The notes beneath the pieces are model-generated. The model searched no databases and was not told the DNA's origin. It saw nothing but the letters and a program-made list of their open reading frames with translations. A program made the translations under genes and the position numbers. From an uncultured Erysipelotrichaceae bacterium (GTDB lineage Bacteria; Bacillota_I; Bacilli_A; RF39; UBA660): DNA of 43,571 nucleotides. Of the stretch, positions 1 through 43,571 are shown piece after piece. How positions within the stretch are numbered: position 1 is the first letter of the stretch; each line of letters opens with the position of its first letter. The stretch covers positions 1 to 43,571 of the forward strand of contig CACYFN010000021.1 in NCBI GenBank assembly GCA_902773675.1, read 5' to 3'.

Positions 1-5
1 CTTTT

Positions 6-1298
6 TTATATTAATTTCAATATATCATTAAAAGTTATGTAAAGCATTAATATCATTAGCAATACTAAAAATATAGTATGAATAGTATTTTCTACTTTTT
101 GATTTACTGGACTTCCTTTTATTTTTTCAATTATTATAAACAATACATGTCCTCCATCAAATGCTGGAATAGGAAGTAAATTTATAAATCCGACATTGAC
201 ACTTATTAATGCTAATAATGATAGTACAGTCATGAATCCTGCTTGTGATGCTGTTCCTACAACATTAAATATTCCAACAGGTCCTGATAACAGTTTTAAA
301 CTTAAATTTCCTGTAATTAAATAGAATATTGTAAATACCATTTGTTCTATTAGACTAAAGAATTTTTTAAATGCATATACAAATGAGCTTAATATATCAT
401 GTTTGTATTCTCCGGTTAAATCAAATCCATAATAGTATCCTGTAAGTGTATCTTTTTTATCTTTTTTTACTTCAATATTTACTATGTCTGAATTTTCATT
501 TGAATCAACTGTTGTTAATTCTAATTCATATTTCTTTGCTTTTTTATCAATTTTGCTTGAAATATCATCTAATTCTTTCAAAAATTCATCATAATTACTT
601 ACTTCTTTACCATTTACAGCAATAATCTTATTTCCGTCTTTTAATTTTTTATGTTTAGAATTTGTTATTTTTAAATCATTTTCTACAGAAAATTCAAATT
701 CTTCTCCATATAAAAGATATTCTTCTCCTATTGCGATAGGATTTATTCTAACATCTCTTTTTTTGCCATCATTTTCAACTGTCATGGTAAATTCTTTTTC
801 ACCTACTACAGCTAATTCTAAGGCTAATTTATCATAATTATTAGTAAATTTACCATTTATGCTAACTATTTTATCTCCTTTTTGAAGGTCTTTTAAGTTG
901 CTTTCACCAATGTATCTGGAATCAAGGGTTACTCCATTTACAAGTGCGACTATAAAAAGCACTACAATAGCAAGAATAAAGTTATTCATTACTCCTGCTA
1001 CCATTATTAATAATCTTTGATACCATTTTTTAGATTGTAATCTTTTTTCAACTGGGATTTTTTCATCTACTTCTACTTCTTCTCCAGCCATTTGTACATA
1101 TCCACCAATTGGAAATAATCTTATGCAATAATCAGTTTCATCATTTTTTCGATTAAATTTAAATAATCTTGGACCCATTCCTATGGAAAATTCATATACA
1201 TATACGCCAAATTTTTTAGCAAATAGAAAATGTCCTAATTCATGTATAAATACTGTTATTCCTAATATAAATATGAAATATATAATTGTTAAAATCAA
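6..1298 (-). CDS. rseP: RseP/RasP site-2 intramembrane zinc metalloprotease
   Basis: This is an M50-family membrane protease that cleaves substrates such as anti-sigma factors and signal-peptide remnants within the membrane. The HELGH zinc motif is at residues 19-23 in the first membrane helix. A PDZ-like middle region contains two 'G.KI..VNGK'-type loops (about residues 140-250). The third zinc ligand lies in the C-terminal NLLPIPAFDGG motif, followed by a last hydrophobic helix. At 430 residues the length is normal. The start is a TTG with a GGAGGG ribosome site six bases upstream. It lies 11 bp downstream of cdsA and is probably cotranscribed. In Bacilli, dxr often sits between these two genes but is absent here. 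Confidence 0.95.
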   Translation of the reverse strand: MILTIIYFIFILGITVFIHELGHFLFAKKFGVYVYEFSIGMGPRLFKFNRKNDETDYCIRLFPIGGYVQMAGEEVEVDEKIPVEKRLQSKKWYQRLLIMVAGVMNNFILAIVVLFIVALVNGVTLDSRYIGESNLKDLQKGDKIVSINGKFTNNYDKLALELAVVGEKEFTMTVENDGKKRDVRINPIAIGEEYLLYGEEFEFSVENDLKITNSKHKKLKDGNKIIAVNGKEVSNYDEFLKELDDISSKIDKKAKKYELELTTVDSNENSDIVNIEVKKDKKDTLTGYYYGFDLTGEYKHDILSSFVYAFKKFFSLIEQMVFTIFYLITGNLSLKLLSGPVGIFNVVGTASQAGFMTVLSLLALISVNVGFINLLPIPAFDGGHVLFIIIEKIKGSPVNQKVENTIHTIFLVLLMILMLYITFNDILKLI

Positions 1299-1309
1299 GT
1301 TAATCCCTC

Positions 1310-2110
1310 CTAAATATAGTTTAAAAATATTGTATATGTTAGCATTACAAAAATAATACTATCTAATCTATCGAGTATTCCGCCATGTCCTGGCATTATA
1401 TTTGAAAAATCCTTTACTCCATAATATCTTTTGATTGCTGAAAAGAATAGATCACCAATTTGTCCTATTATTGTTAAAAATAAGGTTAAAAATATAATCA
1501 CTAATAAAGATACATCTGGATTTATAATAGTTATATAATAATATGTACATACAAATGTAGCTATTAAGCTTCCACCAAAAAATCCTTCCCAAGTTTTTTT
1601 AGGGGATACTGCTTCTAGTAGTTTATGTTTACCAATTAATCTACCTGTAATTAGTGCAAATGTATCTGTTAGTATTGTTATTAAAAATAAATAGATTATT
1701 AATGTTAACCCTATATTTCTATAAATCACTCCTAAAGATAAAGATATGGTTATGAATAATATTCCTGCTATAAGATAACATGCATCATTAATATTATATT
1801 TATTGCTGCTATGATATAGTACAATTGGAAACATCAATACTAAAAACAAACTAATTATATATCTAAAATCTATTGACATAATCATTTCATTATCAACTTT
1901 TAATTCATAAAATAAAACTGATAACAATATGTATGAAAGTAATTTTATTATATCTGGAAATCTTTTCCTTTTTTCTCTTACATCTAAATATTCTTTTAAT
2001 CCTAACATTGCTATTACATATACTGCTATTTTAAATACTACCCCACCTATAATAAATATCGGTATAAATATAGATAATGCTACTACAGCGCTTATTATTC
2101 TTGTTTTCAA
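1310..2110 (-). CDS. cdsA: Phosphatidate cytidylyltransferase (CDP-diglyceride synthase)
   Basis: Makes CDP-diacylglycerol from phosphatidic acid and CTP, the branch point of phospholipid synthesis in the membrane. The protein is almost entirely hydrophobic helices. Its C-terminal third carries the family signature: PKKTWEGFFGG, then a GDLFFSAIKR stretch, then PGHGGILDRLDS. The start is ambiguous. In-frame GTG codons occur at 2122 and 2119, but a TTG at 2110 is preceded by GGTG at six bases and gives MKTRIISAVV, which resembles the Bacillus N terminus, so I prefer it. It sits first in an operon with rseP, behind a clear promoter at 2136-2164. Confidence 0.94.
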   Translation of the reverse strand: MKTRIISAVVALSIFIPIFIIGGVVFKIAVYVIAMLGLKEYLDVREKRKRFPDIIKLLSYILLSVLFYELKVDNEMIMSIDFRYIISLFLVLMFPIVLYHSSNKYNINDACYLIAGILFITISLSLGVIYRNIGLTLIIYLFLITILTDTFALITGRLIGKHKLLEAVSPKKTWEGFFGGSLIATFVCTYYYITIINPDVSLLVIIFLTLFLTIIGQIGDLFFSAIKRYYGVKDFSNIMPGHGGILDRLDSIIFVMLTYTIFLNYI

Positions 2111-2135
2111 TTTATTCACCACACCTTATGTTAAT

Positions 2136-2164
2136 ATTATAATATATATTTATTATTTATACAA
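2136..2164 (-). promoter_or_regulatory. Predicted sigma-A promoter for cdsA-rseP
   Basis: On the minus strand TTGTAT is followed after 17 bases by a perfect TATAAT, about 25 bases ahead of the preferred cdsA start. Confidence 0.6.
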
Positions 2165-2197
2165 GGTTAATTTTTTTTCATATGTAAAAGAGTGTCA

Positions 2198-2219
2198 AGA
2201 AAAAAAGAGATTATCTCTT
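2198..2219 (-). terminator. Intrinsic terminator after the tail-anchored protein gene
   Basis: On the minus strand AAGAGA-TAA-TCTCTT is followed by a run of T. It overlaps the stop codon of the gene ending at 2218. Confidence 0.7.
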
Positions 2220-3117
2220 AAAAAATTATTTTTATTAAGTAATATAGGATAAATGCAAATATTATTCCTGTTGTAAATCCACCTATAAATAGTGTTAAAT
2301 TATTACTTACAAATGCTGCTTGTTTTGTAGGATGTTCATTTTGGCTATTAGTTAATTGTAGTATTTTAGGCGGATTTTTTTCATTATTTTGCTGTTCTTG
2401 CTGTTTCTTATATTCATCATATTTTGCAAATATTTTCTTCCAAATTTCTATTTGATTTTCTGGAATAAATCTATAAATTTGATCTTGATTATTTATTAAA
2501 AATTCAGCATCAATCATTTGACCATTTATTTCTATAGGTTGATTATTAATCAATTTATTAAATACTTCTTCTTCATTTATTTTTGGTGTTTTTGGTGTTT
2601 CATTAACTGGTTGTTCTTTTACTTCTACTTCATATTTGGTAGTATCTGCATACTTTGCATTAAACCCTGTTTTGTCTTCTTTTAGCCAACACATAATAAC
2701 ATTATTATTGGTATCAAGAGCAATTCCCTCTTCAATATTTATATATTTTATTGGTGGTCTGAAATTATTCTTACTACTTTTAAAAAATTCTATTATTTGT
2801 TTTTTATCGTTAGATATTTTGTTTTTTTCATAATCTATTGTTTCTTCTACAGGCATAATATTTAATTCATGTTTTGCATATTTCTGTTCAAGTCCTAAAA
2901 CACCGTTTGTATTGAATATGGCATCATTGGTATTAAAATTAGATGAACTATTTTGAAGGCTTTCAATTATTTCTTTAGCTGATTTATTACTCTTTGTTAT
3001 ATCTAACATTACTGGTTTACCTGTATTTAAATCAATATATTTGATATACCTTTTATTATCATTTAATCTTACTTCTTCTATACTACTTAAATCGATTTTT
3101 GGTTTTTCATTTTCCAT
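2218..3117 (-). CDS. Unknown C-tail-anchored membrane protein, paralogue of the gene at 4630
   Basis: I do not recognise a named family. The 299-residue protein is hydrophilic and Asn/Glu/Lys-rich, with a single C-terminal membrane helix containing GGFTTGIIFAFI, so it should be tail-anchored with its bulk in the cytoplasm. A unit near residues 185-250 (about 'FNKLINNQPIEINGQMIDAE') resembles two units in the protein encoded at 4630-5592, and the C-terminal helices match (AGFTTGIVVTFII there). The two genes flank an amidase. I chose ATG at 3117 because AGGAG lies seven bases upstream and the -10 box at 3142-3147 lies inside any longer reading frame. A role at the envelope is inference only. 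Confidence 0.8.
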   Translation of the reverse strand: MENEKPKIDLSSIEEVRLNDNKRYIKYIDLNTGKPVMLDITKSNKSAKEIIESLQNSSSNFNTNDAIFNTNGVLGLEQKYAKHELNIMPVEETIDYEKNKISNDKKQIIEFFKSSKNNFRPPIKYINIEEGIALDTNNNVIMCWLKEDKTGFNAKYADTTKYEVEVKEQPVNETPKTPKINEEEVFNKLINNQPIEINGQMIDAEFLINNQDQIYRFIPENQIEIWKKIFAKYDEYKKQQEQQNNEKNPPKILQLTNSQNEHPTKQAAFVSNNLTLFIGGFTTGIIFAFILYYLIKIIF

Positions 3118-3141
3118 AATATTTTCTCCTATTCTTATATT

Positions 3142-3170
3142 ATTATAATACATTTTAAAAAAAATAACAA
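3142..3170 (-). promoter_or_regulatory. Predicted promoter for the gene at 2218-3117
   Basis: On the minus strand TTGTTA and TATAAT are separated by 17 bases. Its position, just after the terminator at 3171-3195, supports a separate transcript starting here. Confidence 0.55.
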
Positions 3171-3195
3171 TAAAAGATAGAGAATTTTCTCTATC
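3171..3195 (-). terminator. Intrinsic terminator after the amidase gene
   Basis: A nine-base inverted repeat (GATAGAGAA/TTCTCTATC) is followed on the minus strand by TTTTATTG, about 140 bp beyond the amidase stop. The stretch 3196-3334 holds no convincing gene. Confidence 0.65.
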
Positions 3196-3334
3196 AAATA
3201 TATTTAAAAATAGTAAGGAGTGTTTGTAATTTTTATTATTTATTTATTAATTTTTTCTCTTATCTATCACCTCAATAATATATTAACAATTTAATATGTA
3301 TTTAAGGTGTTTTAAATGTGTATTTTTTGTGAAA

Positions 3335-4615
3335 TTAATTATAAAATTCTTTTATTGCTTCACTTATTTTTTGACTATAAATTTTATTATCTATCAATTT
3401 CTTTAAATCATCTATATATGACATATATCCTAATTCTATTAAATAACTTTCTGCTGTTTGATTTGAATTATAATATGGATTTAATCCATATTTATCATTT
3501 CTTCCATCGACATAAGCATTAGTTATTCTTCCACCAACTTCTCTTATCATATACATTTCTGGTGTACCTACTTTTATATCATATGTTTTTAATCCTTTTT
3601 CTTTATTTTCTTCGTTAGCTTTTTTGATACTTTCTTCTGTAAATCCATTAAAATATACTCCATCTTCAATTTTATTATGTATTTTTTGAGAAAAACCGTT
3701 TATTTCGGATATTTTACTAGCTAATAATCTAGAAAGGCTATAATCTATATCATTTGGGGTATATACTTCTACTCCGCCATAATTCATTTTACTATCTTCA
3801 CTATTTAGATGTATTGATATGCATAGTTTTGTATGATATTTATTTGGTAACGTTGCTCTTCCTATTTCATTATAATAATCTAAATCTTTATCTTTTTCTC
3901 TAGTAAGTAACACTTTATAACCAAGGTGTTCTAATTCTTTTTTTAGATTAAGTGCTACTTCTAGAGTAATATCTTTTTCATAATATGTTTTTCCATCATA
4001 TTTTTGATCTGCTCCTGAATCTACTCCACCATGTCCAGGATCAATTGCTATATCATAAATATCATTTGGTAGTTTACTTTTTTTAATACTTAGTTTTAAA
4101 TAGTTAATGTTTTTATTATCTATTTTATCTTTTTTAAATTTTATATCTATTTTATTATTTTTATTATTTTTAGTAATTGTATAGTATTCTAAATTAGAAT
4201 CAGATGTATTATTATTTAAACTATAATATTTTGTTGCTTCTTCGGTTGTATATTTAATAAGTATATAATAATTACCTTGATTTAAGGTGTCTAAGTTTAT
4301 TCCTTTGTTAATTAAATCAGATGTATAAAAGAATAATTTATTTTCTTTTATTTCAAAATTACAATCTAGAATTATTTCTTCATCGTTATTTTTTAATACC
4401 AAAGAAAAATTATTAGTACTTACATTATCAATGCCTAGAATTCCTTCTATATTAAAATGGTTACCATATATATAATAATTATTAATGTTTGCCTCTTGCT
4501 CTTCAACAATTGATAAAAATTTAATCTTTTCTTCTTTTTCATTAATTTTATTTATATATAAATAACCATATAGAATTAATAATATTAATATTATAAGTCC
4601 TAATAATTTTTTCAT
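3335..4615 (-). CDS. N-acetylmuramoyl-L-alanine amidase (Amidase_3), membrane-anchored
   Basis: Peptidoglycan hydrolase that cuts the bond between MurNAc and L-alanine. Residues about 4-20 form an N-terminal signal anchor. A non-conserved Asn/Lys-rich region follows to about residue 185. The catalytic domain occupies the C-terminal half: AIDPGHGG (first zinc His), YYEKDITL (zinc Glu), CISIHLN (second zinc His) and LIELGYMS near the end (catalytic Glu). At 426 residues it is longer than a bare amidase because of the N-terminal extracellular segment. It is flanked on both sides by the paralogous tail-anchored proteins, and the upstream gene at 4630 is only 14 bp away, so those two are probably one transcript. 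Confidence 0.92.
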   Translation of the reverse strand: MKKLLGLIILILLILYGYLYINKINEKEEKIKFLSIVEEQEANINNYYIYGNHFNIEGILGIDNVSTNNFSLVLKNNDEEIILDCNFEIKENKLFFYTSDLINKGINLDTLNQGNYYILIKYTTEEATKYYSLNNNTSDSNLEYYTITKNNKNNKIDIKFKKDKIDNKNINYLKLSIKKSKLPNDIYDIAIDPGHGGVDSGADQKYDGKTYYEKDITLEVALNLKKELEHLGYKVLLTREKDKDLDYYNEIGRATLPNKYHTKLCISIHLNSEDSKMNYGGVEVYTPNDIDYSLSRLLASKISEINGFSQKIHNKIEDGVYFNGFTEESIKKANEENKEKGLKTYDIKVGTPEMYMIREVGGRITNAYVDGRNDKYGLNPYYNSNQTAESYLIELGYMSYIDDLKKLIDNKIYSQKISEAIKEFYN

Positions 4616-4629
4616 ACTACATAACCACC

Positions 4630-5592
4630 CTAGAATAAGATTTTTTTGATAGCTATTATTATAAATGTTACAACTATACCAGTTGTAAATCCTGCAAGTG
4701 ACATTATAAATATATTATTTGCGAATCCTGCTTTTTTTGTTTTTATGTTAGAATTTCTATTACTACTTCCACCAGATATTTCTTCATAGTTTCTTTTATC
4801 GTTTTTATATATTTTGATGAGTTTCATTAAACCATCTTTTAAAACTTCATTATCTAGTTCATTTAAAATTGATTCATCTTGGGCCAAGCCTTTTAGTCTT
4901 TCATAATTTAAATTATAATTATTTATATTAAACGATTTTCCATAATATAATGCATTGTATAATTTTTTATATTTCTCATCTTCTAAATTATATATTTTAT
5001 TTTGTTCTTGTTTCTTTATTGTTTCTTCTTCGATTGTTGATTCATTACCAGCAAATGAATGTAATTTGCTATTTCTTTTTTCTATATATATATCTACTAA
5101 ACTTGATATTGTATTTTTTGTTTCTTCATCTTCAATATTATTTATAAAATTGGAATTAATTACACATCTTTTTATTGTTTCTAAATCAATTAAAAATTTT
5201 CCTATGTGAATTTGTTCTCCATTTAATATTTTATCTAATAATTTAGCATACTTACTTTTGTCTGCTTCTTTGGTATAATATATTACTACTTCTCTGATAC
5301 TATACATATTATTTTTTTGAGATATTAAATATACTTTATGATTTTTTGTAATAATAAGTTTTTCTTCATAGCATATCTTAAATATTGGATATTTAGCATT
5401 TATATTATTTATTAAAGTAGTAAATGATTTATCCATATTTAAGTATTTTTGGCTTTCAATATCATTGAATGGAGTTAAAAATAGAGGTATAGTTGGATAA
5501 TCATTATGATCTGCTGCATATATAACTACATCATTGTTTTTAAATTCTATAACAAAATGTCTATAATCATCTAATTTAAATCTTCCTATCAT
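4630..5592 (-). CDS. Unknown C-tail-anchored membrane protein, paralogue of the gene at 2218
   Basis: No named family recognised. The 320-residue protein has an N-terminal segment of mixed strands (residues 1-110) and then two related units, near residues 118-175 ('LDKILNGEQIHIGKFLIDLE') and 205-265 ('YNALYYGKSFNINNYNLNYE'). The C terminus is a membrane helix with AGFTTGIVVTFII. The repeated unit and the helix are shared with the protein at 2218-3117. The start has a good ribosome site (AGGGTGATATC before ATG). It lies 14 bp upstream of the amidase, which suggests a cell-wall-related role. That is inference from context. Confidence 0.8.
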   Translation of the reverse strand: MIGRFKLDDYRHFVIEFKNNDVVIYAADHNDYPTIPLFLTPFNDIESQKYLNMDKSFTTLINNINAKYPIFKICYEEKLIITKNHKVYLISQKNNMYSIREVVIYYTKEADKSKYAKLLDKILNGEQIHIGKFLIDLETIKRCVINSNFINNIEDEETKNTISSLVDIYIEKRNSKLHSFAGNESTIEEETIKKQEQNKIYNLEDEKYKKLYNALYYGKSFNINNYNLNYERLKGLAQDESILNELDNEVLKDGLMKLIKIYKNDKRNYEEISGGSSNRNSNIKTKKAGFANNIFIMSLAGFTTGIVVTFIIIAIKKILF

Positions 5593-5637
5593 GATATCAC
5601 CCTACTATTACACTAATATCATAATATCATAAAATAC

Positions 5638-5661
5638 AAAAAAAAACAAGTTATTTACTTG
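5638..5661 (-). terminator. Intrinsic terminator of the rplU-prp-rpmA operon
   Basis: On the minus strand CAAGT-AAATA-ACTTG is followed by nine T. It overlaps the rpmA stop codon. Confidence 0.75.
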
Positions 5662-5938
5662 GATACACACTAACTTGCTTTCTATCTTTACCTAATCTTT
5701 CAAATTTTACAAATCCACTAATTTTTGCATATACTGTATCATCAGATCCAATTCCTACATTTGTACCTGGATAAACTTTAGTACCTCTTTGACGATATAA
5801 AATAGATCCTCCTGATACATATTCTCCATCACTAGCTTTAGCTCCTAGTCTTTTTGATTCTGAATCACGTCCGTTTTTAGTTGAACCTTGACCTTTTTTA
5901 TGTGCGAATAATTGAATATTCAATTGCATGAATTTCAT
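5651..5938 (-). CDS. rpmA: 50S ribosomal protein bL27 with Prp-cleaved N-terminal extension
   Basis: Large-subunit protein near the peptidyl-transferase centre. The sequence [15 protein letters not shown] is the canonical bL27 N terminus. It is preceded by [11 protein letters not shown], which matches the Firmicutes extension removed after the LxxQxF motif by the protease Prp, encoded immediately upstream. The C-terminal part shows the usual [15 protein letters not shown] and [10 protein letters not shown] blocks. At 95 residues the length is normal. GGGAGGTG lies seven bases before the first ATG. Third gene of rplU-prp-rpmA. Confidence 0.98.
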
Positions 5939-5956
5939 GGATGCACCTCCCTATCT

Positions 5957-6259
5957 TTATTTTATTTTTATATAATCTTTATATTGTTCTTCTAATTCTT
6001 CAAACATACTTATCATATTTATTATTAATAAATCTACTATATCATTGTCTTTAACAATTCCTATTTCTAGTAATCCATCTTCATCACGATAAACTATTGA
6101 TTCTTCATCAATTCTAATTATTGCATTTATTGTTGTTATGGCAATACTAGATACTGATGCACAAACAATATCAAAACCTTCATCAGCATAATTAGCATGT
6201 CCAGATATTTTTACATAATTAATATGATTATTTTCTTCTTTATAACTTATTTTTATCAT
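5957..6259 (-). CDS. prp: Ribosomal-processing cysteine protease Prp
   Basis: Cysteine protease that removes the N-terminal extension of bL27, an essential step in Staphylococcus aureus. The family signature is present: GHANYADEGFDIVCASVS, in which the His of GHA and the Cys of IVCA are the catalytic dyad. It is 100 residues long, as expected. It sits between rplU and rpmA exactly as in Bacillus (ysxB) and follows the rplU stop by one base, so translation is coupled. The bL27 encoded next carries the matching cleavable extension, which supports the assignment. Confidence 0.95.
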   Translation of the reverse strand: MIKISYKEENNHINYVKISGHANYADEGFDIVCASVSSIAITTINAIIRIDEESIVYRDEDGLLEIGIVKDNDIVDLLIINMISMFEELEEQYKDYIKIK

Positions 6260-6260
6260 A

Positions 6261-6563
6261 TTATTTTTCCACTATTTTTTTTATTTCAATTTTTGTATAT
6301 GGTTGACGATGTCCTTGCTTTTTGCGGTAATTCTTCTTAGCATTGTATTTAAATACAATTATTTTTTTGTTTTTACCTTGTTTTACAACTTCACCTATTA
6401 CTTTCGCACCATCTACATAAGGATTACCTACTTTATCATTAACCATTAGTACTTTATCTAGTTCAACTTTACTACCAGCTTCAGCATCTAATTTTTCTAC
6501 ATAAAGTATAGTTCCTTCTGTTACATAGTATTGTTTCCCACCAGTTTCAATAACTGCTTTCAT
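6261..6563 (-). CDS. rplU: 50S ribosomal protein bL21
   Basis: Large-subunit protein that binds 23S rRNA. It starts [14 protein letters not shown] and contains [11 protein letters not shown] and the basic [17 protein letters not shown] block typical of bL21. At 100 residues the length is normal. Ribosome site AAAGGAGG lies ahead of the ATG. First gene of rplU-prp-rpmA, directly behind the L21 leader RNA, which probably gives autoregulation by the L21 protein. Confidence 0.98.
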
Positions 6564-6579
6564 ATTTTACCTCCTTTAT

Positions 6580-6675
6580 AATCTAAGACTCGCCATTAAA
6601 AGGTACTTACGTTTAAAACCTTATCCGTGCGGTTGTAGTGCTTTTAAGAGGCCCTACACAGTTATAGATTTTACC
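6580..6675 (-). promoter_or_regulatory. L21 leader RNA (rplU autoregulatory leader)
   Basis: The stretch ahead of rplU contains, on the minus strand, the conserved-looking ACCGCACGGATAAGG, then GTAAGTACCTT and GGCGAGTCTTAGATT. AATCTA near its 5' end can pair with TAGATT near its 3' end to close the structure. I recognise this as the Firmicutes L21 leader type, thought to bind L21 protein and control the operon. Exact borders and folding were not computed. Confidence 0.75.
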
Positions 6676-6685
6676 ATATAAATAG

Positions 6686-7399
6686 TTATTTGTCAAACAT
6701 ATTTCTTAAAAAATCTTCTTCTTTTATATATTTATTATTAATATTAAATAGATGACTATAATCTTTTTTCATTTTATTTATATTTTTTATTATTTTAATT
6801 TTTTTAAATTTTAATTTATATAGATATCTTTCTAAATAGAATTTATTTATATAATTATATCTATTTTGATAATATTGATATATATTTTTTATTAGAGGAA
6901 TTAATATTATTATGCTTATTAGATCTTTTTTTATTATTAAAAAGATTAATAATAATATAATTATTATATATGAAAGATGAAATGTCATTATATAACTAGT
7001 TTTAAAATTACTAATTTTATTTAGTAATATATTTAATATTTTTGATCCATCTAAAGGATATATTGGTAATAAATTAAATAAAATTATAATATTATTATAT
7101 AATGGATTTATTTTATAGGTAAATAATAATTGGAATATTATTCCCATTATGGATATTATAAATTCTTCTTTTAGAGGTTTATTAATAAGGTCATTGAATT
7201 TTATTAAACATCCTAAAGGTAGAATTATTATTTCTTTTATTTTCCACTTTAAAGAAATACTAGCTAAAATATGGCCTAATTCATGGATTATAATTATAGT
7301 CATAAATATTATGTAATTATTAAAATATCCCATTAGAAATAGTATTAAAGTAAATAAATATGTAATTGGATGAATTCTAATTTTAAATATAATCTTCAT
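6686..7399 (-). CDS. spoIVFB: SpoIVFB-like M50 intramembrane metalloprotease
   Basis: Polytopic membrane protease. The zinc motif HELGH is at residues 39-43 and the third ligand Asp117 lies in NLLPIYPLDGSKI. In Bacillus, SpoIVFB cleaves pro-sigma-K in the mother cell during sporulation. Gene order spoIVFA-spoIVFB-rplU-prp-rpmA is the same as in Bacillus, which supports orthology. The protein has 237 residues against about 288 in Bacillus, and I see no C-terminal CBS domain, the region that senses ATP in the Bacillus enzyme. It overlaps the upstream gene by 17 bases. Whether this organism makes spores cannot be judged from this window. Confidence 0.85.
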   Translation of the reverse strand: MKIIFKIRIHPITYLFTLILFLMGYFNNYIIFMTIIIIHELGHILASISLKWKIKEIIILPLGCLIKFNDLINKPLKEEFIISIMGIIFQLLFTYKINPLYNNIIILFNLLPIYPLDGSKILNILLNKISNFKTSYIMTFHLSYIIIILLLIFLIIKKDLISIIILIPLIKNIYQYYQNRYNYINKFYLERYLYKLKFKKIKIIKNINKMKKDYSHLFNINNKYIKEEDFLRNMFDK

Positions 7400-7910
7400 A
7401 ATTTAGAATTTTACCATCTTTTTTAAATACTAAATATAAGTAATTATCTGCTTCTCCTATAATTTTACCTTTTTCAATATAATCATATAATTTAACATTT
7501 ACATTATTTATATTTCCATACCAAACATCTATTCCATTTGTTTGTTCTATAATAATTACATTTCCATAATTATCTTTAGTACCAATAAATACTACTATTC
7601 CACTTTCTTGATTAGGTATTGAGTAATTGTTATCTACTTTTAACTTTACCCCTTCATTATAGGATTCTTTTTGTTGATATGATATTTTTTCATTAAATAC
7701 TGTTTTTTCATTGAATGTAGGTATTTCTATAATATTACTAAAATACTTATTATATAAATTACTTACTTTTGTAAAAGAAAAGTTTGTATTATATACATAT
7801 CTATAAAAATTATTTTTAAAGCTTATATTTGATTTCATTAGTATTAACATAATAAGTGTGATTATTATTGTTATTAATAGTTTACTTAAAAATATTTTTA
7901 TTTTATGCAT
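7383..7910 (-). CDS. spoIVFA: SpoIVFA-like membrane protein with degenerate M23/LytM domain
   Basis: Partner and regulator of SpoIVFB in Bacillus. An N-terminal membrane helix (about residues 8-25) is followed by a linker and a C-terminal lipoyl/M23-like fold with GIVVFIG, YGNVIIIEQTNG, KLYDYIEKGKIIGEA and YLYLVFKKDGK. The zinc ligands of active LytM enzymes are absent, as in SpoIVFA, so it is probably not a peptidase. I chose ATG at 7910 (MHKIKIF) because GGTG lies six bases upstream; an ATG four codons earlier would overlap the ribosome site. The position directly upstream of and overlapping spoIVFB supports the call. Confidence 0.75.
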   Translation of the reverse strand: MHKIKIFLSKLLITIIITLIMLILMKSNISFKNNFYRYVYNTNFSFTKVSNLYNKYFSNIIEIPTFNEKTVFNEKISYQQKESYNEGVKLKVDNNYSIPNQESGIVVFIGTKDNYGNVIIIEQTNGIDVWYGNINNVNVKLYDYIEKGKIIGEADNYLYLVFKKDGKILNYEDYI

Positions 7911-7932
7911 ATTATTCACCATTTAATTATAT

Positions 7933-7960
7933 GAAAAAAACTAAGGCTTATGCCTTAGTT
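7933..7960 (-). terminator. Intrinsic terminator of the SPFH gene
   Basis: On the minus strand ACTAAGGC-ATAA-GCCTTAGT is followed by six T. The hairpin overlaps the stop codon of the SPFH gene (7948). Confidence 0.8.
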
Positions 7961-9150
7961 CCACATTCCCCACAGAATTTATCATTAGCACCTAATTCTG
8001 CACCACAATTAGTACAATGTTTAGGTCCTTGTGTTTCTATTTTAGTTCCACATTCTCCGCAGAATTTTCCTGTAACATTAGCTCCACAGTTTGGACAAGT
8101 TACTCCTGTTTTTGTTTCTGAATTTGTTTTTTGTGGTTCACTTTGCTGTTCTCCACCTTGCATATAGTTAAGGCCTCTGTCACCTGATGCTATGCCTCCA
8201 AAGGCATTTCCTGATGCCATATTCATCATACCAATTCCCATGAATCCATTAGCAGCACCATTAGAATTTTTACCAGCACTTTCAACTGCATTAGCATAAG
8301 CTCCAGTAAGAACACCTTGTTGTTGATATTGATCTCCACCAATTTCGTAATTTTTAACTTTTTCAGCTGATTCATCGTCAAGTGATACTGGTTCAAAGTT
8401 AATTGATACTAATTGAATTCCTCTATTACGAATGTTCTCATCAAATTTATTTTCTGCCATGATTTTTTTAATATCATTTGTTTTATTTTGAAGCTCTAAT
8501 ACTTCAACCTTATACTCATCACCACATAATCCATTCACTACACTAGCAATTGCAGAAATAATTTCAGAATGCATTTGAGATTCAAGTTTATCTTTTGTAT
8601 ATTCATCTGCAGTTCCAGCGATTTCTTGCATAAATGCAAATGGATCACATATTTTAAATGTATATGTACCATGAGCTCTAATTCCTACACTCATTCCCAT
8701 TTCTTTTTTAGTTCTAGCATTTAACATTGGGTGGCCCCAGTCTTTACACATAATAGGAGTATTAGTTCCAAACTTATTATCTAATATTTCTTTAATATTA
8801 AAGAAGAATACTGCTTGTTGTTTTGCAGATGCTCCATTATATGTAAATCTTTGCCACATTTCTTTAAACATACCACCAAAATCTCCGGCAAATAATGATG
8901 GTGTACTTGATGAATCAAATGTAAATATACCTTCTTCTGCTGATGCATCTACGATACGACCATTATCATAGATAATTGCACATTGTCCTGGACCTACAAT
9001 TATTGTAGAACCATTTGAAATAACTCCATTTGGTGTAGTGACTTTTTTCATTAAAATATTATTACCTAAATCTTCACAACGAATGGCCTCTTTCCATTGA
9101 TCATGTAATGTACTTCCTACAGCTCCTACTGCCGCTTTAATTAAACCCAT
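7948..9150 (-). CDS. SPFH/YdjI-type protein with two C-terminal zinc ribbons
   Basis: Member of the SPFH-like 'virion core/YdjI' family. The first 300 residues match that fold, including IRAHGTYTFKICDPFAFMQE and GIQLVSINFEPVSLDDESAE. A Gly/Asn/Met-rich linker follows, then two four-Cys ribbons at about residues 350-400 (CPNCG...FCGECG and CTNCG...FCGECG). In Bacillus, YdjI recruits PspA-type stress proteins to the membrane. There is no membrane helix here, but the next gene upstream (9166) encodes a membrane protein with the same kind of ribbon, 15 bp away, so the two probably work together. The exact function is not known from sequence. Confidence 0.85.
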   Translation of the reverse strand: MGLIKAAVGAVGSTLHDQWKEAIRCEDLGNNILMKKVTTPNGVISNGSTIIVGPGQCAIIYDNGRIVDASAEEGIFTFDSSSTPSLFAGDFGGMFKEMWQRFTYNGASAKQQAVFFFNIKEILDNKFGTNTPIMCKDWGHPMLNARTKKEMGMSVGIRAHGTYTFKICDPFAFMQEIAGTADEYTKDKLESQMHSEIISAIASVVNGLCGDEYKVEVLELQNKTNDIKKIMAENKFDENIRNRGIQLVSINFEPVSLDDESAEKVKNYEIGGDQYQQQGVLTGAYANAVESAGKNSNGAANGFMGIGMMNMASGNAFGGIASGDRGLNYMQGGEQQSEPQKTNSETKTGVTCPNCGANVTGKFCGECGTKIETQGPKHCTNCGAELGANDKFCGECGTKA

Positions 9151-9165
9151 ACCTTCACTCTCCTT

Positions 9166-9918
9166 TTAATAATCTTCACGATATGAACTCATGCACCAAT
9201 TTTTTAGGTTTAAATCTTCTAAACCAGTATGACAATAATCACAAGTCTTATTTCCTAGTTTAGTAAGAGGTGCTCCACAATTTGGGCAATGAATTCCTAT
9301 TACACGTGTATATTCTTTTACTTGGGTTATATCATATACATAAATAAATTCTACTGTATATCTTGTTTGTTTTTTATAATCAGAATAATTTTCTATTACT
9401 TTATTTCCTTTTTCTAATCTATAATAATATTCTAAGGAAGTTTGTACTGTTATAGTTGCTACTCCATCTTTTTTATTATATTTCTTTATGGCAAATGCAT
9501 GAAACTTTATATCATCATATTTAACATTTATTTTGCTTGATTTATAATCAGCAATTATTTCTTTTAGTTGTGATTTTAATAGTGGTAAATCTTTAGTAAC
9601 TTCTTTTTCTTCTAGTGTATTAAATATTGTTCTTAAACCAGTTTCTGCTTTATTATATAGTTCACTTTCATTAAAAGAGGGGAAATCTCTTTCAATGGAT
9701 GGAACTAATAATTTTGTCATACCACTTATGTGTTTCTGATTATATTTTGCATCGTGACTACCTTTTTTTATTTCATCAATAATACTTTTTAAATTAACAT
9801 CATTAAGTCCTAGTTTTCTGGCGCTTAATTTGATTTTACTCCATATTATGAGGAAAAGAATAAAGAAGAAACCTATTATTCCAATAATAGTTCCAAAAAA
9901 GATAACTAGTAATTTCAT
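9166..9918 (-). CDS. Membrane protein with Tim44-like domain and C-terminal zinc ribbon
   Basis: One N-terminal membrane helix (about residues 3-28), a helical and then beta-rich middle (about 70-210), and a C-terminal zinc ribbon with CPNCGAP and CDYCHTG. The middle resembles the NTF2-like Tim44-type domain found in many bacterial membrane proteins with ribbons. That is a fold-level impression, not a firm assignment. It lies 15 bp upstream of the SPFH gene and likely forms a two-gene operon with it, so a shared membrane-stress or quality-control task is plausible. The alternative is an uncharacterised ribbon protein without Tim44 relationship. Confidence 0.7.
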   Translation of the reverse strand: MKLLVIFFGTIIGIIGFFFILFLIIWSKIKLSARKLGLNDVNLKSIIDEIKKGSHDAKYNQKHISGMTKLLVPSIERDFPSFNESELYNKAETGLRTIFNTLEEKEVTKDLPLLKSQLKEIIADYKSSKINVKYDDIKFHAFAIKKYNKKDGVATITVQTSLEYYYRLEKGNKVIENYSDYKKQTRYTVEFIYVYDITQVKEYTRVIGIHCPNCGAPLTKLGNKTCDYCHTGLEDLNLKNWCMSSYREDY

Positions 9919-9958
9919 TTATGCATACCTCTCTATACATCTTATATTATATATTAAT

Positions 9959-10564
9959 TTATAAATTATTACAAGTATTATTTTTAAATTTAGAGATGCT
10001 TATTCCATCGCCAATTTTTAGAAATTCTGTATCAAATTCTTCATTACTTTTTAAAAATTCTATATACTTTCTGATTTTTTTTACTAATTGTAATGTATTC
10101 CGATTATGAGTTTTACTATCATCTTCTACTAAGCCATGAAAAGATAGATTATCGGTTATGATTACTCCGTTTTTATCTAAATTTATTTTATATTTTTCAA
10201 AAAATTTTATATATTGGCTTTTAGCTGCATCTATAAATATTAAGTCATATTTACCATCTATATTTGTTTCTAAGGCATCACCATGTATTATATTTATTCT
10301 GTCTTCTAAATTATTATCTTTGATATTTTTTACTGCTTCTTTGTACATATTATTATCACGTTCGATAGTGGTTACTTCGATATCATTATTTATACTAGCG
10401 AAGCGAATTGCTGAATAACCGATTGCTGAACCTATTTCTAATATTTTTTTTACGTTATTATTTTTTATATATTCAAGTATATATTCGATACCACTATCTT
10501 GCATAATTGGTACATGGTTATTTTTTGCATATGTTTTTATTTTATCTAGTTGTATTCGTACCAT
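9959..10564 (-). CDS. trmR: tRNA 5-hydroxyuridine O-methyltransferase (TrmR/YrrM type)
   Basis: Class I SAM-dependent O-methyltransferase of family 3. The SAM-binding motif is VKKILEIGSAIGYSA (about residues 38-52), the acidic end of beta-2 is TTIERD, and the metal/substrate site is YDLIFIDAAKSQY followed by ITDNLSFHGLV. In Bacillus the neighbour of mltG in this order is YrrM/TrmR, which methylates 5-hydroxyuridine at the wobble position to 5-methoxyuridine. It overlaps the end of mltG by 19 bases and has a strong AAGGAAGG ribosome site. Last gene of the ireB-ruvX-yrzB-mltG-trmR operon. Confidence 0.88.
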   Translation of the reverse strand: MVRIQLDKIKTYAKNNHVPIMQDSGIEYILEYIKNNNVKKILEIGSAIGYSAIRFASINNDIEVTTIERDNNMYKEAVKNIKDNNLEDRINIIHGDALETNIDGKYDLIFIDAAKSQYIKFFEKYKINLDKNGVIITDNLSFHGLVEDDSKTHNRNTLQLVKKIRKYIEFLKSNEEFDTEFLKIGDGISISKFKNNTCNNL

Positions 10565-11622
10565 AATCCTTCCTTCTTTAATTCTTGTATTTTTGCGTTA
10601 TGTTCATTGATATTTTTGGTAAAATATGTTTTTTGATTCTTATCTGATACAAAGAAGTAATAATCATTTTCTTCTGGATAAAGAGAGGCTTTTATTGATT
10701 CTATACTTGGACTACATATTGGTCCTATTGGAAGCTTTCCTGCCATAGTACTTACTCTGGTATTATATCCGTTATCATCGTTTAATTCTGATGTACTTAA
10801 ATCTCTTTCACTCATTCTTACTTTTGATCCATAATATGTTGTTACATCGCTACCTAAATTCATGTTACTATTTAATCTATTATATAATACTCCAGCAATA
10901 GAAGTTCTATCTTCTTCTGTTACTCCTTCAAGTTCTATAATTGAAGCGAGTGTTAGTACTTGATGAATTGTATAATCATTATTTTCTATTTTTTCTTTAT
11001 ATGCAGATAATTTTTTATCCATTTGATTTAATAATGTATTAAATATTGTTTCAACTGTTACATCTTTATTTTTAAATTGATATGTATCTGGATATAAATA
11101 TCCTTCTAATTTATAATATAATTTATCATTTTTGATTTCTTCGGTTATGAACCAATATTTATCTATGATACTATTAATATATTCATCATTATTAAGTTGA
11201 TTAATGATATCTTCTTCTGTATTATTTGTTTTAGTTGTTATAGTGTTTATTATATCATAGAAATTATAACCTTCTTTAAATGTAATGTTTACTACAGTTG
11301 GATCTATTGTATTATTAGATAATGTATCAATTATCTCTTGAACACTCATACTTTTTTTTAAATTATAAACTCCTGGTTTAATAGAGGATATTTTATTTAA
11401 TTTTAAATATACTTTATACCAAAATTCTGATTTTATTAATCCCTTGTTATATAATTCATCTGAAATTGAATAAAATCTACTTCCTTCTTTTACTTCAAAT
11501 TCAATTATTTTATTATCATTACTAACCGCTTTTATTCCATTATAATATAATAATACTCCTACACATACTAATATTACTATAATGGAAATCATCCCACTTA
11601 TTCCTATTATTATTTTTTTCAT
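10546..11622 (-). CDS. mltG: Endolytic murein transglycosylase MltG (YceG-like)
   Basis: Cuts nascent glycan strands in the membrane-proximal wall and thereby limits their length. An N-terminal membrane helix (about residues 4-28) is followed by a LysM-like region and the YceG catalytic domain, with the active-site Glu in LASIIELEGVTEEDR and the downstream AGVLYNRL, DVTTYYG and GPICSPS blocks. At 358 residues the length is normal. Position between the DUF1292 gene and trmR matches Bacillus yrrL. Confidence 0.95.
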   Translation of the reverse strand: MKKIIIGISGMISIIVILVCVGVLLYYNGIKAVSNDNKIIEFEVKEGSRFYSISDELYNKGLIKSEFWYKVYLKLNKISSIKPGVYNLKKSMSVQEIIDTLSNNTIDPTVVNITFKEGYNFYDIINTITTKTNNTEEDIINQLNNDEYINSIIDKYWFITEEIKNDKLYYKLEGYLYPDTYQFKNKDVTVETIFNTLLNQMDKKLSAYKEKIENNDYTIHQVLTLASIIELEGVTEEDRTSIAGVLYNRLNSNMNLGSDVTTYYGSKVRMSERDLSTSELNDDNGYNTRVSTMAGKLPIGPICSPSIESIKASLYPEENDYYFFVSDKNQKTYFTKNINEHNAKIQELKKEGLWYEYN

Positions 11623-11642
11623 ACAAATAAAAGAGTAATAAA

Positions 11643-11939
11643 TTACTCTTTATTTCCTCCTTCATTTGCTTTGTTTGCTTCATTTTGTAATTCTTCTAAT
11701 ATAGTTTCAATAATTTTCCATTCTTTATCTGATTCAATTGGAAGTAGTTTTGTTTCTTCTTCGTTTGGGTTATAAATTGATGCATATACTTTGGTATTTC
11801 CCTCTTCATCAAGAGTATTATCTGTATATACTATATAGTTTTTCTTTGTTTCATCAGATTCAAATGTAAATAATACTTCACATTCTACTTCTTTTCCTTC
11901 ATCATTTGTAACTTTAAATGTCATTATTTCATCTTTCAT
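11643..11939 (-). CDS. DUF1292 family protein (YrzB-like)
   Basis: Small acidic protein of DUF1292; biochemical role unknown. Typical features are the N-terminal FKVTNDEGKEVECEVLFTFE and the central KNYIVYTDNTLDEEGNTKVYAS strand pattern, followed by an acidic C terminus. It lies between ruvX and mltG exactly as yrzB does in Bacillus, four bases after ruvX, so it is part of the operon. Confidence 0.9.
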   Translation of the reverse strand: MKDEIMTFKVTNDEGKEVECEVLFTFESDETKKNYIVYTDNTLDEEGNTKVYASIYNPNEEETKLLPIESDKEWKIIETILEELQNEANKANEGGNKE

Positions 11940-11943
11940 AAAT

Positions 11944-12363
11944 TTAGTCCTTTCTTCTATCTAAATATGTTTGAAGTATAATATTTGCAGCTAATGCATC
12001 TATTTTCTTTTTTCTTTTTTTTCGTGACATATCTGCTTCTAATAAATAATTGGTAGCTTCAACTGTACTTAATCTTTCATCTTGCATTATTACTTCAATT
12101 CTAAACCATTCAAATAATTTTTCTTTGAATTTTAATGTAGTTTCTCCTCTATCTCCTATTGTATTATTCATATTTTTAGGAAATCCTAGAATTATTTTTA
12201 CAATGTTATATTCTTCTATAATTTTTTTTAGTTCTGGATATAATGAGTCATAATCACTATCTTTAAATCTTATGATTGTAAGTGTATTAGCAATTGTAAG
12301 TGTTGTATCACTAATTGATACTCCTAATGTTTTTGTTCCTAAATCTAATCCTAAATAGCGCAT
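11944..12363 (-). CDS. ruvX: YqgF/RuvX family RNase H-fold nuclease (pre-16S rRNA processing)
   Basis: RNase H-like protein implicated in maturation of the 5' end of 16S rRNA, earlier annotated as a Holliday-junction resolvase. The start LGLDLGTKTLGVSISD carries the first acidic residue, IILGFPKNMN and the VIMQDERLSTVEA segment carry later conserved positions, and the C-terminal IDALAANIILQTYLD is typical. At 139 residues the length is normal. Its start overlaps the ireB stop (TAATG), so the two are translationally coupled. Confidence 0.94.
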   Translation of the reverse strand: MRYLGLDLGTKTLGVSISDTTLTIANTLTIIRFKDSDYDSLYPELKKIIEEYNIVKIILGFPKNMNNTIGDRGETTLKFKEKLFEWFRIEVIMQDERLSTVEATNYLLEADMSRKKRKKKIDALAANIILQTYLDRRKD

Positions 12364-12605
12364 TAATTACTTAAATACTTTTTAACAATTACTTCTAGTA
12401 TTTCTGTTCTTTCAAACTTCGTTATTTTATTTCTTGCTTCTTTATGACTTGAAATATATCCTGGATCTCCACTCATTAAATATCCAACAATTTGATTAAT
12501 TGCATTATATCCTCTATCATCTAGAATGGTTGCAACTTCTTTAATTGTCTCTGCAATTAATTCTTCTTGAAAATCACTTGAATTGTATGTTTTTGTCTTA
12601 TCCAT
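12363..12605 (-). CDS. ireB: IreB family regulatory phosphoprotein (DUF965)
   Basis: Small cytosolic protein; in Enterococcus it is a substrate of the PASTA kinase IreK and a negative regulator of cephalosporin resistance. The full family pattern is visible: TIKEVATILDDRGYNAINQIVGYLMSGDPGYISSHKEARNKI (conserved GYNPINQIVGYLLSGDP block in relatives). Eighty residues, with a TY near the N terminus that fits the phosphorylated Thr region. First gene of the ireB-ruvX-yrzB-mltG-trmR operon; alaS, usual upstream partner, is not present. Confidence 0.94.
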   Translation of the reverse strand: MDKTKTYNSSDFQEELIAETIKEVATILDDRGYNAINQIVGYLMSGDPGYISSHKEARNKITKFERTEILEVIVKKYLSN

Positions 12606-12671
12606 AAAATCACGTCCTCTCTTATGAATTCAATTATATTTTATCATGCATATTTTACTTTGTAAAGAAAC

Positions 12672-12699
12672 ATTATACAAATTTGTCTAAATTTGACAA
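12672..12699 (-). promoter_or_regulatory. Predicted promoter of the ireB-ruvX-yrzB-mltG-trmR operon
   Basis: On the minus strand TTGTCA and TATAAT are 16 bases apart, about 65 bases before the ireB start. A second possible promoter (TTTACA-17-TAAAAT) lies just downstream. Confidence 0.55.
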
Positions 12700-12724
12700 A
12701 AAAAGGTATTTTTTTACCTTTTTA
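12698..12724 (-). terminator. Intrinsic terminator after the surface-protein gene at 12714
   Basis: On the minus strand AAAAAGGTA and TACCTTTTT form a hairpin followed by T residues, overlapping the stop codon and lying directly before the ireB promoter. Confidence 0.7.
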
Positions 12725-13961
12725 CGTTTCTTATTTTTATTAATAATACCATTATTGATAATAGCATAAATCCACATATTCCACTTAATAAATAAATGGT
12801 TGTTTTATATTTTTTGTTTTCTATTGTTAAATTATTTATTAATGCACTATCATATCTTTGAATACTAGACTCTTTTTTATCATATTTATACCATCCAATA
12901 TTACCATTATCTACATTCATTCCATATATTAGGTAATAGTCACTATTTTTATCTTTTTGATAAGCTGTTATATTTACATCATTAATATCTATATTTGTCT
13001 TTTGATAATCTTGTGGAATATTTTTTGCATCCATTTCATATATTACTATATTATTATTAAATGATACTTCATTATATAATGTATATTTCCCATCTTCATA
13101 AATATATAAATTAATATTTCCTTTTTGATCTTTTATTCCAACTAAAGTATATCCTGTTACTTCACTATAATAAGTAGGAAGTTCTATAGTTTTTTCTTCT
13201 TCATCTATTTCATATTTATATTCCATTGTACTTGGTGAATAGTAACTACTTACTTGTGGAAGGGCATTTGCTTGTTTAACTAAACTTACATCTTTATCAT
13301 TAATTCTAACTATAATTGGTTCTTCTTTAACATTAACATTTAATTTATATTCTTTTTGATATCCATTTTCTGCTGTTACTACAATGTTTAATGTGTTTAA
13401 TCCTTCAAATACAGCTATTTCACCTATTCCATTAATTGATGCATTAGAGTCTTGTGGAGTTGCTTGAATATTTATAGTAGCAGTCCCTTCAGGAGCATTT
13501 ACTGTATACTCTGTTGTACCAGGATCAAATGCTGGTTCTAATTCTAAATCTGAGATATTTAATGACTTTAATGAGTTATTTGATGATACTTGTTTTGGTG
13601 CTTGTTTTTCTACTACATTAATAGTAATAGATTTACTACCTAAATCGACATCATTTCCTGCACCATCAGAAAGTGATGATGATGATACTGTTATAGTTGC
13701 ACTACCTGTTTTTTTGGCATTAAATGTAATTGAGCCATTTGGTTCTATCCATAATGAATTATTACCACTAGAAAGTACTGATGCATTGGAAGATGATATA
13801 TTTACCCTTCCTGTTACATCACTACCTTTTACATATATTGTTACATTAGATCCAACTGTAACACTTTTTGAACTTGCACTTACACTAAAAGATGCAGCAT
13901 TTATTTTTACGATTGGTATTAAGAATAATACCATAAAGAATAATAATTTTTTATACTTCAT
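12714..13961 (-). CDS. Secreted/membrane-anchored protein with Ig-like and cadherin-like beta-sandwich domains
   Basis: An N-terminal signal peptide (about residues 1-22) ends at INAAS. An Ig-like (BIG-type) domain spans about 23-115, with strand pattern VTVGSNVTIYVKG and SATITVSS. A cadherin-like beta-sandwich domain spans about 128-212 (LKSLNISDLELEPAFDPGTTEY...NGYQKEYKLNV). An uncharacterised extracellular region follows, then a C-terminal membrane helix and a short basic tail (about 385-415). It lies 9 bp after the dockerin-bearing glucosaminidase gene and shares the cadherin-like domain with it. It may be the membrane anchor or partner for that enzyme; this is inference. The Ig-like domain is shorter than a classical cohesin. 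Confidence 0.85.
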   Translation of the reverse strand: MKYKKLLFFMVLFLIPIVKINAASFSVSASSKSVTVGSNVTIYVKGSDVTGRVNISSSNASVLSSGNNSLWIEPNGSITFNAKKTGSATITVSSSSLSDGAGNDVDLGSKSITINVVEKQAPKQVSSNNSLKSLNISDLELEPAFDPGTTEYTVNAPEGTATINIQATPQDSNASINGIGEIAVFEGLNTLNIVVTAENGYQKEYKLNVNVKEEPIIVRINDKDVSLVKQANALPQVSSYYSPSTMEYKYEIDEEEKTIELPTYYSEVTGYTLVGIKDQKGNINLYIYEDGKYTLYNEVSFNNNIVIYEMDAKNIPQDYQKTNIDINDVNITAYQKDKNSDYYLIYGMNVDNGNIGWYKYDKKESSIQRYDSALINNLTIENKKYKTTIYLLSGICGFMLLSIMVLLIKIRNVKR

Positions 13962-13970
13962 AAATTCCTC

Positions 13971-15773
13971 CTATTGACTTATATTATAAGTTCCCATTAT
14001 ATTATTTTTAATAAGTACATAATCACTTGCTTTTACGCTACCATCTCTATTTACATCTGCTGCTTTTAAGTATGCACCGTTTAATGATTTATTACCCATT
14101 ATATGATTTTTAATGTTTACATAATCACTTGCTTTAATACTTCCATCACCATTGACATCACCAAATATAACTATATAGTATTCTTTTGTTTCATTACCAC
14201 TTGTAATTGTTACTTTATCTCCAGTAGCAGCTCCACCATTTTTTTCAAATCCATTTGTGTCTTTAATTGATACGCTAACTCCAGATGTTACGCTTGCAAT
14301 TTTATTTTTTATATCATTAGTATTAGTACCTATATTTATTCCGCTTAAGTAAGTACCATCTGATTTAATTCCTGATGCATTTACTACTTCGGATACTGCT
14401 ACACTTTGAACTACTTGATTACTATTTCCATTATCTGGTACTGTTGTTCCTTGTTTATATATGGTTAATGTATATGTTCTTTTAGCTCCATTACCAGCTG
14501 TTACGTCTAGATTTACTTTGGTTGAATCTCCATTTAAATTAATAGTTCCGCCACCCGATACTTGAGATGTATTAGCTACTTTAACATAATCTATATTAAC
14601 ACTTGTAGTAGAAGATAATACTGTTACAGAATAATCTGTTTTAGCGCTATCAAATCCTGATACTAGTGCTCCATTTACTGTTATTTTTTTGAGCCAATTA
14701 TTTGGATTTCCAGGATTTGGAAGAGATGTTTCATTTGATTGATCTTGCCATACTGTTACATAAAATTCAAAGTTAGCATTCTTATAGTTAGAATCTGTTT
14801 TATATGCTTTAAATATCATATTTCCTTCGGTTACTGGAGCAGATACATTTTGCATATATTGATGATTTGCCCAACAAGTACCTGTTGCATCCCACTTTTG
14901 TAAGTATAATGTATCTTGTCCATCATTTATATATCCATTAGCGACAAATTTTGCACCTTCAATGATTGCAATATATTCAGTATTCCAATTTCTACTTTGG
15001 GCATATTTAAGCCCATTAGTTATTACTTCTGAACTTGTTTTTCCATTTGCTTGAACGTTAAAATAATTATAATATCCTTCATAACCTGGATAAGTACCTG
15101 ATACTAATGGTCCCTTGTTTCTTCCTTGTTCTAGACGCATACGGGCAGCTAGGAAGTAAGCATTTAGATTATTTACTTCAGCTGCTTCTTTTATTACTTC
15201 AGAATACAATTTTGTAGATCCTGGACAATTATTATTCCTCATAAAGGAATTCCCTAAAATACTTTCTATTCCTTCAATTGTGTAAGAACCACTATTATGA
15301 TTTAAATTTTCAAAAGCAAATATATCTGATTCATTTAAAAAATTTAAAGAATTTAAATAATATCTTATTACATCTCTATTGGCTATATACCAAGATCCTC
15401 CACTGTATCCTTCAAATTCATTTGTGTAATAATTATATGACCATGAATCTGTAGATTTATATCCATCATATGAATCTACTAGACATCTATCTTTTATATT
15501 TCTATATGTATCATAATATTCAAGTTCTACCATTGTATTAAAGTTTAGGGTTGCTCCATAATTTTTTTTGGAACATATATATTGCCCATTAAAATTATCT
15601 GGTCTTTTAGCAACAAATATAGCATTTGGATATATATTATGAAGTGCTTGTATTTTACTTTTATAGCTATCTGGAAATTTATTTAATTCTTCTTCATAGT
15701 TTAAAGCACTTATTTTATTTATAGATATTATACTTAACAATATTAATAATAAATAAGAGATTTTTTTCTTCAA
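13971..15773 (-). CDS. Secreted endo-beta-N-acetylglucosaminidase with cadherin-like and dockerin domains
   Basis: Peptidoglycan hydrolase of the LytD-type glucosaminidase group. Signal peptide at residues 1-23. The catalytic region (about 150-330) has Glu215 in AARMRLEQG and the block SGTYPGYEGYYNYFNV, with TLYLQKWDATGTCWANHQYMQN further on. A cadherin-like beta-sandwich domain lies at about 362-445. A C-terminal dockerin type I domain (about 537-600) has two calcium loops, DVNGDGSIKASDYV and DVNRDGSVKASDYV. Start is TTG behind GAGGTGG. A dockerin implies docking to a cohesin-bearing scaffold, which I cannot identify here. It is cotranscribed with the membrane protein downstream. Confidence 0.88.
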   Translation of the reverse strand: MKKKISYLLLILLSIISINKISALNYEEELNKFPDSYKSKIQALHNIYPNAIFVAKRPDNFNGQYICSKKNYGATLNFNTMVELEYYDTYRNIKDRCLVDSYDGYKSTDSWSYNYYTNEFEGYSGGSWYIANRDVIRYYLNSLNFLNESDIFAFENLNHNSGSYTIEGIESILGNSFMRNNNCPGSTKLYSEVIKEAAEVNNLNAYFLAARMRLEQGRNKGPLVSGTYPGYEGYYNYFNVQANGKTSSEVITNGLKYAQSRNWNTEYIAIIEGAKFVANGYINDGQDTLYLQKWDATGTCWANHQYMQNVSAPVTEGNMIFKAYKTDSNYKNANFEFYVTVWQDQSNETSLPNPGNPNNWLKKITVNGALVSGFDSAKTDYSVTVLSSTTSVNIDYVKVANTSQVSGGGTINLNGDSTKVNLDVTAGNGAKRTYTLTIYKQGTTVPDNGNSNQVVQSVAVSEVVNASGIKSDGTYLSGINIGTNTNDIKNKIASVTSGVSVSIKDTNGFEKNGGAATGDKVTITSGNETKEYYIVIFGDVNGDGSIKASDYVNIKNHIMGNKSLNGAYLKAADVNRDGSVKASDYVLIKNNIMGTYNISQ

Positions 15774-15833
15774 AGCATACCACCTCTACTTCTTATAATT
15801 ATAGCAAATTTTTATTAAAAAGTATATAAGAAA

Positions 15834-15855
15834 AAGATAGGTATCTATCTTTTAT
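15834..15855 (-). terminator. Intrinsic terminator after rsmD
   Basis: On the minus strand AAAAGATAG and CTATCTTTT form a hairpin with a four-base loop followed by T-rich sequence, overlapping the rsmD stop. Confidence 0.65.
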
Positions 15856-16375
15856 AAATTCTAATATATTTGTCACCATATTTTTTTTCTTTAATAATGT
15901 TATAATTACTTTTAAATATTTCTGATTCATATTCACATACAATAATTCCATTAATATTTAGCAAGTCAAATTTTTCTATTAATTCAATACTTTTATTTAT
16001 TAAGTTTAATTTATATGGTGGATCTAGGAATATTATATCAAATTTAATATTATTGTTTTTAAAATAATTTAATGCTTCTATATAGTCTTGTTTTAATATA
16101 ATTACTTCTTCATTAATATTTTTAGTATTTTCTTTAATTATATGTATTAATTTTATATTATTATCTACAAAATAACATTTAGTTGAGCCATTAGAAATTG
16201 CTTCTATACCTAAAGAACCACTACCAGCAAATAAATCTAGTATTACACTATTTTTTAGATAGTTTTGGATACTCCCAAATAATGATTCTTTTACTCGATC
16301 CATGGTAGGTCTTGTACCTTGTATATCAAATCCTATTAAATTTTTTCCTTTATATTTACCACTTATTACACGCAT
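15845..16375 (-). CDS. rsmD: 16S rRNA (guanine966-N2)-methyltransferase RsmD
   Basis: SAM-dependent N2-methyltransferase that modifies G966 of 16S rRNA on the assembling 30S subunit. It starts MRVISGKYKGKNL, carries RPTMDRVKESLF, the SAM motif VILDLFAGSGSLGIEA and the catalytic IIFLDPPY (DPPY-type motif). At 176 residues the length is normal. It follows ylbE- and ylbD-like genes, as ylbH does in Bacillus, though ylbF and ylbG are missing here. Confidence 0.95.
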   Translation of the reverse strand: MRVISGKYKGKNLIGFDIQGTRPTMDRVKESLFGSIQNYLKNSVILDLFAGSGSLGIEAISNGSTKCYFVDNNIKLIHIIKENTKNINEEVIILKQDYIEALNYFKNNNIKFDIIFLDPPYKLNLINKSIELIEKFDLLNINGIIVCEYESEIFKSNYNIIKEKKYGDKYIRIYKR

Positions 16376-16411
16376 ATTTATCCCTCAGATATATTTTATC
16401 ATAAATAATAA

Positions 16412-16633
16412 TTATTTAAAAGCAGATAATACATTACTTAACATATCTACTGTATCTATTGCTTTTTTTATTTTATCAGTTGGTCTTAGATGATATTTAG
16501 TTTTTACTTCTTCTACAAATTCATTAAATTTATCTGGATTACGATTTAGTATTTTATACCAATAGGAGTTTTCATGGAGATATTTAAAATATATAGGATT
16601 ACTTCTTAATTTAAATTGTAATTCGATATTCAT
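16412..16633 (-). CDS. YlbE-like protein
   Basis: Small basic protein of the YlbE-like family, function unknown. The conserved core is visible: FKYLHENSYWYKILNRNPDKFNEF. Seventy-three residues, close to the Bacillus length. Its start overlaps the stop of the upstream ylbD-like gene, and it precedes rsmD, the same order as in Bacillus. Confidence 0.8.
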   Translation of the reverse strand: MNIELQFKLRSNPIYFKYLHENSYWYKILNRNPDKFNEFVEEVKTKYHLRPTDKIKKAIDTVDMLSNVLSAFK

Positions 16634-16995
16634 TAGTCCTCAAAATGTTTATATATTGGTCTTGGTTTATATTCTTCTTTTGTTGTACTACTATCTTTTT
16701 TGGTAAAATCCTGAAATATTCCTAGAACTCGTTGAACACTACTTATTCCTTCTTGTAATCCATCTAAGTTAACTGTTTTTATGAAATTAATAAAATCAGT
16801 TAATGCTGCTCCAGTTGATAGATTTTTAATATCTTTTTTAATATCTTCTTTTAAATATTTATCCCATACTTTATCATCACTACCATATATATCATACATT
16901 TCATAAAATTTTTGCCATGTCATTTCATTATTATTTACATATTTAATTAATTGGGGATTCTTCTTTACAAATTCTTTAAATAATTCTTTAGACAT
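16633..16995 (-). CDS. YlbD-like putative spore coat family protein
   Basis: One hundred and twenty residues resembling the YlbD coat-protein family, with FKEFVKKNPQLIKYV and TWQKFYEMYDIYGSDDKVWDKYL near the N terminus. In Bacillus, YlbD has been annotated as a spore coat protein. Here the call depends on that motif and on the order ylbD-ylbE-rsmD. It has an AGGTGG ribosome site. Together with spoIVFA/spoIVFB it suggests that the lineage retains genes of sporulation origin, but function here is unknown. Confidence 0.7.
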   Translation of the reverse strand: MSKELFKEFVKKNPQLIKYVNNNEMTWQKFYEMYDIYGSDDKVWDKYLKEDIKKDIKNLSTGAALTDFINFIKTVNLDGLQEGISSVQRVLGIFQDFTKKDSSTTKEEYKPRPIYKHFED

Positions 16996-17108
16996 ATGAC
17001 CACCTATTTAATTATATGAAACATTTTAAATTAATTAACATTAGTTAGGTATTTTTCATAAACATTTTTAAACTATTTTAATATGATATTATAGATAGGA
17101 GGTATTTT

Positions 17109-17243
17109 ATGTATTATTATGGTGGATACCAAGGCTATGGCGGATACCCTTATGGAGGAGGATGCTGCAACCAAGGTGGTTATGGATATGGTACTGGATA
17201 TGGAGCAGCTATTATCTTAGTATTCCTGGTCCTAGATAAATAA
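17109..17243 (+). CDS. Small Gly/Tyr-rich YjcZ-like protein
   Basis: A 44-residue plus-strand gene, one of the few on this strand. It has a strong ribosome site (TAGGAGG seven bases before ATG) and a terminator directly behind. The product begins MYYYGGYQGYGGYPYGGGCC, continues Gly/Tyr-rich, and ends in the short hydrophobic AAIILVFLVLDK. Composition and layout recall the YjcZ/sporulation-related small proteins of Bacilli, which have a Gly/Tyr-rich front and a hydrophobic tail. The tail seems short. A 17-base segment present in the second copy (21452-21468) is missing here, which shifts the frame at the C terminus. One of the copies is therefore altered. A RiPP-precursor role is not excluded but has no support. 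Confidence 0.65.
   Translation: MYYYGGYQGYGGYPYGGGCCNQGGYGYGTGYGAAIILVFLVLDK
17126..17224 (+). repeat. Left copy of a perfect 99-bp direct repeat bracketing the four-gene cassette
   Basis: Identical over 99 bases to 21353-21451 and in the same orientation. After a 17-base gap in this copy, similarity resumes at CCTGGTCCTAG and runs through the terminator stem, so the whole duplicated unit is about 140 bp. Confidence 0.95.
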
Positions 17244-17274
17244 AAAACTATTAACTTTTGCGGTTAATAGTTTC
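17244..17274. terminator. Bidirectional intrinsic terminator between yjcZ-like gene and Nudix gene
   Basis: AAACTATTAAC and GTTAATAGTTT form an 11-bp stem with a seven-base loop. T-rich tracts follow on both strands, so it can end both the yjcZ-like transcript and the convergent cassette operon. Confidence 0.75.
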
Positions 17275-17345
17275 TTTTAATTTAATGATAAGTATATAAA
17301 ACCTTTTATATAAATGTAAAATTCAATTCTTTGAAAAAGTTATAT

Positions 17346-17825
17346 TTAATTATTTAACTTTATTATTTCATTCTTTAAAATATCATCATTGTAACAATTT
17401 TTTATAAATTCTGGTCTAATATCCATATTTGAAATATTTTGGATATTATACCATTTATTAATTACATTATCTTTATCTAATGTTTTAAAATTATCTTTTT
17501 TATATAATTCAACACTATCAACTTTATAAACAAACAATAATTCATGAAAATTAATATTGTCATATTTGAAAAAATTCTCTACTACTTTAATCAATTTTAT
17601 ATCATTTATATTTAACTCTATTCCAGTTTCTTCTTTTACTTCTCTAATTATTGCTTGATTTGAGTCTTCTAATAAATGTACTCGTCCTCCAATCAAAGAA
17701 TAATAATCATCTCTATCAGCTTTTTGAAGAAGAATTTTGTTATTATGAATTGCTAGAAGAGCAACACGGTAGTTAAATTTTATTGTCTTATCAACATTTA
17801 GATATGAAATATCATTTTTTTTCAT
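17346..17825 (-). CDS. Nudix hydrolase
   Basis: Pyrophosphohydrolase acting on nucleoside diphosphates linked to another group; substrate not predictable. The Nudix box is complete: G47-x5-E53-x7-R61-E62-x-x-E65-E66-x-G68. One hundred and fifty-nine residues, single domain, no targeting signal. It overlaps the HprK-like gene by 14 bases and has its own AAGGTG ribosome site inside that gene, so it is the last gene of the four-gene operon. In a cassette with a sugar transferase and an AdoMet synthetase it could process a sugar nucleotide or a modified nucleotide, or clean up a by-product. That is inference. Confidence 0.92.
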   Translation of the reverse strand: MKKNDISYLNVDKTIKFNYRVALLAIHNNKILLQKADRDDYYSLIGGRVHLLEDSNQAIIREVKEETGIELNINDIKLIKVVENFFKYDNINFHELLFVYKVDSVELYKKDNFKTLDKDNVINKWYNIQNISNMDIRPEFIKNCYNDDILKNEIIKLNN

Positions 17826-18789
17826 ATTTTTTCACCTTTCCGTTTTGTAATTTATATAAGCTATCAATATATTCTATTATATCTTCTAATGGTCCAACTA
17901 CATATTTATAATTTTTATTTTTGTTTATTGCATTTAATAATTCCACTCTTTTTTTATATGTTTCTTGTGTTTCCATTGGTGGTATATAACCTATAGGATA
18001 TCCTTTCTTATTAATAAATGTTGCAGCACTCCCTCTTATATGACTACTTGTATTTTGATAAAGTAGAAAATTATTACGCCAACTATCCCCGTTTGAAATT
18101 ATCAATTTTTCTCTGTCATCTATTCTTAAATATATTATATTTTCTATAATTGTGGGGTTATATTCCTCTTCTATACCAATATCTCTTGCTATAACTGATA
18201 TTTTGTTTATCCAACCATCAATATTATCATTATTAAATAATGGGAGAAGTTCTGGCATATTTTGTTTAACCGATAACAACCTTAAATTAATAAATTTTGT
18301 ACCAGCAAATGCAATTATTTTATCACTAGACATTCCAATTAAAGTCATGTCATTACTTATTAATTTATAACCTCTACTTTGACATAATTTATATGCTAAA
18401 CTTGTTTTGCCAGCTCCAGCATCACCTAATATTAAAGTTGCATTACCATCCTTAGTTACACATGCCGAATGACAAGAACAAATTCCCATTTGACCAAATT
18501 GTTTTTCTAAAAAATGAGATGCCAAATATAATATAATTGATTCATTTAATTCTTCAAAAGGATAATTAATAATCATTTTATTGCCATTTATTTTAATAGG
18601 ACAAGATTTATCTTTTATATTATAATAAACAATTACATAATCATCATCTGTAAGTCGTTTTACTTTAGAAACTATTTTAGCATCATAAAATTCCATGTAC
18701 TCTTTGTTTTTGATAAAATAATTTAATAAAGGGACACTACTTATATAAGTAACTTTAGCCCCTAGTATCGAAATAGTAAATTGCTCCAT
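17812..18789 (-). CDS. HprK-like P-loop kinase
   Basis: The centre matches the C-terminal catalytic domain of HPr kinase/phosphorylase: HSACVTKDGNATLILGDAGAGKTS, with Walker A at residues 122-129, then KLCQSRGYKLISNDMTLIG, aligned with the HprK 'RGHRLVADD' segment (Asp148). The first 100 residues are not the HprK N-terminal domain. The rest (about 200-325) is also unlike classical HprK. Such stand-alone relatives occur in biosynthetic clusters, for example kinases of lasso peptides. Substrate unknown, possibly a small molecule or a Ser/Thr. It lies eight bases after the AdoMet synthetase gene and overlaps the Nudix gene. Ribosome site AGGTG. Confidence 0.8.
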   Translation of the reverse strand: MEQFTISILGAKVTYISSVPLLNYFIKNKEYMEFYDAKIVSKVKRLTDDDYVIVYYNIKDKSCPIKINGNKMIINYPFEELNESIILYLASHFLEKQFGQMGICSCHSACVTKDGNATLILGDAGAGKTSLAYKLCQSRGYKLISNDMTLIGMSSDKIIAFAGTKFINLRLLSVKQNMPELLPLFNNDNIDGWINKISVIARDIGIEEEYNPTIIENIIYLRIDDREKLIISNGDSWRNNFLLYQNTSSHIRGSAATFINKKGYPIGYIPPMETQETYKKRVELLNAINKNKNYKYVVGPLEDIIEYIDSLYKLQNGKVKKYEKK

Positions 18790-18797
18790 TTTTTCAC

Positions 18798-19994
18798 CTA
18801 ATATAGTTTGGTCGAATTTAAAATTTCATTCATAAAATTTTCATTAAATTCTTCTTCAATTATTTTTCTTATTTCATCTTCTTTTTCTTTACGATTGACA
18901 CTTAAATAAAATAAATACGGTTTATAAATTGAGCCTCTATTTCTAGTTAAACAATATAATGTTGTTTTTATTCCTAATTCCGTATCAATTCTTTTTAAAG
19001 CTTTTTCACCCATAAAATTTAAAACACGTCCTGTATGATATCTTTCATTTTTACCACAAGGTGCTTCTACAGTATGTTCTCTAAATGTAGAAATAAATCC
19101 TTGAGCATTGTTTCCTCTTCCAACAATACCTTCTTCACCGCATTCTATACAGCTTCCTAAAACCAATGAATAGTTTCTATATTCTCCATTTGGCAATCTG
19201 TTAATTTCTATTTTATAAGTATAATTATTTGGATTTTTTATTTTACTTGCTACTTCATACAATCTTTTTTCATGTCTTTTAATTATTTGATCGTATTCAT
19301 CTTTAGTATTATAAATATCTTTATACACTGGAACACAAAGTGTTGCAATTATTTCATTATTAATTCGACTAATCATCACTTTAATATCTTGACCAACATC
19401 ATCAAATAAAGGATGAGCATACCCTCTTTTATCATATTTCCAAAAAGATTGTTCTAAATTAAAAGCCATTGTTTCACAAAAAGTTTTAGTTCCATGTAAT
19501 ACACATAACGAAGTATCAGCGGCAAATAATTCATTTGCATCAGGAACATCATTAATATCTCTAGGAGAATACCAGTGGTCTCTTTTAGAATATTGAGTAC
19601 AATTAATAATAATGTTTAAATCTCTATCACAATCTATTCTAGGTATTATAGATTTTAAATACTTTTTAATAACAGGTATAAATAATTTTTTTAAATCAAT
19701 TAATTCTCCATTCATTGTATTTGATACTCTACCATTTAGTTCTACTCTAATTGGATTATGTCTGACAATTTTATTATTTTCCAAAAGAAATAATCCTGCA
19801 CCAATGTATAATTTATCAATATTATGATGCAAAATGCAACCAAAATGTTCCATACAATACTTCGAATAAACTCTAGAACATTCAAATGCAAGCTTATCAG
19901 CAATCGTATCTGGATGACCAATTCCTTTTCTTTCTACTATTTCAATATTTCTACTTTCTGGATCTTTATAATCATTTTCAATTTGTAATTCCAT
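18798..19994 (-). CDS. Archaeal-type S-adenosylmethionine synthetase homologue
   Basis: Belongs to the archaeal AdoMet synthetase family, distinct from bacterial MetK. Recognisable blocks: VERKGIGHPDTIAD near residue 20, FGCILHHNIDK, ELFAADTSL, VGQDIKVM, and GRGNNAQGFIS followed by EAPCGKNERYHTGRV. Residues around the expected methionine pocket differ from archaeal enzymes (for example FAADTSLCVLHGTKT against LANDTSFGVGYAPLS in Methanocaldococcus), so the substrate might not be plain methionine. I chose ATG at 19994 because GGGAGG lies five bases ahead; an ATG four codons earlier contains that ribosome site. It overlaps the glycosyltransferase gene by 17 bases. 398 residues, near normal. Confidence 0.85.
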   Translation of the reverse strand: MELQIENDYKDPESRNIEIVERKGIGHPDTIADKLAFECSRVYSKYCMEHFGCILHHNIDKLYIGAGLFLLENNKIVRHNPIRVELNGRVSNTMNGELIDLKKLFIPVIKKYLKSIIPRIDCDRDLNIIINCTQYSKRDHWYSPRDINDVPDANELFAADTSLCVLHGTKTFCETMAFNLEQSFWKYDKRGYAHPLFDDVGQDIKVMISRINNEIIATLCVPVYKDIYNTKDEYDQIIKRHEKRLYEVASKIKNPNNYTYKIEINRLPNGEYRNYSLVLGSCIECGEEGIVGRGNNAQGFISTFREHTVEAPCGKNERYHTGRVLNFMGEKALKRIDTELGIKTTLYCLTRNRGSIYKPYLFYLSVNRKEKEDEIRKIIEEEFNENFMNEILNSTKLY

Positions 19995-21006
19995 ATTTCC
20001 TCCCATATAACTCTTTCATTAACTGTTTTTCCCAATTAGGATTGCTTTGATTTTTTAGCCAAAATGACACCGTTCTACAAACAAATATTTCTTTCATTTT
20101 AGCAATTAATTCTTCACTAGGATTTTCTATTTCATTAATATACTTATTTAATAAACTAAGCCAATAATTTAAAATTTCATTATAACTGTTTAATCTATTA
20201 CTTTTACAAAATTGAAGATATTTTGTTTCTATATTTGAATGTTTTTGTAATTTTTTTATTTCATATTCATAACATTTATAATTTATTATTTTTTTATTAT
20301 TATAATATGGATATAGTCTACAAGTTTCTGAAAATCCTCTCAAAACACTTTCAAAAATATCTTCCATTTTTAATAAACTAGGATTATGTATTTTATATCC
20401 TAATTCTACTTCCTCTATTTTTAAATTATTAACTATCGCTGTTACAACCATAAAAATATCAATTCCATACATTAGAATATTAGGGGTAAATTTCTTTTGT
20501 AAAATTATCTCTATAAATTTTCTATTAAAACCATAATCACCACCAATAGGTTGTCGGATAAATATTCCATATTTTTCATATAAAACAGGACATATGAAAT
20601 GATTAGTTGTATTTCCTTCTTGATAATTTCTTTTGTATTTTGGAAGTATAAAATCAATTCCATTTTTTAAAAATTCATAATATTTTTCAATCCATGTACT
20701 ATCAATTGATTTTAAATCTGAGTCAAAAGTGAAAGCATAATCTATATCATTTTGTAAACAATAGTTAAAAAAATTAAGAAGATTAATTCCTTTACCTTTT
20801 CGTAAATCAACAAGAGAAATCTTTTCATGTTGAGTTTTTGTCTTATTGAATAATACATTTGTCTCATCAGGACTACAATTATCACAATTTACTATAACAG
20901 CAGAAACTTCTTCTATTTTTGTTAATCCATCATCTATAATTTGTGTTATTTTTTGAATATTGTCTTTTTCGTTATAGCTTGGCAAACAGACTGCAATTTT
21001 AATCAT
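19978..21006 (-). CDS. Family 2/GpgS-like glycosyltransferase
   Basis: GT-A fold transferase, probably soluble since no membrane helix is seen. It opens with IAVCLPSYNEKDNIQKI, has the metal-binding D95-S-D97 in FTFDSDLKS, a KGKG segment, QPIGGDYGFNRKF and LMYGIDIFMV. The last two resemble the acceptor and 'GYG-D/E' blocks of glucosyl-3-phosphoglycerate and mannosylglycerate synthases, though the exact sugar donor and acceptor cannot be told. The C-terminal 100 residues are helical. First gene of the cassette operon, with AGGTGATG before the ATG and a TGA stop overlapped by the next gene. Confidence 0.8.
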   Translation of the reverse strand: MIKIAVCLPSYNEKDNIQKITQIIDDGLTKIEEVSAVIVNCDNCSPDETNVLFNKTKTQHEKISLVDLRKGKGINLLNFFNYCLQNDIDYAFTFDSDLKSIDSTWIEKYYEFLKNGIDFILPKYKRNYQEGNTTNHFICPVLYEKYGIFIRQPIGGDYGFNRKFIEIILQKKFTPNILMYGIDIFMVVTAIVNNLKIEEVELGYKIHNPSLLKMEDIFESVLRGFSETCRLYPYYNNKKIINYKCYEYEIKKLQKHSNIETKYLQFCKSNRLNSYNEILNYWLSLLNKYINEIENPSEELIAKMKEIFVCRTVSFWLKNQSNPNWEKQLMKELYGRKYGITN

Positions 21007-21352
21007 ATTTTACATCACCTATTTTAATAATATATAAAAGAATTATTTTCTAAAAATCAATTTAAAACTATATTATCATCTAAAATATTACATGTCAATT
21101 AAATACAATAATATTGTTATTTTTATGCACGAAATGGTTTTTTATTTGTATAAAATATTCTAAATACATAAAATTATACAAGTATATTATCATTTAATAC
21201 AATTATTCCTAGTTTTTATAACAAATAACAATTATTTTACATTCATAATTTTATATTTATCATTAAAAACAAAATGATTTTCAATATAAAAAAAGATAAA
21301 AATGAATTGTATTATAAGGCTTTTTCAATTATTTTATCTTTACGCTTAAGGC
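21007..21352. other. AT-rich non-coding stretch upstream of the cassette operon
   Basis: About 350 bp with no open frame that has a start and ribosome site on either strand. A weak minus-strand promoter candidate (TTGATT-17-TTATAT) lies near 21030-21060. Otherwise only AT-rich sequence is seen, ending abruptly at the right repeat copy (21353). Confidence 0.5.
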
Positions 21353-21451
21353 ATACCAAGGCTATGGCGGATACCCTTATGGAGGAGGATGCTGCAACCA
21401 AGGTGGTTATGGATATGGTACTGGATATGGAGCAGCTATTATCTTAGTATT
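21353..21451 (+). repeat. Right copy of the 99-bp direct repeat
   Basis: Identical to 17126-17224 in direct orientation, 4.2 kb apart. The left border is abrupt: sequence before 21353 is unrelated to that before 17126. Confidence 0.95.
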
Positions 21452-21479
21452 GAGCTTTTACCCCAGGACCTGGTCCTAG
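21353..21479 (+). pseudogene. 5'-truncated second copy of the YjcZ-like gene
   Basis: The first six codons and ribosome site of the 17109 gene are missing, and no start codon opens the frame here. The remaining codons are identical through residue AAIILV. The frame then runs ...LSFYPRTWS and stops at TAG, because this copy has 17 bases (21452-21468) absent from the left copy. The terminator behind is preserved. Confidence 0.8.
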
Positions 21480-21488
21480 ATAAATAAA

Positions 21489-21515
21489 AAACTATTAACT
21501 TTGTGTTAATAGTTT
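21489..21515. terminator. Bidirectional intrinsic terminator between yjcZ-like remnant and L,D-transpeptidase
   Basis: Same 11-bp stem as at 17244-17274 (AAACTATTAAC/GTTAATAGTTT) with loop TTTGT and T tracts on both strands. It ends the L,D-transpeptidase transcript. Confidence 0.8.
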
Positions 21516-22667
21516 TTATCTTTTTACTAAGACTTTATCTCCAACTTCTACTTCATTTGCTAAAGCCATTACTTCATTATAAGGGCAATTTATACATCCA
21601 TGACTTCCATCATATGTATAAATATCTCCGCCAAAATATGATCTCCAAGTTGCATCATGAATTCCTTCTCCACCATTAAATCCCATAAATACATTAACCA
21701 TTACATCCCAAGTGTCACCTACTAATTCAGCATTATAACTTTTACTATAAATATTAAATAATCCTTCTCCTGTTGGATGATAAAAGTTTAGATTTTCATT
21801 TCCTGTTACAACTGAGAATTCCATTTGTTTTTGGTTATTTTTATATAAACTAAGTGTTTGATCTGATTTATCTACTATTATTGCTGGCTGTGGAATTACA
21901 GAAGCTGATATAGAATCTACATATCCATTATATCCCTCTGTTTCAACATATAATGCATTATCTTCTTGATTTAATATTTGTGCAGATTCTAATGATGGTA
22001 TATCCATTATTTTATCTGTTAATTCTGAATCACTATATAATGTTGTTCCATATGGAAAATAACATATATTAGATTCATTTAAATCAACTTTAGAATGTTC
22101 TATTTCTTCTGTATAATCTTTAGACACATATGCTTTATTTCCTTCATATTCTACTATATACCAATTTCCTACATATCCTAGTTTTTTTATTACATTTCCT
22201 TCATAAAGTGTTGATAAAATAGTAGATTCTGTATTTGGTTCAAGTCTTATATTTACTGTATATAAAGCTCTTATATAATTTGAATCATCTGTTAATACTT
22301 CTTCTGGTTCTTCAATATTGTTTTCTAATTCGTATGATTCTTCTATACTTGGTTCTTCACTTATTTCTTCTATACTTGGTTCTTCTTCGATACTAGTTTC
22401 TTCAACTATTTCTTCTTTAGATTCTTCTGATACTTCAGATGATTCTTCAATACTAGTTTCTTCTTTACTTGCTTCTACTTGACTTGATTTTTCTTTACTA
22501 GATTCTTCTATAGATGGATCTATTTTACTACTTTGTTTATATGAAGATTCTTCTATACTTTCTTCATTTTTAGATGTAATATTACCAGTTATAGAGCATC
22601 CTGTTAATAATATATTACCACTTACTAAAAGAGCTAATAACTTTTTTCTCATTTTAAATTTTTTCAT
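21516..22667 (-). CDS. L,D-transpeptidase lipoprotein (YkuD domain) with Glu/Ser-rich spacer and SH3-like repeats
   Basis: Cross-links or modifies peptidoglycan through a catalytic Cys. A short basic N terminus is followed by a lipoprotein signal (LALLVSGNILLTGC). A long spacer rich in Glu and Ser with repeated SIEESS-like words follows (about residues 30-125), then SH3-like segments (YTVNIRLEPNTESTILSTLYEG and following, about 130-250). The C-terminal YkuD domain contains GEGIHD and the catalytic SHGCINCP. Start chosen at ATG 22667: the promoter -10 box at 22689-22694 excludes the upstream ATG codons at 22700 and 22697, and the ATG at 22676 abuts GGGG directly. The spacer could span the wall. 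Confidence 0.88.
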   Translation of the reverse strand: MKKFKMRKKLLALLVSGNILLTGCSITGNITSKNEESIEESSYKQSSKIDPSIEESSKEKSSQVEASKEETSIEESSEVSEESKEEIVEETSIEEEPSIEEISEEPSIEESYELENNIEEPEEVLTDDSNYIRALYTVNIRLEPNTESTILSTLYEGNVIKKLGYVGNWYIVEYEGNKAYVSKDYTEEIEHSKVDLNESNICYFPYGTTLYSDSELTDKIMDIPSLESAQILNQEDNALYVETEGYNGYVDSISASVIPQPAIIVDKSDQTLSLYKNNQKQMEFSVVTGNENLNFYHPTGEGLFNIYSKSYNAELVGDTWDVMVNVFMGFNGGEGIHDATWRSYFGGDIYTYDGSHGCINCPYNEVMALANEVEVGDKVLVKR

Positions 22668-22688
22668 TTTTTTCATCCCCAAGTTGGT

Positions 22689-22717
22689 ATTATACATCAA
22701 TAACTAGTTAATTGCAA
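22689..22717 (-). promoter_or_regulatory. Predicted promoter of the L,D-transpeptidase gene
   Basis: On the minus strand TTGCAA and a perfect TATAAT are separated by 17 bases, about 20 bases ahead of the chosen start. Confidence 0.65.
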
Positions 22718-22737
22718 ATTAATAATTTTTGAATATA

Positions 22738-22768
22738 AAAACTATTAACCAAAATAGTTAATAGTTTT
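22738..22768 (-). terminator. Intrinsic terminator of the twin-sigma operon
   Basis: AAAACTATTAAC and GTTAATAGTTTT form a 12-bp stem just after the last gene of the operon, with TTTTTATATT beyond it on the minus strand. The stem is the same word as in the hairpins at 17244 and 21489. Confidence 0.75.
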
Positions 22769-22773
22769 AGTAA

Positions 22774-23082
22774 TTATGATTCTAATTCTATTAATTGCTT
22801 AAAAACATTATTATAATCAGCATTAATCATTTCAACTAATGGTTCTAATTTATAATTTTTAAACCTATTTACAAAATCTTTATAAGATGAAAGGAAGAAC
22901 TCATGATAATCTATTAAGATGTTATCTATACAATTTACTCCTATCTTATTTAAAAATGTAATAATTTTTTTAATTTCATATTCATTACAGTTTAAAGAGT
23001 ATTGAATATTATCTGAACATTCTTTTTGTAATTCATCAATTGTTGATTGTTTGATGTTTGATTCTAATAAGAAATCTAACAT
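22774..23082 (-). CDS. Unknown 102-residue protein, last gene of the twin-sigma operon
   Basis: No family recognised. The sequence is mostly helical, with no signal peptide, membrane helix or Cys pair suggestive of a metal site. ATG at 23082 overlaps the TAA of the upstream 23082-25148 gene (TAATG), with AGGAG upstream, so its translation is coupled to that gene. A longer frame from 23142 has no separate ribosome site and is unlikely. Role unknown; membership of the operon is the only clue. Confidence 0.7.
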   Translation of the reverse strand: MLDFLLESNIKQSTIDELQKECSDNIQYSLNCNEYEIKKIITFLNKIGVNCIDNILIDYHEFFLSSYKDFVNRFKNYKLEPLVEMINADYNNVFKQLIELES

Positions 23083-25148
23083 TATATACCACGACTCCTC
23101 TCTCCTTCGGACATACTCATCTGTCCAAATGAGCTTACCCATTGTTTTACAGTATTACGAATTATTCCATATTCATAATTAGTTATTATACTATCTTTAA
23201 GTAAAGCTGTCATTATAACTGCAGTTTTTTCTTTTTCTGACATTTCATCATTAATCCAGCAATTATTTTGTTTTAATAATGAGCATAATCTTATTACCTT
23301 TTGTCGTGAAATTTTAATTGAGAATCCTAAACTATAATTATTTTCTGAATTACTTATTTCATAAGTATTGTTATCCACTTTAATATTTCTTCCGTTAAAT
23401 GTTGCATTTTCTATCATTTTAAAATATTTATCATTTTCTGTTTCGGGATTTATAATATTTTTTTGATAATCTTGTACAAATGCTTTTGTTATTTTAGCAG
23501 ATAATATTTTTGATTCTTCTATTTCTGCATTATCATTTTGATTATTATATAAAATGTTAAATATATCATCTACTGATTTTTCATGTAATTTTAAATAATG
23601 ATCATATAATCTATGTTTTGCAACTGATAAATTATCACTTCTAAATACTATTTTATGAGAATAAGGTAAATTTCTTAATTTAGCAAATATTTCGTCTGGA
23701 ATATAATTTATAACTTCATCTTGATAAATATTATCTATATAGCCCTTTTCAGTTGATCGTGACATTCCATGGAAAATTTTATCTTCATCTGTTAATGATT
23801 TACTTAATCCCTTTCCACGTGATGGAGTTATTTTTTCTCCTAAAATCATTGCTAATTTAATTTTATACCATCTAAATTTTGTATATAAAAATTTATGCAT
23901 ATAATAATTATTTTCTTTTAATATATTAAATAATCCAGCTTCTACGAAACGATCAAGTACATATTCTACATGACTTCCTTGTGCGGCCATTAATGCATTT
24001 GGCAATTCATTTTCTGAAATAAGACCATACTTTTGCATTAATTCAAGATTTTTAGTTATACGTTCATTTGATTCTTGTAAAAACTCTTTAAAACCATCTC
24101 CATCTTTATGAATTGCAAAACTATAATCTGTAATTTTATTTTCATCATTCAATATTATTCTTCCACTGTTTTTTAATAGTTCTAAATTTTTGAAAAAGTT
24201 TTCAAAGCTTCCTGGTGGTTTAATAATTGATCCATTTGTTTTTGATAGTACTTTCTTATTTCTATGATGGATTTTAAATGCATAATCATTTTTTCCTTTA
24301 AAGAATATTGAAGGAAATTCTAATAAGGTTGAAAGGGTACAACTATTATATTCAAGAAATTTACTTATACCATCTATTGCATCTTGATCATAGAATATTA
24401 TAATGTTTATTATTGCTTTTATATTATGATCACAGAAATCATTTTGTTTAATGTTATATTTTTGAAAAAATTCTAAAACTTTTCTAGCATTATCTATTTT
24501 AGCAAATTTTTTCATTTGAACAATTCCTTTTGACTTAAATATTTTTTCATTATATGGATAATTATATTTTTTAAATAATTCTTCTAATTGTTTATTTATT
24601 TCTTCTGGATGTTCATTTTCTTCTATTAATACATTATAATTTTTTTTGTTGCTAGTTTCTGATGTTTTTGTTTCTAATTGATTATTATTACTATTTAATG
24701 CGATAAAGGTATTAAATTCTATTGCTTCATTAATAGATATTTTTTTATTAAAATAGCAATTTTGAATAAAGTCGAATATAATTTCTGGATTATTGCCATT
24801 TTCTATTGAGTCAATAAGCATATTATATTTATTATTCTGATCTAAATAATATTGATATTCTTTATTAATTATATTTATACATTCATTTATATAATTTTTA
24901 ATTTCATTATCTATTTCAGTTTTAATTCCTACATATCTAGATGCAGATTGTAAATATGTAAAGTTTGTTTGTATTTCTTTATTTTGCATAAATTCTATAT
25001 TTAGTGGAAATATACTTTTAATTAAATTTAGATCATTTTTACAATTGGATAATTTTTCTATAAGTTCTTTATATTTACCAATTAATTTCCCAATTGTTGG
25101 GTCATATGATTCTTTTATGAGGCGCAATAAACTACTATTTATGTTCAT
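23082..25148 (-). CDS. Unknown large helical protein in the twin-sigma operon
   Basis: No family recognised. The 688-residue protein is soluble-looking, charged and mainly helical. Between about residues 205 and 480 there are repeated helix pairs of the kind 'KVLEFFQKYNI...LLEFPSIFF' and 'KNLELMQKYGLISENELP', which vaguely recall helical-repeat nucleic-acid-binding proteins. That resemblance is weak. I place the start at ATG 25148 because GGAGGTG lies seven bases ahead; the GTG at 25157 is inside that ribosome site. It overlaps the upstream gene by 14 bases and the downstream gene by one (TAATG). Confidence 0.75.
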   Translation of the reverse strand: MNINSSLLRLIKESYDPTIGKLIGKYKELIEKLSNCKNDLNLIKSIFPLNIEFMQNKEIQTNFTYLQSASRYVGIKTEIDNEIKNYINECINIINKEYQYYLDQNNKYNMLIDSIENGNNPEIIFDFIQNCYFNKKISINEAIEFNTFIALNSNNNQLETKTSETSNKKNYNVLIEENEHPEEINKQLEELFKKYNYPYNEKIFKSKGIVQMKKFAKIDNARKVLEFFQKYNIKQNDFCDHNIKAIINIIIFYDQDAIDGISKFLEYNSCTLSTLLEFPSIFFKGKNDYAFKIHHRNKKVLSKTNGSIIKPPGSFENFFKNLELLKNSGRIILNDENKITDYSFAIHKDGDGFKEFLQESNERITKNLELMQKYGLISENELPNALMAAQGSHVEYVLDRFVEAGLFNILKENNYYMHKFLYTKFRWYKIKLAMILGEKITPSRGKGLSKSLTDEDKIFHGMSRSTEKGYIDNIYQDEVINYIPDEIFAKLRNLPYSHKIVFRSDNLSVAKHRLYDHYLKLHEKSVDDIFNILYNNQNDNAEIEESKILSAKITKAFVQDYQKNIINPETENDKYFKMIENATFNGRNIKVDNNTYEISNSENNYSLGFSIKISRQKVIRLCSLLKQNNCWINDEMSEKEKTAVIMTALLKDSIITNYEYGIIRNTVKQWVSSFGQMSMSEGERSRGI

Positions 25149-27027
25149 GACTTTCACCTCCGATTCCTATTTCTTCAAAATCAAAATATGATTGTTTTTC
25201 AGATAATTCTTTTAATACTTTTTTTGATTTTTCAACGTATTTTTCAAATATAGTAAGATCTTCATCTGATAATATTTTTTTCAATTTTGGTTTTTTATTC
25301 ATTTTTGTTTTTCTATAATCTTCATAAAAAATACTTAGTAATTCAATTCCTTCTACATCATATCTGCTTAAGCAATAGTTATATAAGTCAAAATCGGCTT
25401 TTTTAATAGCAGCTCCTATATTAATATATATTAATAATTTTTCAGTGTTTATATCATAATTTGGATAATACTTTGTTATTATTGGTATAAGTTGTTCATA
25501 CAAAGGATTATCACGTTCTATTGTAATTAATTGTTCGGCATATCTCACATAACTTCTCTTTTTTGGCCTTATTCGATGCATACTTGTAGGATTGTCTCTA
25601 TCTGCATTATAACCCTTTCTAGGATTTTTCTTACTTCTATAAATTATATCATCTACTTTGCTCTTTGGTTTACTGCCATTAGTTAAATTATCATTTAATG
25701 TTTCTGGCTTACCATCAAAAAATAGATCTTTTATTAATTTATTAACTTCTTCCATGCAAGTATAATTATTAACTACATCTTGAAGATCTTTTTCAATAAA
25801 AGGTTCTTTACCAAATAAATTGTCTATTATAGCAGGTTGACCATTTATTTCATCAAATAATGTTATAGTTTTAATTTTTCTAATTTTCTTTTCATCTTTA
25901 TTTAAATCTTTTTGAACTATTAAATAGAAATCATTTACATCATTAACTATTGTACTATTTTGTGGAATTATAATATATTTATTAATTTCTTCTTCAAAAG
26001 TTGTAATTTTATTTTGAATTTTATAATAAATATAACTTCTATTATCTAGATTAAGACTATTAATTTCTTCTATCTTTTTTAATAAATCTTTTTTTATTAT
26101 TTGACTATTTTCATATTCATTAACAATATTTTGTAATTCTATAAAGTTTCCTTCTATCTCTTCATCTGAAAATTTTAAATCATTTATTCGATTGATTAAA
26201 TATCCTATTTTAGCACACATATATTCAAGATCAATGTATAAATTATCTGGAAATTCTTTTATATATGCTTCATATTCATTATTTATGAAAATACTAATTT
26301 TTAAATCTGGAAATTTTTTTATAATGTCATTGCAATATTGAATATATTGTTTTCTTTGATTACTTATGTTTATATTAGGTAATTGTGATTTTACTTCTTC
26401 TATGGCTTCTTGCTCTACTGTGCTTGCATTTTCTTCAAATGATTCTACTTCATTTGATTCTTCTTCACTTAAATCTTCAATTATATTTCCTTGATTTTCA
26501 TTTGTTGTTTTTTCTAATTGTTTATTATTAACATATTGTTCACATATATTTCTGCTTATAATAAACTTAATATCGTCTTCTATATCTAACTCATTTAACG
26601 ATATCATCAATTCTTGAAATTTTTCTTTATCTAATTTTATAGTATCATTCTGATAATTAATTATATTAATTATAATTTCTAATTGATTTTTTATTACATT
26701 TATTTCTGTTTGATATTCATTATTTCTTTCATTAATGGTACTATTTATATTGATTATTACATCATTAATTAGTGTATTTATATGATTAAAGATTTCTTTA
26801 AAGCTATCATTTTTATTGAAAAATTTATAATTTTTACAATGTTCATTTATTTCATCAAAATTGTTAATGCCATTACTTAATAGTAATCTATTTAATTCTT
26901 CTTCTGATAATTGAATAAATTCATCAAAGCTTATTTTTTTTGTTAATTTATCTTCTAATTGTTTTATTCTATTTCTATATTCTTTTTCTTTATTTTTTAA
27001 GAACTCTTCTAAATTTATTTTTTCCAT
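25135..27027 (-). CDS. Unknown large coiled-coil-like protein in the twin-sigma operon
   Basis: No family recognised. The 630 residues are very rich in Asn, Ile, Glu and Lys. The N-terminal 170 are predicted to be long helices with coiled-coil character (EFLKNKEKEYRNRIKQLEDK at the start). An acidic linker (about 185-225) follows. A basic stretch with KNPRKGYNADRDNPTSMHRI and RPKKRSYVRYAEQL lies near 470-505. The C-terminal part is helical and ends in a short Gly/His-rich tail. No signal peptide or membrane helix. It lies 14 bp downstream of the 27042 gene and overlaps the next by 14 bases. Confidence 0.75.
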   Translation of the reverse strand: MEKINLEEFLKNKEKEYRNRIKQLEDKLTKKISFDEFIQLSEEELNRLLLSNGINNFDEINEHCKNYKFFNKNDSFKEIFNHINTLINDVIININSTINERNNEYQTEINVIKNQLEIIINIINYQNDTIKLDKEKFQELMISLNELDIEDDIKFIISRNICEQYVNNKQLEKTTNENQGNIIEDLSEEESNEVESFEENASTVEQEAIEEVKSQLPNINISNQRKQYIQYCNDIIKKFPDLKISIFINNEYEAYIKEFPDNLYIDLEYMCAKIGYLINRINDLKFSDEEIEGNFIELQNIVNEYENSQIIKKDLLKKIEEINSLNLDNRSYIYYKIQNKITTFEEEINKYIIIPQNSTIVNDVNDFYLIVQKDLNKDEKKIRKIKTITLFDEINGQPAIIDNLFGKEPFIEKDLQDVVNNYTCMEEVNKLIKDLFFDGKPETLNDNLTNGSKPKSKVDDIIYRSKKNPRKGYNADRDNPTSMHRIRPKKRSYVRYAEQLITIERDNPLYEQLIPIITKYYPNYDINTEKLLIYINIGAAIKKADFDLYNYCLSRYDVEGIELLSIFYEDYRKTKMNKKPKLKKILSDEDLTIFEKYVEKSKKVLKELSEKQSYFDFEEIGIGGESHEHK

Positions 27028-27041
27028 GCTATCATTTTCCT

Positions 27042-27512
27042 TTATAAATATTTTTGATTTGTATTTTCATCTATTAATTCTTCATCATAATATTCATCTA
27101 TTATTTCATTATAATAATTTACAAATTCCTTATATAAGTATATTTTCATATTAAGTTTTACTTCTAATTCTATAATATATTTAATAATTTCTTCTTGTAT
27201 TTTATATAAATATGTTTTATCTATATTTTCATCATCTTCTATGCTATTTAATGATAAAATATAACTAAATAATGATTCATTTTCTTTTGATATTTCGTTG
27301 TTTTGAATATAATTTTTTATTCTTTTAATTTCTATATTTATTTTAGAACTAATGTCTTCTGCATTACCTTTTTTATAAATATTATTTTCAACCTCTTCAT
27401 AGTTATTTATACTAGTTATTTTTAAATAATTATTATGTGTTATTAAGATGTATTTTCTTTCTTCTTGGGATAAATTACCCATTAGTATTTTGTTTATTTT
27501 TAAATTTCCCAT
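27042..27512 (-). CDS. Unknown 156-residue protein in the twin-sigma operon
   Basis: No family recognised. Small, helical, rich in Asn, Ile and Glu, with an acidic C terminus (IIDEYYDEELIDEN). No membrane helix. It follows the sigma-factor gene at 27568 by 55 bp, where an AGAGAGGAG ribosome site and a possible weak promoter (TTAACA-15-TATAAT) lie, so it may also be expressed from an internal start. It precedes the two large unknown proteins. Confidence 0.65.
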   Translation of the reverse strand: MGNLKINKILMGNLSQEERKYILITHNNYLKITSINNYEEVENNIYKKGNAEDISSKINIEIKRIKNYIQNNEISKENESLFSYILSLNSIEDDENIDKTYLYKIQEEIIKYIIELEVKLNMKIYLYKEFVNYYNEIIDEYYDEELIDENTNQKYL

Positions 27513-27567
27513 ATCTATACTCCTCTCTATTATAATGATAGCATTTTTTTGTTAATTTATCAATGTT

Positions 27568-28794
27568 CTATTTATTCTTCTTTGGCCTTATTTTTTGTCT
27601 AAGTTTGTATTTACCTGTTTCTGCTTCTTCAATCGCACTTAATACTCTATCATCATATCCTAATTCATTAATTAATTCTAATTTGTAATTTTTAAGTATT
27701 TTAATAATACTTTTTAAGATCATTTGTCTTACTGCTTCGCCACTCATTTTCAATTGTTTTGCAATTAAATCATTACTCATTACATTTCCATCAAAGCCAA
27801 ATCTTTTTCTAAGTGCAAATTTTTCTTTATCTGTTAGTATAGTATTATTTAGAAAAATTTTATTAATAAATTCTATAAATTCTTTGTTTATTAAAATATC
27901 ATCTAAATTATCGTCATTACTTGGTATAAAATCTTGTAGTTCACTTGTTTCTGATTCACCAACTTGACTATAGATACTAACAATATTGTATTCTGTTTTT
28001 AATAATTCAATTATTTTTTCTTTACTAAATGATGTTTCTATACTTATTTCTTCTAAGGTTGGTTTTCTATTTAGTTCAGAATATAATTTATAATAAATTC
28101 TTTTCACTTTTAATAGTTCGCGATTAGCTCGATATGAAAGTTTAATACTTTTAGATTGTTCTACTATGTAATACCTTATTTTTTGGTTTATCCAATATGT
28201 GGCATAAGTTGCAAATCTGTATCCTTTTGTATAATCAAATTTATCTACTGCATATATTAATCCAAAATTACCTTCTTGAATTAAGTCTAATATATCTATA
28301 TTATTGGAATATTTATATGAATAGTCTTTGGCAATTGATACAACTAATCTTTGATTACTTTCAATTAATTTATTTTTTGCTGATAAGTCTCCAGATAGTA
28401 TTTTTTTAGCTAATTCTATTTCTTCTTTTTCTGAAAGTAGTGGTATTTTGTTTATTTCTTTAATATACTGATTATAAGCCATTAAGTCATTATTTTCTAT
28501 TATATCATCTATATTAATATTGTTAGTTTTTAAGAATGCCATTTTTAGTTGTTTTAGAAAGATATCTTGATACTCAATTTCTTCATCTTTAAATAACATA
28601 TTTAATATTTGATATAGTTTTTTATTTTTTTTAATTACTTCTATTATTATCTCTTCTAGATTATCATAATTTATATTATTAAATACAATTTTTAATTTTG
28701 CTAGTTCATATATATTTTCTTCAATTGTATCATAAACTTCAAGTTTTTCTTTTATATATTCACTTATTATATTAATTTTATCTTCATCCAGCAT
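27568..28794 (-). CDS. Divergent sigma-70 family factor (group 2-like), second of a tandem pair
   Basis: RNA polymerase sigma factor with regions 1.2 to 4. Region 2 shows [35 protein letters not shown] and [17 protein letters not shown] (promoter-melting and -10 recognition segment). Region 3 has [16 protein letters not shown]. Region 4 has [15 protein letters not shown] and the helix-turn-helix [20 protein letters not shown]. It has about 105 N-terminal residues before region 1.2 with no relation to SigA region 1.1. The paralogue upstream has an equally long and unlike extension. It is divergent from housekeeping SigA, so probably an alternative factor with its own promoter class. The start overlaps the preceding stop (TAATG). 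Confidence 0.88.
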
Positions 28795-30158
28795 TATACT
28801 TTTCTTCCTTTCTTCAAAACTCTTTCATGTATATCATCATAGTATGTGGCAGCATTTTTAATGTGTTTAGATTTTCTTAATTTTTTTAATCCATGTTTAA
28901 ATGTTTGTTCTGCCCATTGTTTTGTAAAACCAAATTCATCAGCTATTCCTTGATATGTACTTTCTTTTCCATATATACCTAATTTTTTAGTGATAACTAG
29001 ATATTCATTTTCAGTAATTATTTCATCTATTAAAGATTGTTTTAATGCATTAAGTAATTCTTTATATGCAATATTATCAAAATAGTCATTTTCTATATTT
29101 TCATCTGAAGGAATAAAATCTCCAATTGTGGTATCTTCATCTTCGCCTACTAATCTATCTAAACTATCTAATTGTTTAGGTGCTAAGACAAGTGTTTTTA
29201 TTGTTTCTGTGCTTAAACCAGTCTTTTCTGATAATTCTTTAATATTTCCTTGCTTTCCTTCGTTTTCTAAAATATTTTTTGCTTTTTCTATTTGTCTTAA
29301 TTTCTCTGTTGAATGAAGTGGTATTCTTACTATTTGGTATTTATTAATTATTGATCTAGTTATTTTTTGTCTAATCCACCAAGTTGCATATGTTGAAAAT
29401 TTATATCCTTTGGATATATCAAATTTATCAAGAGCATGCATTAGTCCAATTGTTCCTTCATCTACCATATCTAAAAAATCACATCTATAATCATGATAAC
29501 TATTATGTATTGTTTTTGCTATATTTACTACTAATCTTAAATAACATTCAGAGAATAGTGGTTTTAAATTTTCTTCTCCGTTTTTTATTCTTACTAATAA
29601 ATCATATTTTTCTTCTTCTGTTAACTCTATACAATTTCTTAAATCATTAAAAAAATATTGGCTAATACTATCTGCACTTTCTTTATAGCTTTCGTCTTCA
29701 ATTATTTCTATATCATTAGATATACAATAGGTATCTATTAACGATAATATAAATTCATCTCTTATTTTAGATACTTTATTGTAGGATAATAAGTTTTCAA
29801 CTATAGCTTTAATTTTTATGTTTGAGGATATTATTTGTATTGTAGTATTAATTAAATTATCATTTTGAGGATCTCTGAAAAATATTTCTAATTTTTTTAG
29901 TTCATTTATATTATTTGAAGTATCATTACTTGTTTCAATATTTGTTTCTATAAAATTATTTACTATTTTTTCTATTGATATTTTATATTTTATTTTTCCT
30001 TTAAGAATATTTTTTATATATTCACTAAAAAAAATTAAAATATCATTTTGTTTTTTTAATTTATTTTTTACTATTAAATTGTTTATATCGTCTTTAGAAA
30101 ATTCCATATATAAATATTTATTTTGAATTTCTGAAATAATATTATTATCATTACACAT
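28794..30158 (-). CDS. Divergent sigma-70 family factor (group 2-like), first of a tandem pair
   Basis: Sigma factor with region 2 ([55 protein letters not shown]), region 3 ([18 protein letters not shown]), and region 4 with the helix-turn-helix [21 protein letters not shown]. An N-terminal extension of about 165 residues precedes region 1.2. Region 2.4 [19 protein letters not shown] is close to SigA, the rest is not. It begins its own transcript: a promoter at 30190-30217 and a terminator of the nusG gene just upstream. First gene of a six-gene operon (28794, 27568, 27042, 25135, 23082, 22774). Confidence 0.88.
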
Positions 30159-30189
30159 GAATATTATCCCTTCCTTTTTATTAATAGAT

Positions 30190-30217
30190 ATTATAGCAAA
30201 TTATATTTAAAATGCAA
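30190..30217 (-). promoter_or_regulatory. Predicted promoter of the twin-sigma operon
   Basis: On the minus strand TTGCAT and TATAAT are 16 bases apart, with TGC before the -10 box (extended -10). It lies 32 bases from the first sigma-factor start, after the nusG terminator. Confidence 0.6.
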
Positions 30218-30220
30218 ATT

Positions 30221-30255
30221 AAAAAGATATCAAAATTATACTTTTTCGATATCTT
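30221..30255 (-). terminator. Intrinsic terminator of secE-nusG
   Basis: On the minus strand AAGATATC and GATATCTT form an eight-base stem followed by TTTAATTT, spanning the nusG stop codon. Confidence 0.65.
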
Positions 30256-30769
30256 CAAATCCTACTTCTACAATTGTTTCTTGGCCAAATAAATCAAGGG
30301 CTACTTCTATTACTTGATTAGCCATATCAATTTTGTTTACTTTACCAAACATGTTAGCAAATGCACCTTTTAATACTTTAATTGATGTACCTACTTCAAG
30401 TTCACTTTCTACATCTATTCTACTCATTCCCATGCTACCTAGAATTTTATCTACTTCTTCTTTTGTTAATGGGAATGGTTTTGCTCCTTTACCAGATGAA
30501 CCAATAAATCCTGTTACACCTGGAGTATTACGTACGACAAACCATGCTTCATCAGTCATAATCATTTCAACTAGAATATAACCTGGAAACATTTTAGAAT
30601 CTTTTTCTACTTCTTTACCATTTTTTACTACTACTTCTTTTTGTGATGGAACTACTACACGAAAGATATAGTCTTCCATACCCATGGAACTAGCACGCAT
30701 TTCTAGTTTTTCTTTTACTTTATTCTCATGTCCAGAATAAGTGTTTACAACATACCATTCTTTTTCCAT
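30236..30769 (-). CDS. nusG: Transcription elongation/antitermination factor NusG
   Basis: Binds RNA polymerase and modulates elongation and pausing. N-terminal NGN domain starts EWYVVNTYSGHENKVKEKL and continues to FPGYILVEM and TPGVTGFIG. The C-terminal KOW domain (about residues 125-177) has VGTSIKVLKGAFANMFGKV. At 177 residues the length is normal. Its start overlaps the secE stop (TAATG). The usual downstream L11 and L1 genes are not here; the twin-sigma operon takes their place. Confidence 0.97.
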   Translation of the reverse strand: MEKEWYVVNTYSGHENKVKEKLEMRASSMGMEDYIFRVVVPSQKEVVVKNGKEVEKDSKMFPGYILVEMIMTDEAWFVVRNTPGVTGFIGSSGKGAKPFPLTKEEVDKILGSMGMSRIDVESELEVGTSIKVLKGAFANMFGKVNKIDMANQVIEVALDLFGQETIVEVGFEDIEKV

Positions 30770-30948
30770 TAACCGAACACCTTCACTAATGTACCTAGAA
30801 CAGCATCAATTCCTACAAAGAATAGCATAAAGAAACAGATAATACAAATCGTTGATACTGAATATACAATCATTTCTTTCTTTTTAGGCCATCTTACTTT
30901 TTTTAATTCTTTTTTAATTCCAATAATAAATCTTGCTAATTTTTTCAT
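30769..30948 (-). CDS. secE: Preprotein translocase subunit SecE
   Basis: Essential small subunit of the SecYEG channel. I translated this 59-residue gene directly: it starts MKKLARFIIG, has the conserved amphipathic KKELKKVRWPKKKEMI with the RWP motif, then one membrane helix, ending LVKVFG. The start follows GAGGTGAAAT. The stop TAA overlaps the nusG ATG. A single-helix SecE is the usual Gram-positive form. It is transcribed with nusG from the promoter at 31000-31028. Confidence 0.96.
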   Translation of the reverse strand: MKKLARFIIGIKKELKKVRWPKKKEMIVYSVSTICIICFFMLFFVGIDAVLGTLVKVFG

Positions 30949-30999
30949 ATTTCACCTCATATTTATTTAAAATAAAAACACTTCTCTGTGTCTAGATAA

Positions 31000-31028
31000 A
31001 TATTAACACAAATATATAATAAAGTCAA
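31000..31028 (-). promoter_or_regulatory. Predicted promoter of secE-nusG
   Basis: On the minus strand TTGACT and TAATAT are separated by 17 bases, about 50 bases before secE. Confidence 0.6.
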
Positions 31029-31050
31029 TATGTTGATAAAGAAAAACAGC

Positions 31051-32004
31051 TTATAATTTAATTCTTAAATTATGAGATTCTTCTTTATATAAATCTATAA
31101 TAACATCTCTTAAATGATATTCTTCTAGTTCAGATATGGTGAATGAATCTTTTTTTAAATGGTAAGAAAAACTATTTAATACACATATTAAGTCTTCATC
31201 TTTTATAGTATATAAAGTAATATCATCTAATTTTAATAACCATTTATTTTGTATTTTAATTACATTAGCTGTATTATTTATAACTTTGTCAATTGATATA
31301 AATTCTGTTTTATTAGTTTCTCTTGGCTTTTCTTTTTTTACATAACTTTCTGGATTAACTCTTCTATCACTTGTTATTCCACCTACTCTAATTTCAAAGT
31401 GTAAATGTTCTCCTGTAGTAGGTCCAGAATTTTCCAATATACCTATTACTTGGCCTTGTTTTACTTCATCGCCGGCTTTTACTGTAATTGTATTTTCTTT
31501 TAAATGGGCATACAAAGTATAATTACCATCAGCATGTCCTATGATAACATAATTTCCATAATTAGTTGATTCTAAATCATTTTGAATATAATCAATTCTA
31601 TCTATTTCTCTTGGATATATTACAACTCCTGATTTAGAAGCTATAATATTTGTTTTTTCTTCATTTGTTGTTACTATATCAATTGCTTCATGAATATCAT
31701 CTCTTACGCTTTTTGATAAGATATCATTTCTTGGTAAAAATTTTTTAACAATTGTTGATTCAACTGGAAATTTTGAAGCAACTATTTTACCATTTTCTTC
31801 ATATGTTTCTATGCTTCCTATTGGCCACCAATATTCTTCATTATCTTCTACTTCATCTGTTATATTTGAAATAGCAATACTTGTTAGATTATCATATTTT
31901 GTTGGTTCTGCTGTTTTAATTTTAGTGCATCTAGAAAAAGATGATATAGTAATTCCTGCTCCTATAAGAGCAAATACTCTTTTTAAATTTTTAATTTTTA
32001 ACAC
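31051..32004 (-). CDS. M23 family peptidoglycan endopeptidase (LytM-type)
   Basis: Zinc endopeptidase that cuts peptide cross-links in the wall. It has an N-terminal hydrophobic segment and a Cys at residue 26 that could be lipidated, although the lipobox (SFSRC) is poor. All catalytic residues are present: His105 and Asp109 in HEAID, His167 in YAHL, and His200-x-His202 in HLHFE. The C-terminal 90 residues are not conserved. The start is GTG at 32004, with GGGGG as ribosome site inside the 3' arm of the hairpin at 32011-32030, so translation may be held low by that structure. It lies 32 bp after the histidine kinase gene. Confidence 0.9.
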   Translation of the reverse strand: MLKIKNLKRVFALIGAGITISSFSRCTKIKTAEPTKYDNLTSIAISNITDEVEDNEEYWWPIGSIETYEENGKIVASKFPVESTIVKKFLPRNDILSKSVRDDIHEAIDIVTTNEEKTNIIASKSGVVIYPREIDRIDYIQNDLESTNYGNYVIIGHADGNYTLYAHLKENTITVKAGDEVKQGQVIGILENSGPTTGEHLHFEIRVGGITSDRRVNPESYVKKEKPRETNKTEFISIDKVINNTANVIKIQNKWLLKLDDITLYTIKDEDLICVLNSFSYHLKKDSFTISELEEYHLRDVIIDLYKEESHNLRIKL

Positions 32005-32010
32005 TAAAAA

Positions 32011-32030
32011 TTCCCCCTTTATGGGGGATT
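32011..32030 (-). terminator. GC hairpin that may act as terminator and cover the M23 ribosome site
   Basis: On the minus strand ATCCCCC-ATAAA-GGGGGAT is followed by TTTT. It can end the histidine-kinase transcript. Its GGGGG arm is also the only ribosome site seen for the GTG start at 32004. Confidence 0.6.
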
Positions 32031-32036
32031 ATGTTA

Positions 32037-33440
32037 CTACTTTTTATCTGTTTTGTCAATTTTATCAATGTAGAAATAAAATTTGGTACCTTTACTTTTT
32101 TTTGATTCTACTCCATATTTAAAGTGATGTAGTTCTAATATGTTTTTTACTATAGATAAACCTAGACCAGTTCCATGAGTTACTCGATGGTATTGTTTAT
32201 CTATTTTATAATATTTATCCCAGATATGTTTTAGATTTTCTGAATCAATTCCTTTACCTGTATCTACTACTTCTATTAATACTGTTTTTTTACTATTTTT
32301 AACATATATATCAACTACTTTATCATCACCTGTATAGTTAATTGCATTATTAATTAAATTATAGATAACTTGTTCTATTCTTTTAATATCAGCTTTTACA
32401 ATATAATCATTATCAATATGTAAATTAATATTATATCCTTCTTTATCTACTAAAATGTGATATTTAGATATTACACTATTCATTAAATCGGTTAAATTAA
32501 ATGTTTCAATATTTAGATTTATGGTATTTGATTGATATGATGATACATCTAATATATCTTGAACTAGTAAGTTTAATCTATCTACTTCACTAATAATAAC
32601 ATCTAGGTTTTTGTTTCTTTTTTCTTCATTATTATATGTTAAATCTTTAACCATTTCAGCATTAGCTTTTATTAGTGTTAATGGAGTTTTTAAATCATGG
32701 GATACATTAGCCATTAATTCTCTTCTAAGTTCATCGGTTTTAGCTAGTTCTTGAGCTGTACTATTTAATGTATTTGATAATTCTTTTAATTCTTGGATAT
32801 CACTTACATTAAAATCAATATAATAATTCCCTTTACCCATTTCTTTAGATTTTTCACTTAGTTTTATTATTGGTTTAGATATACGTTTTGATACAAAGTA
32901 GGCAATTATAAATGATAATATAAATACTCCTATGGTTACATATTTATACTGACTTACAAGTACTCCAATTGTTGAATTAATGGGATCTAATGATGTACTT
33001 ATAAAGGCATATGAATCATTATCTATTTTGATTCCTTGTACTAATACATTTGATTCATAGAAAGGGTTTCTTATTGTATATTCTATTTTTCTTTTATTAC
33101 TTTTTATAAATACTTCTCTTTTATTAGTATAATCTTTATCTCGATTATTAAGCATACATCCATGATTAATATTACCTGATGTATATACTAATTCATCACT
33201 TGAAAAAATTTCTATACAAACATCATTATTATAAGATAGTAAATCTAATTCATCTACATTTTCAAGTAGGTCATCAATATTTTTTATTTTATTTGTTACG
33301 TTTTTTACATTATTACTTTTAGTCCATTCATAGTAGGTATCTAAGCATAATACTTGTATTACCCAAAGGGATACTAATATTATTAAAGAAAAAAGGATAA
33401 AGTATAACCAAATATTAAATCTTAAACTATTTTTCTTCAA
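32037..33440 (-). CDS. Sensor histidine kinase
   Basis: Two-component sensor. Two membrane helices (about residues 11-32 and 166-184) enclose an extracellular domain of about 130 residues. A HAMP domain follows (RISKPIIKLSEKSKEMGKG). The HisKA box has His248 in MANVSHDLKTPLTLIK, and the ATP-binding domain has IYNLINNAINYT, VDTGKGID and HGTGLGLSIVKN. The start is TTG, overlapping the response-regulator gene by 14 bases. The signal is unknown. Neighbouring division and wall genes suggest an envelope signal, but this is inference. Confidence 0.94.
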   Translation of the reverse strand: MKKNSLRFNIWLYFILFSLIILVSLWVIQVLCLDTYYEWTKSNNVKNVTNKIKNIDDLLENVDELDLLSYNNDVCIEIFSSDELVYTSGNINHGCMLNNRDKDYTNKREVFIKSNKRKIEYTIRNPFYESNVLVQGIKIDNDSYAFISTSLDPINSTIGVLVSQYKYVTIGVFILSFIIAYFVSKRISKPIIKLSEKSKEMGKGNYYIDFNVSDIQELKELSNTLNSTAQELAKTDELRRELMANVSHDLKTPLTLIKANAEMVKDLTYNNEEKRNKNLDVIISEVDRLNLLVQDILDVSSYQSNTINLNIETFNLTDLMNSVISKYHILVDKEGYNINLHIDNDYIVKADIKRIEQVIYNLINNAINYTGDDKVVDIYVKNSKKTVLIEVVDTGKGIDSENLKHIWDKYYKIDKQYHRVTHGTGLGLSIVKNILELHHFKYGVESKKSKGTKFYFYIDKIDKTDKK

Positions 33441-34086
33441 ATTTATATCCCATTCCTCTTACTGTTACTATTAAGTCACGATAATCGCCTAAATTATTTC
33501 TTAGCATTTTTATATGGGTATCAACTGTTCTATCATCACCAAAGAAATCATATCCCCATATTTTACTTAGTAATGTTTCTCTTGATAGGGCTATTCCTTT
33601 ATTTTGAATGAAGTAACATAATATTTCATATTCTTTAGGTGTTAATTTTATTTCTTTATTATCTATTGTTACTTTATGTCCTAGATAATCTATTTCTAAT
33701 TTATCATAGATATATTTATCATTGCTATTTTTATTACGATTGGTTATGGCTTTAATACGAGCAATTAATTCTTTAGGACTAAATGGTTTAGTTAAGTAAT
33801 CATCTACTCCTAGTTCAAATCCTAGTAATTTATCATATTCTTCACTTCTGGCTGATAGCATTATTACTGGTATTTGATAATTTGTTCTAATTTCTCTTAA
33901 TGTTGAATATCCATCCATTTTAGGCATCATTATATCTAAAACTATTATGTCTACTTCATTATCTTTTAAGATATTTATTGCTTCATAACCGTTTTCTGCT
34001 TCTAGGACATCAAAATGTTCAAATAGGCAGTATTCTTTAATTACTTCTCTTATTCCTATTTCATCATCTACTACTAATACTTTCAT
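33427..34086 (-). CDS. OmpR/PhoB-family response regulator
   Basis: Receiver domain with phospho-acceptor Asp51 (IIVLDIMMPKMDG), the DDE pair at the N terminus, and Lys in LTKPFSPKELIAR. C-terminal winged helix (about 125-219) has TPKEYEILCYFIQNKGIALSRETLL and DRTVDTHIKMLRNNLGDY, which bind DNA. At 219 residues the length is normal. It forms a two-component pair with the kinase that overlaps it. A 62-bp gap separates it from divIB; a weak hairpin there is not a clear terminator. Confidence 0.96.
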   Translation of the reverse strand: MKVLVVDDEIGIREVIKEYCLFEHFDVLEAENGYEAINILKDNEVDIIVLDIMMPKMDGYSTLREIRTNYQIPVIMLSARSEEYDKLLGFELGVDDYLTKPFSPKELIARIKAITNRNKNSNDKYIYDKLEIDYLGHKVTIDNKEIKLTPKEYEILCYFIQNKGIALSRETLLSKIWGYDFFGDDRTVDTHIKMLRNNLGDYRDLIVTVRGMGYKFEEK

Positions 34087-34148
34087 AAAATCCCTCTTCC
34101 TACTAATATAATTACATATAAATGTGTAATTAAGGTGAAAAAATATAA

Positions 34149-34838
34149 TTATTCATTAAAAAGTTTAAAATATTCTCCACTATCTAGATATAATACTCCT
34201 TTAGCATTATTAAAGGTTTTAACTATTTCTAAGTAATTATTGATTCTTTCAAATTTATTAAGTGTTAAATATACATAGTTACCATCATTCATGGTTAAAT
34301 AGAATCTTTTTTTATCAATATCATTAGGGTCATATTTTATTTCTGATATTTGACTCATGGTATTAGAATCTATTTTACTCATTTTTTCAAGAAATTCATC
34401 ATATATATCGACACTTATTTCGTTGGTAACTACTACTACATTATAATTACCATTAACTTTTTTTCCATCTTTTAATATTACTTTATTCATAACTTGATAA
34501 TAGAATAATGGTTTATTTTCTTCTACATAAATATATACTTCGTTAAGAAGTCCTTTTTTTTCTACTTTAGCTTTTTTTATTAAGTCATTTTTTTCTAATC
34601 TTTCTTTTATTTCTTTACAACTATTATCCATTGTTTTAGGATATTTTTCTAATTTAGCTAGTTTTATTATTTCATAATCACTTAATAATTCATTATCTAT
34701 TACATATATATTGGTTATTTTTATTTGAAATAAATAATAAATACATAATGAAATTACTATAATAAAGAGAAAACTTATTAAGATAGCTTTTGTTTTTAGT
34801 TTTCTCTTTTTTACCACTCTTTTATTCTTATTATTCAA
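34149..34838 (-). CDS. divIB: Cell division protein FtsQ/DivIB
   Basis: Bitopic division protein that acts with FtsL and DivIC at the septum. A basic cytoplasmic N terminus is followed by one helix (about residues 20-40), a POTRA-type domain (IKITNIYVIDNELLSDYEIIKLAKLEKYP) and the beta domain (EENKPLFYYQ onwards). The start may be TTG at 34838, preceded by AGGTG with six bases spacing; a GTG at 34847 would sit in that ribosome site. Its place after murB is the normal Bacilli arrangement. Confidence 0.9.
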   Translation of the reverse strand: MNNKNKRVVKKRKLKTKAILISFLFIIVISLCIYYLFQIKITNIYVIDNELLSDYEIIKLAKLEKYPKTMDNSCKEIKERLEKNDLIKKAKVEKKGLLNEVYIYVEENKPLFYYQVMNKVILKDGKKVNGNYNVVVVTNEISVDIYDEFLEKMSKIDSNTMSQISEIKYDPNDIDKKRFYLTMNDGNYVYLTLNKFERINNYLEIVKTFNNAKGVLYLDSGEYFKLFNE

Positions 34839-34847
34839 TGAAATCAC

Positions 34848-35741
34848 CTATTTCACAAATTCTTGTTCTACTTTTAAATCTATATTATATTCTTTTTTTA
34901 TTTTATCTTTTATTTCCATAATTAGTTTTTTTATGTCTTCTCCTTTAGCATGGCCAGTATTTATTATAAAGTTAGCATGTTTTTCACTGACCTTTGCATC
35001 TCCAATACTTTTACCTTTATAGCCAATGTTTTCTATTAATCTGCCGGCAAAATCTCCTTCAGGATTTCTAAATACTGATCCAGCACTAGGATACTCTAAT
35101 GGTTGAGATTCTATTCTTCTTACTTTTCGGTCATTAATTACTTCCATTATTTCTTGTGGATTTCCTTTTTTTAAATATAGTGTTGCTTCTAGGCAGATAT
35201 AATCTGGATTTTGTTGAAGAAAAGATGTTCTATAATGAAATTCTAATTCTTTATTTTCTAATATTTCTACTTCTAAATTAGGATTTAGTACTTTAATACT
35301 AGATACAACATATCCCATATCACTTTTATAAGCACCAGCATTCATATATACTGCTCCACCGATTGTACCAGGTATACCGGTTGCAAATTCAAGTCCAGTA
35401 AGTCCCATTCTACTTACACGAAGTGCTAGTTTCATTAAAGAGTAACCTGCTCCAACTGTTATACGTGTTCCAACTATTTCTAAATTTTGAAAACTATCAA
35501 GTTTAATTAGTATTCCATCATAATTTGAATCAAATATTAAGTTAGAGCCATTACCTATTATTTTATATTTTATTTCTTTTTCTCTTAAATATTTAAGTAA
35601 TTTTATTAATCCATTAATATCATCTGGAATTACTAAGCAATATCCAGTTCCTTCTAGTTTATAAGTTGTATAATCTTTAAGATTAATATTACTTAATACT
35701 TCACCAATATTCAAATTTTCTATTTCTTTTATTATATTCAT
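34848..35741 (-). CDS. murB: UDP-N-acetylenolpyruvoylglucosamine reductase MurB
   Basis: FAD- and NADPH-dependent enzyme that completes UDP-MurNAc. FAD-binding block YKIIGNGSNLIFD and GLTGLEFATGIPGTIGGAVYMNAGAY are clear, followed by FHYRTSF, QPLEYPSAGSVFRNP and catalytic Glu region in SEKHANFIIN. At about 297 residues the length is normal, type II (no Tyr-loop insertion seen). I prefer ATG at 35741; a GTG at 35750 overlaps murG. It overlaps or abuts murG and divIB, in a probable murG-murB-divIB operon. Confidence 0.95.
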   Translation of the reverse strand: MNIIKEIENLNIGEVLSNINLKDYTTYKLEGTGYCLVIPDDINGLIKLLKYLREKEIKYKIIGNGSNLIFDSNYDGILIKLDSFQNLEIVGTRITVGAGYSLMKLALRVSRMGLTGLEFATGIPGTIGGAVYMNAGAYKSDMGYVVSSIKVLNPNLEVEILENKELEFHYRTSFLQQNPDYICLEATLYLKKGNPQEIMEVINDRKVRRIESQPLEYPSAGSVFRNPEGDFAGRLIENIGYKGKSIGDAKVSEKHANFIINTGHAKGEDIKKLIMEIKDKIKKEYNIDLKVEQEFVK

Positions 35742-35742
35742 A

Positions 35743-36822
35743 TTAATCACTCACTAATTTCTTTATTTCTTCATAAATTAAAGAAGCGCTATTATCTATT
35801 TTTAATTTATTAAGATTATTTTTTAAATTATTATATTTTTCTTGATTGTTTAATAAATTATCTATTTCTTTTATTAAGATATCATCTTGTAAATTTTTTT
35901 CTTCTATTATTATTCCTGCTTCATTATTTACTAAATCCATGGCATTTTTAAATTGGTGATTATTTGGAACATATGGGCTTGGTATTAAGATTGAAGGAAG
36001 GTTTAGGGCAATTATTTCACTTAGGGTTGATGCTCCGGCACGGGTTACTATGATATCAGTTTTTTTCATGATACGAGTAAGTCCATCAACATATGGTACT
36101 ACTTTTACATTGCCGGGAAATTTATTTTTTATAATATTATCATAATCATTTTTACCGGTTACAAATAATACTTCATAGTCTTTATTTTTAAATTTGTCTT
36201 TGATATTTACTATATAATTATTGATGGTGGTTGCTCCTAATGATCCCATGACAATTAGTACTAGTTTTTTATCTTTAGATAGTCCTAATTTGGTTTTATC
36301 CATAGCTATTTTTTTTACTGCATCCTCACCACATGGATTTCCTGTAAAAACTACTTTTTCTTTTGGAAATGCATCTAGGCTAGATTTTAATGATACACAT
36401 ATTCTATCTACTTTTTTCATTAAAAATTTATTAGACATACCTGGAATACAGTTTTGTTCATGAATTAGAGTTTTTATTCCTAGGGAATGCGCAACACTTA
36501 GGACAGGAGCTGTTACATAGCCTCCAAATCCTAAGACAATATCTGGTTTAAATTCTTTTATTAGTTTTTTACACTTTTTTTTACTTTTAATTAAGCATTT
36601 TAAAACTTTAAAATTTTTTAAGATATTTTTTCTATTAAATCCATATATTTCTATAGTTTCAAAAGGAATATTATATTTAGGTATGATATCTTTTTCCATA
36701 CGATTATGAGTACCAATATATAAAAATTCGCTATTTGGTTCTTTTTCCTTTATTTTATTTATCATGGCAAGAGCAGGATATATATGACCACCTGTTCCTC
36801 CTGCAGTTACAATAACCCTCAT
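35743..36822 (-). CDS. murG: UDP-GlcNAc:undecaprenyl-PP-MurNAc-pentapeptide transferase MurG
   Basis: Makes lipid II from lipid I at the inner membrane face. The N-terminal TAGGTGGHIYPALAMI loop is the donor/lipid-binding glycine motif. LGFGGYVTAPVL, HEQNCIPG and the C-terminal VTRAGASTLSEI and PSPYVPNNHQFKNA blocks are typical. At 359 residues the length is normal. It has its own promoter (36843-36870) and starts the murG-murB-divIB operon, likely running into the two-component genes. Confidence 0.97.
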   Translation of the reverse strand: MRVIVTAGGTGGHIYPALAMINKIKEKEPNSEFLYIGTHNRMEKDIIPKYNIPFETIEIYGFNRKNILKNFKVLKCLIKSKKKCKKLIKEFKPDIVLGFGGYVTAPVLSVAHSLGIKTLIHEQNCIPGMSNKFLMKKVDRICVSLKSSLDAFPKEKVVFTGNPCGEDAVKKIAMDKTKLGLSKDKKLVLIVMGSLGATTINNYIVNIKDKFKNKDYEVLFVTGKNDYDNIIKNKFPGNVKVVPYVDGLTRIMKKTDIIVTRAGASTLSEIIALNLPSILIPSPYVPNNHQFKNAMDLVNNEAGIIIEEKNLQDDILIKEIDNLLNNQEKYNNLKNNLNKLKIDNSASLIYEEIKKLVSD

Positions 36823-36842
36823 TTAATCACCTTTTCTAATAT

Positions 36843-36870
36843 ATTATACCATAATTATATTCGAATACAA
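36843..36870 (-). promoter_or_regulatory. Predicted promoter of murG-murB-divIB
   Basis: On the minus strand TTGTAT and TATAAT are 16 bases apart with TGG before the -10 box, about 20 bases ahead of murG. Confidence 0.6.
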
Positions 36871-36881
36871 TCATTTATATA

Positions 36882-36911
36882 TATTAAAAAGATAGAAATT
36901 ATTCTATCTTT
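36882..36911 (-). terminator. Intrinsic terminator after the Rpn fragment
   Basis: AAAGATAGAA and TTCTATCTTT form a ten-base stem with a four-base loop, followed by TTTAATA on the minus strand, directly before the murG promoter. Confidence 0.75.
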
Positions 36912-36955
36912 ACATGTTTTTATTATTTCTTTTTTACTAGTACCCAATAGTTAAT

Positions 36956-37294
36956 TTAATTCTTTTTTAATTTATTTATTTCTTCAATACTTAAACCGGT
37001 TATTTTTGAAATTAAATCTATATCCATATTTTCCTTAATCATATTAATAGCTATATCCTTTGTTACTTCTTTCGTAACTTTATTTGTTACCTCATCAGTA
37101 GTATTTTTAATCGCATCATTTAACTGTTTTCTTTTCATATGTTCAAACATAGTATCTCTATCATACATTTCAATCATTTTACTATCATCTCTATCAGCAT
37201 TTTGACAACCAAGTAATTCCATTAATTTTTCAAATTCACTTAAACTTTTGATGTCACCATTAGTATAACAGGTATACTTTAAGATGTAAACCAA
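36956..37294 (-). pseudogene. C-terminal remnant of an Rpn-family (PD-(D/E)XK) recombination-promoting nuclease
   Basis: The 112 residues match only the C-terminal, non-catalytic part of Rpn/'putative transposase' nucleases: NGDIKSLSEFEKLMELLG, YDRDTMFEHMKRKQLNDAI and the final SKITGLSIEEINKL helix pair. The N-terminal PD-(D/E)XK nuclease is absent. The frame opens with TTG and no ribosome site. A run of TKEV/TNKV repeats (about 70-85) marks the middle. It looks like the tail of a gene whose front was lost, and lies against a structured non-coding stretch with no coding remains of the front. Confidence 0.75.
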
Positions 37295-37635
37295 TGAGTT
37301 GATTATTCATTGATTTATGTTAAAATATTTTCTATTCTATTTCATGAAAGAGAATAGAAAATTTGGTTTGAGTTTGGGCAGAGTATAACAGATGTCTTTG
37401 AATCCATATTTATGACTGCCCGTCTCTTATCTTATTATTTATCTAGTCTTAGAAAGTGGGGGCAATAGAATCCATATAACCAGCATGATGAGATAATTAT
37501 AAGCAATAAGAGTCAAACTAGGAAAGAAAGTATTATATGAAGTATGTTTTGGTACTAGTAATATAAAATATATTTATCCCTCATGTTATTATTCGACAAA
37601 ACTTGTGGGTTTCCTTTTTATTTTTATAAAAACAT
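37295..37635. other. Structured non-coding stretch between Rpn fragment and mutL
   Basis: About 340 bp with no convincing open frame on either strand. It holds a 36-bp near-perfect palindrome (37327-37362), a GGGCAG/CTGCCC pair enclosing 34 bases (37376-37421), and a G-rich patch (GTGGGGGC near 37456). Composition is less AT-rich than the neighbouring intergenic DNA. It may be the border of a lost mobile element or an unidentified structured RNA. I could not match it to a known RNA class. Confidence 0.5.
37327..37362. repeat. 36-bp near-perfect palindrome
   Basis: ATTTTCTATTCT (37327-37338) and its reverse complement (37351-37362) enclose ATTTCATGAAAG, whose centre TTTCATGAAA is itself palindromic, so the full 36 bases form one dyad with a single mismatched pair. 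No strong T tract follows on either strand. Confidence 0.85.
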
Positions 37636-37664
37636 GAAAAAAATATGCAAAAAGCATATTTTTT
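37636..37664 (-). terminator. Intrinsic terminator of mutL
   Basis: On the minus strand AAAAAATATGC-TTTTT-GCATATTTTTT forms an 11-bp hairpin ending in T, overlapping the mutL stop. Confidence 0.75.
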
Positions 37665-39408
37665 AAAATCCACTTCTTTTAAATAGTTTTTCTAAATCAG
37701 ATTTAGAGTAATATACTGTTGTTGGTCTACCATGTGGGCAGTTAAATGGATTTTCACATTTTCTTAAATCGTTAATTAAATTTTCCATTTCTTCCATGGT
37801 TATATTAGTATTGGCTTTTATTGATGCTTTACATGCTAGAGTAGCTGCTACATGATCATAGAATTTTTCTAATTTAAAGTTTTTTTCTTCATTTATTATT
37901 ATATCTAGTATTCTTTTTATATCTTCATGTTCATATTTATGAAATATCCATGTTGGATGTGATTTAATTATTATAGAATTTATTCCAAATTCTTCTATTT
38001 CAAAATTCATATTTCTAAGTAAGTCGAAGTTTTCTTTTATTATTAAGTAATCTTTGTTAGAAAATTCTAAGGTAAGCGGTACAATCATGCTAATGGATTC
38101 TTTAGATGGATTACTTATTTTTTCTTTAAACATTTCATAATTAATTCTTTCTTTGGCTGCATGTTGATCTATTAAGTACATTCCTTCTTCATTTTGACAA
38201 ATAATATATGTTCCATGGACTAATCCTACTGGATACATCATTGGAAGTAATTCTTTACTATCTTTATGAGTTTGAACAGGTATTTCATTATTTTCTACTA
38301 AATCATCATTAATTACATATTCAGTAGGATCTTCATAAATAGCATCATCAAAATTAATAGTTTGTTCAATTATTGTTTTTTTTGGCTCTATTATTGTTGG
38401 TTTATCTTCGATATGAGGTATTAGTGTTTTTTTAGATATTCTATTTCTAATCATATTGTATACTAAATCAGTTAATTCTTCTAATTTACTAAATTTAACA
38501 TCCATTTTAGTAGGATGAATATTTACATCTATTAAAGTAGTATCTACTTTTATATCTAAAACTGTTATTGGATAGTAGTTATCAGGTTTATATGATGAGT
38601 ATGCTTCATTTATTTTTTTATTTAATTCGGTATTTCTTACTACTCTACCATTTACTATGGTAATCATACTATTTCGATTTGATTTATATACTTCAGGAAG
38701 GCTTATATAACCTTTTATTTCATAATCATTGTTACTAGCACTTACATCTAACATTTTTTTAGCTACATTTACTCCGTAAATATTTTTTATAGTTTTAAGT
38801 ACATTATTAGATCCATCTGTTTGCAGAAGTATTTTTCCATCATTAATAAGAGTAAATCTTATATCATTATGAGATAAGGCTAGTTTATTCATATAATCTG
38901 TGATATGAGATAGTTCTGTATATAAACTTTTTAAATATTTTAATCTGGCTGGCGTATTATAAAATAATTCATCTACACACATGATAGTACCACGTCTACT
39001 ATCTCCATTTTGAACACTTTCAATTTTTCCACCATTTATTTTTACAATGGTACCAATGCTTCCTGTTGATGTTGTAAGTGTTACTTTAGAAACACTGGCA
39101 ATACTAGCTAGAGCTTCACCACGGAATCCAAGTGTATGAAGATGAAATAAATCTTCTTCATCATCTATTTTACTAGTAGCATGACGACTAAATGAAAGAA
39201 TTGCATCATCTTTATCCATACCTTTACCATTATCAGTTACTTTAATCTCTTTAACACCTGATTCAATTAATTCTACTTTTATATCAGTACTGCCTGCATC
39301 AATACTATTTTCTACTAATTCTTTAACTACAGATGCACATCTTTCTACTACTTCTCCTGCAGCAATTTTATTGGCAAGTACTTCATCCATTACTTTTATT
39401 ACTGACAT
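37663..39408 (-). CDS. mutL: DNA mismatch repair protein MutL
   Basis: Couples MutS recognition to strand processing. N-terminal GHKL ATPase has AAGEVVERCASVVKELVENSIDAG, VTDNGKGM, and TLGFRGEALASIASV. The C-terminal endonuclease domain is present: DQHAAKERINYE (metal motif), ACKASIKAN and CPHGRPT, so it is an endonuclease-type MutL as in other Firmicutes. At 581 residues it is somewhat shorter than Bacillus MutL because the linker is short. No mutS gene lies in this window. Confidence 0.97.
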   Translation of the reverse strand: MSVIKVMDEVLANKIAAGEVVERCASVVKELVENSIDAGSTDIKVELIESGVKEIKVTDNGKGMDKDDAILSFSRHATSKIDDEEDLFHLHTLGFRGEALASIASVSKVTLTTSTGSIGTIVKINGGKIESVQNGDSRRGTIMCVDELFYNTPARLKYLKSLYTELSHITDYMNKLALSHNDIRFTLINDGKILLQTDGSNNVLKTIKNIYGVNVAKKMLDVSASNNDYEIKGYISLPEVYKSNRNSMITIVNGRVVRNTELNKKINEAYSSYKPDNYYPITVLDIKVDTTLIDVNIHPTKMDVKFSKLEELTDLVYNMIRNRISKKTLIPHIEDKPTIIEPKKTIIEQTINFDDAIYEDPTEYVINDDLVENNEIPVQTHKDSKELLPMMYPVGLVHGTYIICQNEEGMYLIDQHAAKERINYEMFKEKISNPSKESISMIVPLTLEFSNKDYLIIKENFDLLRNMNFEIEEFGINSIIIKSHPTWIFHKYEHEDIKRILDIIINEEKNFKLEKFYDHVAATLACKASIKANTNITMEEMENLINDLRKCENPFNCPHGRPTTVYYSKSDLEKLFKRSGF

Positions 39409-39439
39409 AATATCACCAAATTAATTTTACTATATTGAG

Positions 39440-39467
39440 AAAAAAAAATCTAGTAAAAACTAGATTT
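39440..39467 (-). terminator. Intrinsic terminator after the surface-protein gene at 39466
   Basis: On the minus strand AAATCTAGT-TTTT-ACTAGATTT is followed by a T run, overlapping the stop codon. Confidence 0.8.
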
Positions 39468-40935
39468 AATTTGATAAAACATAAGGATCATTAACTTTAC
39501 CAGTTCCAGATATTAATTTTACATTTTCTTTTAAATAAAAGGTTGGTTTAATTGCTGCAGACCAGGAGCAATTGGCATTTTTTACATCACCTATATGGAA
39601 TTGTAAACAAGTGTTCCATGCATTATTATAATAGTTTAAAACCCACGTATCATTATATAAATATATCCAGCTCTTTAAAGGTTCACAATTTGGATCAGTT
39701 GCATTTGCGCAAAAACAATTTAATTCATAACAAGTATTACTTACATTATTAGAATATGTAAAATATTGATCACTTGGATAAATAATTGCAATTTTACCAA
39801 TCCAATATGCATCTCTACCACTAAATGTTGTTGTACTTCTTTCATCATTATATAAAACTTCTGTTGAAGATACAGATGCATCAACAACTCCCAAATAATA
39901 TTTTGTAGTTCCAATCATATTTTGAGCTGTTTCTGATAAACTATTATAATAATCTCCATTAAGGTATGTTTTCAAAGAAGATGTATTCCAATCATTAGCA
40001 TATGCTGAATTCCAGGCCATATTTAAACTTAAATTATCTCTTACTATTTTCATTCTTTGAACTATTTCTCCATTTTCATTTTCTACATTAAAAATTCCAA
40101 TAATTCTCCATTTTTCACATGTAGATAGTTCTTCATCATCCGTACAATTATAATATACATAATTATAAGGATCATTACCTATATATCGATAATCTGTAAG
40201 TGCTTCTGTTTGAGCTGTAGATGAATGACTAAATGTAAACATTTCATGGATATTTCCATCTGTATAATTATTAATAGTATCATTGTTCATTACAGTAAGT
40301 AAAGTATCAGTTGCAGGTTTAGGTTTTTCGGATGCTATTTCAAATGATGTATTCCAAGCACTTGCATATTTGTTATATTGAACAGTTTCTATGGTTATAG
40401 TTAAAGTATATGTTGCATTATCATAATCATTACCACTTGAGTTACAAGTAATTGTTCTTGTCCCATTATTAACTGTTTCTGTACATGTATCATCTAATTC
40501 GATATCAGGATTAAATGTTACTGATTCTAAGAACGATGATGTAACTTCACCTGGAGCTAGTTTATATTTATAATAATAGTATCCATTATCATATTTCCAA
40601 TCTTTTTTATTTGCTAAATTAAGAACAGCTACAGTAACACCATTTTTAGATAAATCTAATGAATCTCCATTATGTGATAGCCATTCTTGTGATATAGATA
40701 TTCTAACTGCTTCGTCTACTTCACCAGTGTTTTCAACTATTATTGTTTTTTCAGTTGTATCTCCTGGTAGCCAGTTATCAGGCGATACAAAACTTTCAGT
40801 ATATTCTGTTCCATATTCTTTTGTCGTAAATATATTTTCTACATCAGTACTATTTGCAAAATATGCAATAGTTATGCCAACTATACATATTATAGCTATT
40901 AAAAATAATATTATTATTGTTTTTTTATTTTTCAT
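39466..40935 (-). CDS. Surface protein with SipW-type/TasA-like N terminus and C-terminal cell-surface domain
   Basis: The N-terminal signal region (residues 1-30) has the GITIAYFANSTDVENIF pattern of SipW-dependent camelysin/TasA-like proteins, followed by a TasA-like beta domain (VENTGEVDEAVRIS, about 55-190). The C-terminal half (about 220-489) has EKWRIIGIF and ends IKPTFYLKENVKLISGTGKVNDPYVL. This ending closely resembles that of the partial protein at 43298-43571 (VRPVVYLKSNIKIADGTGEV), so the two share a domain often found in multiple copies in gut Bacilli. Ligand unknown. There are many Cys residues in the C-terminal half (e.g. CYELNCFC). Confidence 0.8.
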   Translation of the reverse strand: MKNKKTIIILFLIAIICIVGITIAYFANSTDVENIFTTKEYGTEYTESFVSPDNWLPGDTTEKTIIVENTGEVDEAVRISISQEWLSHNGDSLDLSKNGVTVAVLNLANKKDWKYDNGYYYYKYKLAPGEVTSSFLESVTFNPDIELDDTCTETVNNGTRTITCNSSGNDYDNATYTLTITIETVQYNKYASAWNTSFEIASEKPKPATDTLLTVMNNDTINNYTDGNIHEMFTFSHSSTAQTEALTDYRYIGNDPYNYVYYNCTDDEELSTCEKWRIIGIFNVENENGEIVQRMKIVRDNLSLNMAWNSAYANDWNTSSLKTYLNGDYYNSLSETAQNMIGTTKYYLGVVDASVSSTEVLYNDERSTTTFSGRDAYWIGKIAIIYPSDQYFTYSNNVSNTCYELNCFCANATDPNCEPLKSWIYLYNDTWVLNYYNNAWNTCLQFHIGDVKNANCSWSAAIKPTFYLKENVKLISGTGKVNDPYVLSN

Positions 40936-40954
40936 AATCTACCTCTCTTCTGTT

Positions 40955-40983
40955 ATTATATTATAGAATTTACTTTAAATCAA
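40955..40983 (-). promoter_or_regulatory. Predicted promoter of the surface-protein gene at 39466
   Basis: On the minus strand TTGATT and TATAAT are separated by 17 bases, about 20 bases before the start codon. Confidence 0.55.
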
Positions 40984-41007
40984 GAAAAAAATAAGGAAAA
41001 TATCCTT
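40984..41007 (-). terminator. Intrinsic terminator after the phosphodiester glycosidase gene
   Basis: On the minus strand AATAAGGA and TCCTTATT form a hairpin followed by a T run, overlapping the stop codon. Confidence 0.7.
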
Positions 41008-42922
41008 ATTCATTTGGAATTACAACAAATGAATCTGCAATAGCTCTTGTCATATGTCTTAATCCTCCATCGATTGGATCATTAATTGTACAATAATCAT
41101 CAGAACAATTTGGATTATATTTAAGTGCAGTTTCTTTTGGCATTACCATTACTGTTGATGTACCACCATCAAGGTTTGCAGCATTTATAGCTCCATACTT
41201 CTGCATTATTTCTGTTAGGTCAACCATATCTGCTCCTTTGGTACGTGTTGCATTACTATCTACTGTTAGGAATAATACTATACCATCTGCTCTTTGACCA
41301 ATAGCAGTACGAGCTGCATATCCCCAACCACCATTTCCTTTTATAAATGATGGTTCTCCATTTACAATTAAGAATGGTCCCCAAGTAACTGCGTCAGTAA
41401 TTCCCATATCAATAGCTTGCTGCGCAGTAGTATTTTTAAGTAAGTAGAAAACTCCTTCTGAGTCGAATCCAATTATTCCTCCACCTTGAGAATTATAACC
41501 ATATTCTCCGTTTGTAACAATTTTACCATTGGAGATAGTTATTCCTGTTGGAGTTCCTCCGGCACTTGTATTTCCTGGATCCCAGAATCCTCCACCATTA
41601 ATAGCAAGTACTGCTCCTTTGTTTTTGGCCATTGTAGTTACGTATTGTCCATAACTACCTATACCGTTAGTAACAGCTACGTGTACAGTTTTTGGATCAT
41701 ATATAACAGCTAAATATCCTTTGCAATCATTTACTTCTAATTCAATTATTTTATATAAATCATTTTTATGTTCTTTCTTTAGTACTGCTTCTTCATATTC
41801 ATTTTCATATACTACTACTTCTTCTTGATTTCTCTTAATTAAATCAGGATTAGTAGATTCGCCACTTTCTAATACATAATTTTGACTTAATACATATTCA
41901 ATATCATCATAATTATAAAACCATTTACAGAAATATTGGTGATGCATTGTCTGCATAGCGGTAGTTATTAGCCATTCTTTTATTTCTTTATTTGGTCCAT
42001 ATAATAATACTAAACCATTCACATAACATAATACATATATAGTCATTATTACTGTTGTTAACATATTCTTTGTTCCTGGTTTAAATATAAAGTGTTTAAT
42101 TTTTTTGATTATTAATAATATGATTAATATTAAGAATATTACTAAAAATAATATTACAAATAATTTTTTATGTTCTAAAAAGATATCTATTTTCTTCCAC
42201 CAATTAAATTTTATAATTAAAATCATTAATAAAGTATCTATTAAGCATATTGATGATACTGTTATTATATATTTTATCTTTTTAAATTTTTTCTTCTTAC
42301 TGGTTAGTTTTAAAAGTGTAAAACATATAATACCAATTAATAATAGTCCACTTAATCCAAACATTATATAATTAAATGGTTTTCTAATTAGATAAGTAGA
42401 ATGAGTAGATATAACTGAAAGAGTTATAAAAAGTGGACAAATAATAATCATTAAAACTAGGATTATATTTATTTTATTACTATTTTTCTTTTTAGTAGTA
42501 ATTTTTTTCTTTTCAGTTTGTTTCTTTTCTTCTTTTGTTTCTTTATTTTCATTTTTAACTTTAGTTTTTTTCTCATTTTCTTTTTTGTTAGAGTCTAATT
42601 TAATATTATTAAAAAATTCATTAAAATCATCATCAAATTTTATTTTTTCTTCTCCTTTTTCCTCAGTAGTAATCATTTTTTCTTTTTCATCTTCAAATTC
42701 ATCAAATTTAAATTTTTCTTTACTGATAGTTTTCATTGGAGGTCTATCAATTAATTCTTTTTTTACTGTTAGTTCTTCTATATTAACTTTTTCTTCTTTT
42801 AATGGATTATTAACTTTTTTTCTAGCAACTGATACTTTATTTTTTTCTACTTCTTCTTCTTTTTCTTTTAGATACTTCTTAATATCAGCGACTTTTTCTT
42901 CATAAGTTTTTTCTCTTTTCAC
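41006..42922 (-). CDS. Multi-pass membrane protein with extracellular phosphodiester glycosidase (NAGPA-like) domain
   Basis: The first 150 residues are a Lys/Glu-rich, probably disordered cytoplasmic segment. Five membrane helices follow (about 151-320). An extracellular linker leads to a phosphodiester glycosidase/NAGPA-type domain (about 410-638) with VLAINGGGFWDPG, GGTPTGITISNG, AARTAIGQRADGIVLFLTVD and AANLDGGTSTVMV. Members of this family remove sugar phosphodiesters from glycans or act on wall polymers; the substrate here is unknown. Five helices with an inside N terminus put the catalytic domain outside, which fits. Start is GTG behind GAGGTG. Confidence 0.86.
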   Translation of the reverse strand: MKREKTYEEKVADIKKYLKEKEEEVEKNKVSVARKKVNNPLKEEKVNIEELTVKKELIDRPPMKTISKEKFKFDEFEDEKEKMITTEEKGEEKIKFDDDFNEFFNNIKLDSNKKENEKKTKVKNENKETKEEKKQTEKKKITTKKKNSNKINIILVLMIIICPLFITLSVISTHSTYLIRKPFNYIMFGLSGLLLIGIICFTLLKLTSKKKKFKKIKYIITVSSICLIDTLLMILIIKFNWWKKIDIFLEHKKLFVILFLVIFLILIILLIIKKIKHFIFKPGTKNMLTTVIMTIYVLCYVNGLVLLYGPNKEIKEWLITTAMQTMHHQYFCKWFYNYDDIEYVLSQNYVLESGESTNPDLIKRNQEEVVVYENEYEEAVLKKEHKNDLYKIIELEVNDCKGYLAVIYDPKTVHVAVTNGIGSYGQYVTTMAKNKGAVLAINGGGFWDPGNTSAGGTPTGITISNGKIVTNGEYGYNSQGGGIIGFDSEGVFYLLKNTTAQQAIDMGITDAVTWGPFLIVNGEPSFIKGNGGWGYAARTAIGQRADGIVLFLTVDSNATRTKGADMVDLTEIMQKYGAINAANLDGGTSTVMVMPKETALKYNPNCSDDYCTINDPIDGGLRHMTRAIADSFVVIPNE

Positions 42923-42947
42923 TTATTTCACCTCATTTTATTCAATA

Positions 42948-42995
42948 TACATAAATGTCAATATCAAAAATTATTTTGGTACTGACATTTATGTA
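42948..42995. repeat. Perfect 13-bp inverted repeat with 22-base spacer
   Basis: TACATAAATGTCA at 42948-42960 is the exact reverse complement of 42983-42995. No T tract follows on either strand, so it is not a typical terminator. Confidence 0.85.
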
Positions 42996-43010
42996 CTAAA
43001 TTATTTAATG

Positions 43011-43039
43011 CATACGGAAATTATTAAAATTTCCGTATG
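43011..43039. repeat. Perfect 12-bp inverted repeat with 5-base loop
   Basis: CATACGGAAATT and AATTTCCGTATG enclose ATTAA. On the plus strand TTTATTTT follows, so it could end a plus-strand transcript, but no plus-strand gene precedes it. Confidence 0.85.
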
Positions 43040-43297
43040 TTTATTTTAAACTACAAAGTAGTTACTTTCAACTTAGCAGGTTCTCTATAATTAATCTATC
43101 TATAAATTTAGAAGGGATTAATCGTGATTACTGGAATAATTTTTTTTAGAGAACCCATCTATCAATCAAACTACAAAAATATAGTTAATTGAAATAATTA
43201 ATCATGTATTAATACATGTGATTGTATGCGTGCGAAGAATTAATCTTCGACTTACAAATATTTTTAATTTATTATTATTGTAAATTAGGAGTTATAT

Positions 43298-43571
43298 TTA
43301 TTCTAAAATATATTCATTTCCTACCTCTCCCGTTCCGTCAGCGATTTTGATATTAGATTTTAGATACACGACGGGGCGGACACCAATGCTGCCATACGAG
43401 TAGTAGCTGCCCAAGTAGCCGTCGCTACTCGCGTAAAGCACAAGATACGAGTCACCAGCATAGGAAGACAATAACCATGTATAAGATGGGCTAGACTGTC
43501 CTTCTAAAACATTACTTTTATATACCCAGCCTGTTTGAGCATTTGTTCCATCACATCCATTTGGATTATCA
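43298..43571 (-). CDS. Partial C-terminal end of a surface protein with GC-rich, possibly diversified segment
   Basis: The gene runs off the right edge of the window. I translated the last 90 residues: they start DNPNGCDGTNAQTGWVYK, contain TWLLSSYAGD, and end with GVRPVVYLKSNIKIADGTGE then EYILE and TAA. The ending is the same domain type as in the gene at 39466. The segment 43367-43453 has an unusual codon choice: 22 of 29 codons end in C or G, against mostly A/T-ending codons in the rest of the window. The segment 43381-43440 is about 55 percent G+C by hand count. See the finding on a possible diversity-generating retroelement target. Confidence 0.8.
   Translation of the reverse strand, partial: DNPNGCDGTNAQTGWVYKSNVLEGQSSPSYTWLLSSYAGDSYLVLYASSDGYLGSYYSYGSIGVRPVVYLKSNIKIADGTGEVGNEYILE
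43367..43453 (-). other. Candidate DGR-type variable region in the partial surface-protein gene
   Basis: Eighty-seven bases encoding DSYLVLYASSDGYLGSYYSY and then GSIGVRPVV are rich in TAC, AGC, GAC and GGC codons. These are the products expected from adenine-directed change of AAC codons. They lie immediately before a GC-rich GTCCGCCCCGTC end. No template repeat or reverse transcriptase is visible in this window, so the call is tentative. Confidence 0.4.

Follow-up and report, generated by a model that had tools for sequence, protein, structure and literature searches.

A G+C-rich segment in the truncated gene at the right edge of the window, by which we mean the whole 43,571-bp contig (C21) analysed here, is almost certainly the variable repeat (VR) belonging to a diversity-generating retroelement (DGR) that is chromosomal and serves multiple targets in trans. 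A DGR target had been proposed at this place by a sequence-only reading, and the rest of the genome (1.46 Mb in 94 contigs, 92% completeness) bears the proposal out: it contains a template repeat (TR) whose only differences from the segment are at adenines, a reverse transcriptase (RT) accompanied by the accessory proteins Avd and MSL, eight VR-bearing paralogues, and a target protein whose predicted fold matches phage DUF6273 proteins. Coordinates of the features within the window are collected in Table 1.

Table 1. Features of the DGR target region in the window, with the repeat alignment and the related gene at 39466.
Feature	Position	Strand	Details
DGR target gene, 3' end	43298..43570	minus	90 codons plus stop; frame DNPNGCDGTNAQ...GVRPVVYLKSNIKIADGTGEVGNEYILE*
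Variable repeat (VR), 103 bp	43374..43476	minus	ungapped match to TR1 (C10:26961-27063)
3' boundary of VR, place of IMH / IMH*	43360..43384	minus	from the alignment: GGTGTCCGCCC common to VR and TR1, then divergence
Inverted repeat GTCGAAGATTAATTCTTCGCAC	43230..43251	minus	first stable hairpin past the VR, ~120 nt away
Spacer copy	43041..43223	minus	93.7% identical to the C65 VR-TR2 spacer; 93.5% to the post-VR region of C31
Full-length paralogue without TR-like VR	39466..40935	minus	489 aa, SipW/BsaA-type

The edge gene is truncated by the contig end and retains its 3' part down to the stop codon at 43298, which shows 78% identity to residues 441-532 of a complete 533-aa paralogue on contig C31. 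The compositional claims that had drawn attention to this gene hold: of the 29 minus-strand codons in 43367-43453, read in the frame of the ORF 43298-43570, exactly the stated 22 have G or C as their last base, 43381-43440 reaches 55% G+C on a contig of 24.5% G+C, and a GVRPV motif follows directly after the G+C-rich segment. The codon shift is far beyond chance, as the 8,310 windows of 29 codons taken from 20 other ORFs of the window (GC3 0.11) contain at most 11 G/C-ending codons, and the 60-mers richest in G+C across the whole window all lie at this patch. Within the edge gene, GC3 is 0.62 in the segment versus 0.13 in the remainder. The related surface protein at 39466 had been described as free of such a shift, which is nearly right, although a faint trace persists (GC3 0.28 versus 0.09 elsewhere in the gene); this paralogue is either non-diversified or a target frozen long ago. 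A slight rise of GC3 (0.25-0.28) in the VR-equivalent segment is in fact seen both here and in a second gene (L032:1501-3114), and the two look like old, ameliorating VRs.

Searching the genome with the G+C-rich segment gave matches on eight further contigs. The template TR1 lies outside any target gene, is abundant in AAC and AAT codons, and aligns with the window VR without gaps: 17 of the 32 template adenines are replaced, while 0 of the other 71 bases differ (hypergeometric P 5e-11). Nine of the replacements are to T, seven to G and one to C, and all 14 Asn codons of TR1 are rewritten in the VR. As in other DGRs, the VR occupies the 3' end of its target gene and ends at an IMH that is unlike the IMH* of the TR; past the common GTCCGCCC, the aligned VR reads CCGTCGTG and the TR reads ACTCGATA. 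Three other VRs of the TR1 type, also ungapped, carry 21/0, 19/2 and 18/1 adenine/non-adenine changes. A second template, TR2 (C65:1291-1393), can be aligned with the VRs on C65, C5 and C63 once in-frame indels (3, 21 and 3 nt) are allowed for; the changes number 16/4, 18/1 and 20/10, counts that are softer because gap placement favours adenines. Together with one weaker case (C62), the four TR1-type and three TR2-type genes make up the eight VR-bearing paralogues, and a search of the genome with the template core pattern returned two templates only, plus the window VR. GC3 is 0.56-0.64 in the VR-bearing genes (seven computed, C10 left out) versus 0.02-0.28 in the other members of the family.

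Two near-identical copies were also compared with each other. In the 95 bp that precede the VR, the window gene and the C10 target have 0/95 differences; within the VR, they differ at 21 of the 32 TR-adenine positions and at 1 of the 71 others, that is, variation between near-identical paralogues concentrates at the TR-adenine positions. Repeats interrupt the assembly of this fragmented MAG. Contigs C31 and C34 each end in a 5' target fragment (residues 1-423), the target pieces of C21 and C10 each start at residue 441, and a stretch common to two genes evidently caused the break in the assembly, so that the 5' end of the edge gene is probably one of the C31/C34 end fragments.

The RT that the sequence-only reading expected elsewhere in the genome, alongside the adenine-specific template described above, is also there: DGR-type RTs adjoin the templates, and Avd is present with them. 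Beside TR2, the C65 cassette comprises an MSL-type ORF of 123 aa, an Avd of 113 aa and an intact RT of 364 aa, which lies ~0.9 kb from TR2 and carries YMDD as well as LPIGNMTSQF, the latter containing the (I/L)GxxxSQ signature of DGR RTs. Its best PDB match is 8ub7, a 328-aa 'Reverse transcriptase' that we take to be the RT of the BPP-1 DGR. Of the accessory proteins that mark DGRs (Avd, HRDC or MSL), the genome has Avd and MSL. Avd is matched by Pfam bAvd PF22296 (46.7 bits, cut-off 40, E 5e-12) and by the PHROG 'Avd protein of DGR', and scores 50.8 against the NCBIfam Avd model, below its cut-off of 80; MSL is matched by Pfam MutS_I (23.6 bits, cut-off 20.6) and has a MutS fold. The same three genes stand beside TR1 in the C10 cassette, and the C10 cis target is ended early by a deletion, after GVRPVVYL. 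In the C10 RT (L015, C10:24998-26090), a 2-bp deletion and clustered substitutions fall exactly at IGNMT-SQF, with MSL and Avd intact. With the frame of this RT broken in the assembled sequence, the TR1 targets, including that of the window, may rely on the C65 RT in trans, may have relied on a recently failed C10 RT, or may now be idle. The remaining RTs (C56, C27, C59) were rejected as DGR RTs, being group II intron and retron-like enzymes; the one on C59 (L025:4080-5306) is a retron-like reverse transcriptase unrelated to the DGR.

The MSL model matches the mismatch-binding domain of MutS at ~1.1 A over 58-68 residues, and the Phe of its FY motif is invariant in 20 of 20 aligned sequences. 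We take this residue to be the mismatch-wedge Phe of MutS, whose Glu two residues on is absent. Retention of the wedge Phe with loss of the Glu in MSL (L016:1630-2001) and its relatives hints that these proteins may bind mismatches or heteroduplexes but not signal for repair in the normal way. MSL (PF01624) is already named as a DGR accessory (PMC10053308), and we dropped the notion that a MutS-like accessory might be new.

Complete targets join a SipW-type (TasA/BsaA-like) N-terminus to a C-terminal DUF6273-like domain. The TIGR04090 N-terminal region (SipW/BsaA-type) scores 105 and 115 bits (cut-off 60) in the C31 target and the 39466 paralogue, respectively, and the window target, whose own 5' part lies off the contig, presumably shares this N-terminus with its paralogues. 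SipW-type signal peptidases are encoded in the genome, one of them adjoining a family member on C51. AlphaFold modelled the last 309 residues of the C31 protein with a pLDDT of 94.9 and placed the VR in terminal beta strands (residues ~248-282). This model matches phage DUF6273 proteins and part of the T. ramosa IgA peptidase; direct PDB matches to C-type lectins are present, weak and not significant. DUF6273 is a known target domain of gut-phage DGRs and is reported to resemble C-type lectins (PMC10743442).

Downstream of the VRs, a G+C-rich hairpin is found ~70-108 nt past the GVRP codons in C31, C9, C10 and C65 but is absent after the window VR, where the weaker inverted repeat at 43230-43251 stands. 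The BPP-1 DGR requires a hairpin directly behind its VR, and in related phage DGRs the distance is 4-34 bp (PMC3240598), versus about 70-130 nt from the VR end to the first hairpin in the present genome. Neither a TR nor an RT follows the spacer copy at 43041..43223, which makes the window gene a satellite target, and the identity of the spacer suggests that this target was copied together with part of a cassette. The conserved non-coding block to which the copy belongs (L016:1011-1182; 43041-43223), with inverted repeats GGTTCTCTA...TAGAGAACC, is seen again behind several VRs, and part of it appears again after the RT (C65:3694-3824, C10:24563-24688).

In the mechanism that we propose, RNA from TR1 on C10 would be reverse-transcribed by the DGR RT with Avd (and MSL), random bases would be inserted opposite template adenines, and the cDNA would be exchanged for the homologous VR, which lies upstream of an IMH-like boundary, GTCCGCCCC, so that varied residues arise from the 14 template Asn codons. 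This would yield a SipW-dependent secreted or matrix-type surface protein, whose DUF6273-like (C-type-lectin-like) C-terminal domain presents a variable ligand-binding face. From the sequences, we infer that the window VR was rewritten by retrohoming and served in trans, the enzyme being either the intact C65 RT or, prior to its frame break, that of C10; surface display and ligand binding of the target are likewise suggested. A bolder extension, which we regard as rather doubtful, is that at least eight SipW-type matrix or surface proteins in one small Bacilli genome share two templates and perhaps one working RT in trans, with MSL (wedge Phe kept, neighbouring MutS Glu absent) holding or shielding the mismatched cDNA/target heteroduplex from mismatch repair.

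The alternative with most weight bears solely on present activity and does not conflict with the DGR-target reading: the window VR may have been diversified earlier and now be frozen, its TR1 cassette dead and its recognition hairpin lost. The loss of frame at the SQ motif in the C10 RT, the truncated C10 cis target, the missing G+C-rich hairpin behind the window VR and the existence of partly ameliorated paralogues (GC3 0.25-0.28) all favour it. Yet the zero non-adenine differences between the window VR and TR1 imply that, on the time scale of point mutation, the last rewriting took place recently, C65 carries an intact RT, Avd and MSL, and the C10 frame break may itself be a consensus error of the MAG; on this balance we consider a frozen target a serious possibility while leaning against it.

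Explanations outside a DGR fare far worse. Diversifying selection of the ordinary kind, or gene conversion between silent copies of surface-protein genes in the style of pilin or vlp cassettes, could draw on the many paralogues, some of them fragments at contig ends, but it is very improbable given that the changes strike template adenines and spare neighbouring bases, and that RT and Avd adjoin the templates. Still less credible, to the point of being negligible, is an origin of the segment by recent transfer from a G+C-rich donor, which the local 55% G+C in a 24.5% genome might suggest: eight paralogues carry a G+C-rich segment at the same place in otherwise AT-rich genes, and a template with adenine-specific differences in the same genome refutes this origin. 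No such donor is needed, because the template's own AAC, GAC, GGC, TCG and GCG codons supply the G+C richness. A prophage origin of the DGR was also rejected, as RT matches in viral contigs are only 21-33% identical and the cassette neighbours are housekeeping-like, presumably mraZ, rsmH and rsmE among others, as named by eye from sequence.

The window system is thus a known sort of DGR, notable for its many dispersed targets and two templates. Multi-target DGRs have been described, with up to eight targets mentioned (PMC10743442), as have DGRs with two templates (PMC6642488). It resembles the BPP-1 DGR (Mtd, Brt, Avd) in its A-to-N differences between TR and VR, its RT and Avd, and a C-terminal VR ending in a G+C-rich IMH-like stretch, whereas BPP-1 is phage-borne and the present system is chromosomal, with several targets in trans. 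Another close counterpart is the DGR of Treponema denticola (TvpA and remote targets), which is likewise bacterial and chromosomal and rewrites surface proteins from a template; there, one core cassette goes with as many as seven targets, mostly remote, some remnant targets lack a core cassette as in the present genome, and two TR types exist in the species, compared with two within one genome here (PMC4891356). T. denticola has an HRDC accessory and lipoprotein targets, in contrast to Avd plus MSL and SipW-type targets. The diversified domain is shared with the tentaclins and target2 proteins of gut phages, which are also DUF6273 / C-type-lectin-like (PMC10743442), but here it is fused to a SipW/BsaA-type secreted bacterial protein outside any evident prophage. 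From DGRs with an MSL accessory, a small MutS domain I-like protein beside Avd and RT (PMC10053308), nothing fundamental separates it. In gut Bacilli with small genomes, the system connects matrix-type (SipW/TasA-like) surface proteins with targeted hypermutation. Additionally, surveys that demand RT and VR side by side underestimate remote targets (PMC8144416), and a codon-composition anomaly alone can expose a DGR target on a contig without template or RT.

Relatives of the RT occur in more than 30 genomes, mostly Bacilli/Tenericutes MAGs at ~40-63% identity, and most keep the gene order MSL-Avd-RT. RT relatives are present in ~20 related Bacilli MAGs, and a blind scan found adenine-specific TR/VR pairs next to many of the relatives. 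In rumen/gut MAGs, MSL is fused to the RT C-terminus in one 498-aa ORF (L083:4760-6253, L084:4525-6018, L085:4674-6167), and blastp detected no separate Avd in the MAGs with the fusion. A cut ORF (L086:7929-8936) is probably also an RT-MSL fusion, bringing the total to three or four MAGs.
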